Source: an uncultured Cohaesibacter sp.
GTDB lineage: Bacteria; Pseudomonadota; Alphaproteobacteria; Rhizobiales; Cohaesibacteraceae
Reading direction: 5' to 3'
DNA: 64,000 nucleotides
Assembly (NCBI RefSeq): GCF_963677725.1
Contig: NZ_OY782507.1
Span: forward strand, 4,384,171-4,448,170
How positions within the stretch are numbered: the first letter of the stretch is position 1; each line of letters opens with the position of its first letter. The notes under the pieces were generated by a model. The model was not told the DNA's origin and searched no databases. It saw only the letters and a list, made by a program, of their open reading frames with translations. Positions 1-64,000 of this stretch are shown here, piece after piece. The translations under genes and the position numbers were made by a program.

Positions 1-479
1 TCGCCGACGACATTCGCCTGAAGGCGGAGCAGACTGGTTTGGCTGACCTTTTCGAAGAAGTGCTGGTTCCGACTGAAAAGTTCGTTGAAGTCCGGCGCGG
101 TCGCAAGGTTGAATCCGAGCGCAAGTTTTTCCCGGGTTATGTTCTGGTGAAAATGGCGATGACGGATGATGCTTATCACCTGATCAAGAATACGCCGAAA
201 GTCACTGGCTTTCTTGGATCCGACAATAAGCCCATGCCAATCAGCAATGCTGAGGCTGAGCGTTTGTTGTCGCAGGTAGAGGAAGGTGTCGACAAGCCGA
301 TACCAACCGTCACTTTCGAAGTTGGCGAACAGGTTCGGGTTTCCGATGGCCCGTTTGCTTCCTTCAACGGGCTCGTGGAAGAGGTGGACGAAGAACGTGC
401 ACGTCTCAAGGTTACCGTGTCGATCTTTGGTCGCGCGACCCCTGTCGAGCTCGAATATAATCAGGTCGACAAGCTCTGA
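1..479 (+). CDS. nusG: Transcription termination/antitermination protein NusG (5' partial)
   Basis: NusG binds RNA polymerase and modulates elongation, Rho termination and coupling to ribosomes. The reading frame is open from the first base of the window (frame starting at base 3), so the start codon lies upstream. The visible part carries the end of the NGN domain (the [10 protein letters not shown] segment and the TPKVTGFLG segment) and a complete C-terminal KOW domain ([13 protein letters not shown] to the end at NQVDKL). It precedes rplK by about 105 bases, the usual bacterial secE-nusG-rplK-rplA order. About 155 residues are visible and nothing looks damaged. Confidence 0.97.
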
Positions 480-556
480 TTATTTCATGCGTGCGGGAGA
501 TTGGTCTGTTTGCCAAACAGCCCATCCAACCGCGCGCCTTTCTCATGTCTAACGCA

Positions 557-580
557 TACATCTTCGGATGTAGGGGAAAG
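557..580 (+). promoter_or_regulatory. UUCG-capped hairpin and RBS in the rplK leader
   Basis: A 6-bp perfect stem TACATC/GATGTA closes a TTCG tetraloop (557-572), directly followed by a purine-rich ribosome binding site GGGGAAAG and the rplK start at 586. In well-studied bacteria L1 represses the L11-L1 operon by binding a structure in this leader; whether this hairpin is part of such a site is inference. Confidence 0.45.
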
Positions 581-585
581 ATACT

Positions 586-1014
586 ATGGCAAAGAAGATT
601 CAAGGCTACCTGAAGCTCCAGGTGCCTGCCGGTGCGGCTAACCCGTCGCCACCAATCGGTCCTGCTCTCGGTCAGCGCGGCCTGAACATCATGGAATTCT
701 GTAAGGCGTTTAACGCCAAGACCCAGGAATTGGAAAAGAACGCGCCGATTCCGGTTATCATTACCATTTTCCAGGATAAATCCTTCACCTTCGAAATGAA
801 GACGTCTCCTGCGTCTTACTTCTTGAAGAAAGCTGCGAAGGTACAGAAGGGTTCTTCTGCTCCGGGTCGTGATGTTGGTGGCAAGGTCACCAAAGCACAG
901 GTCAAGGAAATCGCGGAAGCGAAAATGAAGGACCTGAACGCCAACGACATCGAAGCTGCGATGTTGCAGATTGAAGGCACCGCCCGCGCGATGGGCTTTG
1001 AGGTCGTGGGGTAA
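586..1014 (+). CDS. rplK: 50S ribosomal protein L11
   Basis: L11 forms the base of the ribosomal L7/L12 stalk with 23S rRNA helices 43/44, contacts elongation factors, and is needed for RelA activation. The 142-residue product has the full family length: an N-terminal domain with the proline-rich [13 protein letters not shown] segment (residues 21-33), which lies near the thiostrepton-binding region, and a C-terminal RNA-binding domain with GTARAMG near the end. ATG at 586 follows GGGGAAAG. It is followed after 6 bases by rplA, the classical L11 operon. Confidence 0.99.
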
Positions 1015-1020
1015 TCCGAT

Positions 1021-1713
1021 ATGGCTAAACTAGGTAAACGTGTTCGCGCTGCGCGCGAAAAAATCGACGCCAACGCCACTTACTCTCTTGAGGAAGCGGT
1101 CAAGGTCATCAAGGATGCCGCATGTGCCAAGTTCGACGAGACTGTTGAGATTTCTCTCAACCTCGGTGTCGACCCTCGCCATGCTGACCAGATGGTCCGT
1201 GGTGTTTGCCAGCTGCCTGCTGGCACCGGTAAAACCGTCAAGGTTGCTGTTTTTGCTCGTGGCGACAAAGCCGAAGAAGCAAAGGCCGCTGGTGCTGATA
1301 TCGTAGGCGCTGAAGAGCTCGTGCAGGAAGTGCAGGGCGGCAAGATCAACTTTGATCGCTGCATTGCAACCCCTGACATGATGCCTCTGGTTGGTCGTCT
1401 TGGTAAAGTACTCGGCCCACGTGGCATGATGCCGAACCCGAAAGTTGGAACCGTTACGCCTGACGTTGCTCAGGCTGTGAAGGATTCCAAAGGTGGTTCC
1501 GTTGAATTCCGCGTTGAGAAAGCCGGTATCATTCATGGCGGTGTTGGCAAAGTAAGCTTCGATGAAGCTGCCATTGTTGATAACATCAAGGCATTTGTTG
1601 CTGCGGTTTCCAAGGCAAAGCCATCGGGCGCCAAAGGCACCTACATGAAAAAGATGTCCCTGTCCTCTACAATGGGGCCAGGTGTACGCGTAGATCTTGC
1701 TTCTGTCGAATAA
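1021..1713 (+). CDS. rplA: 50S ribosomal protein L1
   Basis: L1 builds the mobile L1 stalk of the 50S subunit, helps E-site tRNA leave, and is known to act as translational repressor of its own operon. The product is 230 residues, the normal length, and contains the family signature around [15 protein letters not shown] (about residues 133-147). The ATG lies 6 bases after the rplK stop, so the two are surely co-transcribed. It is followed by a 334-base leader before rplJ, which separates the L11-L1 and L10-L12 units. Confidence 0.99.
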
Positions 1714-2047
1714 ACCGATTAGAAGTCAAACTCGATTCCCTCCGATTCTGATCGGGGGGATGTCTGGTTGTGGTCGCTAGATGGCCCTGTCAGACGCCTG
1801 TCCAAGACTGCGGGGGCGGATCACTTCGGTGTGAAGCTTAATATCCTGCACAGATGGGGTGGACTGATAAGACAAAGGATTTTGTCTGTTGGTTCGAACC
1901 TATGCTTGCCATCCTCGCTTGTCGGGGCGGCAAGGAGGACAGGTCCCTTCGCGCCAGGTCTCCTTACCGTGTTCGATAGGTGTGATCTGGTCAAGTGTAA
2001 CCTCCGACTTTTGTTTCGAACAAGGGTCGGTAACTGGAGAGAAGGCA
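1714..2047 (+). ncRNA. rplJ (L10) mRNA leader, structured, 334 bases, no gene
   Basis: No convincing coding region is present. Several hairpins are visible: CCCTCCGAT/ATCGGGGGG around 1738-1759; AGACAAA/TTTGTCT (1870-1887) with a GGAT loop; and a longer interrupted stem AAGGAG-g-AC (1932-1940) with GTCTCCTT (1958-1965) whose bulges resemble the interrupted stem that binds the L10(L12)n complex in other bacteria. An autoregulatory L10 leader at this place is established for several bacteria; its action here is inferred from position and structure. Confidence 0.6.
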
Positions 2048-2566
2048 TTGGATAGAGCGGAAAAGCAAGAGCTTGTCACGTCCCTGCACGAAACGCTGAA
2101 CAGCGCGGAAGTTGTGGTCGTTGCTCACTATGCTGGCCTCACCGTCGCCGAAATGACCGCGCTTCGTAGTCAAGCGCGTGATGCAGGTGTAACGGTGCAG
2201 GTTGCCAAGAACCGTCTTGTCAAGCTCGCTCTTCAAGGCACGGACGCTGAACCAATTTCTGATCTGTTTACGGGTCAGACTGTAATCGCCACGTCTGGCG
2301 ATCCGGTTTCAGCACCGAAGGTGGCCTCTGAATTCGCCAAGAAAAACGAAAAACTCGTTATTCTGGGCGGTGCCATGGGAACCACCGTACTCGATACCGC
2401 GGGCGTGAATGCACTTGCAACCATGCCATCGCTTGATGAACTGCGCGGCAAAATCGTGGGTGTGCTTCAGGCACCGGCGACCAAAATTGCTCAGGTTCTG
2501 CAGGCTCCGGGCGGACAGCTCGCGCGTGTATTCGGCGCATATGCCAAGAAGGACGAAGCGGCATAA
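2048..2566 (+). CDS. rplJ: 50S ribosomal protein L10
   Basis: L10 (P0) anchors the L7/L12 dimers to the ribosomal stalk; the L10-L12 complex also represses its own mRNA. I choose the TTG at 2048, giving 172 residues (start [10 protein letters not shown]), because it has GGAGA at 2036-2040 with a 7-base spacer and matches the usual L10 N-terminus and length. An in-frame upstream ATG at 1889 would add 53 unrelated residues translated from the leader. The family pattern [14 protein letters not shown] is at residues 20-33. The C-terminal helix ends AYAKKDEAA. The next gene is rplL. Confidence 0.96.
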
Positions 2567-2620
2567 GGCCGTTCTCGATACAATTAGAAATCTAGGTTCG
2601 TACCAATAGGAAACAATACG

Positions 2621-2992
2621 ATGGCTGATCTTGAAAAGCTCGTAGAAGAACTCTCTACCCTCACCGTTATGGAAGCTGCTGAGCTGTCCACCATGCTTGA
2701 AGAGAAGTGGGGCGTTTCTGCTGCTGCTCCTGTTGCTGTTGCCGCTGCTGCTGGCCCAGCTGCTGAAGCTGCTGAAGAGAAAACCGAATTTGACGTTGTT
2801 CTTGCCGCTGCTGGCGACAAGAAAATCAACGTCATTAAAGAAGTTCGTGGCATCACCGGTCTTGGCCTCAAAGAAGCCAAAGAGCTGGTAGAAGGTGCTC
2901 CGAAAGCTGTCAAAGAAGGCGTAGACAAAGCAGAAGCAGAAGAGCTCAAAGCAAAGCTCGAAGCTGCCGGCGCTACCGTCGAACTGAAATAA
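2621..2992 (+). CDS. rplL: 50S ribosomal protein L7/L12
   Basis: This is the multi-copy stalk protein that recruits and stimulates translational GTPases. The 123-residue product shows the N-terminal dimerisation domain (residues 1-35), an alanine-rich flexible hinge (about 38-55) and the compact C-terminal domain with the KINVIKEVR and [15 protein letters not shown] helices that bind factors. It lies 54 bases after rplJ, and a hairpin follows before rpoB, a usual place for partial termination that makes L12 more abundant than RNA polymerase. Confidence 0.99.
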
Positions 2993-3009
2993 GGTTTATC
3001 CTTATGTTG

Positions 3010-3038
3010 AGATCCGGGGGAATCATTTCTCCGGATCT
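3010..3038 (+). promoter_or_regulatory. Hairpin in the rplL-rpoB gap (possible attenuator)
   Basis: A perfect 8-bp stem AGATCCGG (3010-3017) / CCGGATCT (3031-3038) follows the rplL stop, without a strong U run. A second long-range pair, ATGGGCG (3066-3072) / CGCCCAT (3120-3126), brackets the rest of the gap. In E. coli the rplL-rpoB gap holds an attenuator and RNase III site; the same role here is inference. Confidence 0.45.
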
Positions 3039-3147
3039 TGCAAAAAATCAGGTGTCCATTTTTTAATGGGCGTTTTTCTCAAGAGCCTGCACAATCCTGT
3101 GACGGGCTTTTTGGCCAACCGCCCATAGAGCGAGACGAGGAGCGACG

Positions 3148-6100
3148 ATGGCTCAGACGTTTTCTGGTCGCAAAAAGCTAAGAAAATACTTTGGTCATAT
3201 TAAAGAAGTGGCAGAAATGCCAAATCTTATCGAAGTACAGAAGGCTTCATATGACCAATTCCTGCAAGTAGATGAACCCGCCTCTGGACGCTTCGATGAA
3301 GGTCTTCAGGCGGTCTTTTCGTCTGTTTTCCCTATTACGGACTTTTCCGGAACAGCTCAGCTCGAATTCGTGCGTTACGAATTCGAAGCGCCAAAATACG
3401 ACACCGAGGAATGCCGCCTGCGCGGTATGACCTATTCGGCGCCGCTGAAGCTGACCCTGCGTCTGATCGTCTTTGAAGTAGATGAAGACACCGGCGCCAA
3501 GTCTGTCAAAGACATCAAGGAACAGGATGTCTATATGGGCGATATGCCGCTCATGACGGACAAGGGTACGTTCATTGTCAATGGCACCGAGCGTGTGATC
3601 GTTTCCCAGATGCACCGGTCTCCGGGCGTCTTCTTCGATCATGACAAGGGCAAAAGCCATTCTTCGGGCAAGCTGCTGTTTGCTGCGCGCATCATTCCAT
3701 ATCGTGGGTCCTGGCTCGACATCGAGTTTGACGCCAAAGATATCGTTTATGCCCGTATCGACCGTCGTCGCAAGATTCCGGTCTCGAGCCTGCTGTTCGC
3801 GTTGGGTCTCGACACTGAAGAGATTCTCGATACCTACTATAACGCCGTAAACTACCAGCGTAGTGAAGGGTCCTGGCGCGTTGCCTTCAATGGCGACGAG
3901 ATGAAAGGGTCCAAATCCGAGCGTGAACTGGTGGATGCGGAAACCGGTGAAGTGGTTCTGGAGGCTGGTAAAAAACTGACCGCCCGTCAGATCCGCAAAC
4001 TGGTTGATGGTGGCCTGAGATTCCTCAAGGTTGAGGATGAAGACCTTTACGGCAAATATCTGGCGGAAGATGCCGTTTCCTTCACCACTGGCGAAATCTT
4101 TGCCGAAGCTGGCGATGAGATTGACGAGAAAGTCCTCGCAACTCTCAAAGACAATGATTTCCAGGATGTGTCGGTTCTCAATATCGACCACGTCACTGTT
4201 GGTGCCTATATCCGCAACACGCTTGCTGTTGACAAGAATTCCGATCGTGAATCGGCTCTGTTTGACATCTACCGCGTGATGCGTCCTGGTGAACCGCCAA
4301 CCATCGAAACTGCAGAAGCGATGTTCCAGTCGCTGTTCTTCGATCCGGAGCGCTATGATCTGTCCGCGGTTGGTCGCGTGAAGATGAATATGCGTATGGA
4401 TCTGGATGTCGAAGACACCGTGCGTATTCTGCGCAAGGAAGACATTGTCGAAGTTATTCGTACCCTGCTTGATCTGCGTGATGGCAAGGGCGAAATCGAC
4501 GATATCGACAACCTCGGCAACCGTCGTGTTCGTTCTGTGGGCGAATTGATGGAGAACCAGTATCGCATCGGTCTGCTCCGCATGGAGCGCGCGATCAAGG
4601 AACGGATGTCCTCGATCGAGATCGATACGGTCATGCCTCAGGACCTGATCAATGCCAAGCCGGCAGCGGCTGCTGTGCGTGAATTCTTCGGCTCTTCGCA
4701 GCTGTCGCAGTTCATGGACCAGAACAACCCGCTGTCCGAGATTACGCATAAGCGTCGTCTCTCCGCATTGGGCCCAGGTGGTTTGACCCGTGAGCGTGCT
4801 GGCTTTGAGGTGCGCGACGTGCATCCAACGCACTATGGTCGTATCTGTCCGATTGAAACCCCGGAAGGTCCGAACATCGGTCTGATCAACTCGCTGGCAA
4901 CCTTTGCCCGTGTGAACAAATATGGCTTCATCGAGTCTCCTTACCGCAAGGTGAAGGATGGTCGCGTGACCGGCGAGGTGGTTTACCTCTCGGCCATGGA
5001 AGAGGCAAAGCACTATGTGGCACAGGCCAACATCGAACTGTCTGATGAAGGTGGTTTTGTTGATGAAACCGTCATTTGTCGTCACGCTGGCGATGTGATG
5101 ATGGTGCCGGTCGAGCGCGTCGATTTCATGGACGTGTCGCCAAAACAGCTCGTATCAGTCGCAGCAGCGCTCATTCCGTTCCTTGAGAACGATGACGCCA
5201 ACCGCGCCCTGATGGGATCGAACATGCAGCGTCAGGCTGTGCCGCTGGTTCGTGCCGAAGCGCCTTTCGTGGGCACTGGTATGGAGCCGATTGTGGCACG
5301 GGATTCTGGCGCGGCGATTGCGGCTACCCGGACCGGTATTGTCGATCAGGTCGATGCGACCCGTATCGTTATCCGTGCGACCGAGGAGCTTGATCCGAGC
5401 AAGTCTGGCGTTGACATCTATCGTCTGGCCAAGTTCCAGCGTTCCAACCAGTCCACCTGCATCAACCAGCGTCCGCTGGTCTCTGTTGGTGACTTTGTTC
5501 AGAAGTCCGAGATCATCGCTGATGGTCCTTCGACTGATCTGGGCGATCTGGCGCTGGGTCGTAACGTGCTCGTGGCCTTCATGCCATGGAACGGTTACAA
5601 CTTCGAGGATTCGATCCTGCTTTCCGAGCGTATCGTGAAAGAAGACGTCTTCACTTCGGTTCACATTGAAGAATTTGAAGTGATGGCTCGCGATACCAAG
5701 CTTGGCCCTGAAGAGATCACACGCGATATTCCGAACGTTTCGGAAGAATCGCTGAAAAATCTCGACGAGGCAGGCATCACCTATATTGGTGCGGAAGTGA
5801 AGCCGGGCGACATTCTTGTCGGCAAGATCACGCCGAAGGGCGAAAGCCCAATGACGCCGGAAGAAAAACTTCTGCGCGCCATCTTCGGTGAGAAGGCGTC
5901 TGATGTGCGTGACACTTCGTTGCGCATGCCTCCTGGCACCTTTGGTACTGTTGTCGAGGTTCGTGTCTTTAACCGTCACGGCATCGACAAGGACGAGCGC
6001 GCGATGTCCATCGAGCGTGAAGAGATCGAACGTCTTGCAAAAGACCGTGACGATGAGCAGGCGATCCTGGATCGCAACGTCTATGGCCGTCTGGCTGACA

Positions 6101-7290
6101 TGCTCAACGGTCACGTCGGCTCTGCCGGTCCAAAAGGCTTCAAGAAGGACTCCACCATTACCCACGCGGAAATGGCTGAGTATCCTCGCAGTCAGTGGTG
6201 GCTGTTTGCCTCTGAAGACGAAAAGCTGATGGGTGAAGTGGAAGCTCTGCGCAATCAGTATGACGATAGCCGCAAGCGCCTCGAGCAGCGTTTCATCGAC
6301 AAGGTTGAGAAGCTGCAGCGTGGTGACGAGCTGCCACCGGGCGTCATGAAAATGGCCAAGGTCTTCATCGCCATCAAGCGTAAGATCCAGCCAGGTGACA
6401 AGATGGCTGGTCGTCACGGCAACAAGGGTGTGGTCTCGCGCATCGTGCCTATTGAAGATATGCCATATCTTGAAGACGGCACCCATGTTGACATCGTGCT
6501 GAACCCGCTGGGCGTGCCGTCGCGCATGAATGTCGGTCAGATTCTTGAAACCCATTTGGGTTGGGCCTGTGCAGGCATGGGTCGCAAGATCGGCAAGATG
6601 TATGACGAGTACAAGAAGAACGGCAACATTGAGCCGCTGCGTCTGGAACTTGACAATGTTTATCATGACAATGGCAAGAATCTGGATGTCAAAGAGCATG
6701 ACGACGAAAGCGTTGTGCGGATGGCAGAGCAGCTGCGCAAGGGCGTTTCCATCGCGACTCCGGTCTTTGATGGGGCCCATGAGCCTGATGTTGTCGAGAT
6801 GCTTGAGCGAGCCGGTCTGCATGGATCCGGTCAGTCGACGCTGTTTGATGGCCGTACCGGCGATCAGTTTGACCGTCCTGTGACGGTTGGCTACATCTAC
6901 ATGCTGAAACTGCACCACCTGGTCGATGACAAGATTCACGGTCGTTCGATTGGCCCATACAGCCTCGTTACCCAGCAGCCGCTCGGTGGTAAGGCCCAGT
7001 TTGGTGGTCAGCGCTTCGGTGAGATGGAGGTCTGGGCTCTGGAAGCTTACGGAGCGGCCTACACCTTGCAGGAAATGCTCACTGTCAAGTCGGATGACGT
7101 GGCTGGTCGTACCAAGGTTTATGAAGCCATTGTTCGGGGGGATGACACCTTCGAAGCCGGTATTCCGGAAAGCTTCAACGTCCTTGTCAAGGAGATCCGG
7201 TCTCTTGGTCTGAATATGGAGTTGGAAGACAGCCAGCGCCTGCTCGATCTGGAACCGAATGACACGCCGCCTGCGGACGCTGCTGAATAG
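3148..7290 (+). CDS. rpoB: DNA-directed RNA polymerase beta subunit
   Basis: RpoB forms one half of the catalytic cleft of RNA polymerase and contains the rifampicin pocket. The 1380-residue length is usual for Hyphomicrobiales. Protrusion and lobe domains occupy the first ~450 residues; the rifampicin-determining stretch ([20 protein letters not shown], about residues 514-533) has the sensitive wild-type residues, including D, H and S at the common resistance positions. The [18 protein letters not shown] segment near the active site is intact. ATG at 3148 has GAGGAGCGACG just before it. rpoC follows after 90 bases. Confidence 0.99.
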
Positions 7291-7380
7291 GCAGCGCCCG
7301 AACCCAGAAACCGAGGCAATTTTTTCGGAACGGATCGCGGAGGAAAACCGCGGTCCGTCAACCCGTAAAGAGGAGACACC

Positions 7381-11592
<4,212 letters not shown>

Positions 11593-11613
11593 ACGGTAGC
11601 GTCATTTCCGATT

Positions 11614-11650
11614 AAAAAAGGGCCGCCCTGATTTCAGGGTGGCCCTTTTT
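11614..11650 (+). terminator. Intrinsic terminator after rpoC
   Basis: A GC-rich stem GGGCCgCCCTG / CAGGGtGGCCC with an ATTT loop is flanked by AAAAAA on the left and TTTTT on the right. The symmetric A and T runs are a textbook Rho-independent terminator 22 bases after the rpoC stop. Confidence 0.93.
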
Positions 11651-11716
11651 GTTATGTCTGCAATAAACCTCCACCTCCGGTGGAGGACTGGACAGGTTCT
11701 ACATTTTCATTGAGAG

Positions 11717-11767
11717 ACCTCCTCACTTGAACCATTGGCGTGGTTTTAAGAAATCAAGCGAGGAGGT
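11717..11767 (+). promoter_or_regulatory. tnpA leader inverted repeat covering the ribosome binding site
   Basis: ACCTCCTCACTTG (11717-11729) pairs with CAAGCGAGGAGGT (11755-11767) with one mismatch, and an inner AACCA/TGGTT pair extends the structure. The right arm contains the GGAGG ribosome binding site of tnpA (ATG at 11771). Folding would hide the site; RBS sequestration is known for IS200 transposase mRNA. Confidence 0.7.
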
Positions 11768-11770
11768 TTT

Positions 11771-12205
11771 ATGGACAAAAATCACCTATCACACAGCACC
11801 TGGGACTGCAAATATCACGTGGTCTTCGGGTCCAAGTACCGCACCAAGCGTCTCTACGGAGACTTGCGGCTTGAGTTGAGGGATCAATTTAGCAAACTGG
11901 CATCTCAGAAAGGATGCCATATTGAGGAAGGGCATTTGATGCCTGACCATGTTCATATGTTGATCTCTATCCCACCCAAATATTCTGTCGCCCATATAGT
12001 GGGGTTCTTGAAAGGGAAAACGGCGCTTTACGTGGCAAACAAATATGCCCGGAAACGTCGCTACAAGGGATATCACTTTTGGGCGCGTGGATACTTTGTC
12101 TCAACAACGGGCTATCAAGAGGAGGTCGTCAGACGCTATATCCGCAATCAAGAGAAGCAGGATAAGGCATCTGACTATGCCGATATGTTCAAGCCCAATT
12201 ATTGA
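11771..12205 (+). CDS. tnpA: IS200-type Y1 transposase TnpA
   Basis: TnpA is a HUH-class transposase that cuts and rejoins single-stranded DNA at hairpin ends using one tyrosine. The 144-residue product starts with the typical STWDCKYHVVFGSKYR segment, has the HUH motif as HVH in MPDHVHML (about residues 57-64) and a YxxxQ catalytic motif YIRNQ near residues 120-124. All catalytic residues appear present and the frame is intact, so the element may be active. The ATG follows AGGAGGTTTT; that RBS is buried in a leader stem. Confidence 0.94.
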   Translation: MDKNHLSHSTWDCKYHVVFGSKYRTKRLYGDLRLELRDQFSKLASQKGCHIEEGHLMPDHVHMLISIPPKYSVAHIVGFLKGKTALYVANKYARKRRYKGYHFWARGYFVSTTGYQEEVVRRYIRNQEKQDKASDYADMFKPNY

Positions 12206-12357
12206 AACCTAACAAAACCACTTCTAGTGGTTCAAGCGAAGCGTCTCAAACCTCCCCCTCTGGGGGAGGTCATGACTTGGTGTGAACGGTGTGGTGGCTG
12301 GCCCCACTTTTACCATATTGTGTCAGATACATGCTCACGCCAAATTGGAGTGAAGCA

Positions 12358-12888
12358 TTGAAATTTTTCGGTCAATTTTTCCCGACAGGGAACGTAAAGT
12401 CCTTGTCCTTTGTTTTTGTCGCCAGCCTTGCGGCTGCGTCTCCGTCATTTGCAGCCTGTCAGCAGTCGACTGGCGATGGGTTTGTCCTCAAGTCTGATAG
12501 GGCATTGCAGGTGGGCAAGGGGCTGGAGTGGAAGCGCTGTGCCCTTGGCATGGAGTGGTCAGATCAACAGACCACCTGTGTTGGAGAGCCTCTGGCGTTG
12601 GGTCTGGAGCAGGCCAAGCAGCAGGCAAGCAAACTTGGAAGTGGTTGGCGGCTGCCGACTGCGGAAGAGTTTGACGGTATCTTCATGGATAGTTGCTCCG
12701 GCCCCAAGATTGATGCCATCGCCTTCCCCGGAATCGGTGCCGTCGCTTTTGAGGATGGTGCTGAATTCTGGACCACGACTTCGATCGGCCTACCCGACAT
12801 GTATTACTATTTCAATGTAACGGATGGTTATGTCGATGGGCACAGTTCCGGATTCTCTCTGTTCAGTTTGCTGGTCAGGAATCAATGA
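12358..12888 (+). CDS. Exported DUF1566 (Lcl C-terminal)-type protein
   Basis: The function is unknown. The product resembles the DUF1566/Lcl C-terminal domain, often found in exported or surface proteins: a GLEWKRCALGMEW core, the GWRLPTAEEF motif and the final EFWTTTS strand. I choose TTG at 12358 (176 residues) because GGAG lies 7 bases before it and it gives a clean Sec signal peptide (about residues 1-32, ending ASPSFA before ACQQ). In-frame ATGs at 12289 and 12331 exist but lack a good RBS and spoil the signal peptide. It lies alone between the insertion sequence and rpsL and belongs to neither operon. Confidence 0.7.
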   Translation: MKFFGQFFPTGNVKSLSFVFVASLAAASPSFAACQQSTGDGFVLKSDRALQVGKGLEWKRCALGMEWSDQQTTCVGEPLALGLEQAKQQASKLGSGWRLPTAEEFDGIFMDSCSGPKIDAIAFPGIGAVAFEDGAEFWTTTSIGLPDMYYYFNVTDGYVDGHSSGFSLFSLLVRNQ

Positions 12889-13048
12889 CGGGCATCTGTG
12901 TCGGGGCAGAGAATCTTCAATGATTTTGTCCCGGGGGCGGCGTCCGGGACTGCCGCGAGTCCTTTTCAAATATGGGGAAGAATCGGCAGATTCCCGTGAT
13001 TTGTGAGAGCGTGTTTTCACAAATTGCGAATTATGTCGCATTTAAGCA

Positions 13049-13080
13049 ATAAAAATACCGCCTATTTCGACAATAGGCGG
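13049..13080 (-). terminator. Terminator-like hairpin pointing to the - strand
   Basis: The 9-bp perfect stem CCGCCTATT-tcgac-AATAGGCGG is followed, when read on the - strand, by TATTTTTATT. On the + strand there is no T run. It could stop antisense transcription coming from the rpsL side, or be a remnant; no - strand gene is seen to use it. Confidence 0.5.
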
Positions 13081-13106
13081 GCTTCTTGGAATCTTCATCA
13101 AGGGGG

Positions 13107-13135
13107 TTGACGGAATGCATTCTACAGAGTAGTTT
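13107..13135 (+). promoter_or_regulatory. Candidate promoter for the str operon
   Basis: TTGACG (13107-13112), a 17-base spacer and TAGTTT (13130-13135) form a sigma-70-type promoter about 240 bases upstream of rpsL. The -35 is strong and the -10 moderate. Confidence 0.5.
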
Positions 13136-13377
13136 CGCGCCACTTCTCGAACATGCCGTAAGTGCTCGATGATCGAAAGCGCCACGTTTTCGACGCAAGA
13201 CCATTTAAACGATGTTCGTCTTAATGAAGCTGAGATTGACTGGCTCATGATTGCGGTTCGCCGTAATCCTCTGGTTTTCACAGCGCCGTTCGCGGCAAGA
13301 GTCGCGCGATGGTGCGCTTTTGCGCGTGCGGACGGTGCATATGTAATTGTTCAGAGAGATCTGAAAGGCACACGTTA

Positions 13378-13749
13378 ATGCCAACCATTAACCAGCTTAT
13401 TCGCAAGCCGCGCAAAATGCCGGTAAAGCGTAATAAAGTTCCGGCCATGGAGGCCTGCCCCCAGAAGAGGGGTGTTTGTACGCGCGTCTATACCACTACG
13501 CCTAAGAAGCCGAACTCGGCTCTGCGTAAGGTTGCCAAGGTTCGCCTGACCAACGGTTTTGAAGTGATTGGTTATATCCCCGGTGAGGGTCATAACCTGC
13601 AGGAACACTCCGTTGTGATGATCCGCGGCGGTCGCGTGAAAGACTTGCCTGGTGTTCGTTACCACATCCTTCGCGGTGTGCTCGATACCCAGGGAGTTAA
13701 AGACCGTAAGCAGCGTCGTTCCAAATATGGCGCGAAGCGGCCTAAATAA
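13378..13749 (+). CDS. rpsL: 30S ribosomal protein S12
   Basis: S12 controls decoding accuracy at the A site and is the classical streptomycin target. The 123-residue product begins [13 protein letters not shown], the universal S12 start, so the ATG at 13378 is chosen over an in-frame ATG at 13309. The streptomycin-sensitive lysines are present in [13 protein letters not shown] and [12 protein letters not shown]. The C-terminus [13 protein letters not shown] is typical. It opens the str operon (rpsL-rpsG-fusA-tuf), with rpsG 24 bases downstream. Confidence 0.99.
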
Positions 13750-13773
13750 GCCGCTTATTGGAGTTTTGGTCAC

Positions 13774-14244
13774 ATGTCACGTCGCCATAGTGCAGAAAAA
13801 CGCGTTATCAACCCGGATCCTAAGTTCGGTGATATCGTGATTTCCAAATTCATGAACAGCATCATGCTGGACGGTAAAAAATCTGTTTCCGAACGGATTG
13901 TTTACGGTGCTCTTGACGCTGTCGAAGGTAAGCTGAAACAGAATCCGGTAGAAGTGTTCCACACTGCTCTGGAAAATGTGATGCCTGCCGTAGAAGTTCG
14001 CTCCCGCCGCGTTGGTGGTGCGACTTATCAGGTTCCTGTTGATGTTCGTACAGAGCGCAAACAGGCCCTGGCTATCCGTTGGATCATTGCAGCGGCCCGC
14101 AATCGTAACGAACGCACCATGATTGATCGCCTGTCTGGCGAGCTTCTGGACGCTTTCAACAACCGCGGCTCTGCAGTCAAGAAACGCGAAGATACGCACC
14201 GTATGGCGGAAGCCAACCGTGCCTTCTCGCATTATCGCTGGTAA
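13774..14244 (+). CDS. rpsG: 30S ribosomal protein S7
   Basis: S7 nucleates assembly of the 30S head and lies at the E site. The 156-residue product begins [10 protein letters not shown] and has the S7 signature around [17 protein letters not shown] (about residues 11-27) and the C-terminal [21 protein letters not shown] tail. It lies between rpsL and fusA with short gaps. In enterobacteria S7 is the translational repressor of this operon; no such binding site is evident in the 24-base rpsL-rpsG gap here. Confidence 0.99.
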
Positions 14245-14262
14245 ACCTTTAGGGGCGAAGTC

Positions 14263-16338
14263 ATGGCACGCAGCCACAAGATTGAGGATTATCGTAACTT
14301 CGGCATCATGGCACACATTGATGCTGGTAAGACGACTACTACTGAGCGTATCCTCTACTACACTGGTAAAAGCCACAAGATTGGCGAAGTTCATGATGGT
14401 GCTGCCACCATGGACTGGATGGAGCAGGAGCAGGAACGTGGCATCACGATTACCTCCGCTGCTACCACCTGTTTCTGGCGGGAAAAACGCCTGAACATCA
14501 TCGATACTCCGGGCCACGTTGACTTCACCATTGAAGTTGAGCGTTCGCTTCGCGTGCTCGATGGTGCTGTCTGTGCACTCGATGCCAACGCTGGTGTTGA
14601 GCCTCAGACCGAAACCGTTTGGCGTCAGGCTGACAAATACAACGTTCCCCGGATGATCTTCGTCAACAAGATGGACAAGCTTGGTGCCGACTTCTTTCGC
14701 TGCGTTGAAATGATCAAGGAGCGCCTCGGTGCGACCCCTCTGTGCCTGCAGTTGCCAATTGGTTCTGAGAGCGAATTTACCGGTGTGATCGATCTGGTTC
14801 AGATGAAATCTATCATCTGGCTGGAAGAATCTCTCGGCGCCAAATTCGAAATCGGCGATATCCCTGCTGAGCTTGAAGATCAGGCTGCAGAATATCGTGA
14901 GCTGCTCGTTGAGACGGTTGTTGAAGCCGATGAGGAAGCTATGGAAGCTTACCTCGAAGGTGAAGAGCCCTCTGTCGAGAAGCTGATGTCGCTGATCCGT
15001 CATGGTACGATCGCTAACGACTTCGTTCCAATTCTTTGCGGTACTGCATTCAAGAACAAAGGCGTCCAGCCTCTGCTTGATGCCGTTGTGGACTATCTTC
15101 CTAGCCCAGTCGACATTGATGCCATCAAAGGCATTGACGTCAAAACGGAAGAAGAAACCACGCGTCCTGCTTCTGATGACGAGCCATTTGCCATGCTGGC
15201 GTTCAAGATCATGAACGACCCGTTTGTTGGTTCGCTGACCTTCTGCCGCATCTATTCCGGTACGCTCGATGCAGGGTCTTCTGTATTGAACACCGTGAAA
15301 GAGAAACGTGAGCGTGTTGGTCGTATGCTTCAGATGCACTCCAACTCTCGGGAAGACATCAAACAGGCTTGCGCTGGCGACATCGTTGCTATTGCCGGTC
15401 TGAAGGACACCACCACGGGTGACACTCTGTGTGATCCGCTGCGTCCCGTCATTCTTGAGCGCATGGAGTTCCCTGATCCGGTTATCGAGATCGCTGTTGA
15501 GCCGAAAACCAAGGCTGACCAGGAGAAAATGGGCCTCGCGCTCAATCGTCTGGCTGCTGAGGATCCGTCCTTCCGCGTGAAAACCGATGAAGAATCCGGT
15601 CAGACCATCATGGCTGGCATGGGTGAGCTTCATCTGGACATTCTCGTTGATCGTATGAAGCGCGAATTCAAGGTTGAGGCAAATATCGGTGCGCCGCAGG
15701 TTGCCTACCGTGAAACCATCAGCCGTGATGAAACCGTCGACTACACGCATAAGAAACAGTCCGGTGGTACCGGTCAGTTCGGTCGCGTGAAGATGATTAT
15801 CGGTCCTAACGAGCCTGGTGCTGGTTTCGAGTTCAAGTCTTCGATTGTTGGTGGTGCTATTCCCAAGGAATATATCCCTGGCGTTGAAAAAGGTATCCAG
15901 TCTGTCATGACCGCAGGTCCGATTGCTGGCTTCCCGATGGTAGACATCAAGGTCGAGCTGATCGACGGTGCCTTCCATGACGTTGACTCCAGCGTTCTGG
16001 CCTTTGAGATCGCGGCTCGTGCCGGTTTCCGTGAAGGGTGTCAGAAGGCAGGTCCTAAACTGCTCGAACCAATGATGAAAGTCGAAGTTGTCACTCCTGA
16101 AGAATATATGGGCGACATCATCGGCGACATTAACTCCCGTCGTGGTCAGATCTCCGGAACTGAAGCACGCGGTGTTGTTACCGTTATCAGCGCCATGGTG
16201 CCGCTGGCGAACATGTTCGGCTATGTGAACAATCTTCGTTCCATGTCGCAGGGTCGCGCGCAGTATTCGATGGTGTTCGATCACTACTCACAAGTGCCGC
16301 AGGCAGTTGCAGACGAGGTTCAGTCGAAATACGCCTAA
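14263..16338 (+). CDS. fusA: Translation elongation factor G
   Basis: EF-G is the GTPase that drives mRNA-tRNA translocation and, with RRF, ribosome recycling. The 691-residue length is standard. GTP-binding motifs are AHIDAGKT (residues 17-24), DTPGHVDF and NKMDK (about 135-139); switch I RGITI is intact. Domains II to V follow, including the [10 protein letters not shown] segment of domain III. It lies 18 bases after rpsG and 48 bases before tuf in the str operon. Confidence 0.99.
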
Positions 16339-16386
16339 ACCTCACACAGTCGCACTTTTTGTAATTTCGAGAATGGAGACTTTCCT

Positions 16387-17577
<1,191 letters not shown>

Positions 17578-17588
17578 TCATTAGGGCA

Positions 17589-17617
17589 GGGGTGCGGGAA
17601 TACCCTTTTCGCACCCC
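17589..17617 (+). promoter_or_regulatory. Hairpin between tuf and rpsJ
   Basis: GGGGTGCG (17589-17596) and CGCACCCC (17610-17617) form a perfect 8-bp stem with a 13-base loop, followed by AGTCTTTT. It may be a weak terminator or attenuator separating the str unit from the S10 operon, leaving only 20 bases to the rpsJ start. Confidence 0.5.
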
Positions 17618-17637
17618 AGTCTTTTGAGGTTGAAAAT

Positions 17638-17946
17638 ATGAACGGTCAGAATATTCGAATTCGCCTTAAGGCATTCGACCATCGCATTCTCGATACGTCG
17701 GCAAAAGAAATCGTATCCACAGCTAAGCGCACAGGCGCCAATGTTCGTGGTCCGGTTCCGCTTCCGACCCACATCGAGAAGTTCACTGTCAACCGTTCGC
17801 CGCATGTAAACAAGAAAAGCCGTGAGCAGTTCGAGATCCGTACGCACAAGCGTCTCCTCGACATCATTGACCCGACCCCACAGACGGTTGATGCCCTCAT
17901 GAAGCTTGATCTTGCGGCCGGTGTGGACGTTGAAATTAAGCTCTAA
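17638..17946 (+). CDS. rpsJ: 30S ribosomal protein S10
   Basis: S10 is a protein of the 30S head and also forms the NusB-S10 antitermination complex. The product has 102 residues: [19 protein letters not shown] at the start and the [28 protein letters not shown] loop region, both typical. It opens the S10 operon; rplC starts 25 bases after its stop. Confidence 0.99.
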
Positions 17947-17971
17947 CATTGAGCGAGAGGCAAGAGTAGCC

Positions 17972-18688
17972 ATGCGTTCTGGTGTGATCGCACAGAAGTT
18001 GGGAATGACCCGCATTTATACCGAGAGCGGTGAACACGTTCCGGTAACCGTTCTCAAAGTAGAGAACTGCCAGGTTGTTGCTCAGCGTACTGTTGAGAAA
18101 AACGGCTATACCGCACTTCAGTTGGGTGCAGGTAAGGCCAAAGTTAAAAATGTTTCGCAGCCTATGCGCGGCCACTTCGCCGTTGCCAAGGTGGAGCCGA
18201 AACGTAAAGTTGCTGAATTCCGTGTCAGCGAAGACAATCTTATTGATGTCGGCGCTGAATTGACCGCGGATCACTATGTTGCTGGTCAGCATGTGGATGT
18301 TATCGGGACTTCGATTGGTAAAGGCTTTGCCGGCGCCATGAAACGCCACAACTTCGGTGGTGGTCGTGCGACCCATGGTAACTCCCTTTCGCACCGTGCT
18401 CACGGTTCGACTGGTCAGTGTCAGGATCCCGGCAAGGTCTTCAAGGGCAAGAAAATGGCTGGCCACATGGGTGCAACCCGTGTGACGACGCAGAACTTGA
18501 AAGTCGTCAAAACTGACGCCGATCGTGGTCTGGTTCTGGTACAGGGTGCTGTGCCTGGTTCCAAGGGCGGTTGGATCCTTATCAAGGATGCTGTCAAGAA
18601 AGCCCGTCCGGCCGAGGCTCCGCTTCCTGGTGCTGTTCGTGCCGCTGAAGCTCCTGCTGAAGAAGCTGCTACGGAGGGTGCTGAATAA
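17972..18688 (+). CDS. rplC: 50S ribosomal protein L3
   Basis: L3 binds 23S rRNA close to the peptidyl transferase centre and starts 50S assembly. I use ATG at 17972 (238 residues, [14 protein letters not shown]), which matches the family N-terminus; the upstream in-frame ATG at 17906 lies inside rpsJ. The long central loop ([20 protein letters not shown]) that reaches the active site is intact. An Ala/Glu-rich C-terminal tail (about residues 213-238) is common in alphaproteobacteria. Its stop overlaps the rplD start (TAATG). Confidence 0.98.
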
Positions 18689-19308
18689 TGGAATTGCAAG
18701 TCAAAACCCTTGATGGCGGTGATGCCGGTTCTGTTGCTGTTTCTGAAGATGTGTTCGGTCTCGAACCACGTGCGGACATTCTTGCCCGCATGGTTCGCTA
18801 CCAGCAGATGAAGAAAATGGCCGGCACTCACAAGACCAAGACCCGTGCTGAAATCACGGGCACCACCAAGAAATACCTTCGTCAGAAGGGTTCCGGTGGC
18901 GCTCGTCACGGCAACAAAAAAGTGCCGCAGTTCCGTGGTGGTGGTCGCGCATTTGGTCCGGTTGTTCGCTCTCATGCGATCGAGCTGCCAAAGAAAATTC
19001 GTGCGCTGGCTCTGAAGCATGCTCTGTCTTCCAAAGTCAAAAATGATAGCATTATCATTATTGATGACATGAAGGCGGAGGCGCCAAAGACGGCAGCTGT
19101 GAAAAAACAGATCTCCGGTCTGGGCATCGAAAATGCTCTGTTCATTTCCGGTCAGGAAGTGGACGACAATTTCGCAAAAGCTGCCCGCAACATCATCGGT
19201 ATCGATGTGCTGCCGGTTCAGGGTATCAATGTTCTTGATGTTCTGCGTCGCGACACTCTGGTGCTGAGCAAGGCCGCAGTCGATGCTCTGGAGGCACGGT
19301 TCAAATGA
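18688..19308 (+). CDS. rplD: 50S ribosomal protein L4
   Basis: L4 lines the peptide exit tunnel; in E. coli it also represses the S10 operon. The product has 206 residues with the extended tunnel loop containing [15 protein letters not shown] and [11 protein letters not shown] (about residues 64-92). It overlaps rplC by one base and rplW by four, indicating tight translational coupling. Confidence 0.98.
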
Positions 19309-19598
19309 CCAACCTTCGTCATTACGATATCATCCGCAGCCCGGTGATCACCGAGAAGGCAACCATTCAGTCAGAAGACGACAAGGTTGTGTTCAACGTG
19401 TCCAAGGATGCGACTAAACCAGAAATCAAGGCCGCAGTTGAGGCTCTGTTTTCGGTGAAAGTCAAAAGTGTGAACACTCTGGTCCGCAAGGGCAAGGTGA
19501 AACGCTTCAAAGGCATCATCGGTAAGCAGGTCGACGTGAAAAAAGCGATTGTCACCCTCGAAGAGGGCCAGTCCATCGACGTCACGACTGGTCTTTAA
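19305..19598 (+). CDS. rplW: 50S ribosomal protein L23
   Basis: L23 sits at the tunnel exit and is the docking site for trigger factor and SRP. The 97-residue product has the conserved [12 protein letters not shown] start and the [14 protein letters not shown] loop. The ATGA overlap with rplD shows coupling; rplB follows after 25 bases. Confidence 0.98.
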
Positions 19599-19623
19599 AG
19601 AACGCGTGGATAGGCTTTAAGTC

Positions 19624-20457
19624 ATGGCACTCAAGACCTTTAAACCGACTAGCCCGGGCCAGCGTCAGTTGGTGATTGTAGACCGCTCCGATCTTTGGAA
19701 AGGCAAGCCGGTCAAAACACTCACCGAGGGTTTGACCAAGTCTGGCGGTCGTAACAACTATGGTCGCGTCACGGCACGTCGTCGTGGTGGCGGTCATAAA
19801 CGCAGCTATCGCATCATCGATTTCAAGCGTCAGAAGTTTGACGTTTTGGGAACGGTGGAGCGTCTGGAATATGATCCAAACCGTACTGCTTTCATTGCTC
19901 TCATCACCTATGAAGATGGCGAGCAGGCATACATCCTGGCTCCTCAGCGCCTGCGCGCTGGCGACAAGGTGATTGCTTCCCAGAAAGCTGACATCAAGCC
20001 AGGCAACGCTATGCCTTTGGCCAACATGCCTGTCGGTACCATCATCCACAATGTGGAGATGAAGCCAGGCAAAGGTGGTCAGATCGCTCGCTCTGCTGGT
20101 GGATATGCTCAGCTGGTCGGACGTGATGCGGGTTATGCGATCATTCGTTTGAATTCCGGTGAAACCCGTCTGGTTCTCGGCAGCTGTATGGCTACCGTAG
20201 GCGCCGTTTCCAACCCGGAACATTCGAACATCAATCATGGTAAAGCTGGTCGTAACCGTTGGCTCGGTAAACGTCCAGAAGTGCGCGGTGTCGTTATGAA
20301 CCCGGTTGACCACCCACATGGTGGTGGTGAGGGCCGGACCTCTGGTGGTCGCCATCCTGTGTCTCCATGGGGTAAACCTACCAAAGGCAAGCGTACTCGC
20401 TCCAACAAGTCGACCGACAAGTTTATTGTTCGTAGTCGTCATCAGCGCAAGAAATAA
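19624..20457 (+). CDS. rplB: 50S ribosomal protein L2
   Basis: L2 is needed for subunit association and supports the peptidyl transferase centre. The product has 277 residues. The N-terminal [11 protein letters not shown], the [11 protein letters not shown] segment and the C-terminal [17 protein letters not shown] signature containing the essential histidine are all present. It is followed after 10 bases by rpsS. Confidence 0.99.
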
Positions 20458-20467
20458 GGGTTAACCG

Positions 20468-20746
20468 ATGGCACGTTCTGTTTGGAAAGGTCCGTTTGTC
20501 GACGGATACCTCCTAAAGAAGGCAGACAAGGTTCGCTCCTCTGGTCGTAACGAAGTGATCAAGACGTGGAGCCGACGCTCCACGATCCTTCCGCACTTCG
20601 TCGGTCTCACCTTCGGTGTGTATAACGGTCAGAAACATGTACCTGTTTCCGTCTCTGAAGAGATGGTCGGGCACAAGTTTGGCGAATTTTCTCCGACCCG
20701 TAACTACTACGGTCACGGGGCCGACAAAAAGTCGAAGAGGAAATAA
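20468..20746 (+). CDS. rpsS: 30S ribosomal protein S19
   Basis: S19 binds 16S rRNA in the 30S head with S13 and contacts A-site tRNA. The product has 92 residues; [16 protein letters not shown] and the [17 protein letters not shown] signature are intact. Its stop overlaps the rplV start by one base (TAATG). Confidence 0.98.
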
Positions 20747-21126
20747 TGGGTAAGGCAAAACGCGCACGCGTCCTGAAAGACAACGAAGCGAAAGCGGTCT
20801 CCCGCATGCTTCGTACGTCTCCGCAGAAGCTGAACCTTGTCGCAGCAATGATTCGCGGGAAGAAGGTTGATGCCGCTCTGGCTGACCTGACATTCTCCTC
20901 AAAGCGCATTGCACGTGATGTTAAAAAGTGTTTGGAATCTGCGATCGCCAACGCTGAAAACAACCATGAACTGGATGTTGACAGCCTGATCGTAGCAGAA
21001 GCTTATGTTGGTAAGGCACTTGTGATGAAACGCTGGCAGCCACGTGCTCGTGGTCGTGTTGGCAAGATCCTCAAGCCTTTCTCCAACCTGACGATCGTTG
21101 TTCGTGAAGTTGAGGAGGCAGCCTGA
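20746..21126 (+). CDS. rplV: 50S ribosomal protein L22
   Basis: L22 spans all 23S domains and its beta-hairpin lines the exit tunnel, a site of macrolide resistance changes. The product has 126 residues. The hairpin region is visible at about residues 77-105 ([22 protein letters not shown]). It overlaps both neighbours by one base. Confidence 0.98.
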
Positions 21127-21851
21127 TGGGTCACAAGGTAAATCCGATTGGTCTTCGTCTGGGCATCAACCGCACCTGGGATTCTCGTTGGTACGCCAAC
21201 AAGAGTGAGTATGGTTATCTTCTTCATGAAGATTATGCCATCCGGAGCATGCTCGAAAAAGAACTGAAGCAGGCCGCCGTCTCCAAGATCGTGATCGAAC
21301 GTCCGCACAAGAAATGCCGGGTGACCATTCACTCTGCACGTCCGGGCATCGTGATCGGCAAAAAAGGCGCCGACATCGAGAAACTTCGCAAACAGGTTGG
21401 CAAGCTGACCAATTCCGACGTACATATCAACATCGTTGAAGTTCGTAAGCCGGAATGTGATGCAAACCTGGTTGCTCAGTCCATCGCACAGCAGCTCGAA
21501 CGTCGTGTGGCTTTCCGCCGCGCAATGAAGCGTTCGGTTCAGTCTGCAATGCGGATGGGTGCAGAAGGTATTCGTATCAACTGTGCAGGCCGTCTGGGTG
21601 GTGCCGAAATCGCGCGTACCGAATGGTACCGTGAAGGTCGCGTTCCGCTTCATACCCTGCGCGCTGATATTGACTATGGTACTGCTGAAGCTTTGACCGC
21701 TTATGGCATCTCCGGCATCAAGGTGTGGATCTACAAAGGCGAGATCATGGAACATGATCCAATGGCCTCTGAACGTCGCGCATCTGAAGGCTCGGACGGT
21801 GGCAACAGAGATGGTGGTCAGCGTCGTCGTAGCAACAAGCCTGCTGCTTAA
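21126..21851 (+). CDS. rpsC: 30S ribosomal protein S3
   Basis: S3 forms part of the mRNA entry channel and its helicase function. The product has 241 residues: KH domain with [15 protein letters not shown] (about residues 75-89), and a C-terminal domain with the [20 protein letters not shown] signature. The last 25 residues are a charged Gly/Arg tail ([15 protein letters not shown]). It overlaps rplV by one base. Confidence 0.98.
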
Positions 21852-21885
21852 TGTTGGTCACAAGCTGAGTTAAGAGAGAAGAACA

Positions 21886-22299
21886 ATGCTGCAACCAAAG
21901 CGCACTAAATACCGCAAGCAGCACAAGGGCCGTATTCATGGCAATGCCAAAGGGGGCTATGAGCTCAACTTTGGCGCCTACGGCCTGAAGGCTCAGGAGC
22001 CTGCGCGTATCACCGCTCGCCAAATTGAGGCTGCGCGTCGTGCTATGACCCGTCACATGAAGCGTGCCGGTCGTGTTTGGATCCGTGTGTTCCCGGACGT
22101 GCCAGTGTCCAAGAAACCTACCGAAGTCCGTATGGGTAAAGGTAAAGGTTCTCCTGAATACTGGGCTGCTCGCGTAGCTCCAGGACGGATTATGTTTGAA
22201 ATTGATGGTGTACCGCTCGATGTAGCGCGGGAAGCCATGCGGCTTGCTGCTGCGAAGTTGCCTATCAAGACACGCTTCGTACAGCGCATCGCCGACTAA
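21886..22299 (+). CDS. rplP: 50S ribosomal protein L16
   Basis: L16 is a late-assembling protein at the A-site side of the 50S subunit. The product has 137 residues, [16 protein letters not shown] at the start and the [14 protein letters not shown] signature at about residues 82-95. It lies 34 bases after rpsC. Confidence 0.98.
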
Positions 22300-22319
22300 C
22301 GGTGTGAAGGGATAGACCC

Positions 22320-22520
22320 ATGAAAGCATCAGATGTCCGCGCGATGACGTCGGACCAAATTACTGACGAGTTGGAAAAACTGAAGAAAGAGCAGCTCAAT
22401 CTGCGCTTTCAGCAGGCCACCGGTCAGTTGGAAAACACAGTGCGTGTACGGCAAGTTCGCCGCGACATCGCACGCCTGATGACCATTGCCCGCGATATGC
22501 GTGCATCGTCAGCAGAATAG
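22320..22520 (+). CDS. rpmC: 50S ribosomal protein L29
   Basis: L29 is a small helical-hairpin protein at the tunnel exit beside L23. The product has 66 residues, with the family pattern [20 protein letters not shown]. It lies between rplP (20-base gap) and rpsQ (10-base gap). Confidence 0.97.
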
Positions 22521-22530
22521 GAGAGACGGG

Positions 22531-22776
22531 ATGCCAAAGAGAATTCTGCAGGGCCTCGTCGTTAGCGACAAGCAAGACAAGACCGTCGTTGTCAAAGTCG
22601 AGCGCCGTTTTACGCATCCTCTTCTTAAGAAGACTGTGCGTCGTTCCAAACGGTACCAGGCTCACGACGAGGGGAATGCCTTCAAAGTAGGTGATCAGAT
22701 CTTCATTCAGGAATCTGCCCCTATTTCGAAATCTAAACGTTGGGTCGTGGTCGGTAAGGATCTTCCTTCCGCATAA
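22531..22776 (+). CDS. rpsQ: 30S ribosomal protein S17
   Basis: S17 is a primary 16S rRNA binder of OB fold. I choose ATG at 22531 (81 residues, [18 protein letters not shown]) behind GGAGAG; an in-frame upstream start at 22486 lies inside rpmC. The KYQAHDE-like S17 signature is present as [15 protein letters not shown]. Confidence 0.97.
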
Positions 22777-22798
22777 CTCACTTCGATTATTGGACGTA

Positions 22799-22824
22799 TA
22801 CCCGACGCGTTTTGCGTATCGGGA
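22799..22824 (+). promoter_or_regulatory. Hairpin between rpsQ and rplN
   Basis: CCCGA-CGC (22801-22808) pairs with GCG-ta-TCGGG (22814-22823) around a GTTTT loop, then an A-rich run and the rplN RBS. The position is the classical boundary of the S10 and spc operons, so a processing or attenuation role is possible; this is inference. Confidence 0.35.
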
Positions 22825-22845
22825 CAATAAAAAAGGCGGCCAGTC

Positions 22846-23214
22846 ATGATTCAGATGCAAACAAACCTTGACGTCGCGGATAACTCCGGCGCACGTCGTG
22901 TCATGTGCATCAAAGTGCTCGGCGGCTCCAAACGGAAATATGCTGGCATCGGCGACCTCATTGTCGTCTCTGTCAAGGAAGCAATTCCGCGCGGACGCGT
23001 TAAGAAGGGCGATGTGATGAAGGCAGTTGTGGTTCGTACCGCAAAAGCCATTCGTCGTCCGGACGGCAGCGTTATCCGTTTTGACCGTAGTGCAGCTGTT
23101 CTGGTGAACAACAACAAGGAACCAATCGGTACCCGTATCTTCGGCCCGGTTCCTCGTGAGCTTCGTGCTCACAACCATATGAAAATCATTTCCCTTGCTC
23201 CGGAGGTGCTGTAA
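22846..23214 (+). CDS. rplN: 50S ribosomal protein L14
   Basis: L14 lies at the subunit interface and forms bridges with 16S rRNA. The product is 122 residues, [21 protein letters not shown] at the start and [19 protein letters not shown] near the end, both universal. It opens the spc operon part of the run and overlaps rplX by one base (TAATG). Confidence 0.99.
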
Positions 23215-23531
23215 TGGCTGCGAAACTCAAAAAGGGTGATCGCGTCATTGTTCTTGCCGGTAAAGACAAGGGCAAGAGCGGTGAAATTGTGCAGGTAATG
23301 CCAGCTGAAGAGCGGGCACTGGTGCGCGGTATCAATATGGTCAAGCGCCATCAGCGTCAGACGCAGGCTCAGGAAGGCGGCATCATCAATAAAGAAGCCC
23401 CGATCCACCTGTCCAACCTGGCACTGGCGGACCCGAAAGACGGCAAGCCAACACGCGTTGGTTTCACTGTCAAAGAAGACGGCACCAAGGTGCGCGTGGC
23501 CAAACGTTCAGGAGATGTGATCGATGGCTGA
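23214..23531 (+). CDS. rplX: 50S ribosomal protein L24
   Basis: L24 starts 50S assembly and lies near the tunnel exit. The product has 105 residues with the KOW motif [19 protein letters not shown] (residues 5-23). Its end overlaps rplE by 8 bases. Confidence 0.98.
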
Positions 23532-24081
23532 GGCTGCATACACTCCGCGTCTGAAGACGCAGTATGAAGACGTTATCCGCGCCAAGATGCAGGAAAAATT
23601 CGAGTTCAGCAATCCTATGAAGATGCCGAAACTCGACAAGATCGTGCTCAATATTGGTGTTGGTGAAGCGGTTGGTGATTCCAAAAAAGTCAAGTCTGCC
23701 TTGGCTGATCTGGAAGCCATCGCCGGTCAGAAGCCGGTCGTAACCAAAGCGCGCAAATCGATTGCTACCTTTAAACTTCGTGAAGGTATGCCGATTGGTG
23801 TGAAGGTTACTCTGCGCGGCGACCGCATGTATGAATTTCTGGATCGTCTGATTACGATTGCACTGCCTCGCGTACGTGACTTTCGTGGTCTTAACGGTAA
23901 AAGCTTTGACGGCAACGGCAACTATGCCATGGGCCTGAAAGAGCATATCGTATTCCCAGAAATCGAATACGACAAAGTTGACCAGATTTGGGGCATGGAC
24001 ATCATCGTTTGCACCACGACAAGCAACGATGAGGAAGCTCGTGCACTTCTGACCGAATTCAACTTCCCGTTCAGCCGATAA
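23524..24081 (+). CDS. rplE: 50S ribosomal protein L5
   Basis: L5 binds 5S rRNA and contacts P-site tRNA and the 30S head. The product has 185 residues with the signature [13 protein letters not shown] and the conserved [19 protein letters not shown] loop. Translation overlaps rplX; rpsN follows after 28 bases. Confidence 0.98.
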
Positions 24082-24109
24082 GGTCTGCGGAAAGTACGAG
24101 GAAAAAGTA

Positions 24110-24415
24110 ATGGCTAAAAAGAGCGCTGTCGAAAAGAACAAAGCTCGCGCCCGCCTGGCTGAAAAGTATGCTGCAAAGCGTGCGAAACTGAAAGCTATGG
24201 CCAAGGACGAGTCTCTGTCTCTTGAAGAGCGGTTCAAAGCTCGCCTGAAGCTCGCCGAGCTTCCGCGCAACTCCGCATCCATCCGCATCCGCAACCGTTG
24301 TGATGTTACTGGCCGTCCACGCGGCTACTATCGCAAGTTGAAGATGTCCCGTATTTCTCTTCGTCAATTGGGCAATGAGGGTCAAATCCCTGGCCTGGTG
24401 AAGTCGAGCTGGTAA
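24110..24415 (+). CDS. rpsN: 30S ribosomal protein S14 (zinc-independent type)
   Basis: S14 belongs to the 30S head. The product is 101 residues, the long form lacking the four-cysteine zinc motif; the C-terminus [21 protein letters not shown] is typical. GAGG lies before the ATG and rpsH follows after 13 bases. Confidence 0.98.
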
Positions 24416-24428
24416 GGAGCGCGGTATT

Positions 24429-24827
24429 ATGGCAATGACCGATCCCTTGGGGGATATGCTGACCCGCATTCGCAATGCGCAGATGCGTAGCAAAACCAAA
24501 GTTTCCACTCCTGCATCCAAATTGCGTCAGCGCGTACTTGACGTTTTGGCTTCAGAAGGGTACATCCGCGGCTACACCACCGTCGAATTTGAAGGCGGTA
24601 AGTCCGAGCTCGAAATCGAATTGAAATATTTCGATGGAGAACCGGTGATCCGTGAAATCCAACGCGTGTCCAAGCCTGGCCGTCGTGTGTATGCGTCTGT
24701 GAAGAATATTCCGCGCATTCAGAACGGTCTTGGCGTGTCGATCGTCTCCACTCCTAAAGGGGTGATGGCCGATCATGACGCTCGTGAGCAAAATGTGGGT
24801 GGTGAGGTTCTGTGTCGCGTCTTCTGA
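24429..24827 (+). CDS. rpsH: 30S ribosomal protein S8
   Basis: S8 binds 16S rRNA helix 21 and, in E. coli, represses the spc operon. The product has 132 residues; [14 protein letters not shown] at the start and the [18 protein letters not shown] signature near the C-terminus are intact. Confidence 0.98.
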
Positions 24828-24871
24828 TGCGACACTGACTTTGTTGCTCTAGATCCGGACAGGTTAGTCTT

Positions 24872-25405
24872 ATGTCACGTATTGGTAAAAAGCCTGTTGC
24901 AGTGCCTGCTGGCGTTACTGCAACGATCGATGGCAAAACCGTCAAAGCGAAAGGTCCAAAGGGCGAATTGTCTTTTGTACTGTGCGATGACGTTGATGCC
25001 AAATTGACGGATGATGGCATTCTGGTAGAGCCACGCAGTGATTCCAAAACTGCACGCTCTTTGTGGGGTATGACCCGCACCCAGATTCTCAACATCCTCA
25101 CTGGTGTTTCTGCAGGTTTCGAAAAGAAACTTGAAATCAACGGCGTTGGTTACCGCGCGCAGCTGAAGGGCAAAGATCTTCAGTTGGCTCTCGGTCTGTC
25201 ACACGATGTTCTCTATGAAGTTCCCGAAGGGATCACGGTTGCTTGTCCAAAGCCAACCGAGATCACTGTGAACGGCATTGACAAACAGGTTGTGGGTCAG
25301 GTTGCTGCAGAAATCCGTAAATATCGTCCGCCCGAGCCCTACAAAGGCAAAGGTATTAGGTATAGTGATGAATTTATCTTCCGCAAGGAAGGTAAGAAGA
25401 AGTAA
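24872..25405 (+). CDS. rplF: 50S ribosomal protein L6
   Basis: L6 lies near the sarcin-ricin loop and the factor-binding centre. The product has 177 residues: [14 protein letters not shown] at the start, two repeated domains, and the signature [14 protein letters not shown] near the end. It lies 44 bases after rpsH and 12 before rplR. Confidence 0.98.
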
Positions 25406-25417
25406 CGGAAACTTATT

Positions 25418-25780
25418 ATGGCGAAGGCACAATCTCAGTTTGAGCGCCGTCGTGCACGTGTACGGCGCGCCCTGAAAAAGACTGCCAACGGCCGTCCGCG
25501 TTTGAGTGTTAACCGGTCTTCCAAGCACATCTATGCACAGATCATTGACGATGAGAAAGGCGTTACACTCGTAGCGGCTTCCTCCATCGAAAAAGATTTG
25601 CGCGAGAAGCTTGCGACCGGCGCGGACAAAGCCGCCGCTTCGGAAGTTGGTAAGCTGATTGCGGAACGCGCAACGGCAGCCGGCGTGAAGGACGTGGTCT
25701 TTGATCGTGGTGGATATATCTATCACGGACGCATCAAATCACTCGCAGATGCTGCGCGTGAAGGCGGATTGAATTTCTAA
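25418..25780 (+). CDS. rplR: 50S ribosomal protein L18
   Basis: L18 binds 5S rRNA with L5. The product has 120 residues with an Arg-rich N-terminus ([14 protein letters not shown]), [20 protein letters not shown], and the C-terminal [23 protein letters not shown]. Confidence 0.98.
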
Positions 25781-25821
25781 CCGTTCGGGCAACCGATCGC
25801 TCCGACGAGAGAAGAAAACTC

Positions 25822-26370
25822 ATGAACAAGAAGATTGATCGTGAAGAGCGCGAAAGCGAATTCGTCGACCGACTCGTCCACATCAACCGCGTTGCCAAAG
25901 TGGTTAAAGGTGGCCGTCGCTTCGGATTTGCTGCGCTCGTCGTAATTGGTGATCAAAAGGGCCGTGTAGGCTTTGGTCACGGTAAGGCGCGCGAAGTGCC
26001 AGAGGCTATTCGTAAAGCTTCTGACGCAGCCAAGCGTAACATGATCCGCGTGCCTCTGCGTGAGGGTCGTACGCTCCATCATGATGTTGCTGGTCGCCAC
26101 GGCGCTGGTAAAGTCATGCTGCGTGCCGCACCTCCAGGTACCGGTATCATTGCGGGTGGTCCAATGCGTGCAGTGTTTGAAACACTGGGCGTGCAGGACG
26201 TTGTTGCCAAGTCTGTTGGCACTTCCAACCCGTACAACATGGTTCGTGCAACCTTCGATGCCTTGAAAGCAGAAGACAGCCCACGTGGTGTTGCTGCTCG
26301 TCGTGGCCTCAAAGTGTCCACGCTCCAGGCTCGTCGTCGTGTTGTTGACGGAGGTCGTGCTGACGGCTAA
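25822..26370 (+). CDS. rpsE: 30S ribosomal protein S5
   Basis: S5 helps unwind mRNA at the entry channel and affects fidelity and spectinomycin response. The product has 182 residues with the family signature [20 protein letters not shown] (about residues 17-36), including the spectinomycin-loop KGGRRF. The C-terminal domain follows with [13 protein letters not shown]. Confidence 0.98.
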
Positions 26371-26414
26371 TCGCCGTTTGCTGATCCTTTCGTCCCAAAG
26401 AAGAGGAGCCGGAC

Positions 26415-26612
26415 ATGGCTAAGAAGGAACAGGGCACTGTTACTGTTGAACAGATCGGCAGCCCTTTGCGTCGGCCAAAAGATCAGCGTGCTACGCTGGT
26501 CGGTCTTGGCCTGAACAAATTGCATCGTCGTCGTACGCTTCAGGATACTCCTGAAGTTCGCGGCATGATCGCTAAAGTCTCTCACCTCGTCCGCGTTGTG
26601 GATGAAGGCTAA
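26415..26612 (+). CDS. rpmD: 50S ribosomal protein L30
   Basis: L30 is a small peripheral 50S protein. The product has 65 residues; [18 protein letters not shown] and the [21 protein letters not shown] segment are typical. The ATG is preceded by GAGGAG. rplO follows after 16 bases. Confidence 0.97.
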
Positions 26613-26628
26613 GAGGCGGGAGAGTATT

Positions 26629-27093
26629 ATGAAGCTCAACGAAATTCGCGATAACGACGGCGCTACGCATTACCGCAAGCGCGTTGGTCGCGGCATCGGC
26701 TCGGGTGTCGGTAAAACCGGCGGCCGCGGTGTCAAGGGTCAGAAATCTCGCTCTGGTGTTGCTATCAAGGGCTTTGAAGGCGGTCAGATGCCATTGCATC
26801 GTCGTCTTCCAAAGCGTGGCTTTAACAACATCTTTGCGAAAGACTTCAACACCGTATCCGTTGGTCGCATCCAGCAGGCTATCGATGCAGGTAAACTGGA
26901 CGCTTCTGCGACCGTTACCGTTGCCGTTTTGAAAGAAGCTGGCATTGTTCGTCGTCTGCGTGATGGTGTCCGTCTGCTCAGCGACGGTGAATTGTCCGCC
27001 AAGGTTGCCTTCGAAATCGAAGGTGCTTCCAAGGCAGCAATCTCCGCTGTTGAAAAAGCAGGTGGATCCGTCAAGATCCTCGGCGAAGAATAA
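26629..27093 (+). CDS. rplO: 50S ribosomal protein L15
   Basis: L15 is a late-assembly protein with a long extended N-terminus threading the 50S subunit. I choose ATG at 26629 (154 residues, [18 protein letters not shown]), matching the family; an in-frame ATG at 26596 lies inside rpmD. The Gly/Arg-rich [17 protein letters not shown] stretch and the [17 protein letters not shown] signature are present. A strong terminator-like hairpin follows, unusual in that the operon goes on with secY. Confidence 0.98.
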
Positions 27094-27108
27094 GAACAAG
27101 ATAAGAGA

Positions 27109-27136
27109 GAGGGCTCGCACGAGCCCTCCTTTTTTG
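27109..27136 (+). terminator. Intrinsic terminator between rplO and secY
   Basis: GAGGGCTC (27109-27116), a GCAC loop, GAGCCCTC (27121-27128) and then CTTTTTTG make a standard intrinsic terminator. It probably lowers, rather than abolishes, read-through into secY. Confidence 0.88.
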
Positions 27137-27141
27137 CGTTT

Positions 27142-27178
27142 AGAGCCAAGGAGCAGGGTACATCCTGCTCCTTGCTCT
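27142..27178 (+). promoter_or_regulatory. Long hairpin in the secY leader
   Basis: AGAGC (27142-27146) and AAGGAGCAGG (27148-27157), separated by one bulged C, pair perfectly with CCTGCTCCTT (27164-27173) and GCTCT (27174-27178) around a GTACAT loop: a 15-bp stem. No U run follows. It lies 75 bases upstream of secY. A regulatory or processing role is inferred only from position. Confidence 0.5.
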
Positions 27179-27253
27179 ATACATTTGTTTTGGCGCACCT
27201 ATATTTACCGGATCACTCCTTGATCCGAATCAGCGCTATAAGCGGAGTAGAAT

Positions 27254-28585
27254 ATGGCTTCGGCAGCAGAACAACTCGCCGCTAACATCAATTTTGGCGC
27301 CTTTGCAAAAGCAGAAGAGCTCAAGAAGCGCATCTGGTTCACGCTGGGTGCTTTGTTGGTTTATCGGCTCGGTACGTATATTCCGCTTCCAGGGATCAAT
27401 CCTGAAGCTCTGGCGCAAGCCTTTAACAACAACCAGAACGGCATTCTGGGGCTGTTCAACATGTTCTCTGGTGGCGCGGTCGGCCGTATGGCGATCTTTG
27501 CGCTCGGGATCATGCCTTATATTTCCGCCTCCATTATCATTCAGCTGATGACCACCGTGTCTCCGACACTGGAAGCGCTGAAGAAGGATGGGGAGCGCGG
27601 CCGAAAGGTCATCAACCAATATACCCGTTACGGTACTGTGGTCCTTGCAACCTTGCAGGCTTACGGCATTTCCGTCGGTCTTGAGGGATCGACGAACATC
27701 GTCATGGATCCGGGTATGTTCTTCCGTTTCTCCGCTGTGCTGACGCTGGTTGGCGGCACCATGTTCATGATGTGGCTTGGCGAGCAGATCACCGCACGCG
27801 GCATTGGTAACGGTATTTCCTTGATCATCTTCTCCGGTATTGTCGCAGGCCTGCCATCTGCAGTTGCCAATACCCTTGAACTTGGCCGTCAGGGTTCGCT
27901 TTCCACCGTTGTCATTCTGGGCGTTCTTGCTGTTGCAATCATCGTGATTGCCTTCATCGTCTTCATGGAGCGTGCGCAGCGTCGTCTGATCATTCAGTAT
28001 CCGAAGCGTCAGGTCGGGCGTCAGATGTTCCAGGGTGAGACCTCTCACTTGCCTCTGAAGCTCAATACGGCTGGTGTTATCCCAGCGATCTTTGCCTCTT
28101 CGCTGTTGCTGCTGCCCATTACGGTTGCCAACTTTGTATCGGGGCAGGGGCCAGACTGGCTCAATACTGTCACCGCGTTGCTCGGGCATGGTCAACCTCT
28201 GTATATGATTCTATATGCGGCCTTGATTGTCTTCTTCGTTTTCTTCTACACAGCCATTGTGTTCAATCCGCAGGAAACCGCGGACAATCTGAAGAAGCAT
28301 GGCGGCTTCATTCCGGGCATCAGACCAGGGCAGAGAACTGCAGAATATATTGACCGTATCCTGACCCGTGTGTCGGTTCTGGGTGCCATTTATATGGTTC
28401 TGGTTTGTCTTCTGCCTGAATTCCTGATTTCGGCAACGGGTGTGCCATTCTACTTCGGCGGGACTTCCCTGCTGATTGTGGTCAGTGTCACGATGGACAC
28501 TGTGTCACAGATCCAGGGACATCTGCTGGCCCATCAATATGAAGGGCTGGTCAAAAAATCGAAGTTGAGGGGTAAACGTCGATGA
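27254..28585 (+). CDS. secY: Preprotein translocase subunit SecY
   Basis: SecY is the channel of the Sec translocon in the inner membrane. The product has 443 residues with ten predicted membrane segments beginning at about residue 27; the first transmembrane stretch ends in YIPLPGIN, and the plug and pore-helix segment [25 protein letters not shown] are recognisable. It lies after a terminator and a hairpin, and overlaps adk by 4 bases (ATGA). Confidence 0.98.
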
Positions 28586-29148
28586 GACTGATTCTGCTTG
28601 GACCTCCGGGGGCAGGTAAGGGCACACAGGCTGAGCGCCTGGTGCAGGATTATAAGATCGTGCAGCTTTCCACCGGTGAAATGCTTCGTGCCGCAGTGGC
28701 TGCGAAGACCCCGGTTGGCCTTGCTGCCAAGGAAATCATGGATCGCGGCGAATTGGTCTCTGACGAGATTGTCGTCTCCATTATTTCCGATCGCGTGGAA
28801 GAAGCAGATTGCGCCAACGGGTTCATTCTGGATGGCTTCCCACGCACGATCGCTCAGGCAGAAGCACTCACCGAGTTGCTAAAGGAAAAAAATATGGAAC
28901 TCGACGCAGTGGTCGAGATCCGCGTAGACGAAGGAATCCTGTTGTCTCGCATCGAAAAGCGCGCGTCTGAAAGCGCCGAAGTTCGTGCCGATGACAATGC
29001 GGAAGCCCTGAAAAAGCGTCTTGCCGTTTACAAGGCGCAGACCGAGCCTCTGATTGAGTTCTATACCAAGACCGGCGAATTGAAGACGGTTGATGGCATG
29101 CAGGACATTGATCAGGTCGCACAGTCGATCAAGAAGGTGCTGAGTTAA
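28582..29148 (+). CDS. adk: Adenylate kinase (short LID form)
   Basis: Adk balances ATP, ADP and AMP (ATP + AMP = 2 ADP). The product has 188 residues, about 25 fewer than the E. coli enzyme because the LID is the short form (no zinc-type insert). The P-loop [10 protein letters not shown] is at residues 6-15 and [12 protein letters not shown], with the AMP-binding Arg, is present. The ATGA overlap with secY places it in the spc operon, the usual position in alphaproteobacteria. Confidence 0.97.
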
Positions 29149-29177
29149 GTTTTTCTGCCTTTTGTGGGTTAGATGGC

Positions 29178-29232
29178 TTGACTCTTGCATTCTGAATCCG
29201 GTACTAACCGGCGCTATCCGCATAATATGCGG
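29178..29232 (+). promoter_or_regulatory. Possible promoter and palindrome upstream of rpsM
   Basis: The 277-base adk-rpsM gap holds a TTGACT (29178-29183) with a weak TACTAA 18 bases on, and a perfect 15-base palindrome CCGCATA-A-TATGCGG (29218-29232). Together they could be a promoter with an operator for the alpha operon. The -10 is poor, so confidence is low. Confidence 0.3.
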
Positions 29233-29425
29233 CTCCGTGTTCGGAAGCCTTGCGCTTTCGGGCACATTTTGTGCGTTCTGTATGATTTTTGGATTGTCAG
29301 AACCAATAAACAACAAAAGTGTTTCTTGCCATTAAGTGCCTCTCATGAGGTGCTAAGGATGGGGAGGAGCTTCACCCAGATGCATCCAGCCTTTTTTAGG
29401 TTGCCTGCATATAAGGAGATTAGAC

Positions 29426-29794
29426 GTGGCCCGTATTGCTGGCGTCAACATTCCGACGAACAAGCGCGTCATCATCGCGCTTCAGTATATCCATGGCATT
29501 GGTGCTAAATTTGCCAAGGAAATTACCGAACAAGTCAACATCGCTCCAGAGCGTCGCGTTTCCGACCTCACCGATGCTGAAGTTTTGAAAATGCGCGAAG
29601 TTATCGACGCCGGTTACACTGTAGAAGGTGACCTGCGCCGTCAAACCGCCATGAACATCAAACGCCTGATGGATCTGGGTTGCTACCGTGGCCTGCGCCA
29701 CCGTCGTGGTCTGCCTGTTCGTGGTCAGCGTACGCACACCAACGCTCGCACCCGTAAGGGTCCTGCGAAGGCGATTGCTGGTAAGAAGAAATAA
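29426..29794 (+). CDS. rpsM: 30S ribosomal protein S13
   Basis: S13 forms intersubunit bridges from the 30S head. The product has 122 residues starting at GTG 29426 ([13 protein letters not shown]) behind [32 protein letters not shown] at the C-terminus is the family signature. It opens the alpha operon after a 277-base gap. Confidence 0.98.
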
Positions 29795-29854
29795 TCCACG
29801 GTTAGTCCGGTGGAGCCGCTGGTATAACGGCGGTGTAGAGATCGAGGAAAGAAT

Positions 29855-30244
29855 ATGGCGAAAGATGCCTCGCGCGTTAAGCGTCGCGAACGTAAGAATA
29901 TTACGTCCGGTGTAGCGCATGTGAATTCGACCTTCAACAACACCATGATCACCATCTCCGACGCACAGGGAAATACCATTTCCTGGTCTTCGGCAGGTGC
30001 GATGGGTTTCAAGGGCTCTCGTAAGTCCACCCCATTCGCCGCTCAGATGGCTGGTGAAGATGCTGGTAAAAAAGCTGCCGAGCATGGCATGAAGACTCTC
30101 GAAGTTGAAGTCAAAGGCCCAGGTTCGGGTCGTGAATCAGCTCTGCGTGCCCTCCAGGCACTTGGTTTCACCATCACGTCCATTCGTGATGTGTCCCCAA
30201 TTCCGCACAATGGCTGTCGTCCGCGCAAGCGTCGTCGCGTCTAA
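29855..30244 (+). CDS. rpsK: 30S ribosomal protein S11
   Basis: S11 lies on the 30S platform next to the E site. The product is 129 residues with [20 protein letters not shown] and the C-terminal signature [21 protein letters not shown]. The ATG is preceded by GAGGAAAG. Confidence 0.98.
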
Positions 30245-30331
30245 TAAATTTCAGGTTCCCTGCCGCTGGCTGTGGCTGGACCATAGCAGCAAAAGGTGGG
30301 GTATCTCCCCGGAACGAGAAAGGGTTGAGAC

Positions 30332-31348
30332 GTGATTCAGAAAAACTGGCAGGAACTTATCAAGCCAACCAAGCTCGAAATCACCCCGGGCGACGACGAG
30401 TTGCGTCTCGCCACAGTGGTTGCCGAGCCTCTGGAGCGTGGTTTTGGCATGACCTTGGGCAACGCCCTGCGTCGTGTTCTTCTGTCTTCCCTGCAAGGGG
30501 CAGCAGTGACCGCCATCCAGATTGACGGTGTTTTGCATGAATTTTCCTCCATTTCCGGAGTTCGCGAAGATGTGACGGATCTGATCCTGAACGTCAAGGA
30601 AATCGCGCTACGTATGGAAAGTGAGGGCCCGAAGCGTATGGTTCTCCGCAAGGAAGGCCCAGGTGTTGTGCGTGCAGGTGATATTCAGGTTGTCGGCGAT
30701 GTCGAAATCCTGAATCCGGAACTGCCGCTTTGCACTCTGGACGTTGGTGCCGAGCTTCGCATGGAATTCACTGTCGATAGTGGCAAGGGTTATGTAACCG
30801 CTACTCAGAACCGCCCGGACGATGCTCCGATTGGTCTGATCCCGGTTGACAGCCTCTATTCTCCGGTTAAGCGTGTTGCTTACAAAGTCGAGAATACCCG
30901 TGAGGGTCAGGTTCTCGATTATGATAAGCTCATCATGAATATTGAAACGGATGGTTCCGTGAAGCCAGATGATGCTGTGGCCTTTGCTGCACGCATTCTT
31001 CAGGATCAGCTGTCCATCTTCGTCAATTTCGAAGAGCCGGAAAAAGAAGTTGTTCAGGAACAGACCCAGGAGTTGGCATTCAATCCAGCATTGCTCAAGA
31101 AAGTGGACGAGCTGGAACTGTCTGTCCGTTCCGCAAACTGCCTGAAAAACGACAACATTGTTTACATCGGTGATCTTATCCAGAAAACGGAAGCGGAAAT
31201 GCTCCGCACTCCCAACTTTGGCCGTAAGTCGCTTAACGAGATCAAGGAAGTCCTTGCACAGATGGGATTGCATCTGGGTATGGAAGTTCAGGCATGGCCG
31301 CCTGAAAATATCGACGATCTCGCCAAGCGCTACGAAGATCAGTACTAA
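30332..31348 (+). CDS. rpoA: DNA-directed RNA polymerase alpha subunit
   Basis: RpoA dimers scaffold RNA polymerase assembly and the C-terminal domain binds UP elements and activators. The product has 338 residues from GTG 30332. The N-terminal domain (about 1-235) includes [19 protein letters not shown]; the C-terminal domain has the [13 protein letters not shown] and [12 protein letters not shown] helix-hairpin-helix segments. rplQ follows after 46 bases. Confidence 0.99.
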
Positions 31349-31394
31349 TTGTTACCCACGGTGTGATACCGTTGGATAGGAAAAGGAGAGGGCA

Positions 31395-31814
31395 ATGCGC
31401 CACGGCAAATCAGGTCGCAAGCTCAATCGCACAGCTTCTCATCGCAAGGCAATGTTCGCCAACATGGCAGCAGCTTTGATCAAGCATGAGCAAATCGTAA
31501 CCACCCTGCCTAAGGCTAAAGAACTCAAGCCGATTGCAGACAAACTCATCACTCTGGCAAAGCGTGGCGATCTTCATGCACGTCGTCAGGCAATTTCCCA
31601 GATCCGCGACAAGGATATGGTCAAGAAATTGTTCGACGTGCTCGGCGAGCGTTATACCGAACGTCAGGGCGGCTATACCCGCGTTCTCAAAGCCGGCTTC
31701 CGCTATGGCGACAATGCGCCAATGGCTGTGATCGAGCTTGTTGATCGTGATCCTGAGGCTCGCGGTCAGGATTCTGGTCCAACTCAGGAAGTTGAGACCG
31801 AAGACGCAGCGTAA
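31395..31814 (+). CDS. rplQ: 50S ribosomal protein L17
   Basis: L17 is a 50S protein near the tunnel exit. The product has 139 residues: [20 protein letters not shown] at the start and a [27 protein letters not shown] core. The last ~18 residues are an acidic tail often seen in this class. It ends the alpha operon at a good terminator. Confidence 0.98.
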
Positions 31815-31837
31815 GCTGGTCACTGGTTTATGCGTTT

Positions 31838-31870
31838 AAAGGGGTGGCCATTGGTCACCCCTTTTTTGTT
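31838..31870 (+). terminator. Intrinsic terminator after rplQ
   Basis: AAAGGGGTGgcc / ggtCACCCCTTT forms a stem with an ATT-type loop, followed by TTTTTTG. It closes the ribosomal protein run. Confidence 0.92.
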
Positions 31871-31934
31871 TGTTTGTTTTTGTTCAGGCATATATCTGTT
31901 GTTTCAACTATAAGCTGTTTATAGGAGAGGCTTT

Positions 31935-32450
31935 GTGTCACGTCTTCAGATGATGGCGCTCTTCATGCGCTTGATCGGTATCTTTTGGCTGTTCACCGGT
32001 TCTACCGAGCTCTTTTCGGTGCTTTTGTCCATTGTTATGGGGCATTCCTCCATACCTCTTGCTTCCGGTTCTGTGATTCTGGTGGTTATCGTCCTGAAAT
32101 CGCTCATTGGGTTGGTTTTGTGCTTTTGGCCAAAGGCTGTTGTGTGCTTTTTAACGCCTGGTCCGACTGTCACAGATGAAGAGGAAAGCACCATCACCGC
32201 TGTGGATTTTCAGTTCGCGCTGTTTGTGGCTTTGGGGCTCTTCTTTGCAGCCACTGCTTTGCGGTCTTTGTTATGGCCGCTTTATTCAATCGTCGTGCAT
32301 GGTTTGAAGGAGTCCAACTTTTCCAATATTGATAGCCTGTTCCAATTCCAGATTATTCCGTTGATCCAACTTGTCTTCGGGGTTTGGCTCATGCTTGGTG
32401 GCAAGGGATTGATGGGTGTCATCCACAAATTGCGGACAGTTGGACATTAA
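31935..32450 (+). CDS. Integral membrane protein of unknown function
   Basis: I do not recognise this 171-residue protein. It starts at GTG 31935 (TAGGAGAGG RBS) and has about four hydrophobic segments (residues ~8-30, 44-68, 90-115, 137-160) separated by short charged loops, one acidic (DEEES, ~81-85). No catalytic or transporter motif is visible. It sits alone between the rplQ terminator and the Deg protease; the 164-base gap on its right includes a hairpin. Confidence 0.7.
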   Translation: MSRLQMMALFMRLIGIFWLFTGSTELFSVLLSIVMGHSSIPLASGSVILVVIVLKSLIGLVLCFWPKAVVCFLTPGPTVTDEEESTITAVDFQFALFVALGLFFAATALRSLLWPLYSIVVHGLKESNFSNIDSLFQFQIIPLIQLVFGVWLMLGGKGLMGVIHKLRTVGH

Positions 32451-32552
32451 GCGCCTCTGCTGTTTGATTATTTCTTGGCAATAATGAAAGATGGCGCAGG
32501 CGCGTTCATAGTTCTGCCCGTTAATGGTCCTAGCTTTTCGGACATCCAGTTT

Positions 32553-32577
32553 CCCTTGAGCCTCGTTCCCTCAAGGG
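32553..32577 (+). promoter_or_regulatory. Hairpin upstream of the Deg protease
   Basis: CCCTTGAG (32553-32560) and CTCAAGGG (32570-32577) form a perfect 8-bp stem with a 9-base loop, 37 bases before the protease start. There is no U run. It may be a weak terminator for the preceding gene or a leader structure. Confidence 0.35.
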
Positions 32578-32614
32578 CATTGTTGAGCAAGTGATTGAAA
32601 AGAGAGGTGTCAGT

Positions 32615-34078
32615 ATGTCCCTATCGAATAAACTCGCCATATTGACTGTCGTTGCTGTGGCGGCTGGTGTGGGCGGCGCCGTGAGTGAGTATTTCATGTC
32701 CTCCGACATGATGACCAAGGCGGTGGCTGCGCCCCCTGTGGTCGATCGTGTCCCTGCCAGCAAGAGCGAGATGCAACTCAGCTTTGCGCCGGTGGTTGAA
32801 GCCGCTGCTCCGGCGGTGGTCAATGTCTATGCGACGCGGCGCGTGCAGCAACGGTCACGTTCTCCTTTCTTTGACGATCCATTCTTTGAGCGTTTCTTTG
32901 GTGGCAACGGCTTTGGTCAGCCTCGTGAACGGGTTGAGCGCTCGCTCGGCTCCGGAGTGATTGTTGATCCAAGCGGGGTGATCGTTACCAACCACCACGT
33001 GATCAAGGGGGCGACCGAAGTGCGGGTGGCCCTGGCGGACCGGACCGAATTTGATGCGGATATCATTCTTGATGAAGAACGCACGGACCTGGCGATCTTG
33101 AAGATTCGGGATGCCAAGCAGACATTCCCGTCCCTTGGCTTTGCTGATTCTGATGAGTTGAAGGTAGGCGACTTGGTGCTGGCGATTGGCAATCCGTTCG
33201 GGGTGGGCCAGACTGTGACCAGCGGCATTGTCTCGGCCTTGGCGCGGACCCATGTGGGCATTAGCAATTATCAATTCTTCATTCAGACAGATGCGGCGAT
33301 CAATCCGGGCAATTCAGGTGGCGCTCTGGTGGATGTGCATGGGCGTCTGGTTGGCGTCAATACGGCTATCTTCTCGCGCTCCGGCGGTTCCAACGGCATT
33401 GGGTTTGCCATTCCGGCAAATATGGTGCGTCTGGTGGCCGAAGGGGCAATTTCCGGCAAGGGTGTGGAACGGGCCTGGTTTGGCGGCAGCCTGCAGATGG
33501 TCACGGCTGACATCGCCGAAGGTCTGGGGCTGGAGCGACCCCGCGGGGTGCTGGTCACGGGTCTCGACGCTGATGGCCCGGCTGGAGAAGCGGGGCTCCA
33601 GATCGGGGATTTGCTGTTGCAGGTCAATGGCAAGGATGTCGATAGCCCTGATGCCTTTGAATATCGGTATGCGACCGTCGATCTGGGGGATACAGTGCAA
33701 TTGATGATTCTGCGCGATGGGAAAGAGAAAAATCTCACCGTGCGCACGGCAAAGGCGCCGGAACGTCCGCCACGCGATGCGGTGTTGATTGACGGTTACT
33801 CCCCATTTGGTGGTGCGACCGTTTACAATCTTTCCCCGGCTGTAGCGCAGGAGTTGGGCGTCGATACCGGTCTTAAAGGGGTCGTGGTGGCCAAAGTCGA
33901 GCAAGGCTCCACCGCTGACCGGCTTGGGGTCCGGGTGGGTGACATTATCCGCCGGCTGAATGGCGAGGTGATCCGCACCACTCGGGTGCTGGAAATCCTC
34001 ACGGGACAGAATTTCCGCCTCTGGCGGATGGAAATCGAACGCAATGGTCAGACAATCAAGACGACCATCAGTGGCTAG
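32615..34078 (+). CDS. degP: Do/DegP-type periplasmic serine endoprotease
   Basis: This is an HtrA-family protease and chaperone for misfolded periplasmic proteins. ATG 32615 (487 residues, MSLSNKLAIL) is preferred over GTG 32591 because AGAGAGG precedes it by 7 bases. A hydrophobic N-terminus (about 6-26) is a signal peptide or anchor. The trypsin-like triad is His128 (TNHHVIKG), Asp158 (TDLAIL) and Ser234 (NPGNSGG); two PDZ domains follow (about 265-355 and 385-480). The exact Deg paralogue (P, Q or S-like) is not decided. rarA follows 9 bases later. Confidence 0.95.
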   Translation: MSLSNKLAILTVVAVAAGVGGAVSEYFMSSDMMTKAVAAPPVVDRVPASKSEMQLSFAPVVEAAAPAVVNVYATRRVQQRSRSPFFDDPFFERFFGGNGFGQPRERVERSLGSGVIVDPSGVIVTNHHVIKGATEVRVALADRTEFDADIILDEERTDLAILKIRDAKQTFPSLGFADSDELKVGDLVLAIGNPFGVGQTVTSGIVSALARTHVGISNYQFFIQTDAAINPGNSGGALVDVHGRLVGVNTAIFSRSGGSNGIGFAIPANMVRLVAEGAISGKGVERAWFGGSLQMVTADIAEGLGLERPRGVLVTGLDADGPAGEAGLQIGDLLLQVNGKDVDSPDAFEYRYATVDLGDTVQLMILRDGKEKNLTVRTAKAPERPPRDAVLIDGYSPFGGATVYNLSPAVAQELGVDTGLKGVVVAKVEQGSTADRLGVRVGDIIRRLNGEVIRTTRVLEILTGQNFRLWRMEIERNGQTIKTTISG

Positions 34079-34087
34079 GCACAAGAC

Positions 34088-35428
34088 GTGAGCAATCTGT
34101 TTGAGACGGCGGGCGTTTCAGCGCCCGCAGGACAGCAAGACAAGGATCAGCCAGAGGGAACGATGCGCCCTCTGGCTGATCTGTTGCGGCCCCGGCATTT
34201 GTCCGAGGTGGTGGGGCAGGATCATCTGGTGGGTGACGACGGCACCTTGACCCGGATGCTGAAGAGCGGTTCGCTGGGCTGTCTTATCCTCTGGGGGCCG
34301 CCGGGGACCGGAAAGACCACCGTTGCGCGTCTGTTGGCCGACGGGACGGATCTGCATTTTGAACAGATTTCGGCGATTTTCTCAGGTGTCGCAGATCTGA
34401 AGAAGGTGTTTGAAGCAGCTCGTGAGCGCCGAAGGATGGGCAAGACGACCCTGTTGTTTGTCGACGAGATCCATCGGTTCAACAAGGCCCAGCAGGACAG
34501 TTTTCTGCCTGTCATGGAAGATGGCACGGTGGTGTTGGTTGGTGCGACAACGGAAAATCCGTCCTTTGAGCTGAATGCAGCGCTTTTGTCCCGGTCGCAG
34601 GTTCTGACTTTCAAGAGCCTTGATGATGAGGCGATTGGTCAGTTGCTGGTGCGGGCCGAGGAAGCCCTCGGCAAGCCTTTGCCGCTCGATGACGAGGCGC
34701 GTGGCGCATTGGTCAGGATGGCGGATGGGGACGGGCGGTCTTCTCTGACGCTGGCGCAGGAAGTGTGGCGGGCAGCTCACGAAGGTGAAGTCTTTTCTGC
34801 CGAGCAGTTGGGATCCATCCTGCAACGGCGTGCACCGATCTATGACAAGTCCGCAGACGGGCATTACAATCTGATTTCTGCCTTTCACAAGTCAATCCGT
34901 GGCTCCGACCCTGATGCGGCACTTTACTATATGTGTCGGATGCTCGATGCCGGGGAAGATCCGCTCTATATCCTGCGACGTATGACGGTTATGGCGTCCG
35001 AGGATGTGGGGCTGGCGGATCCGAATGCGGTTGTAATGGCGATGGCGTGCCGCGAGGCCTTCCAGTTGATCGGGGCACCGGAAGGACATTATGCCTTGGC
35101 GGAACTGGCAATCTATTTGGCGACGGCACCGAAGTCGAATAAGGGCTATCTGGCCTATCATGCCGCTATGAAAGCGGCAAAGAAAGAAGGCTCCCTGCCA
35201 CCGCCCAAGCATATTCTTAATGCGCCAACCAAGCTGATGGCCTCTGAAGGTTATGGAGACGGCTATCGCTATGATCATGATGAGCCGGATGCTTTCTCCG
35301 GTCAGGACTATTTCCCCACGGAAATGGGGCGGAAAAGCTTTTATCAACCGGTGGAGCGCGGCTTTGAACGTGACTTGCGCAAGCGGTTGGACTATTGGTC
35401 CCGTCTAAGAATGGAACGGAACAAATGA
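34088..35428 (+). CDS. rarA: Replication-associated recombination protein A
   Basis: RarA/MgsA is an AAA+ ATPase of the WRNIP1 family acting at stalled replication forks. The product has 446 residues from GTG 34088. Walker A GPPGTGKTT is at about residues 70-78 and Walker B LLFVDEIHRFN at about 121-131; the sensor stretch GATTENPSFELN and the C-terminal tetramerisation domain (from about 260) are intact. Its stop overlaps the crcB start (ATGA). Confidence 0.97.
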   Translation: MSNLFETAGVSAPAGQQDKDQPEGTMRPLADLLRPRHLSEVVGQDHLVGDDGTLTRMLKSGSLGCLILWGPPGTGKTTVARLLADGTDLHFEQISAIFSGVADLKKVFEAARERRRMGKTTLLFVDEIHRFNKAQQDSFLPVMEDGTVVLVGATTENPSFELNAALLSRSQVLTFKSLDDEAIGQLLVRAEEALGKPLPLDDEARGALVRMADGDGRSSLTLAQEVWRAAHEGEVFSAEQLGSILQRRAPIYDKSADGHYNLISAFHKSIRGSDPDAALYYMCRMLDAGEDPLYILRRMTVMASEDVGLADPNAVVMAMACREAFQLIGAPEGHYALAELAIYLATAPKSNKGYLAYHAAMKAAKKEGSLPPPKHILNAPTKLMASEGYGDGYRYDHDEPDAFSGQDYFPTEMGRKSFYQPVERGFERDLRKRLDYWSRLRMERNK

Positions 35429-35802
35429 ATCACTTTCTCCTTGTCGCGCTTGGCGGGGCTGCTGGTGCCAGCATGCGCCACCTTGTCGGTATGATCGCTT
35501 TGCGCACCTTTGGCAGCAGTTTTCCCTACGGCACGCTGATCTGCAATGTTGCGGGGTCTTTCCTGATGGGCCTGCTGATTGAGCTTTTGGCGCTGCGTTT
35601 TCAGGCCAGCACCGAGGTTCGGCTGCTGCTGACAACGGGCCTGTTGGGCGGTTTTACCACCTTTTCCACCTTTTCCCTTGATGTCGTGCTGCTGACAGAG
35701 CGCGGGCAGATGGGTATGGCCCTTTTTTATGTTGCATTGTCCCTTGCCGGGGCTATTGTGGCGCTCTTTGCAGGGCTGAGCGTGGCACGGGCGCTGGTAT
35801 AG
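35425..35802 (+). CDS. crcB: Fluoride channel FluC/CrcB
   Basis: FluC exports fluoride as a dual-topology dimer. The product has 125 residues and four transmembrane helices. The CNVAGSFLMG segment with the channel Asn and the GFTTFSTFS motif with the Phe box are visible. ATG 35425 overlaps rarA by 4 bases and fits the family start (MNHFLLVALGGAAGA). No fluoride riboswitch can sit in the overlap, so expression follows rarA. Confidence 0.96.
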   Translation: MNHFLLVALGGAAGASMRHLVGMIALRTFGSSFPYGTLICNVAGSFLMGLLIELLALRFQASTEVRLLLTTGLLGGFTTFSTFSLDVVLLTERGQMGMALFYVALSLAGAIVALFAGLSVARALV

Positions 35803-35822
35803 ACGAGAGGGTCTGAGAGGCA

Positions 35823-36836
35823 ATGGCGACCATACAATTTCGAGACGTGACAGGGGAAGAAGACGGGATGCGTCTGGACCGCTGGTTCAAGGAGCATTAT
35901 CCGGGTCTGTCCTTTGGCCAGTTGCAGAAGCTGCTGCGTACCGGACAGGTGCGCGTGGACGGCAAGCGCGTCAAGACCAATGTGCGCCTCATGAAAGACC
36001 AGCAGGTCCGCATTCCACCTTTGGCGACCGATGAAAAATCCACCAATGCCGCACCGAAGCGGGCCATGCCCCGGGTTGATGACCGGGACGAGGATTTCCT
36101 CAAGTCGATCCTGCTTTATGAAGACAAGGATATTTATGTCTTCAACAAGCCCGCAGGTCTGGCCGTGCAGGGCGGGTCTGGCATGAGCCGCCATGTGGAC
36201 GGGATGCTGGAATCCCTGCGTGACAAGCATGGCCAGAAGCCGCGTCTGGTCCATCGCCTCGACCGGGATACATCCGGTGTCTTGGTCGTTGCGCGCAGGC
36301 GTTCGGTCGCGACTGCCCTGACCAAGGCCTTCCGGGAGCGCTCGACGCAGAAAACCTATTGGGCTCTGGTGCGCGGTGTGCCCAAGCCCAAGCAGGCGCG
36401 TGTGTCGACCTATGTGGCGAAATATCAGGCTGAAGACGGGGACCGGATGCGGATTGCCCGCCATGGTGATGACGGCGCACAACATGCGGTGACCCATTAT
36501 TCGGTGGTGGAGCAGTCCGGACAGAAATTGTCCTGGTTGACCCTCAAACCCGTGACGGGCCGGACCCACCAGCTGCGTGTCCATACCGCCTATATGGAAT
36601 GTCCGATCATCGGGGATCCGAAATATTTTAATGTCGAGAATTGGGAACTGCCCGGCGGTATTCAGAACAAGCTGCATCTGCATGCGCGACGGATTCGCAT
36701 TCCGCATCCGCAAGGCGGCATACTGGATGTGACCGCGCCATTGCCGCAGCATATGCAGCAGAGCTGGAACTTGCTCGGATTTGACGTCTCCAGCTATGAT
36801 CCGGACATTGAGGATGAATTGGGTAACGAGGGTTGA
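35823..36836 (+). CDS. rluC: 23S rRNA pseudouridine synthase, RluC/RluD family
   Basis: The enzyme isomerises uridines in 23S rRNA. The product has 337 residues: an S4 RNA-binding domain at about 15-75 (MRLDRWFKEHYPGLSFGQLQ), a linker, and the catalytic domain with the HRLDRDTSGVLVVAR motif at about residues 140-154 that contains the catalytic Asp. The C-terminal part has RTHQLRVH. RluC is favoured over RluD by the linker and context but not proven. It is in line with crcB, 20 bases downstream. Confidence 0.9.
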   Translation: MATIQFRDVTGEEDGMRLDRWFKEHYPGLSFGQLQKLLRTGQVRVDGKRVKTNVRLMKDQQVRIPPLATDEKSTNAAPKRAMPRVDDRDEDFLKSILLYEDKDIYVFNKPAGLAVQGGSGMSRHVDGMLESLRDKHGQKPRLVHRLDRDTSGVLVVARRRSVATALTKAFRERSTQKTYWALVRGVPKPKQARVSTYVAKYQAEDGDRMRIARHGDDGAQHAVTHYSVVEQSGQKLSWLTLKPVTGRTHQLRVHTAYMECPIIGDPKYFNVENWELPGGIQNKLHLHARRIRIPHPQGGILDVTAPLPQHMQQSWNLLGFDVSSYDPDIEDELGNEG

Positions 36837-36910
36837 GTGCCCAATCTCCCTGTCTGTTTGTGATCGTCTAGCCTTCTTTCCCAAGGGCCCTTTGCCGAAG
36901 GATCATCTCC

Positions 36911-37573
36911 ATGAGCCTCAAGCTGTTTATCTTTGACTGTGACGGAACCATCGTCGACAGCGCGCATACCATTGTCGAAGGCATGGATCACGCTTACCGG
37001 CTGCATGACTTGCCGCCACCAGGCGACGGAGCAACCCAGTCAATCATCGGTCTGTCTCTGCCACAGGCGATTGAACGGCTGTCGCCGGGGATCGAGATCG
37101 GGGCGCGCGATCTGCTGGTCAATAGCTACAAGGACTTTGTCATTGCAAAACGCGAAAGCGGCGAAGCGATCGAGCATCTCTATAGTGGCGCGAAGGACGT
37201 GATCGAGGGGCTGGCCGAGGAAGACGACTATCTTTTGGGCATCGCGACGGGCAAGGCCTATCGCGGGGTGCTGCATTTGTTTGACAGCTTTGGCTGGCAT
37301 GACCATTTCGTCACCGTTCAGACCGCTGACCGCGCACCATCCAAACCCAATCCGGGCATGATTTTGCAGGCCATCGCCGAGACCGGTGTGATGCCTGAGG
37401 ATACGGTGATGATTGGCGACACCAGCTATGATATTGAAATGGCTGTCAATGCTGGTGTGCGCGGAGTGGGGGTCACGTGGGGCTACCATCCGGCATCCGA
37501 ATTGCGGGCAGCCGGTGCGCACCATCTGGTGGATGATTATGCCGCGCTTGATCAGCTGTTGCGGGCGCTCTGA
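36911..37573 (+). CDS. HAD-superfamily hydrolase, phosphoglycolate phosphatase-like
   Basis: This is a predicted phosphatase of the HAD superfamily, subfamily I (helical cap). The product has 220 residues: motif I FDCDGTIVDS (residues 7-16, nucleophile Asp and acid Asp), a cap domain, motif III KPNPGM with the Lys, and motif IV IGDTSYDIEMA. The substrate is not identifiable; phosphoglycolate or another small phosphate is possible. It lies between rluC and the ATP12 gene, an arrangement common in this order. Confidence 0.88.
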   Translation: MSLKLFIFDCDGTIVDSAHTIVEGMDHAYRLHDLPPPGDGATQSIIGLSLPQAIERLSPGIEIGARDLLVNSYKDFVIAKRESGEAIEHLYSGAKDVIEGLAEEDDYLLGIATGKAYRGVLHLFDSFGWHDHFVTVQTADRAPSKPNPGMILQAIAETGVMPEDTVMIGDTSYDIEMAVNAGVRGVGVTWGYHPASELRAAGAHHLVDDYAALDQLLRAL

Positions 37574-37605
37574 AGGCTTTGGTCGGACAAGAAGAGGGAA
37601 TGGGC

Positions 37606-38433
37606 ATGTCGGACAAGGAAAAAAACTCCGATCCTGAAGCGGTTCAGGCGCTGTTTGGAGACTTTGTGCCGGGACAACAGGATAGCACCACCAATCCGAT
37701 GATGCGGGCAAAGGAAGTGATGAAAACGCCTTTGCCCAAGCGCTTTTACAAAGCTGTGACGGTTGGCCGGGATGACGAGGGCGGTCATCGGGTGTTGCTC
37801 GATGAGCGGCCGATCCGCAGCCCCGCAAAACATAAGGTATGTGTGCCGTGTGAGGCGATGGCTTTGGCGCTGGCGGCGGAATGGGACGCGCAGACGGACA
37901 GGATTGACCCTGCGACCATGCCCCTGACCCGTCTGGTCAATTCCACCATAGATGGGGTGGAGGCCGCTCGTGAGGCGATGCTTGACGAGATCGTCTCCTA
38001 TCTCTCTCATGACTTTATCTGTTACCCGGCAACCCATCCAGAACGGCTGGTCGATCGGCAACAAAAGCACTGGCAGCCAGTGCTGAAATGGGTCGAGGGG
38101 CCACTTGGGGGCCGTTTCGTGCAGGCAACCGGCATTATGGCTGTGGAGCAGAGCCCGGTAATGGGGCAGGCCTTGCGCGCCCAATGGCAAGGGCTTGATC
38201 GATTTGAGCTGGCAGCTCTGCACACGATCATGACGATCACCGGTTCGGCGCTGTTGCCTTATGCCTTCTGGAAAGGCTTTTTGAGCGCGGATGCCACATG
38301 GGCTGCGGCAATGGTCGACGAAGACTGGAATATCGAAATGTGGGGCGAGGATGAGGAGGCCACCAAACGGCGTGTCTTCCGCCGTGCCGATTTTGATGCG
38401 GCAATTTTGGTGCTGGAAAGTTTGCGGGGCTGA
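37606..38433 (+). CDS. ATP12-family F1-ATPase assembly chaperone
   Basis: ATP12 assists assembly of F1 alpha subunits and occurs in alphaproteobacteria and mitochondria. I choose ATG 37606 (275 residues) because GAGGGA lies 6 bases before it; in-frame starts at 37579 and 37600 are poorer. The family core is visible: FYKAVTVG, VLLDERPIRSPAKH, LALAAEWDAQ (about residues 85-95) and MPLTRLVNSTID. The last codons are part of a bidirectional hairpin. Confidence 0.92.
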   Translation: MSDKEKNSDPEAVQALFGDFVPGQQDSTTNPMMRAKEVMKTPLPKRFYKAVTVGRDDEGGHRVLLDERPIRSPAKHKVCVPCEAMALALAAEWDAQTDRIDPATMPLTRLVNSTIDGVEAAREAMLDEIVSYLSHDFICYPATHPERLVDRQQKHWQPVLKWVEGPLGGRFVQATGIMAVEQSPVMGQALRAQWQGLDRFELAALHTIMTITGSALLPYAFWKGFLSADATWAAAMVDEDWNIEMWGEDEEATKRRVFRRADFDAAILVLESLRG

Positions 38434-38445
38434 ACGATCAGCCCC
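38426..38445. terminator. Hairpin between convergent ATP12 and folK genes
   Basis: GGGGCTGA (38426-38433, including the stop codon of the + gene) pairs perfectly with TCAGCCCC (38438-38445) around ACGA. It lies between convergent genes and may stop transcription in both directions, although T runs are weak. Confidence 0.5.
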
Positions 38446-38474
38446 GTCTGTCCGTTTGGGCTCAATCCTGAGAC

Positions 38475-38975
38475 TTAATGCTGGTCCATGGCGACGATGT
38501 TGGTCGTGTCCAGTTTGGCGAGCATGGCATTGATTCCGGTGCCGTTAAGCTCAAAGCTCGGGGCGATGTCTTTCAAAGGCACCAGAACGAAGGCCCGCTC
38601 CGTCAAATAGGGGTGTGGCAGGATCAGATCCGGGTCATTCATCTCGATATCCCCGTAGGTGAGAATATCGAGATCGATGATCCGTGGACCCCAGCGCTCT
38701 TCGCGCACGCGCCCCATGCTTGATTCCACCTCCAGACAGGTTTTCAAAAGGGCCTCTGGCGACAGGGTGGTCTTGATCCCGGCGCAGGCATTGACGAATT
38801 CCGCCTGATCGGTCTTGCCCCATGGTGGTGTGCGATAAAAGCGTGAGCGTGTGGTGACTGTGACGCCTGGTTTGCTGGACAGTGCGGTCAGTGCGTCTTC
38901 AATGGCTATGGAAGTGTCGCCAATATTGCCTCCCAGGCTTATGAAAGCTACGACTTTGGGGGCTTTCTCATTCAT
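38475..38975 (-). CDS. folK: 6-hydroxymethyl-7,8-dihydropterin pyrophosphokinase
   Basis: FolK transfers pyrophosphate from ATP to 6-hydroxymethyl-dihydropterin in folate synthesis. The product has 166 residues with SLGGNIGD (about 13-20), FYRTPPWG and the signature RWGPRIIDLDILTYGD. It is the last gene of the folP-folB-folK unit and overlaps folB by 4 bases (ATGA). Confidence 0.97.
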   Translation of the reverse strand: MNEKAPKVVAFISLGGNIGDTSIAIEDALTALSSKPGVTVTTRSRFYRTPPWGKTDQAEFVNACAGIKTTLSPEALLKTCLEVESSMGRVREERWGPRIIDLDILTYGDIEMNDPDLILPHPYLTERAFVLVPLKDIAPSFELNGTGINAMLAKLDTTNIVAMDQH

Positions 38976-39346
38976 AGATCATAATCCTTGCGTGTGCGGT
39001 TGATCTCGACGGCAACATCTCTGACGATGGCCGGGATCGGGGCTTCAGGCTTGCGTACCTTGACGCGAATGGCCTCTATCTTGCCCATATTCCGAAGCAG
39101 GTCTTCGGCCACGGCTTCTGCAAGAGCTTCAATCAGCTGAAAGCGGCGTTCGGTGACAATGGTCTCGACACGCTTTGCAATATGGTCATAGCGCACAGTA
39201 TCACTATCATCGTCGCTTTTACCAGCTGGGCGAATGTCGAGGAAGCAATCAAGGTCGAAATAGAAGCGCTGGCCGAGATTGGCCTCTTCCTGATAGACCC
39301 CGTGATAGGCAAAGAAGGCCAGATCTCTTAGAATGATGCGATCCAT
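38972..39346 (-). CDS. folB: Dihydroneopterin aldolase
   Basis: FolB cleaves dihydroneopterin to hydroxymethyl-dihydropterin and glycolaldehyde. I start at ATG 39346 (124 residues, MDRIILRDLAFFAYHGVYQEE), the typical family N-terminus; an in-frame start at 39478 would run into folP. FFAYHGVYQEEANLGQRF is the conserved active-site segment. It lies 4 bases after folP and overlaps folK. Confidence 0.96.
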   Translation of the reverse strand: MDRIILRDLAFFAYHGVYQEEANLGQRFYFDLDCFLDIRPAGKSDDDSDTVRYDHIAKRVETIVTERRFQLIEALAEAVAEDLLRNMGKIEAIRVKVRKPEAPIPAIVRDVAVEINRTRKDYDL

Positions 39347-39350
39347 GGGG

Positions 39351-40193
39351 TCATCTCCCTTGAGGGTTGAGAATGGCGCTTGCGACGCTGAGGGCGTCCT
39401 TGTGGGCGGCGACGTCGTGCACACGGAAGATGCTGGCACCTTTTGCCAAGGCAAGCACATTGGAGGCCAGCGTGCCATGGACGCGGTCTTGGGCTTGGCG
39501 GCCGGTCAACGCACCGATGAAGCGTTTGCGCGAGGTGCCGATCAATATTGGATAGCCCCAGCTGATGAGACTTTCAAGGCCGTTGAGAATGGTGAGATTG
39601 TCGTCGAGATCCTTGCCAAAGCCAATGCCGGGGTCAAGGATGATGTGATCATCGCACAGACCTGCCGAAAGGGCGATGGCAATGGAGCGATCAAAGAAGG
39701 CTTTCATCTGGTCGATCAGCCCAAGGCCTGCCTGCTTCTCGGTTTCCCAGTGATTGATAATGACCGGTGCCTGATGCTCGGCTGCGGCCTTGGCAATGTC
39801 CGGCTCGCGCTGGAGGCCCCAGACGTCGTTGACGATATGAACGCCTGCTTCAAGTGCCTTGGCTGCGACCTTGGCCTTGTAGGTATCAATGGAGAGGGCA
39901 CAGCCCAGATCTTCTTTCATGATGGCGCGGATGGCTGGCAGCACGCGCTCCAACTCTTCGGTTTCATTGACCGGGGTCGCGTCAGGACGGGTTGATTCGC
40001 CGCCGATGTCGAGAATATGAGCGCCTTCTTCTGCCAATTGCTTTGCATGGGCAAGGGCTGCATCGGCCGCGATGAATTGGCCGCCATCGGAAAAGGAATC
40101 CGGCGTAACATTGATGATGCCCATGATCAGGGGCATCTGGTTGGGGCGCCATTGGATTGGTCCCAGCGGTCGAGCGGCATCAAGACGCAGCAT
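39351..40193 (-). CDS. folP: Dihydropteroate synthase
   Basis: FolP condenses p-aminobenzoate with the pterin pyrophosphate and is the sulfonamide target. The product has 280 residues with both family signatures, MGIINVTPDSFSDGG (about 24-38) and DIGGESTRP (about 62-70), and the C-terminal RVHDVA. GGAAAG precedes the ATG. It starts the folP-folB-folK unit; a terminator of the upstream pilin-like gene separates them. Confidence 0.97.
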   Translation of the reverse strand: MLRLDAARPLGPIQWRPNQMPLIMGIINVTPDSFSDGGQFIAADAALAHAKQLAEEGAHILDIGGESTRPDATPVNETEELERVLPAIRAIMKEDLGCALSIDTYKAKVAAKALEAGVHIVNDVWGLQREPDIAKAAAEHQAPVIINHWETEKQAGLGLIDQMKAFFDRSIAIALSAGLCDDHIILDPGIGFGKDLDDNLTILNGLESLISWGYPILIGTSRKRFIGALTGRQAQDRVHGTLASNVLALAKGASIFRVHDVAAHKDALSVASAILNPQGR

Positions 40194-40308
40194 CTTGCTT
40201 TCCTTATTCTGTCCTGTGATGACCCATTGTTAGCCCATCCCTTTGTCAGACCCAACAACAACCGAGGCAGAGGTGGGGATGGTGCAAAGACAAGCGCACA
40301 GAAAATCG

Positions 40309-40337
40309 CAAAGAAAAGCCCGGAAAAAACCGGGCCT
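40309..40337 (-). terminator. Intrinsic terminator of the mini-pilin gene
   Basis: Read on the - strand, GCCCGG-TTTTTT-CCGGGC is followed by TTTTCTTT. It lies just downstream of the small - strand gene and upstream of folP. Confidence 0.85.
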
Positions 40338-40345
40338 TTCTCAAA

Positions 40346-40528
40346 TCATCCGATTTTTACTTCGCGCAAGTCACGCGCAAGGCGATCATAGATCTGGGTC
40401 AATTCGGCGATATATTCCTGCCAGATAAACAGCCACACAACGCTCATGAACGCCACGATCAGGATATATTCCATTGCGGCGGACGCGTCTTCATCCCTCA
40501 AGAATGCCGTGATGGAGGTGCGGATCAT
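40346..40528 (-). CDS. Flp/Fap-like mini-pilin (type IVb prepilin-like)
   Basis: The 60-residue product resembles Flp pilins: a short basic leader (MIRTSITAFLRDEDASA), the E-Y pair at positions expected after the prepilin cleavage point (AAMEYILIV) and one hydrophobic helix (about 20-37), then a charged helix. The residue before the cleavage point is Ala instead of the usual Gly, so processing by TadV is uncertain. No tad/cpa genes are nearby. It has an RBS (GAGGCAAGAGAG) and its own terminator, which supports a real gene. Confidence 0.7.
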   Translation of the reverse strand: MIRTSITAFLRDEDASAAMEYILIVAFMSVVWLFIWQEYIAELTQIYDRLARDLREVKIG

Positions 40529-40695
40529 CTCTCTTGCCTCATAAGCTAATCGTCTTTTTGCAGCGGCAGGTTAGCTTAACGAGACGTTAATGAATACAAT
40601 CTTGGGTTTATTTTCGTCGCGGTGGTTAATATCGACAGGGCGGGGGCTGATTGGATCCTTTGAAAGATTATCTCACGAATTCAGACCTTTGCCGA

Positions 40696-41421
40696 TCAAG
40701 TGGTTGTTGCTCCGAAAAGTTGTTCGAATTCCTCGCGCAAGGTCATGTCAACATCGCTCATGGTCAGGGGATAGCCCAGATCGACGAAGCTTGTAACCCC
40801 ATGTTGGGCGATGCCACATGGTACGATGCCACTATAGTGGTCGAGTTCTGGCTCGATATTGAGGCTGATGCCGTGGAAGGTGACCCATTTTCTGACGCGT
40901 ATGCCGATGGCGGCAATCTTGTCTTCAACACCGAGGCCTTTTTCCGGGCGCTCCACCCAGACGCCAACGCGATCTTCCCGCCGCTCACCCTTGATATTAT
41001 GGGCTGCAAGGGTGTTGATGATCCAGGATTCAAGGCTGGCAACAAAAAGGCGCACATCTTGCGTCCGGCGCTTGAGATCAAGCATGACATAGGCGATGCG
41101 TTGACCGGGGCCGTGATAGGTATATTGACCGCCGCGTCCGGTTTCGAACACATCGAATCGATCCGGTGCGACCAGGTCACTCGGATCGGCGCTGGTGCCT
41201 GCGGTATAAAGGGGGGGATGTTCAAGCAACCAGACACATTCCTTGGCCTCGCCGCGCGCGATGGCTGTGATTCTCTGTTCCATGAAGGCAATTGCCTCGG
41301 GATAGGGAACTTGCCGGTCAGATATCAGCCATTCAACGGCATCTCCGGTCTTTGACGCCATCGGTTGTGGGGTGTCGGGTTTGGTCAGAATGTCTGTGCG
41401 GTCTATATGGTTGTTGGTCAT
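40696..41421 (-). CDS. lipB: Octanoyltransferase LipB
   Basis: LipB moves octanoyl groups from acyl carrier protein to lipoyl domains. I prefer ATG 41421 (241 residues); a TTG 21 bases upstream lacks an RBS. Motifs are [13 protein letters not shown] (about 91-103), the catalytic Lys in [10 protein letters not shown] and the catalytic Cys in GIVPCGI. It is divergent from the FliN-like gene and upstream of the mini-pilin on the - strand. Confidence 0.96.
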
Positions 41422-41556
41422 TTGGCTTCGATCTGTGGTCAAGATGCGTCGATAGGCAATTGTCTGTCGCTTGTTAAGGTTTCATTTACCATAAGCGACA
41501 AGACTTTGTTAATGTCCGACATGGTCAATCCGTGAGAAACACGGAAAAGGTGAAAC

Positions 41557-41829
41557 GTGCCAAATCTCGATAGCATCGCAATTGATATCTCCGTTGAGCT
41601 CGGCTCGACCTCTATTCCCATCCATCAATTGTTGCGGATGGGCCGTGGGGCTGTGATCGAACTGGATGCCAGTGAGGAAGATGATTGCCTCATCAAGGCC
41701 AATGGCACGCCGGTTGCGCTGGGGCAGGTGATCCTGCGTGGTGAAAAGGTTGGCATTTCGATTACCAAGGTTCTGCATCGCAGTGCTGATTGGCGGCCAT
41801 TGCGCGGTATCAACCGGGTGGGAACCTGA
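41557..41829 (+). CDS. Stand-alone FliN/SpoA-domain protein
   Basis: The 90-residue product is almost only a SpoA (FliM/FliN C-terminal) domain: ISVELGSTSIPIHQLLRMGRGAVIEL, then the GTPVALGQVILRGEKVGISIT turn. Such domains form the flagellar C-ring or type III sorting platform. No flagellar gene lies near, and an N-terminal FliN extension is missing. It starts at GTG 41557 after GGAAAAGG. It could be a true FliN paralogue encoded outside the main flagellar cluster. Confidence 0.8.
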   Translation: MPNLDSIAIDISVELGSTSIPIHQLLRMGRGAVIELDASEEDDCLIKANGTPVALGQVILRGEKVGISITKVLHRSADWRPLRGINRVGT

Positions 41830-42041
41830 TCTCCTCCATTTAAGCATTCAGGTCGATCTGTACCAGAGGGTGAGTCACCTTTTGGGTGGTTAAGACTTTG
41901 GGGAATTTCAATGAAATGACCTTCTGTCATACGCTTTCCACATTTGTTGTTGATCGACCCTTTAATCGCTTGTGTGGCCAAAATGAATTTGCTAGTTACA
42001 CGCCACCAACGAGGCGAATATCGCTTCGACGTTCAAGGCTT

Positions 42042-42128
42042 GCGGCCGTGGCGGAATTGGTAGACGCGCAGCGTTGAGGTCGCTGTGGGGTAACTCCCGT
42101 GGAAGTTCGAGTCTTCTCGGCCGCACCA
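42042..42128 (+). tRNA. tRNA-Leu(GAG)
   Basis: A full class II tRNA with encoded CCA. The acceptor stem is GCGGCCG (42042-42048) with CGGCCGC (42118-42124); the anticodon stem CAGCG/CGCTG carries loop TTGAGGT with anticodon GAG at 42076-42078; a variable arm is present, and the T arm contains GTTCGAGTC. It reads CUC and CUU leucine codons. Confidence 0.97.
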
Positions 42129-42131
42129 TTC

Positions 42132-42166
42132 AAAAAGCTCCGTGCCCGATGGGTCGGAGCTTTTTG
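42132..42166 (+). terminator. Intrinsic terminator after tRNA-Leu
   Basis: AAAAAGCTCCG (42132-42142) pairs with CGGAGCTTTTT (42155-42165) around a 12-base loop; the T run follows at once. Confidence 0.92.
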
Positions 42167-42386
42167 TGTTTTTCGGGCATTGGAAAATCTTCCCGTCGAG
42201 CTTCTGGCGAATTTCTTTTTCTTTTCAGTTTGTTACCCGATTGTCTGTTGTTGCGAGCGGGGCGTGGGCGGCTATTTGCTGGCTTTTCTGAACTGTCAGT
42301 CTCGATTCATTTTTGCAAGAATATTGACAAAATATATTTCATGATGAAAAACTTGCAAATACCTGTTGGCATCTGATTGGGAAACG

Positions 42387-43271
42387 ATGAGCAAAACCAA
42401 TTCTCTTTATGAAAGGTTGAGTGAGGCGGCAGAGGTGGGGTCGAAATCCCATTGCGCGATTGCACGCTTCATGCTCGCCCGTTTCAAGGATTTGCCGTTT
42501 GAAACTTCCGCTTCGCTTGCTGACAAGGTTCAGGTGAGCGAGGCGAGCATCGGGCGTTTTTGCCGGGCCATCGGTTATGCCAATCTCAAGGATCTCAAAG
42601 ATCACCTCAAGGATGATATTGGCAACCAGCCCTGGCTGATCAAGGATCGGCTGGATGCCCTGCGCGCGGCTCCGGGCAAGCGCGAAGAGCGCTTGTCGGA
42701 CGGTTTGCAGGCGGAAATGGCCAGTCTGGTCTCCGTCTATGAAATGGCGCGGAGTGATGAATGGCAACGATGTGTTGACCGGCTCGTCCGCTGCCCGCAG
42801 GTTTATATCACTGGCTTTCAGACCGAGCGCGGTTTGGCAGCCTATTTTGCCCATCAGCTCAATTATGTCCGACCCGGTGTTCATTTGCTCGATCTGTCCG
42901 ACGGTAATTTTGCCGAACTGTTGGCCGCTGACGGGGAGCGCTGTCTGGCGATCTTTGAAGCGCGGCGTTATTCGCGACAGGCATTTGTTCTGGCGCGTGA
43001 GGCCAAGGCAAATGGCATCGCGGTCAGCCTGTTCACCGATCATTTTTGCGACTGGGGAGGTGATCTCAGCGATGAGCGCTTTATGGTCGCGACACAATTC
43101 CATCAATTCTGGGATTCAACCGCTCACTTGGCTTTGCTCTGCAATCTGATGATCAATGACATTTTTCTGGCGCTTGGCGACGAGGCGGAAAAACGCCTTG
43201 ATCATGTCTCGCGCCTTTATGGTGCCTTTACCGGCCATGTGGGCAATCCGCTGGTCCCGATTTCCGAATAA
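42387..43271 (+). CDS. MurR/RpiR-family transcriptional regulator
   Basis: RpiR-family proteins couple an N-terminal helix-turn-helix to a C-terminal SIS domain that usually senses phosphosugars. The product has 294 residues from ATG 42387; the HTH is at about 40-70 (ASLADKVQVSEASIGRFCRAIGY) and the SIS-like region covers about 130-265. It lies 53 bases before a binding-protein gene in the same direction, so it probably controls the downstream binding protein-racemase-acyltransferase genes. Its ligand may be unusual, since the operon is not a sugar operon. Confidence 0.9.
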   Translation: MSKTNSLYERLSEAAEVGSKSHCAIARFMLARFKDLPFETSASLADKVQVSEASIGRFCRAIGYANLKDLKDHLKDDIGNQPWLIKDRLDALRAAPGKREERLSDGLQAEMASLVSVYEMARSDEWQRCVDRLVRCPQVYITGFQTERGLAAYFAHQLNYVRPGVHLLDLSDGNFAELLAADGERCLAIFEARRYSRQAFVLAREAKANGIAVSLFTDHFCDWGGDLSDERFMVATQFHQFWDSTAHLALLCNLMINDIFLALGDEAEKRLDHVSRLYGAFTGHVGNPLVPISE

Positions 43272-43324
43272 CAAACAAAACAGGACAAAGTCCGATCTCA
43301 TCCTCCTCACCGAAAGGGAACATT

Positions 43325-44101
43325 ATGTCGAAATTTTTGAAACTATTGAGCGCTGGCCTGCTGCTGGCAGGTCTTGCCACCAGCGCATCCGCCGAAAGCC
43401 TGCGTCTTGGCACGGAGGGCGCCTATCCTCCATTCAATTATACCACTGCGGACGGCAAGATTGAGGGCTTTGACGTTGAAATCGGTCTTGAGCTTTGCAA
43501 GCGGATCGGTGCTGACTGTGAAGTGGTCGGACAGGACTGGGACGGTATTATTCCCGGCCTGATCGCCAAGAAATATGACTTCATTATCGCTTCGATGTTC
43601 ATCACCGAAGAGCGCAAAAAGAAGGTCTCCTTCACCGATCCTTATTATATGGCAGCAATGACCCATGTGGTGCCAAAGGAAAGCAAGATCACCGAATTCA
43701 CCGCTGAATCGATGAAAGGCAAAGTGATCGGTGCTCAGTCTGCCACCACGCAGGCCGACTTTGCTGCCAAAGTTTATCCAGATGCGGAACTGAAACTTTA
43801 TCCCACGCAGGATGAGGCCAATCTGGATATGACCGCAGGGCGTCTTGATGTGATGGTTGGCGACATGCTGCCTCTGCTTGATTTCCTTGAAAAGACCGAT
43901 GGTGGCAAATGCTGCAAGCTCGCTGGTGATCCGATTACCGATCCAAAATTTGTCGGTGAAGGCGTTGGTATCGCTGTGCGGCAGGAAGACAATGATCTGC
44001 GCGAGCGTCTGAACAAGGCTCTGGCTGAAATCCGCGCTGATGGCACTTACCAGAAGATCAACGACAAATATTTCTCCATCGATGTCTATACGATGAAATA
44101 A
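43325..44101 (+). CDS. Amino acid ABC transporter periplasmic binding protein
   Basis: A family 3 solute-binding protein (ArgT/HisJ-like) of 258 residues, with signal peptide MSKFLKLLSAGLLLAGLATSASA (cleaved near residue 23), the LRLGTEGAYPPFNY start and GFDVEIGLELCKRIG. It resembles binders of basic or polar amino acids; specificity cannot be read. No permease or ATPase gene is in the window, so it must share a transporter encoded elsewhere or act otherwise. GAAAGGGAAC precedes the ATG. Two hairpins follow it. Confidence 0.92.
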   Translation: MSKFLKLLSAGLLLAGLATSASAESLRLGTEGAYPPFNYTTADGKIEGFDVEIGLELCKRIGADCEVVGQDWDGIIPGLIAKKYDFIIASMFITEERKKKVSFTDPYYMAAMTHVVPKESKITEFTAESMKGKVIGAQSATTQADFAAKVYPDAELKLYPTQDEANLDMTAGRLDVMVGDMLPLLDFLEKTDGGKCCKLAGDPITDPKFVGEGVGIAVRQEDNDLRERLNKALAEIRADGTYQKINDKYFSIDVYTMK

Positions 44102-44153
44102 TCCGCTTTGGCGGATGACAGGCCTTCCCGGCGGGCGTTGCTTGCCGGGAAGG
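44101..44153 (+). promoter_or_regulatory. Two intercistronic stem-loops after the binding protein
   Basis: ATCCGC-tttg-GCGGAT (44101-44116) and a 10-bp perfect stem CCTTCCCGGC (44123-44132) / GCCGGGAAGG (44144-44153) fill the gap to the racemase gene. Such stems after binding-protein genes often protect the upstream message and give more binding protein than enzyme; here that is inference. Confidence 0.55.
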
Positions 44154-44226
44154 ACCAACATTTCCAACACATGCCCGCCGCGTTGCGTCTTCTGCGGCCT
44201 GAAGCGGGTGTAAAAAGGTGGAATCG

Positions 44227-45354
44227 ATGGCTACGCATTTTCAGGGCATAACAATATCTGAGGCTGAATTGCGAATTGTCAGTTTGCCCTTGATCACGCC
44301 GTTCGTTGTGTCGAACCAGACGATGACGGACAAGGTCTTTCCGCTACTGATCTTGCGGGCAGACGGGGTCGAGGGCTACGCGGAAGCTGTGATGGATCCG
44401 TTGCCGGACTATCTGGAAGAGACGATCCCCGGTGCGATGGCCTTTTTGAAAGATCTGATCCTGCCGCAAATTGTCGGCAAAGCCTTTTCTTCGCCAGCTG
44501 AGCTGAACCAGTTGCTTGCTCCATGGCGGGGGCACAGGATGAGCAAGGCCGTGGTGGAAATGGCCTTCTGGGATCTGTGGTGCAAGGCGCTTGATGTGCC
44601 ATTGAAGGCGGCCTTGGGCGGGATTCGCGACGCTGTGCCGGTTGGCGTTTCCATTGGTATTGCGTCAATCCCTGAGACTTTGGAGCGGATCACCATTGCC
44701 AATGAAGCGGGCTACAAGCGCACCAAACTGAAGATAGCACAAGGCCATGATCTGGCTTTGTTGGAGGCGGTGCGGGCGCAATATCCTTCAATCAAGCTGA
44801 CGGTGGATGCCAACACGGCCTATGGGTTGGCCGACCTAGCGATCTTGCGGGCAATGGATGCGTTTCAGCTTGATTATATCGAGCAGCCGTTGGCGGTGGA
44901 TGACATTCACGACCACGCGATTGTGCAGCGATCGATTGAAACGGCCATTTGCCTTGATGAATCCATTCGCACGCCAGCCGACTGCCGCAAGGCGTTGGCG
45001 TCAGAGGCTGCACGGGTGATCAATATCAAGGTCGGGCGGGTCGGTGGCTATGAGGCGGCACGAGCCATTCATGATGTGTCTGAAGCCTTCGGTGCTCCGG
45101 TCTGGTGTGGTGGCATGTTGGAGAGCGGCATTGGCCGGGCGCATAACATCCATCTGGCCAGCCTGCCCAATTTCACCAAGCCGGGGGATACCTCTTCCTC
45201 CAGCCGCTATTTCAAGCGCGACATCATCAATGAACCGCTCGAAGCAACAGATGGCTTGATGCCGGTGCCTATGGATGGGCCGGGTCTTGGTGTGTCTCTG
45301 GACTGGGCCTTCCTTGATACAGTCACCCGGTCAAAGGAAAGGATCGCTTCGTGA
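44227..45354 (+). CDS. Enolase-superfamily N-acyl/N-succinyl amino acid racemase-like enzyme
   Basis: A MLE-subgroup enolase of the OSBS/NAAAR family. ATG 44227 gives 375 residues; GTG 44218 is an alternative. All catalytic residues are visible: KxK Lys167 and Lys169, metal ligands Asp194 (VDANTAY), Glu219 (YIEQP), Asp244 (CLDES) and the second base Lys268 (INIKVGRVGG). They match the Lys163-Asp189-Glu214-Asp239-Lys263 set of Amycolatopsis NAAAR with a constant shift. Coupling to a GNAT (next gene, 4-base overlap) argues for N-succinyl-amino acid racemase rather than menaquinone synthesis. Confidence 0.88.
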   Translation: MATHFQGITISEAELRIVSLPLITPFVVSNQTMTDKVFPLLILRADGVEGYAEAVMDPLPDYLEETIPGAMAFLKDLILPQIVGKAFSSPAELNQLLAPWRGHRMSKAVVEMAFWDLWCKALDVPLKAALGGIRDAVPVGVSIGIASIPETLERITIANEAGYKRTKLKIAQGHDLALLEAVRAQYPSIKLTVDANTAYGLADLAILRAMDAFQLDYIEQPLAVDDIHDHAIVQRSIETAICLDESIRTPADCRKALASEAARVINIKVGRVGGYEAARAIHDVSEAFGAPVWCGGMLESGIGRAHNIHLASLPNFTKPGDTSSSSRYFKRDIINEPLEATDGLMPVPMDGPGLGVSLDWAFLDTVTRSKERIAS

Positions 45355-46076
45355 CATATGGTGCAAGCGGAGAGGATATTGTTCTGCGTGAGCTTTCCGG
45401 CATTGCCGAGATGCAACATTCCGAGGCCTTCCAGATTGAAGCCTGGGGGGAGGGGGAGAAGCCGGACAATGCGGACATTCTGATGGCCTTGCAGTCCGAA
45501 GGGGGACTGGTGGCCGGAGCCTTTCGAGGCGATGAGATGCTTGGCTTTCTGCTTGGCTTTCCAACCGTCACGCCGGGCTTACAGCATTCTCACAGGCTGG
45601 CGGTCAAGCCCACTTTGCGGGGAGTGGGGCTTGGGGCAAAGCTGAAATGGTTCCAGCGTGACTGGTGCCTTGCACGCGGTGTGACCCAAGTGCGCTGGAC
45701 CTATGATCCCCTGCGGGCGGTGAATGCGGGCCTCAATATCGGCGTGCTGGGCGCTGTGGTGCGCGATTATTATGTCGATTATTATGGTGCGATGCCGGGG
45801 ATGAATGCGGGGCTGCCCTCCGACCGGATCATGGCGGTCTGGTATCTGGACAGCGAACGGGTCGCGGCGCGGGCGAAAGCCGAAGGAGCTGCTCCGCAAG
45901 ATGTAGCAACAGAAAAGGTCTCAATCCCGCGCGACATCGATGCCCTGTTGGCCGAAGACCCGGACGCTGCACTGGCCGAGCGCTTGCGGGTGCGTGACGC
46001 ACTGCAAATGGCTTTTCATTCGGGGCGCCAGATTGTCGGCTTTGACAAGGCAAGCTGCTCCTATCATCTGGCCTGA
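45351..46076 (+). CDS. GNAT-like acyltransferase (COG3375 type), racemase partner
   Basis: The 241-residue protein starts at GTG 45351, overlapping the racemase by 4 bases. It has an acetyl-CoA-fold core with SHRLAVKPTLRGVGLGAKLKWFQR (about 81-104), the R-x-x-G-x-G/A acyl-CoA loop, then RWTYDPLRAVNAGLNIGVLGAV. In other bacteria this GNAT type is known next to N-succinyl amino acid racemases, where it N-succinylates D-amino acids using succinyl-CoA. Substrate assignment here rests on that pairing. Confidence 0.85.
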   Translation: MTYGASGEDIVLRELSGIAEMQHSEAFQIEAWGEGEKPDNADILMALQSEGGLVAGAFRGDEMLGFLLGFPTVTPGLQHSHRLAVKPTLRGVGLGAKLKWFQRDWCLARGVTQVRWTYDPLRAVNAGLNIGVLGAVVRDYYVDYYGAMPGMNAGLPSDRIMAVWYLDSERVAARAKAEGAAPQDVATEKVSIPRDIDALLAEDPDAALAERLRVRDALQMAFHSGRQIVGFDKASCSYHLA

Positions 46077-46120
46077 TCTCGCCATATGAGGTCCAATCTC
46101 GCCATATGAAGTCCAATCTC
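46076..46120. repeat. 20-bp tandem repeat between convergent genes
   Basis: ATCTCGCCATATGAGGTCCA (46076-46095) is repeated as ATCTCGCCATATGAAGTCCA (46096-46115), with a third start ATCTC at 46116. One mismatch in 20. It fills the gap between the GNAT stop and the LysR stop. Confidence 0.85.
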
Positions 46121-46121
46121 G

Positions 46122-47006
46122 TCAGGCACTTTCGAGATAGTCGTTGAGATGAGATGTGATGGTCTCAACGATGCTTCTGGTCGGCGCGCTCTCCACATAG
46201 GAGGCCGTGAAAGAGAGATCCTTGAGCATTACGTCGGTATTCAATTCCACCAGACGGCCGTCTTTCAATTCGTCATGGACAATGATTTTCGGCAGCGCGC
46301 AGATGCCATAGCCAGCGCATGTCAACTCACGCAGGGCGCCAATCGACGTTGAGGTGCTGATATTGAGCGGCCCTTCGTGGCTGGAGGATAGAAGGGTCTG
46401 GATTTCCTTGCCTGGACGGCTGGAGCGGGAAAAGGTCAGCAGGCGGTGGGCGGCGAGATCGCTGACGTGCCACCGCTCATGTTCGCTGGCAATGGCCTTG
46501 GTGGCAGCAAAAATCATTTCATAGCCACAAATGGGCTGGTTGCTGATGCTTGCCTCGGACACTGGCCCCATCAGAAAGGCAAGGTCGGCATCACGCGCCA
46601 GAAGCGCATTGCGCAAATTGTTTGTGGTATCGACCGACAGTTCGAAGGCAATGCCGGGGATGACTTTGCCGACATAGGCCAGAAAGTCCGGCAACCAGCT
46701 GCAGGCGATGGTTTCGGCCGCTCCCAGACGGATGGTCTGGATGATGCGGGTTGTTTCGGAAAAGCTGTCGAGGATCTGCTGGTCTAGCGCCATCAGCTTT
46801 TCGGCATAGGGGAAGAGCTTGCGCCCTGCGGGCGTCAGAGTCGCGTTACGCACATCGCGCTGGAAGACCTCGACGCCTAGATCCTGTTCCAAAATCTGAA
46901 TGCGGGCGGAGACGGCGGGCTGGGTCAAATGCAGATGCTTGGAAGCGGAGCGGAAGCTGCCCAAGGTCGCGACCCAGTAGAATGTGTCTATATTTCTGAC
47001 TTTCAA
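46122..47006 (-). CDS. LysR-family transcriptional regulator
   Basis: The 294-residue protein has a winged HTH at residues 1-60 (TLGSFRSASKHLHLTQPAVSARIQILE) and a substrate-binding domain from about 90. It starts at TTG 47004-47006; no ATG with the family N-terminus exists. It is divergent from the DUF1445-TRAP unit, and the 129-base shared region contains a palindrome fitting a LysR site. Thus it is the likely regulator of that unit. It converges with the GNAT gene. Confidence 0.93.
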   Translation of the reverse strand: MKVRNIDTFYWVATLGSFRSASKHLHLTQPAVSARIQILEQDLGVEVFQRDVRNATLTPAGRKLFPYAEKLMALDQQILDSFSETTRIIQTIRLGAAETIACSWLPDFLAYVGKVIPGIAFELSVDTTNNLRNALLARDADLAFLMGPVSEASISNQPICGYEMIFAATKAIASEHERWHVSDLAAHRLLTFSRSSRPGKEIQTLLSSSHEGPLNISTSTSIGALRELTCAGYGICALPKIIVHDELKDGRLVELNTDVMLKDLSFTASYVESAPTRSIVETITSHLNDYLESA

Positions 47007-47042
47007 GGGAAATTGCCAAGTTGGAGGGACGGATTAATCGAG

Positions 47043-47080
47043 ATGATAAAAATAATCTATCATGGAATGATAAAAATATC
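47043..47080. promoter_or_regulatory. Candidate LysR operator in the divergent region
   Basis: ATGATA-N9-TATCAT (47043-47063) is a perfect interrupted palindrome of T-N11-A type. Directly downstream a second ATGATAAAAATA repeat at 47067-47078 contains GATA-N4-TATC. This fits the two-site (recognition and activation) layout of LysR regulators. Confidence 0.6.
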
Positions 47081-47135
47081 GATTTGATTTTTCCAACGGT
47101 TTTGGCATGCTGGTTTTCAATAAGGGAAAATCTGC

Positions 47136-47945
47136 ATGTTTGATTATGAAGTGCTGAAATCGAAGGCCCCGCAGGCTTTGCGTCAGATCATCCGGGATGG
47201 GCAGTATCAGGCTCATACGGCTGGTCTGGCGAAGGGATATCTGCAAGCCAACCTGATGATATTGCCAAAGACTTATGCGCTTGACTTCATGCGCTTTTGC
47301 CAGCGCAATCCCAAGCCATGTCCCTTGATCGCGGTCTCTGACACCGGCAATCCATTTTTGGAGACGGCGGGCTTGGATATTGACATTCGCACGGATGTGC
47401 CTGCCTACAACATTTATCGTGATGGCCAACTGGCAGAGCAGGCCCATGACATATCGTCGCTATGGGATGACGAAATGGTGACTTTTGCGCTTGGTTGTTC
47501 CTTCACCTTTGAACATGCCCTGCTGGAAGCGGGCATCGATGTCTGGCATATTAGCAACAACACAACCGTGCCGATGTTCAAGACGTCGATTGAAACGGTG
47601 CCTGCAGGGGCTTTTTCCGGTGAGACGGTTGTCTCCATGCGGATGATCCCGCAAGATCGGGTTGAAGAGGTTTATGCCATTTGTCGGCAGTTCCCGCTGG
47701 CTCATGGGGCTCCCCTTCATGCCGGCGATCCAGCAGCCATCGGCATCAAGGATTTGATGCAGCCAGACTGGGGTGACATGGCGCCGAGCCAGCCCGGCTG
47801 TGTCCCTGTTTTCTGGGCTTGCGGTGTCACGCCGCAGGTCGCCATCAGAGCCGCCAAACTGCCACTTAGTATTGCGCACAAGCCGGGTCACATGCTGGTG
47901 ACCGATATACCGGACGGTGCTGAAATACCAATAATGAAACAATAA
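47136..47945 (+). CDS. D-glutamate cyclase-like / putative hydro-lyase (DUF1445)
   Basis: The 269-residue protein belongs to the DUF1445 family (UPF0317). It has the motifs TFALGCSFTFEHALLEAGI (about 112-130) and NNTTVPMFKT (about 140-149), plus the C-terminal GVTPQVAI and KPGHMLVTDI. The mammalian mitochondrial relative converts D-glutamate to 5-oxo-D-proline; the bacterial reaction is mostly untested. ATG 47136 follows AAGGGA. It leads the TRAP operon, so it likely acts on an imported substrate. Confidence 0.85.
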   Translation: MFDYEVLKSKAPQALRQIIRDGQYQAHTAGLAKGYLQANLMILPKTYALDFMRFCQRNPKPCPLIAVSDTGNPFLETAGLDIDIRTDVPAYNIYRDGQLAEQAHDISSLWDDEMVTFALGCSFTFEHALLEAGIDVWHISNNTTVPMFKTSIETVPAGAFSGETVVSMRMIPQDRVEEVYAICRQFPLAHGAPLHAGDPAAIGIKDLMQPDWGDMAPSQPGCVPVFWACGVTPQVAIRAAKLPLSIAHKPGHMLVTDIPDGAEIPIMKQ

Positions 47946-48085
47946 TAATTCACCACTCAGACCCTGTTCGGCAGGTCCACCAAAGCGGGCAATCCGGATG
48001 GGTACCAGATTAACAAAATGGCATGATCACGCTTCCTTTCCGGGGGTGAATGTCATGCTTTCAGGGGAAAGACACGGAGCATCCA

Positions 48086-49123
48086 ATGAAAAAGTTTCTA
48101 CTCGCCTTCACCGCAGCCGCGGCCCTTTCTGCACCGGCAGCAGCCGAGCAACTCAATGTGGTTGGTAGCTGGTCAAGCCTGCCTCTTTACAAGGCTTATG
48201 AAGCGCCATTCTGGGGTAAAACCTTGCCTGAGGCCTCTGATGGCAAAATCACCCCGCAGGTGACGACCCACAACGAGATGAATCTGGGCGTGGCTGACGT
48301 GTTCCGTCTGCTGGGGCAGGGCGTCTATGACGTGGCAATGACCGTTGGTGACTATGCTGTCTCGGACGCTCCTGAATTGGAAGGTCTTGATGTGCCTCTG
48401 GTGGCCATGGATGCTGACAAGGCCAAGGCAGCAGTCGACGCCGCCCGTCCGATGGTTGAGGAAATTTTCACCAACCGCTTCAATTCCAAACTTCTGGCGA
48501 TTGCGCCCTATCCACCGCAGGTTGTCTTCTGCAACAAGGAAGTGTCCAAACTTGACGATCTAGCAGGGCTGAAAGTGCGCGCCTCTGGCCGTATGACCGC
48601 TAAATTCCTTGAAGCTCTTGGGGCCGAAGGCGTCAATGTGGCTTTCTCCGAAGTGCCGGGTGCCTTGCAGAAAGGCGTTGTGGACTGTGCTGTGACCGGC
48701 GCTGGTTCGGGCTATAGCGCTGGCTGGTGGGAAGTCTCCACCCATCTGCTGACCATTCCGCTTGGCGGCTGGGATCCGGTGGTGACCGCGATGAATATGG
48801 ACAAATGGAAGTCGCTTGATGCCGACACCCAGAAGCTGATCATGGATCAGATTTCGGCCAATTTCGAAGCCCCGGCATGGGAAGACGCGCAAGGCGCATT
48901 GGTCAATGACATTGCCTGCCTGACCGGAAATGGTGACTGCAAATCCGGTGACAAACGCTCGATGGTTCTGGTTGAGGCTTCCGAGGCTGATATTGCCAAG
49001 GCACGCGAAATCCTTGAAAGCAAGGTTCTGCCAGAATGGGCCGAACGTGCAGGTGGTGACTGGGCCAAGCGCTGGAATGACAGCGTGGGTAAGGTTGTCG
49101 GCGTTTCCATCCCAGCCAAGTAG
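48086..49123 (+). CDS. dctP: TRAP transporter substrate-binding protein (DctP family)
   Basis: The 345-residue protein has a Sec signal peptide MKKFLLAFTAAAALSAPAAA and a DctP fold with the GLKVRASGRMTAKFLEALGA segment, whose Arg usually binds a carboxylate. ATG 48086 follows ACGGAG; an in-frame ATG at 48050 would spoil the signal peptide. DctQ and DctM follow directly. Substrate class is predicted as a carboxylated compound; it cannot be named. Confidence 0.94.
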   Translation: MKKFLLAFTAAAALSAPAAAEQLNVVGSWSSLPLYKAYEAPFWGKTLPEASDGKITPQVTTHNEMNLGVADVFRLLGQGVYDVAMTVGDYAVSDAPELEGLDVPLVAMDADKAKAAVDAARPMVEEIFTNRFNSKLLAIAPYPPQVVFCNKEVSKLDDLAGLKVRASGRMTAKFLEALGAEGVNVAFSEVPGALQKGVVDCAVTGAGSGYSAGWWEVSTHLLTIPLGGWDPVVTAMNMDKWKSLDADTQKLIMDQISANFEAPAWEDAQGALVNDIACLTGNGDCKSGDKRSMVLVEASEADIAKAREILESKVLPEWAERAGGDWAKRWNDSVGKVVGVSIPAK

Positions 49124-49133
49124 GATTTGAGTG

Positions 49134-49694
49134 ATGCTTGAGGACAAGGCAGAACGCATCCTACTCGCCATACGGCAATGGAATAGACGGATTGCTATGG
49201 CCACCGGCTTGATGCTGTTGGCGTGTGCCGGACTGGTGCTGGTGGATATCACCATGCGCCAGCTTGGCACCTCCCTTGGTGGGACAGACGAGATTTCCGG
49301 CTATGTCATGGCGATTGCAACGGCTTGGGGAATGAGTTTTGCTCTGACCGAGCTCTCTCATGTACGCATCGATTTTCTGCGGAGTGCTGCTCCGCGGAAA
49401 ATCCGCATCTTTTTCGATTTGCTGGCACTGCTTACCCTTGCGGTGACGGTGGCGGTGATTGCCAAACAATGCTGGCCGGTGGTGGCGACTTCCCTGAAGA
49501 ATGCCTCCACGGCCAATACGCCGCTTGAAACTCCTCTATCGTGGGTTCAGATCCCCTGGTTTGCGGGCTGGATCTGGTTTGCAATATCGAGTTGGCTGGT
49601 GTTTATGGCTGCGTCGATATTGGTGATCAAAGGGCGCTTTGCCAAGGTTGACCAAACCATCGGCATTGCCAGCGCGCAGGAGGAATGGCTGTGA
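49134..49694 (+). CDS. dctQ: TRAP transporter small permease (DctQ)
   Basis: DctQ is the four-helix membrane subunit of TRAP transporters. The product has about 186 residues with four hydrophobic segments (about 20-42, 53-75, 92-112, 133-158). The GTDEISGYVMAIATAWGMSFAL segment is typical. ATG 49134 has AGGA 7 bases upstream; GTG 49131 is also possible. It ends in GTGA, shared with dctM. Confidence 0.92.
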   Translation: MLEDKAERILLAIRQWNRRIAMATGLMLLACAGLVLVDITMRQLGTSLGGTDEISGYVMAIATAWGMSFALTELSHVRIDFLRSAAPRKIRIFFDLLALLTLAVTVAVIAKQCWPVVATSLKNASTANTPLETPLSWVQIPWFAGWIWFAISSWLVFMAASILVIKGRFAKVDQTIGIASAQEEWL

Positions 49695-50974
49695 TCCCGT
49701 TTATCTCCATTGGCCTTCTGGGGCTGCTTTCGCTCTCCATTCCTGTTGGCATCGTGCTGTTTTTGCTCGGTTTCGGGATCGATCAGTTTTTCAGTTTCTT
49801 CCCGCTGTTGCGTGGTCTGGGCAATATGGTCTGGTCGACATCCAACAGTGCCACCCTGATTGCCATTCCCTTTTTCGTTCTGTTGGGGGAAGTGCTGGTG
49901 CGCAGTGGCATCGCCGAACGCACCTATTCAGCGCTCGACAAATGGGTGTCGTGGATGCCCGGCGGGCTCATCCATGCCAATGTGGCCACCGCCACGATGT
50001 TCTCGGCAACCTCTGGCTCGTCGGTGGCGACGGCTGCGACGGTTGCAACCGTTGCCATGCCGCAAGCGGACCGGCTGGGTTATGATCCGAAACTCTTTTC
50101 CGGCGCGATTGCGGCGGGGGGGACATTGGGGATCATGATCCCGCCATCGATCAATCTGATCGTTTATGGGTTTCTGACCCAAACCTCGATCCCGCAATTG
50201 TTTCTTGCCGGTTTGTTGCCCGGTGTCATTCTGGCGGTCGGTTTCATGGCTGCGACGGCGGGGCTTTGCACCATCTGGCCGCAGTTGGGTGGGAAAAGGC
50301 GCACCTTCCCGCTGAAGGTGATGATTGGTGGTTTGGCAGAATTGATGCCCATTGTGCTGTTATTCTCGGCCATCATTGGCGCGATCTACAAGGGTTGGGC
50401 CACGCCGACCGAAGCGGCTTCTGTCGGGGTCGGTGGCGCCCTGGTGATTGCCATGATGTTCGGGGGTGTGTCTTGGCGGATGCTGGCGGACAGCATGATT
50501 GGCACGGTCAAGGTGACCTCGATGATCATGCTGGTGATCATTGGCGCCTCATTCCTCAACTTCACCCTGTCTGCGGCCGGTCTCAGTCAGGAAATGCGCA
50601 ACATTCTCGACAATCTCGGGGTGGGGCCCTTGTTGACCATTCTGGTTGTGGTGCTGGTCTATATCGTGCTCGGATTTTTCATCGAGACCCTGTCTTTGAT
50701 GGTGGTGACAATCCCGATTGTCGTGCCGATTGTCACGGGGCTTGGCTATGACCCGGTCTGGTTCGGTATCCTGATGATCGTTCTGATCGAAATGGCGCTC
50801 ATCACACCGCCCGTTGGCCTCAATCTCTATGTGGTTCAGGGGGCACGGAAAAGCGGCAACATGAGCGAAGTGATGTTGGGGGCGGCTCCCTATGCCCTGA
50901 TCATGCTGGTCATGGTGGGCGTGTTGATAGCCTACCCGGATCTGGCGTTGATCCTGCCACGGCTGCTGCAATAG
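49691..50974 (+). CDS. dctM: TRAP transporter large permease (DctM)
   Basis: DctM carries the sodium-coupled transport path. I prefer GTG 49691 (427 residues, MIPFISIGLLGLL) because AGGAGGA lies 6 bases before it and it makes a GTGA overlap with dctQ; ATG 49685 is too near the RBS. About 11-12 helices and the family segments GGLIHANVATATMFSATSGS and TLGIMIPPSINLIVYG are visible. It completes the DctPQM set. Confidence 0.94.
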   Translation: MIPFISIGLLGLLSLSIPVGIVLFLLGFGIDQFFSFFPLLRGLGNMVWSTSNSATLIAIPFFVLLGEVLVRSGIAERTYSALDKWVSWMPGGLIHANVATATMFSATSGSSVATAATVATVAMPQADRLGYDPKLFSGAIAAGGTLGIMIPPSINLIVYGFLTQTSIPQLFLAGLLPGVILAVGFMAATAGLCTIWPQLGGKRRTFPLKVMIGGLAELMPIVLLFSAIIGAIYKGWATPTEAASVGVGGALVIAMMFGGVSWRMLADSMIGTVKVTSMIMLVIIGASFLNFTLSAAGLSQEMRNILDNLGVGPLLTILVVVLVYIVLGFFIETLSLMVVTIPIVVPIVTGLGYDPVWFGILMIVLIEMALITPPVGLNLYVVQGARKSGNMSEVMLGAAPYALIMLVMVGVLIAYPDLALILPRLLQ

Positions 50975-50996
50975 GCTCAAAACAAAGGAAATGGCA

Positions 50997-51650
50997 ATGC
51001 AATTTGAATGCAATGGGACGGCGATTGATGTCGCCGTTGACCAGCTGATTGTGGCTGGATGGACTGGACGCAATATTGATGCGGTTCAGCATCATATCGA
51101 CGAATTGGCGGCCATCGGTGTTGCGCCTCCGACCGAGGTGCCGCTCTATTATCGAGTGTCGAATGCCTTGTTGATGCAGGATGATGTCATTCAGGTGCTG
51201 GGCGAGGAAAGCTCTGGCGAAGTGGAACCGCTGATCCTGCAAGTGGCTGGCACGCTTTATCTCGGTCTTGGCTCTGACCATACGGACCGGGGACTTGAGG
51301 CCCATTCGGTGGCAGCGTCAAAGCAGATTTGCGCCAAGCCGGTGGCCTGTGAGGTCTGGGTCTTTGATGAGGTGGCCGATCATCTCGACCAGATTGAGCT
51401 TAAATGCTCGATCAGGGAAGAGGGCGCTTGGGTGCCTTATCAGGATGGCACTTTGGCGAGCATCCGTCCGCTGGCGGAGTTGATGAAAGGCGCGCACTTT
51501 GCCGACAATATGGCGATGCTCTGTGGCACCCTTGGCGCCATTGGCGGGGTGCGCCCGGCCTCTGACTATAAAATGGAAATGGTCGATCCGGTGCTTGGCC
51601 GAACCATTGGCTTTTCTTATAAGGCAAACAGCCTGCCAGTGATCAGCTAA
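50997..51650 (+). CDS. DUF2848 protein
   Basis: The 217-residue protein matches the DUF2848 family as I know it: VAGWTGRNIDAVQHHIDELAAIGVAPP near the start, a LGSDHTDRGLEAHSVAASKQ core, and MLCGTLGAIGGVRPA. The function is unproven; the family is commonly found with amidases and TRAP transporters. ATG 50997 is favoured over 50991 because AAAGGAA ends at 50990. It lies 22 bases after dctM. Confidence 0.85.
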   Translation: MQFECNGTAIDVAVDQLIVAGWTGRNIDAVQHHIDELAAIGVAPPTEVPLYYRVSNALLMQDDVIQVLGEESSGEVEPLILQVAGTLYLGLGSDHTDRGLEAHSVAASKQICAKPVACEVWVFDEVADHLDQIELKCSIREEGAWVPYQDGTLASIRPLAELMKGAHFADNMAMLCGTLGAIGGVRPASDYKMEMVDPVLGRTIGFSYKANSLPVIS

Positions 51651-51669
51651 CCAAATCTACGAATTATCA

Positions 51670-51690
51670 GCGCCGGGCATGTCCCGGCGC
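51670..51690 (+). promoter_or_regulatory. Hairpin between the DUF2848 and amidase genes
   Basis: GCGCCGGG-catgt-CCCGGCGC is a perfect 8-bp GC stem, followed by TTCGTTTG rather than a real U run. It may reduce or stabilise read-through into the amidase gene. Confidence 0.5.
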
Positions 51691-51736
51691 TTCGTTTGAG
51701 CGTCTGTCCGTGTGCGACTGTGCGAAGGAGTGAAAT

Positions 51737-53029
51737 ATGTCAAATCCGTTTGAATGGTCGGCCTCATCGGCATCGAGCCGCCTTGATGAGACAATCGCGC
51801 GTGTTGCGGCAGACACCAAGGACGTGCGCCATATTTTCACCCAGTGTTTCTTTGATGAAGCACGGGAGCAAGCCGCTTCAGTAGCGGACTTTGATGATGA
51901 TGCTTCTTCCTTGGCGGGGGCTTTGGTGACGATCAAGGATTTGCTTGATGTGAAGGGGCAGGTCACCAAGGCAGGTACGCGTTTCATGGCCAATGATCCT
52001 GAGGCTGAGGCTGATGCCGATGTTGTGGCACGATTGCGACAGGCCGGTGCGGTCCTGCTTGGCCATACCAATATGACGGAACTTGCCTATTCCGGGCTGG
52101 GGCTTAATCCGCATTATGGCACGCCGATGAATGCCTTGATTGACGGGGCCATTCCCGGTGGGTCAACCTCTGGCGGCGCGGTCAGTGTGGCGCGTGGGCT
52201 TGCTGATATCGCGATTGGCACTGATACCGGTGGTTCCTTGCGTATTCCGGCGGCCTTCAACGGCATTGTCGGGTTCAAGCCGAGCCAGAAGACCGTGTCC
52301 CGGGCAGGCTGCAAACCCTTGTCGCGAAGCCTTGATAGCATCGGGCCAATGGGGCGCAGTGTTGCGGCTTGTGCCGGTGCCTATCGGGTGATTGCCGATC
52401 AGGACCAGTTGCAGGAACCGGAAAGGGCGCTGCTTGCGGATTTTGTCGTGCCTACCAACTATGGCATGGATGATCTGGCACCAGAAGTCGCTGCGGCCTT
52501 TGCTGCTTGCCTCGAAGATCTGCGCGCACGCGGCTACAAGGTGTCTGAGCTGGCGCTGGAGAGCCTTGAGGCGCTCAAGTCCCTGCCGATCTGGCAGTTC
52601 TCTTCCATCGAGTCCCGCTCCGATTATGATGAGGTCTACCAGACAAAACGCGACATGATGGATCCACGGGTCGCCGGGCCAACCCGGATGGGGCGGGCGG
52701 ACGAGGTGGATGCGGTTTCCTATCGCAAGACCCTGAACGAACGCGAGCGGCTGATTGCTTGCTTTGCGGAAGAGCTTGGCAACCGAATTCTCTTGATGCC
52801 AACGGTGCCGATCCTGCCGCCAAGTTTTGCCGAGCTGGAAAAGGACGAGGATTATTCCCGCCTCAATCTGCAGGTTTTGCGCAATCCTTCGATTGCCAAT
52901 GTCATGGATTGCTGCAGCATTTCGCTTCCCATCAGCCAAAAGGGCATGCCGGTTGGTTTGATGCTGACGGCGCTATCCGGGTCTGATCTGAGCTTGTTGG
53001 CGCTGGCAGAAACCATCCATGGCAGCTGA
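51737..53029 (+). CDS. Amidase-signature hydrolase
   Basis: The 430-residue enzyme belongs to the amidase signature family that hydrolyses amides with a Ser-cisSer-Lys triad. I see Lys67 (TIKDLL), cis-Ser143 (GGSTSGG) and nucleophile Ser167 (GTDTGGSLRIP), with the family 24-residue spacing between the serines. GAAGGAG precedes ATG 51737. It closes the TRAP unit and could hydrolyse the amide or N-acyl bond of the imported compound; the substrate is unknown. Confidence 0.92.
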   Translation: MSNPFEWSASSASSRLDETIARVAADTKDVRHIFTQCFFDEAREQAASVADFDDDASSLAGALVTIKDLLDVKGQVTKAGTRFMANDPEAEADADVVARLRQAGAVLLGHTNMTELAYSGLGLNPHYGTPMNALIDGAIPGGSTSGGAVSVARGLADIAIGTDTGGSLRIPAAFNGIVGFKPSQKTVSRAGCKPLSRSLDSIGPMGRSVAACAGAYRVIADQDQLQEPERALLADFVVPTNYGMDDLAPEVAAAFAACLEDLRARGYKVSELALESLEALKSLPIWQFSSIESRSDYDEVYQTKRDMMDPRVAGPTRMGRADEVDAVSYRKTLNERERLIACFAEELGNRILLMPTVPILPPSFAELEKDEDYSRLNLQVLRNPSIANVMDCCSISLPISQKGMPVGLMLTALSGSDLSLLALAETIHGS

Positions 53030-53145
53030 CCGGTTCGTCGGCTTTGTCAGACCGGCGGTGAGCGGTGAGTGAGTGACACTTGATCCGCAAGGAGTGGGAC
53101 TGCGTATAAAATCCTGTTCTTACTCACTTCATCGCGGGAAATCTG

Positions 53146-53667
53146 ATGTTCAAAAAGATTGCTGTTCTTCTGGGGTTGGTTTTCGCCCTGCCTGCTGCTG
53201 CCAATACTGTGCCTGAAGACATAAAACGCCAACTGCAAGCGCCGGAGAAAATCGGGGAAGTGAACGTGCGCTTTCTCGGTATTCGGATGTATGACGCAGC
53301 GCTCTTCACCAAGGCGGGCGGGGCCTTTCGGTGGTCGCGTCCCTTTGCGCTGGAACTAACCTATGCCCGCAGCTTCAGTCGGGACCGGTTGATCAAAGCG
53401 TCCCTGTCCGAGCTTGAGCGGATGGAAGGAGACCAATCTGACCATCAGGTGATTGGTAACAAGCTTGAAAGCTGTTTTCGCAACGTTCGGTCATCCGATC
53501 GGTTTGTGGCGATACCCAAGGGGCGCAATCAGGTGAACTTTTACTTCAATGGTCGCCAGACCTGCGCCTTGCAGCATTCGGCCATTCGCGAGCGCCTGCT
53601 CGGCCTCTGGTTGTCCGACGCAGCCCGTGATCGCCGCTTGAGCCGGTTGCTGCGCGGGCTTGACTGA
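53146..53667 (+). CDS. Exported chalcone isomerase-like protein
   Basis: The 173-residue protein has a signal peptide (MFKKIAVLLGLVFALPAAA) and a chalcone-isomerase-like fold: VRFLGIRMYDAALFT (about 41-55), FALELTYARSFSRDRLIKAS, and QVNFYFNGRQTCAL. Bacterial relatives are exported, with no proven isomerase activity. It is monocistronic, 116 bases after the amidase and 170 before mgtE. Confidence 0.85.
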   Translation: MFKKIAVLLGLVFALPAAANTVPEDIKRQLQAPEKIGEVNVRFLGIRMYDAALFTKAGGAFRWSRPFALELTYARSFSRDRLIKASLSELERMEGDQSDHQVIGNKLESCFRNVRSSDRFVAIPKGRNQVNFYFNGRQTCALQHSAIRERLLGLWLSDAARDRRLSRLLRGLD

Positions 53668-53837
53668 GTATTGGAATCATCTCGCGACAATGGTTGGTTC
53701 AATTTCTCGTGCTTTGACAGGGTACAACGTCAATCCATGCGTAAAATTGCTAAATGAGATGAAATCGGACTTGATGTTGTAGGGCGAATTGCGGCACAAG
53801 GGGGAGAGATTAACAGCAGCAGCAGGGAGGAATTGAG

Positions 53838-55244
53838 GTGCAAGTGAGTCTTCTTGAACCAACTACCAACCCTGCATGGTCCGAAGTGCGTGACGAGCGC
53901 GGGATCATTTCAGCGGAATTTTTCCATCAGATCGATGAGGCGATTGAAGCGCAGGATAGCGACCTGCTGCTGAGCCTGACGCAGGATCTGCACGAAGCTG
54001 ATATGGGCGATATCATCGAGGCGCTGAGCCCGAAGAATCGTACTGAATTCCTTGAACTGCTGGGGAGTGATTTTGACTTCACCGCGCTGGTGGAGCTTGA
54101 TGATTCCCTGCGTCAAAAGGTTGTCGAAGGCCTCGCCAATGACTTTATCGCTGAAGGGATCAGCGAACTCGATTCAGATGATGCGGTTGTCATCCTCGAG
54201 GATATGGAGGAAGGGGACCGGGCGGAGATTTTGGCCGCTTTGCCGGCAATGGACCGGATCCAGCTGTCTCGCTCCCTTGACTATCCCGAAGATTCAGCCG
54301 GGCGACGGATGCAGACGGATTTTATCGCCGTCGCGCCTTTCTGGACCATTGGTCAAACCATCGACTATATGCGAGAGACGCCCAACCTACCGGACGAGTT
54401 CAACCAGATCTTTGTGATTGATCCCGGGCACCGTTTGCTTGGCACCGTGTCGCTCGATACCTTGCTGCGATCCAGACGACCGACCAAGATTTCCGAAATT
54501 CAGCATGAAGAGCGCCATTATGTGATGGCGACGCAGGATCAGGAAGAAGTGTCGCGTCTGTTCGAGCGCTACGACTTGCTGTCCGCCGCTGTGCTGGACG
54601 AGGGAGAGCGTCTTGTCGGCGTCATCACCATTGATGATATCGTTGACGTCATCCATGAAGAAGCCGAAGAAGACATTAAACGATTGGGTGGTGTTGGTGA
54701 CGAGGAAATCACCGATACGGTGCTTGAGACGGTCAAGTCGCGCTTCACCTGGTTGTCGGTCAATTTGGTCACCGCCATTTTGGCATCCTGGGTGATTGCC
54801 CTGTTTGACGCGACCATTCAAAAGATGGTGGCGCTTGCGGTGTTGATGCCGATTGTCGCCTCGATGGGTGGGAATGCAGCCACACAGACCATGACTGTCG
54901 CAGTGCGCGCCTTGGCAACTCAGGAACTGGACAGTTTCAACGTTTTGCGCGTTGTCTCGCGTGAGGTGTTGGTGGCGGTGCTCAATGGCTTTGCCTTTGC
55001 GTTGATCCTTGGCACCGTTGCCGCTTTCTGGTTCTCAAACTATCAGTTGGGGATAGTGATTGCCGTCGCTCTGGTGGTCAATCTTTTCTGTGCGGGTCTT
55101 TCTGGTATCCTTATACCGCTTGGTTTGCAGAAGGTCGGGGTCGATCCTGCCATTGCGTCGTCAGTCTTCATCACCACGGTCACCGATGTGGTTGGATTTT
55201 TCGCCTTTCTAGGTCTTGCCGGTTGGTGGTTCGGACTGCTCTGA
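53838..55244 (+). CDS. mgtE: Magnesium transporter MgtE
   Basis: MgtE is a Mg2+-gated Mg2+ channel in the inner membrane. The product is 468 residues from GTG 53838: acidic N domain (about 25-135), two CBS domains (about 140-265) and five transmembrane helices (about 290-468) with MPIVASMGGNAATQTMTVAVRALA, the pore signature. GGGAGG lies upstream. It is alone; no Mg2+ riboswitch is evident in the 170-base gap. Confidence 0.96.
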   Translation: MQVSLLEPTTNPAWSEVRDERGIISAEFFHQIDEAIEAQDSDLLLSLTQDLHEADMGDIIEALSPKNRTEFLELLGSDFDFTALVELDDSLRQKVVEGLANDFIAEGISELDSDDAVVILEDMEEGDRAEILAALPAMDRIQLSRSLDYPEDSAGRRMQTDFIAVAPFWTIGQTIDYMRETPNLPDEFNQIFVIDPGHRLLGTVSLDTLLRSRRPTKISEIQHEERHYVMATQDQEEVSRLFERYDLLSAAVLDEGERLVGVITIDDIVDVIHEEAEEDIKRLGGVGDEEITDTVLETVKSRFTWLSVNLVTAILASWVIALFDATIQKMVALAVLMPIVASMGGNAATQTMTVAVRALATQELDSFNVLRVVSREVLVAVLNGFAFALILGTVAAFWFSNYQLGIVIAVALVVNLFCAGLSGILIPLGLQKVGVDPAIASSVFITTVTDVVGFFAFLGLAGWWFGLL

Positions 55245-55436
55245 AAGGGTGGCTTGAGCGCAGGTTATCTGCACATTTCCCATCTTTTTGGATGATTGGG
55301 CCCAAGGAGCGTTTGTTAAAGCGCATATTGCTCTGGACAGTCCCTTAAACCACGCGCTATCTCTCAGGGTTAGGGTATCTTGATTGTCACGATGCCGTTG
55401 CGGCAATGTGATTGATCCGACAGGAAGGGAATGGCA

Positions 55437-55877
55437 ATGCCACCGCCAATCAGGGGCATTTTGGAAACGCCGGTCTATGTGGATGACCTTGGGCAGTCTC
55501 ACGCCTTCTATAATGGAGTTCTGGGTTTGAGACGGATGCTTGATGGCGACAGGATCAATGCCTATGATGCTGGCCCGTCGCAAACCCTGCTGGTCTTTCT
55601 GAGGGGCGTCTGTAAAGCTGACACGACCATATCAGGTCAGGTGGTTCCCGGCCATTCCATGGACGGTGTCGGTCATTTCGCTTTCCGTATCGACAAAAGT
55701 ACGCTTGCGACTTGGATTGCCTATCTTGAAGATCAGCAAATTTCTATAGAAAGCCGGGTCATCTGGCCCGCTGGCGGGGAAAGCATCTATTTCCGGGATC
55801 CCTTTGACAATGTTGTTGAACTGGCGACCGAAGGTCTGTGGCCCAACGACATCGCAGCGACAGGGAATGCAATTTGA
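55437..55877 (+). CDS. VOC-superfamily (glyoxalase-like) protein
   Basis: The 146-residue protein has two beta-alpha-beta-beta-beta repeats: ILETPVYVDDLGQSHAFYNGVLGL and GHFAFRIDKSTLATWIAYLE, ending YFRDPFDNVVELATEG, with metal-ligand positions partly His/Glu. The substrate is unknown. ATG 55437 fits the GGAAGGGA RBS better than ATG 55431. A long inverted repeat follows, before the MerR gene. Confidence 0.85.
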   Translation: MPPPIRGILETPVYVDDLGQSHAFYNGVLGLRRMLDGDRINAYDAGPSQTLLVFLRGVCKADTTISGQVVPGHSMDGVGHFAFRIDKSTLATWIAYLEDQQISIESRVIWPAGGESIYFRDPFDNVVELATEGLWPNDIAATGNAI

Positions 55878-55888
55878 ATTGGAAGTTA

Positions 55889-55933
55889 AATAGGCTTAAA
55901 CTTATGCAATGTCGATGTAATTTTAAGCCTATT
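55889..55933. repeat. Perfect 12-bp inverted repeat before the MerR promoter
   Basis: AATAGGCTTAAA (55889-55900) and TTTAAGCCTATT (55922-55933) are exact complements separated by 21 bases. The right arm touches the TTGACT -35-like box. It may terminate the VOC gene or bind a regulator. Confidence 0.75.
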
Positions 55934-55960
55934 GACTTTTACGTTAATCGCCTCAATAGT
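55932..55960 (+). promoter_or_regulatory. Candidate promoter and MerR/LiuR operator
   Basis: TTGACT (55932-55937), spacer and AATAGT (55955-55960) form a promoter; the dyad TTGACT-TTTA-CGTTAA (55932-55947) sits in the -35/spacer region, where MerR-family regulators bind. Auto-regulation by the next gene is likely. Confidence 0.5.
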
Positions 55961-55976
55961 GGAGCATGGAGGCTCA

Positions 55977-56363
55977 ATGGCTGACTATCTGACGATCACT
56001 GAACTGACGAACGAGTTTGGGCTGACAACCAGAACCTTGCGTTTCTATGAGGATGAAGGATTGATCAAGCCGGTGCGTCGCGGACGTCAACGGCTCTATC
56101 GCCCAAGCGACCGAACACGCTTGAAACTGATCCTTCGGGGCAAGCGATTGGGCTTGTCTCTGGGTGAAATCAGCGAAGTGATCGATATGTATCGCCAACC
56201 TCCGGGGGAGGCGGGTCAGTTGAACCTGCTGATTGAGAAAATCGAGGCGCGTCGCCGGGATATGCAGCAGAAACTGTCGGATATCAAGGAGACACTGGCA
56301 GAGCTTGATGCGGTGGAGGATTCCTGTCGCTCAAGGCTCGAAGAATTGGGCAGCACGTCCTAA
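55977..56363 (+). CDS. MerR-family regulator, LiuR-like
   Basis: The 128-residue protein has a MerR HTH (YLTITELTNEFGLTTRTLRFYEDEGLIKPVR, residues 4-34), a linker RRGRQRLY and a coiled-coil C-terminus (about 80-115). ATG 55977 with GGAGG gives the usual N-terminus. MerR proteins beside isovaleryl-CoA dehydrogenase usually are LiuR, regulator of leucine/isovalerate degradation; this name is inferred from context. Confidence 0.9.
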   Translation: MADYLTITELTNEFGLTTRTLRFYEDEGLIKPVRRGRQRLYRPSDRTRLKLILRGKRLGLSLGEISEVIDMYRQPPGEAGQLNLLIEKIEARRRDMQQKLSDIKETLAELDAVEDSCRSRLEELGSTS

Positions 56364-56430
56364 CGCTGCTCGTCAAGCGCCTTCTGTCTTATGCAAGATG
56401 CTCGGGCATCTTTGCGGGAGGGTGCTGACA

Positions 56431-56877
56431 ATGGCGGATTTTGTAATCCGGGCGGACAATTTCAGGGAGCGCGTCGAGCGCTCTTTTGCCAAGCAAAGCT
56501 TTCTCATTCAGATGGGAGCCGAAGTTACCCATATCGCGCCGGGTGCGGTCGATATTGCCCTTCAGTCTCGCGACGGCCTGCAACAGCAGCATGGTTATTT
56601 CCATGCCGGGGTTTCAACGACGTTGGCTGACTCCGCCGCTGGCTATGCGGCCTTTACCCTGTTTGCCGCTGGCGACGGGGTTCTTTCCAGTGAATTCAAG
56701 ATCAATTTGCTGAACCCTGCCAAGGGAGATCGGCTTGTCGCACGTGGGCGTGTGATCAAGCCCGGGCGGATGCTGACGATCTGTCAGGGGGATGTCTTCA
56801 GCTATTCCGATGCCCGGGAAACCCATGTTGCAACGGGCCTCTTTACCATGGTGCGGGCCGAAGGGCTCGAGCCGTAA
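56431..56877 (+). CDS. PaaI-family hotdog thioesterase
   Basis: The 148-residue protein is a hotdog-fold acyl-CoA thioesterase with the PaaI-like motif QQHGYFHAGVSTTLADSAAGYAA (about 49-71), where HG and the acidic Asp form the active site. ATG 56431 has GGGAGGG upstream. It lies between the MerR and acyl-CoA dehydrogenase genes, so it may release CoA from stalled isovalerate intermediates. Confidence 0.9.
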   Translation: MADFVIRADNFRERVERSFAKQSFLIQMGAEVTHIAPGAVDIALQSRDGLQQQHGYFHAGVSTTLADSAAGYAAFTLFAAGDGVLSSEFKINLLNPAKGDRLVARGRVIKPGRMLTICQGDVFSYSDARETHVATGLFTMVRAEGLEP

Positions 56878-56993
56878 GGGGCGGCTGCAAACCGGAATGA
56901 ATCACCAAACATAATCAACACAAAAGCAAGAAAGCCTGCCAGACCCCCGTTTGGGGGCCCTGTGAGGAGGGGTGGCAGCAAAGGGAGGAAAGT

Positions 56994-58169
56994 ATGAGCC
57001 TGTCAACTCAAGGGCCAATGTTCAATTTCAATCTCGGCGAAACTGCCGACATGCTGCGCGATGCGGTCAACAGCTTTGCTTCGGCAGAGTTGGCGCCGAT
57101 CGCCGCCCAGATCGACCGGGAAGATGCCTTCCCGCGGGAGCTGTGGACCAAGATGGGCGACATGGGGCTGCTGGGCATCACCGTGCCGGAGGAATTTGGT
57201 GGCTCGGATATGGGCTATCTGGAGCATGTGGTGGCGGTGGAGGAACTGTCACGGGCTTCGGCGTCGGTTGCGTTGTCCTATGGGGCCCATTCCAATTTAT
57301 GCGTCAATCAAATCAACCGGAATGGCAATCAGGCGCAGAAGGAGAAATATCTCCCCAAACTGATCAGCGGCGAGCATGTGGGCTCCCTTGCCATGTCGGA
57401 GCCGGGGGCCGGATCTGATGTGGTGTCGATGAAATTGCGGGCCGAGAAAAAGGGTGATCGCTATATTCTCAATGGCTCGAAAATGTGGATCACCAATGCG
57501 CCGGATGCGGATATATTGCTGGTTTACGCCAAGACAGACCCGAATGCGGGGCCAAAGGGCATCACGACCTTCCTGATCGAGAAGGACTTCAAGGGCTTCT
57601 CAGTGGCACAAAAGCTCGACAAGCTTGGCATGCGCGGTTCGACCACCGGCGAGTTGGTGTTTGAGGATTGCGAAGTGCCTGAGGAAAATGTCGTTGGCAC
57701 CATCAATAAGGGCGTGCATGTGCTGATGTCCGGGCTTGATTATGAGCGCACGGTTCTGTCCGGCGGGCCTCTTGGTATCATGCAGGCCTGTATGGATGTG
57801 GTGCTGCCCTACATTCACGAACGCGAGCAGTTTGGCAAACCGATTGGCACGTTCCAGCTGATGCAAGGCAAGATTGCCGACATGTATGTCAATATGAATG
57901 CCTGTCGTGCCTATGTCTATCAGGTGGCGCAGGCCTGTGATCGCGGCGAGACCACCCGGCAGGACGCGGCCGGAGCAATCTTGATTGCTGCGGAAAAAGC
58001 CACCCAAATGGCGCTGGATGCTATCCAGATTCTGGGGGGCAATGGTTATATCAATGAATATCCGACTGGTCGTCTGCTGAGGGATGCCAAACTCTATGAA
58101 ATCGGCGCGGGCACGTCCGAGATTCGCCGGATGCTGATCGGGCGCGAATTGTTCAATATCACGGCCTGA
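56994..58169 (+). CDS. ivd: Isovaleryl-CoA dehydrogenase
   Basis: This FAD enzyme oxidises isovaleryl-CoA to 3-methylcrotonyl-CoA in leucine catabolism. The product is 391 residues with [14 protein letters not shown] (about 133-146) and the C-terminal [13 protein letters not shown]. The catalytic base Glu251 lies in the [12 protein letters not shown] helix, the site used by isovaleryl- and long-chain enzymes rather than short-chain ones, supporting this name. It ends at a terminator; methylcrotonyl-CoA carboxylase beta is 3.5 kb away. Confidence 0.93.
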
Positions 58170-58191
58170 CAGGTTGGCCTTGTGGGATGGG

Positions 58192-58218
58192 AAAAGGGGC
58201 CTTTGCAGGCCCCTTTTT
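58192..58218 (+). terminator. Intrinsic terminator after ivd
   Basis: AAAAGGGGCCT, a TTGC loop and AGGCCCCTTTTT form a stem with a T run. Confidence 0.92.
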
Positions 58219-58307
58219 GTGTTTGGCTGCATTTGTCGGTTTGTGCGACATGCTTTTGCCATATGATGGGGATTGTCTGAGCGAAAATCCATTCAGAGGA
58301 GAAAGCA

Positions 58308-58658
58308 ATGCCCTTGAAACATTCATTGATTGTCGCAGCTGGCGCCTTGTGCCTGACCCTTGGCGTGAGCGGCTTTGCGTTGGCTAAGGGGGCGCAGAGT
58401 CCCTATGACACGATCTATGAAGTGATTGCGGATACCAGTTTGCGGGTTGCGCCAGAAGTTGGCTCCAAGGTCAAGGTGCCGCTCGACAAGGGGACCAAGG
58501 GCGTGGTGATGCGCTGGTGCCGCGGGGAGTTTAATTTCCGGTCTTGGGCCTATGGTTCGCTGTCCCAGCGTCGCGCAATGCTCAAGGAGCGGGTCTGTGA
58601 GGTCCAGGTCAATGGCACCATCGGCTTCGTTGATGCCAAATATCTCGATCCGATGTGA
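58308..58658 (+). CDS. Exported SH3-like protein
   Basis: The 116-residue protein has a signal peptide (MPLKHSLIVAAGALCLTLGVSGFALA) and one bacterial SH3-like domain (TSLRVAPEVGSKVKVPLDKGTKGVVMRWC, then GTIGFVDAKYLDPM). Two cysteines (about 73 and 99) may form a disulfide. AGAGGAG precedes the ATG. No partner is apparent; it could bind cell-wall peptides. Confidence 0.85.
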   Translation: MPLKHSLIVAAGALCLTLGVSGFALAKGAQSPYDTIYEVIADTSLRVAPEVGSKVKVPLDKGTKGVVMRWCRGEFNFRSWAYGSLSQRRAMLKERVCEVQVNGTIGFVDAKYLDPM

Positions 58659-58674
58659 TCGGATGAAACCACCG

Positions 58675-59580
58675 CTATTTGGGCTTCTTTGGCGGGGTTC
58701 TGGCGGCAAATAGCCCCAGAACGATCAAGGCCAAGGCAGCCCATGTGGTCAGGGCGACGTCTTCCGACAACAAGACTGCGCCCATCAATACCCCGAAAAT
58801 CGGGATCAAATTCATCCCCAGTGAGAAGAAGCTGGCACCAATCGTGCTGATCATTCGATAGCGCATGATGGTAGCGATGCCGGTTGGCAGCAGTCCAAGA
58901 TAGATGAGGCTCAGCCAGCTGGTCCCATCAATCGCCGCCAAGTTTGGCAAACCGTCCCATGATGCCAGCAGAACCAGTTCCACCGAGGCCATGCCCAGAA
59001 TGATGGTGGCAAGACGGGTGGGTGGAATTGTCGTGATCTTGCGGATCATCGCGCCGGATACGGCATAACAGAGAGACGCCCCCAGCACGGCAAATTGCGC
59101 CAGAATGTGTCCGCTTCCCAGATCAGCCAGCGCTCCGCGTCCAACCACCAGAGCGATGCCAGTGAAGCCGAAGGTGATCCCGATCAGCTTGGGCAGACTG
59201 ATCTTGTCGTCATGGGTCGTCAGATGACTGAGAATCAGCGAGAGCAATGGACCTGTGCCAAGCAGCAGGGATGTGATGCCTGCTGAAATGGTCAACTCGG
59301 CCCATGAAATCAGCAAGAATGGGACCGAGACATTGAGCAGTGAGACCACCAGCAAAAACAGCCAGTTCTTCGCACCCCTGGGCAAGACCAGACCGCGATA
59401 GAGTGCCCATGGCAGCAGCACCAAAAACCCGATGCAGACCCGGATCGCAGCGAGCCAGAATGGACCCGTGTGCGGCACCGCGACCTTAATGGCGACGAAA
59501 GCCGACGACCAGATGATGGTGAGGAACAGAAGGCCTGCCAGGTCGATTGGTGTGGGTCTGCGAATGGTGTTTGGCGGCAT
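58675..59580 (-). CDS. EamA/DMT-family transporter
   Basis: The 301-residue membrane protein has ten predicted helices in two EamA repeats (about 12-140 and 155-292). The IIWSSAFVAIKVAVPHTGPFWLAAIRV start is typical of the drug/metabolite family. The substrate is unknown. It converges with the SH3-like gene; stops are only 16 bases apart. Confidence 0.9.
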   Translation of the reverse strand: MPPNTIRRPTPIDLAGLLFLTIIWSSAFVAIKVAVPHTGPFWLAAIRVCIGFLVLLPWALYRGLVLPRGAKNWLFLLVVSLLNVSVPFLLISWAELTISAGITSLLLGTGPLLSLILSHLTTHDDKISLPKLIGITFGFTGIALVVGRGALADLGSGHILAQFAVLGASLCYAVSGAMIRKITTIPPTRLATIILGMASVELVLLASWDGLPNLAAIDGTSWLSLIYLGLLPTGIATIMRYRMISTIGASFFSLGMNLIPIFGVLMGAVLLSEDVALTTWAALALIVLGLFAARTPPKKPK

Positions 59581-59724
59581 CGCGCGATGATCCTATCTGG
59601 CGTTGGGGCAGGCAAAAGGGACTTGTCGATCCTTTGGCGGGCGCAAAGGACGGTCTGGCGGGGGAAGAGACACCGCAGGTGCAGAGCATATCTCTACGAG
59701 ATTCTGGCTACTAGAAATGGGCAA

Positions 59725-60435
59725 TCAAGGCAAGAGGTGATAGGCCATCTTGTTTGAACGGGAGAAAAATTGCCGCCTTATGAGCACTGCTGTGACAAAA
59801 CTGGTTGCTGCCATCAGCAAGAAGGGGTGGATGAACCAGCCGAACAAGGCAAGGGAGAAGAAAAAAGCACGCAGGCCAAGATTGAAATGGCGACCGGCGA
59901 GAGCATTCATTTCCGCGACCTGTTCAATCGCCGTTGTCATTTCTTCCTCATCGACCATCACATGTTCTGGCTCGAAATTCTCATGATAGGGTAGCGCGCC
60001 GATCAGGATCGAGGTGTAGTTGAACAGACGATAGGCCCAGCCAAATTTGAAGAAAGCATAGACATAGATGCTGATCAGGATCAAAACCTTGGATTCCCAC
60101 AAGGTTCGGGTCGTCTCAACGGGCAGGGAGAGATCGCGGGTGACCTGCATTGCAAGGTCTGTGGAATTCAATAAGGCAAAGCCCCCGCCGATGGCCAGCA
60201 GAGAGGTGGAGGCGAAAAAGGCGGTGCCATTTTGCAAGCCACTGATGATGGCGGTGTCGATCATGCGCAGCTTGCGTCTGGCCATGGTTTGCACCCAGCG
60301 GCGGCGATGCGCATTCATCAGGCTTGAAAGTGTCTTCTTGCGCAACGGAGAGTGATCGGCCAGATAGGAAAAGCCCACCCAGAATGCGACATACCAACCC
60401 AGTCCGATCAGGTCGATGAGGGAGAATGGTTCCAT
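59725..60435 (-). CDS. DUF599 integral membrane protein
   Basis: I recognise a DUF599 protein of unknown function. I prefer ATG 60435 (236 residues, MEPFSLIDLIGLGWYVAFW), the usual start; an in-frame ATG at 60513 adds 26 basic residues. It has four or five helices; the LRMIDTAIISGLQNGTAFFASTSL segment and YTSILIGALP are conserved-looking. A dyad similar to the MerR site lies 48 bases upstream. Confidence 0.85.
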   Translation of the reverse strand: MEPFSLIDLIGLGWYVAFWVGFSYLADHSPLRKKTLSSLMNAHRRRWVQTMARRKLRMIDTAIISGLQNGTAFFASTSLLAIGGGFALLNSTDLAMQVTRDLSLPVETTRTLWESKVLILISIYVYAFFKFGWAYRLFNYTSILIGALPYHENFEPEHVMVDEEEMTTAIEQVAEMNALAGRHFNLGLRAFFFSLALFGWFIHPFLLMAATSFVTAVLIRRQFFSRSNKMAYHLLP

Positions 60436-60710
60436 TGGTATAAATCCGTAGAGTCTGAGTTTGCGTGGCTTCTTGTGTCGAATTACCGTTACGTCAAAGG
60501 TACGGCTTGTCACTATTCTGACACATTACGCACACTTTTGTGAGTCCCTAGCTTATTGATTCATCTTTGGAATTTAAAGTCAATAGGTGGGTTGCACCAG
60601 AAGCATGCCTTAATGATTGCTATTTCCTTTCCAAGAGATTAACACATGCTTACTCAATCGCAGCCTAAGGGTGTGCGGTACCAACATAGTCAAGTGACAG
60701 CTGAGGCGAC

Positions 60711-60836
60711 ATGGACAAAGAAGTCGACGTTTCTTGTTGGGGTGTCACAATGAAAGCTGTACTCGCGCTGGGCGCAGTATTGGCCATTGTGTATTTCTTC
60801 GGAGCATTCGATACAGCGGTTGTCGCTGTTAGCTAA
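60711..60836 (+). CDS. Very small single-span membrane protein
   Basis: A 41-codon open frame starts at ATG 60711 (GAGG 4 bases upstream), with an internal ATG at 60750 (GGGG 7 bases upstream) giving 28 residues. The product from the second ATG is one hydrophobic helix (KAVLALGAVLAIVYFFGAF) and a short tail DTAVVAVS. A perfect intrinsic terminator lies 28 bases after the stop, so the transcript is short and dedicated. The function is unknown. Confidence 0.6.
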   Translation: MDKEVDVSCWGVTMKAVLALGAVLAIVYFFGAFDTAVVAVS

Positions 60837-60863
60837 CGAAAACACCTGGCATTGTTATGCATC

Positions 60864-60894
60864 AAAAGAGCGTGGGGCAACCCGCGCTTTTTTG
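60864..60894 (+). terminator. Intrinsic terminator after the small membrane protein
   Basis: AAAAGAGCGTGGG and CCCGCGCTTTTTT form a stem closed by GCAA, with six Ts at the end. Confidence 0.88.
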
Positions 60895-60964
60895 TTTTCT
60901 GCCTGCTTGCAATATGCCCGCGAATTTGATCCTCTGGACACTGATTTAAGCAAAGGAGACCGCC

Positions 60965-61378
60965 GTGGCGCAAGAGATCACCGTAACCTATAAGCAATTG
61001 ATTGCGGCTGCCGAAGCCGAGATTGAAGTGATTGATGCGGCAGAGGCGAAGGCCTTGCTGGATCGTGACGACCATGTCTTTGTTGATCTTCGTGATATTC
61101 GCGAGCTTGGCAGGGAAGGGCGGATCCCCGGTGCGCTTCATGCACCGCGCGGGATGCTGGAATTCTGGGTTTGCCCTACAAGCCCCTATCATAAGCCGAT
61201 TTTTGCTGAAGATAAAAAGTTCATTTTCTTCTGCGCCGGTGGCTGGCGCAGTGCCCTTGCCGCCCAGCAAATGCAGGCCATGGGGCTGAAACCCGTTGCC
61301 CATATGGCTGGTGGCTTTGGTGCATGGCGCGATGCAGGCGGAGCGGTGGAAGCCCCAGAATCTTCAAAATCTTCGTAA
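60965..61378 (+). CDS. Rhodanese-like sulfurtransferase
   Basis: The 137-residue single-domain rhodanese has VFVDLRDIRELGREGRIPGALHAPRGMLEFW (about 38-68) and the active-site loop FFCAGGWRSA with Cys90. It starts at GTG 60965 behind AAAGGAG. It moves sulfane sulfur between donors and thiols; the acceptor is unknown. It is unrelated in sequence detail to the membrane rhodanese at the end of the window. Confidence 0.92.
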   Translation: MAQEITVTYKQLIAAAEAEIEVIDAAEAKALLDRDDHVFVDLRDIRELGREGRIPGALHAPRGMLEFWVCPTSPYHKPIFAEDKKFIFFCAGGWRSALAAQQMQAMGLKPVAHMAGGFGAWRDAGGAVEAPESSKSS

Positions 61379-61711
61379 TCCTCACAATCTTCGAAATCTC
61401 AAAGAGGGCAGCGTCTCACCTCACTTCCTATGCGGTTCATAAAGCAATTGAACCAATGGGTGAGGCCGGATCCATGGCTGGAAAGTGTCGCTCAGGGCCA
61501 ATGAGCGGCACAAAGTCAACCGATTTCAGAGGGTTGGCAAGATGGCTATTCATTTCAAGCAGTTGACGTAATATGCGTTAAATTTCTTTATTTCTTTCTG
61601 ATGCTTGTGTAATATGCCGCGACAAAAATACGGTGTGACACAACACCGGATATGGTGGTGGGCAGCAGCTGGTGGGCCGGTTGGTCATCACCGATATAGG
61701 GGAGGATAAAG
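61379..61711. other. 333-base gap before mccB, no convincing gene
   Basis: I see no supported coding region. The gap carries a TTGACG...CGTTAA dyad and promoter-like boxes at 61563-61592 (listed separately). Short open frames in it have no recognisable features. Confidence 0.6.
61563..61592 (+). promoter_or_regulatory. Candidate promoter and LiuR-like site of mccB
   Basis: TTGACG (61563-61568), an 18-base spacer and TTTATT (61587-61592) form a promoter-like pair. The dyad TTGACG-N7-CGTTAA (61563-61581) uses half-sites like those before the MerR gene. Confidence 0.4.
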
Positions 61712-63319
61712 ATGGGTGTGTTGCAATCGGACATCCGGACGGACGGGGCGGACTATCAGGCCAATCGTGCGGCGATGGAAGAGCTGTTGTCAGATCTGGC
61801 CGCCAAACGGGCGGAGGCAGCGCTCGGCGGCAATGAGCGGGCGCGGGAGCGGCATTTGTCGCGTGGCAAATTGCTTCCACGGGACCGGGTTACCCAATTG
61901 CTTGATCCCGGTGCCCCGTTCCTTGAATTGTCGCCGCTCGCTGCCAACAATATGTATGATGCGGCGATACACGGGGCGGGCCTGATCACGGGCATTGGCC
62001 GGGTGGAGGGACGCGAATGCATGATCATTTGCAATGATGCGACCATCAAGGGCGGCACCTATTATCCCATGACCGTCAAGAAGCATCTCAGGGCGCAAGA
62101 AGTGGCGCAGGAAAATCGCCTGCCTTGCGTCTATTTGGTCGATTCAGGTGGGGCCAACCTGCCGCAACAGACAGAAGTTTTTCCCGACAAGGAGCATTTT
62201 GGCCGGATTTTCTACAATCAGGCAACCATGTCATCAATGGGCATTCCGCAAATTGCCGTGGTGATGGGGTCTTGCACCGCAGGCGGGGCCTATGTGCCGG
62301 CCATGTCGGACGAAACCATCATCGTCAAGGAGCAGGGTACAATCTTTCTGGCCGGACCACCCTTGGTGAAGGCGGCGACAGGGGAAGTTGTCAGCGCAGA
62401 GGATTTGGGCGGGGCCGATGTTCACACCAGAACGTCCGGTGTGGCGGATCACTATGCACTGAATGATGCCCATGCGCTGGAAATTGCCCGTTCGGTGGTT
62501 GCCAATCTCAACCGCCGCAAGGATGTCGATATTGAACTGCGCGCGCCCATAGAGCCACTGTTTGATACCCAAGAGCTGAATGGCATCGTGCCGGTGGACT
62601 TGAAGAAGCAATACGATATTCGCGAAGTGATTGCTCGCTTGGTGGACGGGTCGCGGTTTGACGAATTCAAGGCCCGCTATGGCACCACCTTGGTGACTGG
62701 CTTTGCTCATATTTATGGCGTGCCGGTGGGGATCATCGGCAACAATGGCATTCTTTTTTCCGAAAGTGCGCAGAAGGGCGCGCATTTTGTCGAGTTATGC
62801 TGCCAACGGCGCATCCCGTTGCTGTTCCTGCAAAATATCACTGGCTTCATGGTGGGGCGAGACTATGAAGCGGGGGGCATTGCCAAGGATGGGGCCAAGC
62901 TGGTCACAGCTGTGGCTTGTGCTCAAGTGCCGAAAATCACTGTGCTGGTGGGGGGCTCCTACGGGGCTGGCAATTATGGCATGTGTGGCAGGGCCTATAG
63001 TCCGCGCTTCCTGTTCAGCTGGCCCAACAGCCGAATTTCGGTGATGGGCGGTGAACAGGCGGCCAATGTGCTGGCGACTGTCAAGCGCGACAATATAGAA
63101 GCTGATGGCGGGGTCTGGTCTGCGGAGGACGAAAAGGCCTTCAAGGCCCCGATCGAGGAAAGATTCGAGGCTGAAGGGAATCCCTATTATGCCACAGCGC
63201 GTCTGTGGGATGATGGTATCATCATGCCATCCGAAACCCGGCGGGTGCTGGGCCTGGCATTCTCTGCGGCCTTGAATGCGCCAGTGCCTGAGACCAGATT
63301 TGGTGTCTTCCGAATGTAG
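61712..63319 (+). CDS. mccB: Methylcrotonyl-CoA carboxylase beta subunit
   Basis: This carboxyltransferase subunit makes 3-methylglutaconyl-CoA in leucine degradation. The product is 535 residues of the acetyl-CoA carboxyltransferase family with the MCC-type start, [31 protein letters not shown] (about 146-176) and [20 protein letters not shown] (about 413-432). GGGGAGG is upstream. It needs a biotin alpha subunit, which is not in the window. A terminator follows. Confidence 0.95.
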
Positions 63320-63340
63320 ACATGGTTCTTTGTTGACCAA

Positions 63341-63362
63341 AAAAGGGGCGCTGGCCCCTTTT
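63341..63362 (+). terminator. Intrinsic terminator after mccB
   Basis: AAAAGGGGC, a GCTG loop and GCCCCTTTT form a 9-bp stem ending in Ts, so the beta subunit gene is terminated without an alpha subunit gene. Confidence 0.9.
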
Positions 63363-63396
63363 GCGTTCGCATAGGATCCGCTTCAATGATCTGGCC

Positions 63397-63798
63397 TTAG
63401 AGGCCTGGGATCCATCCGGCTGCCCAACCAATGGCGACCACTGCGGCGGCAATGCCGAAGAATTTGAACATGGCGCTTCCACCTTCAGTGGGCACGCCCA
63501 TGCGGGAAATGGCATGAATGCCACCGGTCAGCATGTAGGCATCGCAATCAACAAAGCTTGCCAATTGGCGCGCGTAGCTATTGGTTCGGGCACCTGAAGC
63601 GCAAAAGAAAATCGCCGCTGGAGCACCGTTGGTGTCGATCGGGCCTTTGAGGCCAGAGAGGGGGTGATGCAGCGCGGAGGGGACTTTCTTGCCCATCAGC
63701 TCCATGGATTCTCGCACGTCGATCAGCACGGCGCCTTCATCAAGCAGCTTTTTGGCTGCGTCATGATTGATCTGTTGGACAATTTGTTTTTTTGCCAT
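63397..63798 (-). CDS. Membrane-anchored rhodanese
   Basis: The 133-residue protein has a cytoplasmic rhodanese domain (AVLIDVRESMELMGKKVPSALHHPLSG, about 23-49; catalytic loop FFCASGARTNS with Cys66) and a C-terminal transmembrane helix (about 112-130, IAAAVVAIGWAAGWIPG). I choose ATG 63798 (MAKKQIVQQIN); an in-frame start at 63867 overlaps the ArsR gene. It lies 44 bases after an ArsR regulator gene, the layout of persulfide-responsive units. Confidence 0.88.
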   Translation of the reverse strand: MAKKQIVQQINHDAAKKLLDEGAVLIDVRESMELMGKKVPSALHHPLSGLKGPIDTNGAPAAIFFCASGARTNSYARQLASFVDCDAYMLTGGIHAISRMGVPTEGGSAMFKFFGIAAAVVAIGWAAGWIPGL

Positions 63799-63842
63799 TC
63801 TGGGTCGTTTCTTCTTGGTTGTGGAAAGGGTCTGAGGAACCA

Positions 63843-64000
63843 TCAACGATCCGAATCCGAGGCGCAATATAGGTCTTTCAGCACGCCAAGAAGTTGTTCT
63901 GCATTGGGATCGGAGATCGAATAATAGATGGTTTGAGCGTCGCGGTTGCCCTTGATCAGGCCATCTTCACGCATTTTTGCCAAATGCTGCGATAAAGCGC
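63843..64000 (-). CDS. ArsR-family regulator, BigR/SqrR-like (5' partial)
   Basis: Only the last 51 codons are in the window. They show the end of the recognition helix (ALSQHLAKMREDGLI), the beta-wing (RDAQTIYYSI) and the last helix ending in LKDLYC, with a Cys where persulfide-sensing BigR/SqrR proteins have their C-terminal sensor Cys. The upstream partner Cys lies outside the window. It is followed by the membrane rhodanese, fitting a sulfide/persulfide response unit. Confidence 0.85.
   Translation of the reverse strand, partial: ALSQHLAKMREDGLIKGNRDAQTIYYSISDPNAEQLLGVLKDLYCASDSDR

Follow-up and report, generated by a model that had tools for sequence, protein, structure and literature searches.

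Which compound is imported and degraded by the products of a seven-gene cluster with LysR, DUF1445, TRAP transporter, DUF2848 and amidase genes, and which reaction can be assigned to its DUF2848 protein? The cluster is part of the window, i.e., the whole stretch of 64 kb that was analyzed. The initial annotation had described a divergent LysR gene and six colinear genes, and all seven open reading frames were indeed found where it had placed them.

Gene order and control region

The features of the locus are the following; the Pfam match was above the family cut-off for each of the seven genes.

46122-47006, minus strand: LysR-type regulator with a TTG start, transcribed away from the operon; Pfam HTH_1 and LysR_substrate (3.3e-30)
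47043-47063, no strand: probable LysR operator between the two divergent genes, palindrome ATGATA-N9-TATCAT
47072-47092, no strand: conserved block AAAAATATCGATTTGATTTTT, nearly invariant in six loci (window and L099-L103)
47136-47945, plus strand: DUF1445 / UPF0317 "putative hydro-lyase"; PF07286 (D-Glu_cyclase) 2.5e-61; NF003969 391 bits versus a cut-off of 324
48086-49123, plus strand: DctP-type TRAP solute receptor; PF03480 1.7e-22; the reading frame opens at 48050, the ATG at 48086 fits the relatives
49131-49694, plus strand: DctQ, small TRAP permease; PF04290 2.4e-18
49685-50974, plus strand: DctM, large TRAP permease; PF06808 1.3e-77; TIGR00786 above cut-off
50991-51650, plus strand: DUF2848 protein; PF11010 9.9e-74; candidate ligands E77, E79 and D96, candidate catalytic K111
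51737-53029, plus strand: amidase-signature enzyme; PF01425 5.8e-77; triad K67/S143/S167

Downstream of DctP the intergenic gaps are 7, -10, 16 and 86 bases, and the gap between DUF1445 and DctP is 104 or 140 bases, depending on the DctP start. Annotated Thioclava and Paracoccus plasmids show the identical gene order, but with LysR on the same strand and not divergent. Because the order recurs in these plasmids, the grouping is more than chance. It is highly improbable that the genes are neighbors without a common pathway: although the membership of the amidase varies within the genus, the core of DUF1445, DctPQM and DUF2848 is found again in loci of alpha- and betaproteobacteria, mostly together with LysR, and an intergenic palindrome is conserved.

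In all five genus-mate loci (L099-L103) LysR is encoded on the opposite strand at an equal distance, and the palindrome TGATAAAA...TATCA was retained in all six loci compared (the window and L099-L103). The pattern TGATA-N(9,10)-TATCA has a single match in the 64 kb window, versus 0.02 expected. Judged from the sequence, the palindrome ATGATA-N9-TATCAT is probably the LysR operator, and the block at 47072-47092 is probably a promoter or an additional contact of a regulator. Between 44 and 54 kb no riboswitch or other RNA was found at the gathering score, and the output of promoter and terminator scans was at chance level. Phage records gave no match, and in viral contigs no match was confirmed. 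An NSAR-like racemase gene and a GNAT gene are located just upstream of the cluster.

The DUF1445, DctP and DUF2848 proteins

The DUF1445 protein is the sole copy in the host genome. It has a length of 269 amino acids and contains PF07286 alone, without DUF4392. The initial annotation had proposed a salvage of D-glutamate or D-amino acids, in which DUF1445 would cyclize D-glutamate to 5-oxo-D-proline, and the name of PF07286 as well as the racemase and GNAT genes speak for it. However, the name "D-glutamate cyclase" stems from a mammalian protein in which, as described in PMC5339696, DUF1445 and DUF4392 were assayed together. The DUF1445 domain is common to both proteins, whereas DUF4392 is present in the mammalian protein only. 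D-glutamate as direct substrate was dropped as the leading proposal, since the second domain of the assayed protein is missing here. The proposal rested on a name transferred from a two-domain protein, and the same caution applies wherever a bacterial DUF1445 protein is labeled "D-glutamate cyclase". Of the five genus-mate loci examined, only L100 has the racemase and GNAT genes next to the cluster, which also argues against the salvage, and it is regarded as very unlikely. N-acyl amino acids, likewise named as substrates before, found no support in the cluster. PF14336 (DUF4392) had no match in the host genome, and control genomes gave none either. The solved relatives 3db9 and 2pif are titled UPF0317 only.

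DctP had been expected to bind a carboxylate, and it is indeed nearest, albeit weakly, to pyroglutamate-binding receptors. The best PDB sequence match was 2pfz and the best fold match was 2pfy, both titled pyroglutamic acid-binding. At 62 bits and about 21% identity this is a remote match, almost level with those to sialic-acid and other receptors, and a third pyroglutamate receptor, 6wgm, had rank 40. In the alignment, the window DctP and 2pfz agree at the Q of PPQ, at the R of (V/W)R and at a G-(Y/F) pair. By sequence and fold, the pyroglutamate TRAP receptors DctP6/DctP7 of Bordetella pertussis, for which PMC13274462 gives structures solved with 5-oxoproline, are closest. In contrast to these, from which it differs at about 21% identity, the window receptor is clustered with DUF1445 and DUF2848, and its ligand is a predicted one. 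When relatives of the 2pfz receptor were sought in the family of G196, matches turned up in 293 of 299 genomes; receptors of this kind are thus too widespread there to point to the characterized gene.

DUF2848 was not mentioned in the literature searched, in agreement with the earlier statement that it has no known role, but its fold places it in the FAH superfamily. The structure model (pLDDT 95.6) yielded 25 Foldseek matches in the PDB at E<=0.001, and the next match (E 0.03) was unrelated. Twenty of the 25 are chains of named FAH-superfamily enzymes, including Cg1458, which we take to be a member, and five belong to two putative proteins (3rr6, 4qku). According to this model, DUF2848 is an FAH-fold enzyme. 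It has the fold in common with Cg1458, FAHD1, fumarylpyruvate hydrolase and 2-keto-3-deoxy-D-arabinonate dehydratase, and with the superfamily it shares the ExE...D motif as well as a C-terminal segment that contains GT. The hhalign comparison with the FAH profile gave an E-value of 1.7e-8, and GEVEP was placed over WEVEL and SDHTDRGLE over NDISERSFQ. DUF2848 differs from the superfamily by its low identity (9-17% over the 25 fold matches), its own signature SDHTDRGLE, its frequent amide-hydrolase partner and a weak Pfam FAA_hydrolase signal, which was listed for six of 48 members (E<=10, best 4.5e-4) and not for the window protein.

The 48 aligned sequences comprise the window protein and those of 47 of 49 loci; L046 (cut short) and L049 (internal stop) were left out here, but were retained in the neighborhood counts. 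E77, E79 and D96 are invariant and align with the ExE...D of nine FAH proteins from the host genome and relatives. In FAH these residues are metal ligands, and E77/E79/D96 likely form an FAH-like metal site also in DUF2848. K111 is invariant as well, and hhalign puts a gap at this position. A family without known role is thereby moved to the FAH superfamily and tied to a concrete reaction class.

Amide hydrolases and 5-oxoprolinases around DUF2848

The neighborhoods of 76 DUF2848 loci were counted by tblastn with single representatives, and distant members were therefore missed. The genome-contig scan was seeded by the window DUF2848, and thus the sample represents its relatives, not all DUF2848 proteins. 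A distance of up to 2 kb was allowed for cupin and amide hydrolases; DUF1445, TRAP and HpaB were counted up to 6.5 kb, and hydantoinase-type enzymes and pxpA up to 8 kb. Either strand was accepted, and near-duplicate species were kept. In 14 of the 76 loci one flank is shorter than 5 kb, and some of the 76 are cut by contig ends.

DUF1445 and a TRAP permease were found near DUF2848 in 31 of the 76 loci. The most frequent partner was an amide-bond hydrolase: 49 loci had an amidase or nitrilase no more than 2 kb away. When the count was confined to the 62 loci flanked by 5 kb on either side, 41 of 47 amidase/nitrilase matches fell inside this distance. Among the 41 proteobacterial loci, 20 had an amidase that close. 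Four further loci contained a hydantoinase/oxoprolinase-type enzyme within 8 kb, and pxpA was found within 8 kb in four of the 76. None of these enzymes was present within the limits used in 22 loci, five of which are from Chloroflexota and have cupins only. A constant association of DUF2848 with DUF1445, DctP and amidase had been the check proposed earlier; the co-occurrence with DUF1445 and TRAP genes proved to be conserved, and the amidase is a true, though inconstant, associate.

The amidase triad reported before is intact, with K67 in VTIKDL, S143 in PGGSTSGGA and S167 in GTDTGGS. A close amidase (>=70%) was found in three of the seven DUF2848-positive genomes of the family, while G307, G308 and G312 have only a paralogue of 37-39% and G317 has none at the threshold. 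An obligatory amidase was ruled out because four of these seven genomes are without the close enzyme. A nitrilase-type protein (E<=1e-15) is encoded somewhere in all 20 family genomes, and, thus, a nitrilase elsewhere is uninformative as a substitute. In other phyla the nitrilase partner belongs to the superfamily branch that contains NIT2. Its best NCBIfam model was NF007757, presumably the YafV omega-amidase family (156.9 bits, below the cut-off of 249), and among its nine PDB matches 3p8k was first and nitrilase homolog 2 (2w1v) was seventh. In contrast to omega-amidase/2-oxoglutaramate-amidase pathways, the window has an unrelated amidase-signature enzyme in that place.

One alternative is an ATP-independent route for 5-oxoproline (L or D), in which DUF2848 and the amidase, or DUF1445 in reverse, would hydrolyze the lactam to glutamate and replace 5-oxoprolinase. 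The similarity of DctP to pyroglutamate receptors is in accord with it. So is the presence of a hydantoinase/oxoprolinase-type enzyme, as if substituted, in or beside five clusters, those of L002, L004, L005, L007 and Sulfitobacter, in each case with no amidase or nitrilase within 2 kb (in L002 and L007 a contig end truncates the locus). However, pxpABC and the amidase coexist in L085, L087 and L088 (pxpA, pxpB and pxpC of L087 were confirmed by family models), and two Thioclava plasmids have annotated pxp genes beside the cluster and the amidase too. The 5-oxoprolinases PxpABC and enzymes of the hydantoinase/oxoprolinase superfamily (OPLAH, caprolactamase) thus adjoin this cluster in relatives, whereas the window cluster contains no pxpABC or OPLAH-type gene according to Pfam. 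The host pxpABC is located 0.6 Mb away, and, therefore, plain L-5-oxoproline would not need the operon enzymes. In addition, FAH enzymes are not known to open unactivated lactams, which also counts against this route. All in all it is unlikely.

The hydantoinase-type proteins had their best scores with caprolactamase models, below cut-off, and therefore need not be 5-oxoprolinases. As DUF2848 is present also beside them, its role cannot be limited to ring opening for an amidase. In three of the five other plasmids viewed, DUF1445 and pxp genes are separated by about 6 kb or less.

Proposed pathway

With a probability of somewhat below one half (about 0.48), the cluster is an inducible, LysR-controlled operon for the uptake and catabolism of a gamma-lactam acid of the 5-oxoproline type. 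The conserved co-occurrence and the DctP similarity support the earlier suggestion that the locus serves the catabolism of a carboxylated amide or lactam. The DUF2848 fold, the amide-hydrolase partner with its nitrilase/amidase interchange, the fused protein of L050, the pxp genes in relatives and the conserved palindrome also speak for this reading. Points against it are the variable presence of the amidase, the 22 loci without any partner enzyme, the remote DctP match, the caprolactamase-like scores of the hydantoinase-type proteins and the separate pxpABC of the host genome. The acid would serve as a source of carbon and nitrogen. The substrate would be pyroglutamate or an oxidized form, e.g., 2-hydroxy-5-oxoproline, the ring form of alpha-ketoglutaramate. 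By family and similarity, DctP would capture the acid and DctQM would import it. DUF1445, as its class suggests, may add water to the ring or remove it. DUF2848 would be a divalent-metal enzyme acting on an enol or 2-oxo-carboxylate intermediate, by hydration, ring opening or isomerization. The amidase would then split the open-chain amide into ammonia and a dicarboxylate, the simplest candidate being 2-oxoglutarate. In relatives, a nitrilase or a hydantoinase/oxoprolinase-type enzyme takes the place of the amidase, or the place is empty. The FAH-type enzyme and the amide hydrolase together would release ammonia.

Alternatively, several N-heterocycle pathways (for pyrrole-2-carboxylate or hydroxypyridines) with varied upper enzymes could have DUF2848 and an amide hydrolase in common as their lower part, the window version importing a ready-made heterocyclic acid. 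An HpaB-type monooxygenase lies within 6.5 kb of DUF2848 in seven of the 76 loci, and it occurs together with cupin and DUF2848, with the nitrilase in Bacillus/Peribacillus and with the amidase in Caballeronia. Two plasmids encode it together with a flavin reductase. A molybdenum hydroxylase and an LLM-type enzyme were identified in L050 by family models and in L030 by clustering with those of L050. A review on enzymes of this type (PMC6165268) lists a two-component pyrrole-2-carboxylate monooxygenase among its references, and nicotine and 2-hydroxypyridine pathways end with 2-oxoglutaramate amidase according to PMC6214936. However, the window cluster is without an oxygenase and the action of the neighbors on N-heterocycles is putative, so that this alternative is doubtful.

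A more specific role of DUF2848 is conceivable, but rather unlikely: it would open the inert ring of alpha-ketoglutaramate, or hydrate 5-oxo-pyrroline-2-carboxylate, and pass the open 2-oxo amide to the fused or adjacent nitrilase or amidase. The ring form, 2-hydroxy-5-oxoproline, makes up 99.7% of alpha-ketoglutaramate at physiological pH and is slow to open. In one review the opening is described as base-catalyzed and slow at neutral pH (PMC10452834), and, if the ring-opening reading is true, DUF2848 would be an enzyme for this step. It would represent new FAH chemistry at the point where the catabolism of glutamine, pyroglutamate and N-heterocycles meet. A ready test object is found in L050, where positions 6871-8331 encode a single polypeptide with a CN_hydrolase domain (34-246) and a DUF2848 domain (285-477).

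The operon and its probable regulatory region

The initial annotation had placed seven genes in this locus; their positions were borne out, each passed its own Pfam cut-off, and the amidase triad K67, S143 and S167 was present as stated.

46122-47006, minus strand: LysR regulator
47043-47063: palindrome ATGATA-N9-TATCAT
up to 53029, plus strand: DUF1445 ('hydro-lyase'), DctP, DctQ, DctM (TRAP transporter receptor and two permeases), DUF2848 and amidase

The palindrome lies in the 129 bases between the divergent LysR and DUF1445 genes, and no second such site was found in the window. Its core TGATAAAA...TATCA was conserved in all six genus loci compared, preceded by T, not A, in two of them. 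An AT-rich block of 21 bases in the same region was almost invariant across the six loci.

The window covers positions 4,384,171-4,448,170 of a single-contig genome of 4.63 Mb, which contains one DUF2848 gene and one DUF1445 gene. The 5-oxoprolinase genes pxpABC are located outside the DUF2848 cluster at 3.80 Mb, beside genes that by eye resemble panC and panB. Family models supported PxpA and assigned PxpC to the 5-oxoprolinase/urea amidolyase family, and PxpB was marginally under the cut-off (143.6 versus 145.55 bits).

DUF2848 and the FAH superfamily

A plain sequence search of the PDB yielded no match for DUF2848. An AlphaFold2 model (pLDDT 95.6, pTM 0.91) had 25 Foldseek matches in the PDB with E<=0.001. 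Twenty were chains of named enzymes of the fumarylacetoacetate hydrolase (FAH) superfamily, i.e., Cg1458 (which we take to be a member), fumarylpyruvate hydrolase, 2-keto-3-deoxyarabinonate dehydratase, FAHD1, maleylpyruvate hydrolase, the 2-keto-3-deoxy sugar-acid enzyme 9kkt, and FAH. The other five were chains of two putative proteins, 3rr6 and 4qku, and the 26th match was unrelated (E 0.03). When the DUF2848 profile was compared with that of nine FAH proteins from the window genome and its relatives, the E-value was 1.7e-8 (probability 95.4), with SGEVEP aligned over DWEVEL and SDHTDRGLE over NDISERSFQ. The residues invariant in an alignment of 48 DUF2848 proteins include G76, E77, E79, S95, D96, H97, T98, D99, R100, G101, L102, E103, K111, Q112, K116, Y150, Q151, G179 and T180. 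The FAH fold and the metal-type motif of DUF2848 are thus shown computationally, and its catalytic reaction is a prediction.

The name DUF2848 was not found in the literature searched. Within that literature, searched under this name, the FAH assignment, a fusion with a nitrilase and the exchange of amide hydrolases described below appear to be new; catabolic operons that are fed by a TRAP transporter and include an FAH-type enzyme form a familiar class.

Amide hydrolases beside DUF2848

The DUF2848 family PF11010 was present in 21 of the 299 genomes of the phylum sample and in 7 of the 20 genomes of the family, and in none of 14 control genomes. Neighbours were counted by tblastn, with a single representative per family, in 76 DUF2848 loci (49 from one genome-contig scan and 27 further stretches from relatives of the window's phylum). 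The initial annotation had suggested a check across genomes for constant association of DUF2848 with DUF1445, DctP and amidase. The setting recurred, with DUF1445 in 32 loci, DctM in 44 and both in 31, and the amidase link was not constant: an amidase-signature enzyme lay within 2 kb in 20 loci, a nitrilase in 29, and one or the other in 49. The same limit gave a cupin in 17 loci. An HpaB-type monooxygenase was near in 7 loci, and a hydantoinase/oxoprolinase-type enzyme and pxpA were each near in 4. An amide- or lactam-splitting enzyme of any counted type was found near DUF2848 in 54 loci, and 22 had no amidase, nitrilase, hydantoinase-type enzyme or pxpA within the limits used. As a positional control, distances were compared in the 62 loci flanked by 5 kb or more on each side; 41 amide-hydrolase matches lay within 2 kb of DUF2848, one at 2-5 kb and five farther away.

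In the proteobacterial set (41 loci, by record titles plus the relatives of the window's phylum) the amidase was within 2 kb in 20 and the nitrilase in none; a nitrilase was the partner in 26/26 Bacillota and 3/3 Actinomycetota loci, and lay 4 kb from DUF2848 in the single planctomycete locus. None of the five Chloroflexota loci had an amidase or nitrilase by these limits.

In an Acidimicrobiales MAG, nitrilase and DUF2848 are fused in one protein of 486 aa (L050:6871-8331); genes for a molybdenum hydroxylase and a cupin lie beside it, as do branched-chain ABC genes. Bacillus/Peribacillus loci contain HpaB-type monooxygenase, nitrilase, DUF2848 and cupin, and Caballeronia NK8 contains flavin reductase, HpaB-type monooxygenase, cupin, amidase, receptor and DUF2848. 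Because amidase and nitrilase occupy the same setting here, the different amide hydrolases suggest a common job. Among the nine PDB matches of the nitrilase of locus L040 (a haloalkaliphilic bacillus), 3p8k was the nearest and further nitrilases, archaeal ones included, came next; yeast YLR351C stood sixth and nitrilase homolog 2 (2w1v) seventh. The best model for the L040 nitrilase, under the cut-off, was NF007757, presumably the E. coli YafV omega-amidase family. Close amidase orthologues (at least 70%) occurred in 3 of the 20 family genomes, exactly those with the amidase in the cluster; G307, G308 and G312 had only a paralogue (37-39%), and G317 had no amidase match at E<=1e-60. A nitrilase-type protein was encoded elsewhere in all 20 and is uninformative on amidase replacement.

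DUF2848 was detected by tblastn in 56 of 72,556 plasmid records, and the 12 annotated plasmids among the 13 inspected agree with the 76-locus survey. In ten, an amidase or nitrilase adjoined DUF2848 or was two genes off. A Sulfitobacter plasmid had a hydantoinase B/oxoprolinase-family gene directly beside it, and the Bradyrhizobium 187 plasmid had neither. The core of LysR, DUF1445, TRAP trio and DUF2848 was present in five; in two Thioclava plasmids it is adjoined, on the opposite strand, by pxpA and by genes for a 5-oxoprolinase/urea amidolyase family protein, a biotin carboxylase and an NRAMP transporter.

Further observations concern particular loci. The Chloroflexota loci L043, L044, L045, L047 and L048 encode a small and a larger cupin protein, and no amide hydrolase was detected in their vicinity. 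The DUF2848 reading frame at L049:4460-5062, on an actinobacterial MAG contig, has an internal stop. In the haloalkaliphilic bacilli L038, L040 and L041 an extra Ldh_2-family dehydrogenase lies between DctM and DUF1445, possibly for an oxidation step on the imported acid.

Proposed substrate and putative ring opening

The best PDB match of DctP was 2pfz (DctP6) by sequence (3.5e-16) and again by profile (6.7e-23, 4n4u close second). By fold, 2pfy (DctP7) was first (1.6e-20), 4n4u and sialic-acid receptors were nearly equal, and 2pfz ranked 34th; 6wgm, whose title gives it as pyroglutamate-specific, ranked 40th. The names DctP6 and DctP7 are those of the PDB titles. According to a 2026 paper, DctP6 and DctP7 structures were solved with 5-oxoproline, with a KD of 0.3 uM for DctP7 (PMC13274462). 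In three relatives (L085, L087, L088) the cluster is followed by an old-yellow-enzyme-type gene and genes read as pxpA, pxpB and pxpC. For L087, Pfam identified the former, one additional ORF precedes the pxp genes, PxpA and PxpB were above the cut-off, and PxpC belongs to the 5-oxoprolinase/urea amidolyase family. L004 and L007 each encode a large enzyme in which hydantoinase A and B are fused. Because its best NCBIfam models, under the cut-off, are caprolactamase subunits, this enzyme likely hydrolyzes a lactam, with 5-oxoproline only a possible substrate. Among five plasmids with DUF1445 and no DUF2848 in view, three had pxp genes within about 6 kb and one had DUF4392 near. Taken together, the DctP matches, pxp neighbours, hydantoinase-type enzymes and DUF1445-pxp proximity point to a 5-oxoproline-type acid, no single line being decisive.

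In FAH enzymes, a divalent metal holds the substrate carboxylate and an enol or 2-oxo group. Alpha-ketoglutaramate would fit FAH, omega-amidase and a pyroglutamate-type receptor simultaneously. According to a review, 99.7% of this compound exists as the lactam 2-hydroxy-5-oxoproline at physiological pH, omega-amidase uses only the open form, and ring opening is slow near pH 7.2 (PMC10452834). Since the lactam dominates, opens slowly and must be open for omega-amidase, it is attractive that DUF2848 may open the ring and thus provide the amide-hydrolase substrate. Hydantoinase/oxoprolinase-type enzymes work on closed rings. Because DUF2848 also accompanies these, a putative isomerase or hydratase role, one step before ring opening, is as likely. 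Ring opening by DUF2848 would follow the same logic, in a different setting, as the nicotine and 2-hydroxypyridine pathways, for which other proteins are proposed to act on the ring before a 2-oxoglutaramate amidase (PMC6214936).

Further genes were observed around the operon and elsewhere in the genome. Positions 42366-46076 encode consecutively an RpiR-like regulator and a lone amino-acid-type receptor (both by eye), an enolase-superfamily protein and a GNAT protein. The third reached 309.5 bits with the menC_lowGC model (cut-off 200.65), on which N-acylamino-acid racemases presumably also score, and the row looks like an N-succinylation-type D-to-L amino acid conversion. It also adjoins the operon in the genus mate L100, and is absent there in L099 and L101-L103. 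The amidase is followed at 53146-55244 by genes for a magnesium transporter, MgtE, and a small chalcone-isomerase-like protein that scored under the Pfam cut-off; both have counterparts after the amidase in L100. A separate hydantoin-type locus of the window genome (G000:C1:3428474-3431822, L108:7475-10823) encodes three consecutive proteins, an S-Me-THD-like one (thiohydantoin-desulfurase-type, with a score under the cut-off of NCBIfam), Hydantoinase_A and one of the AroM family, and peptide-type ABC genes adjoin.
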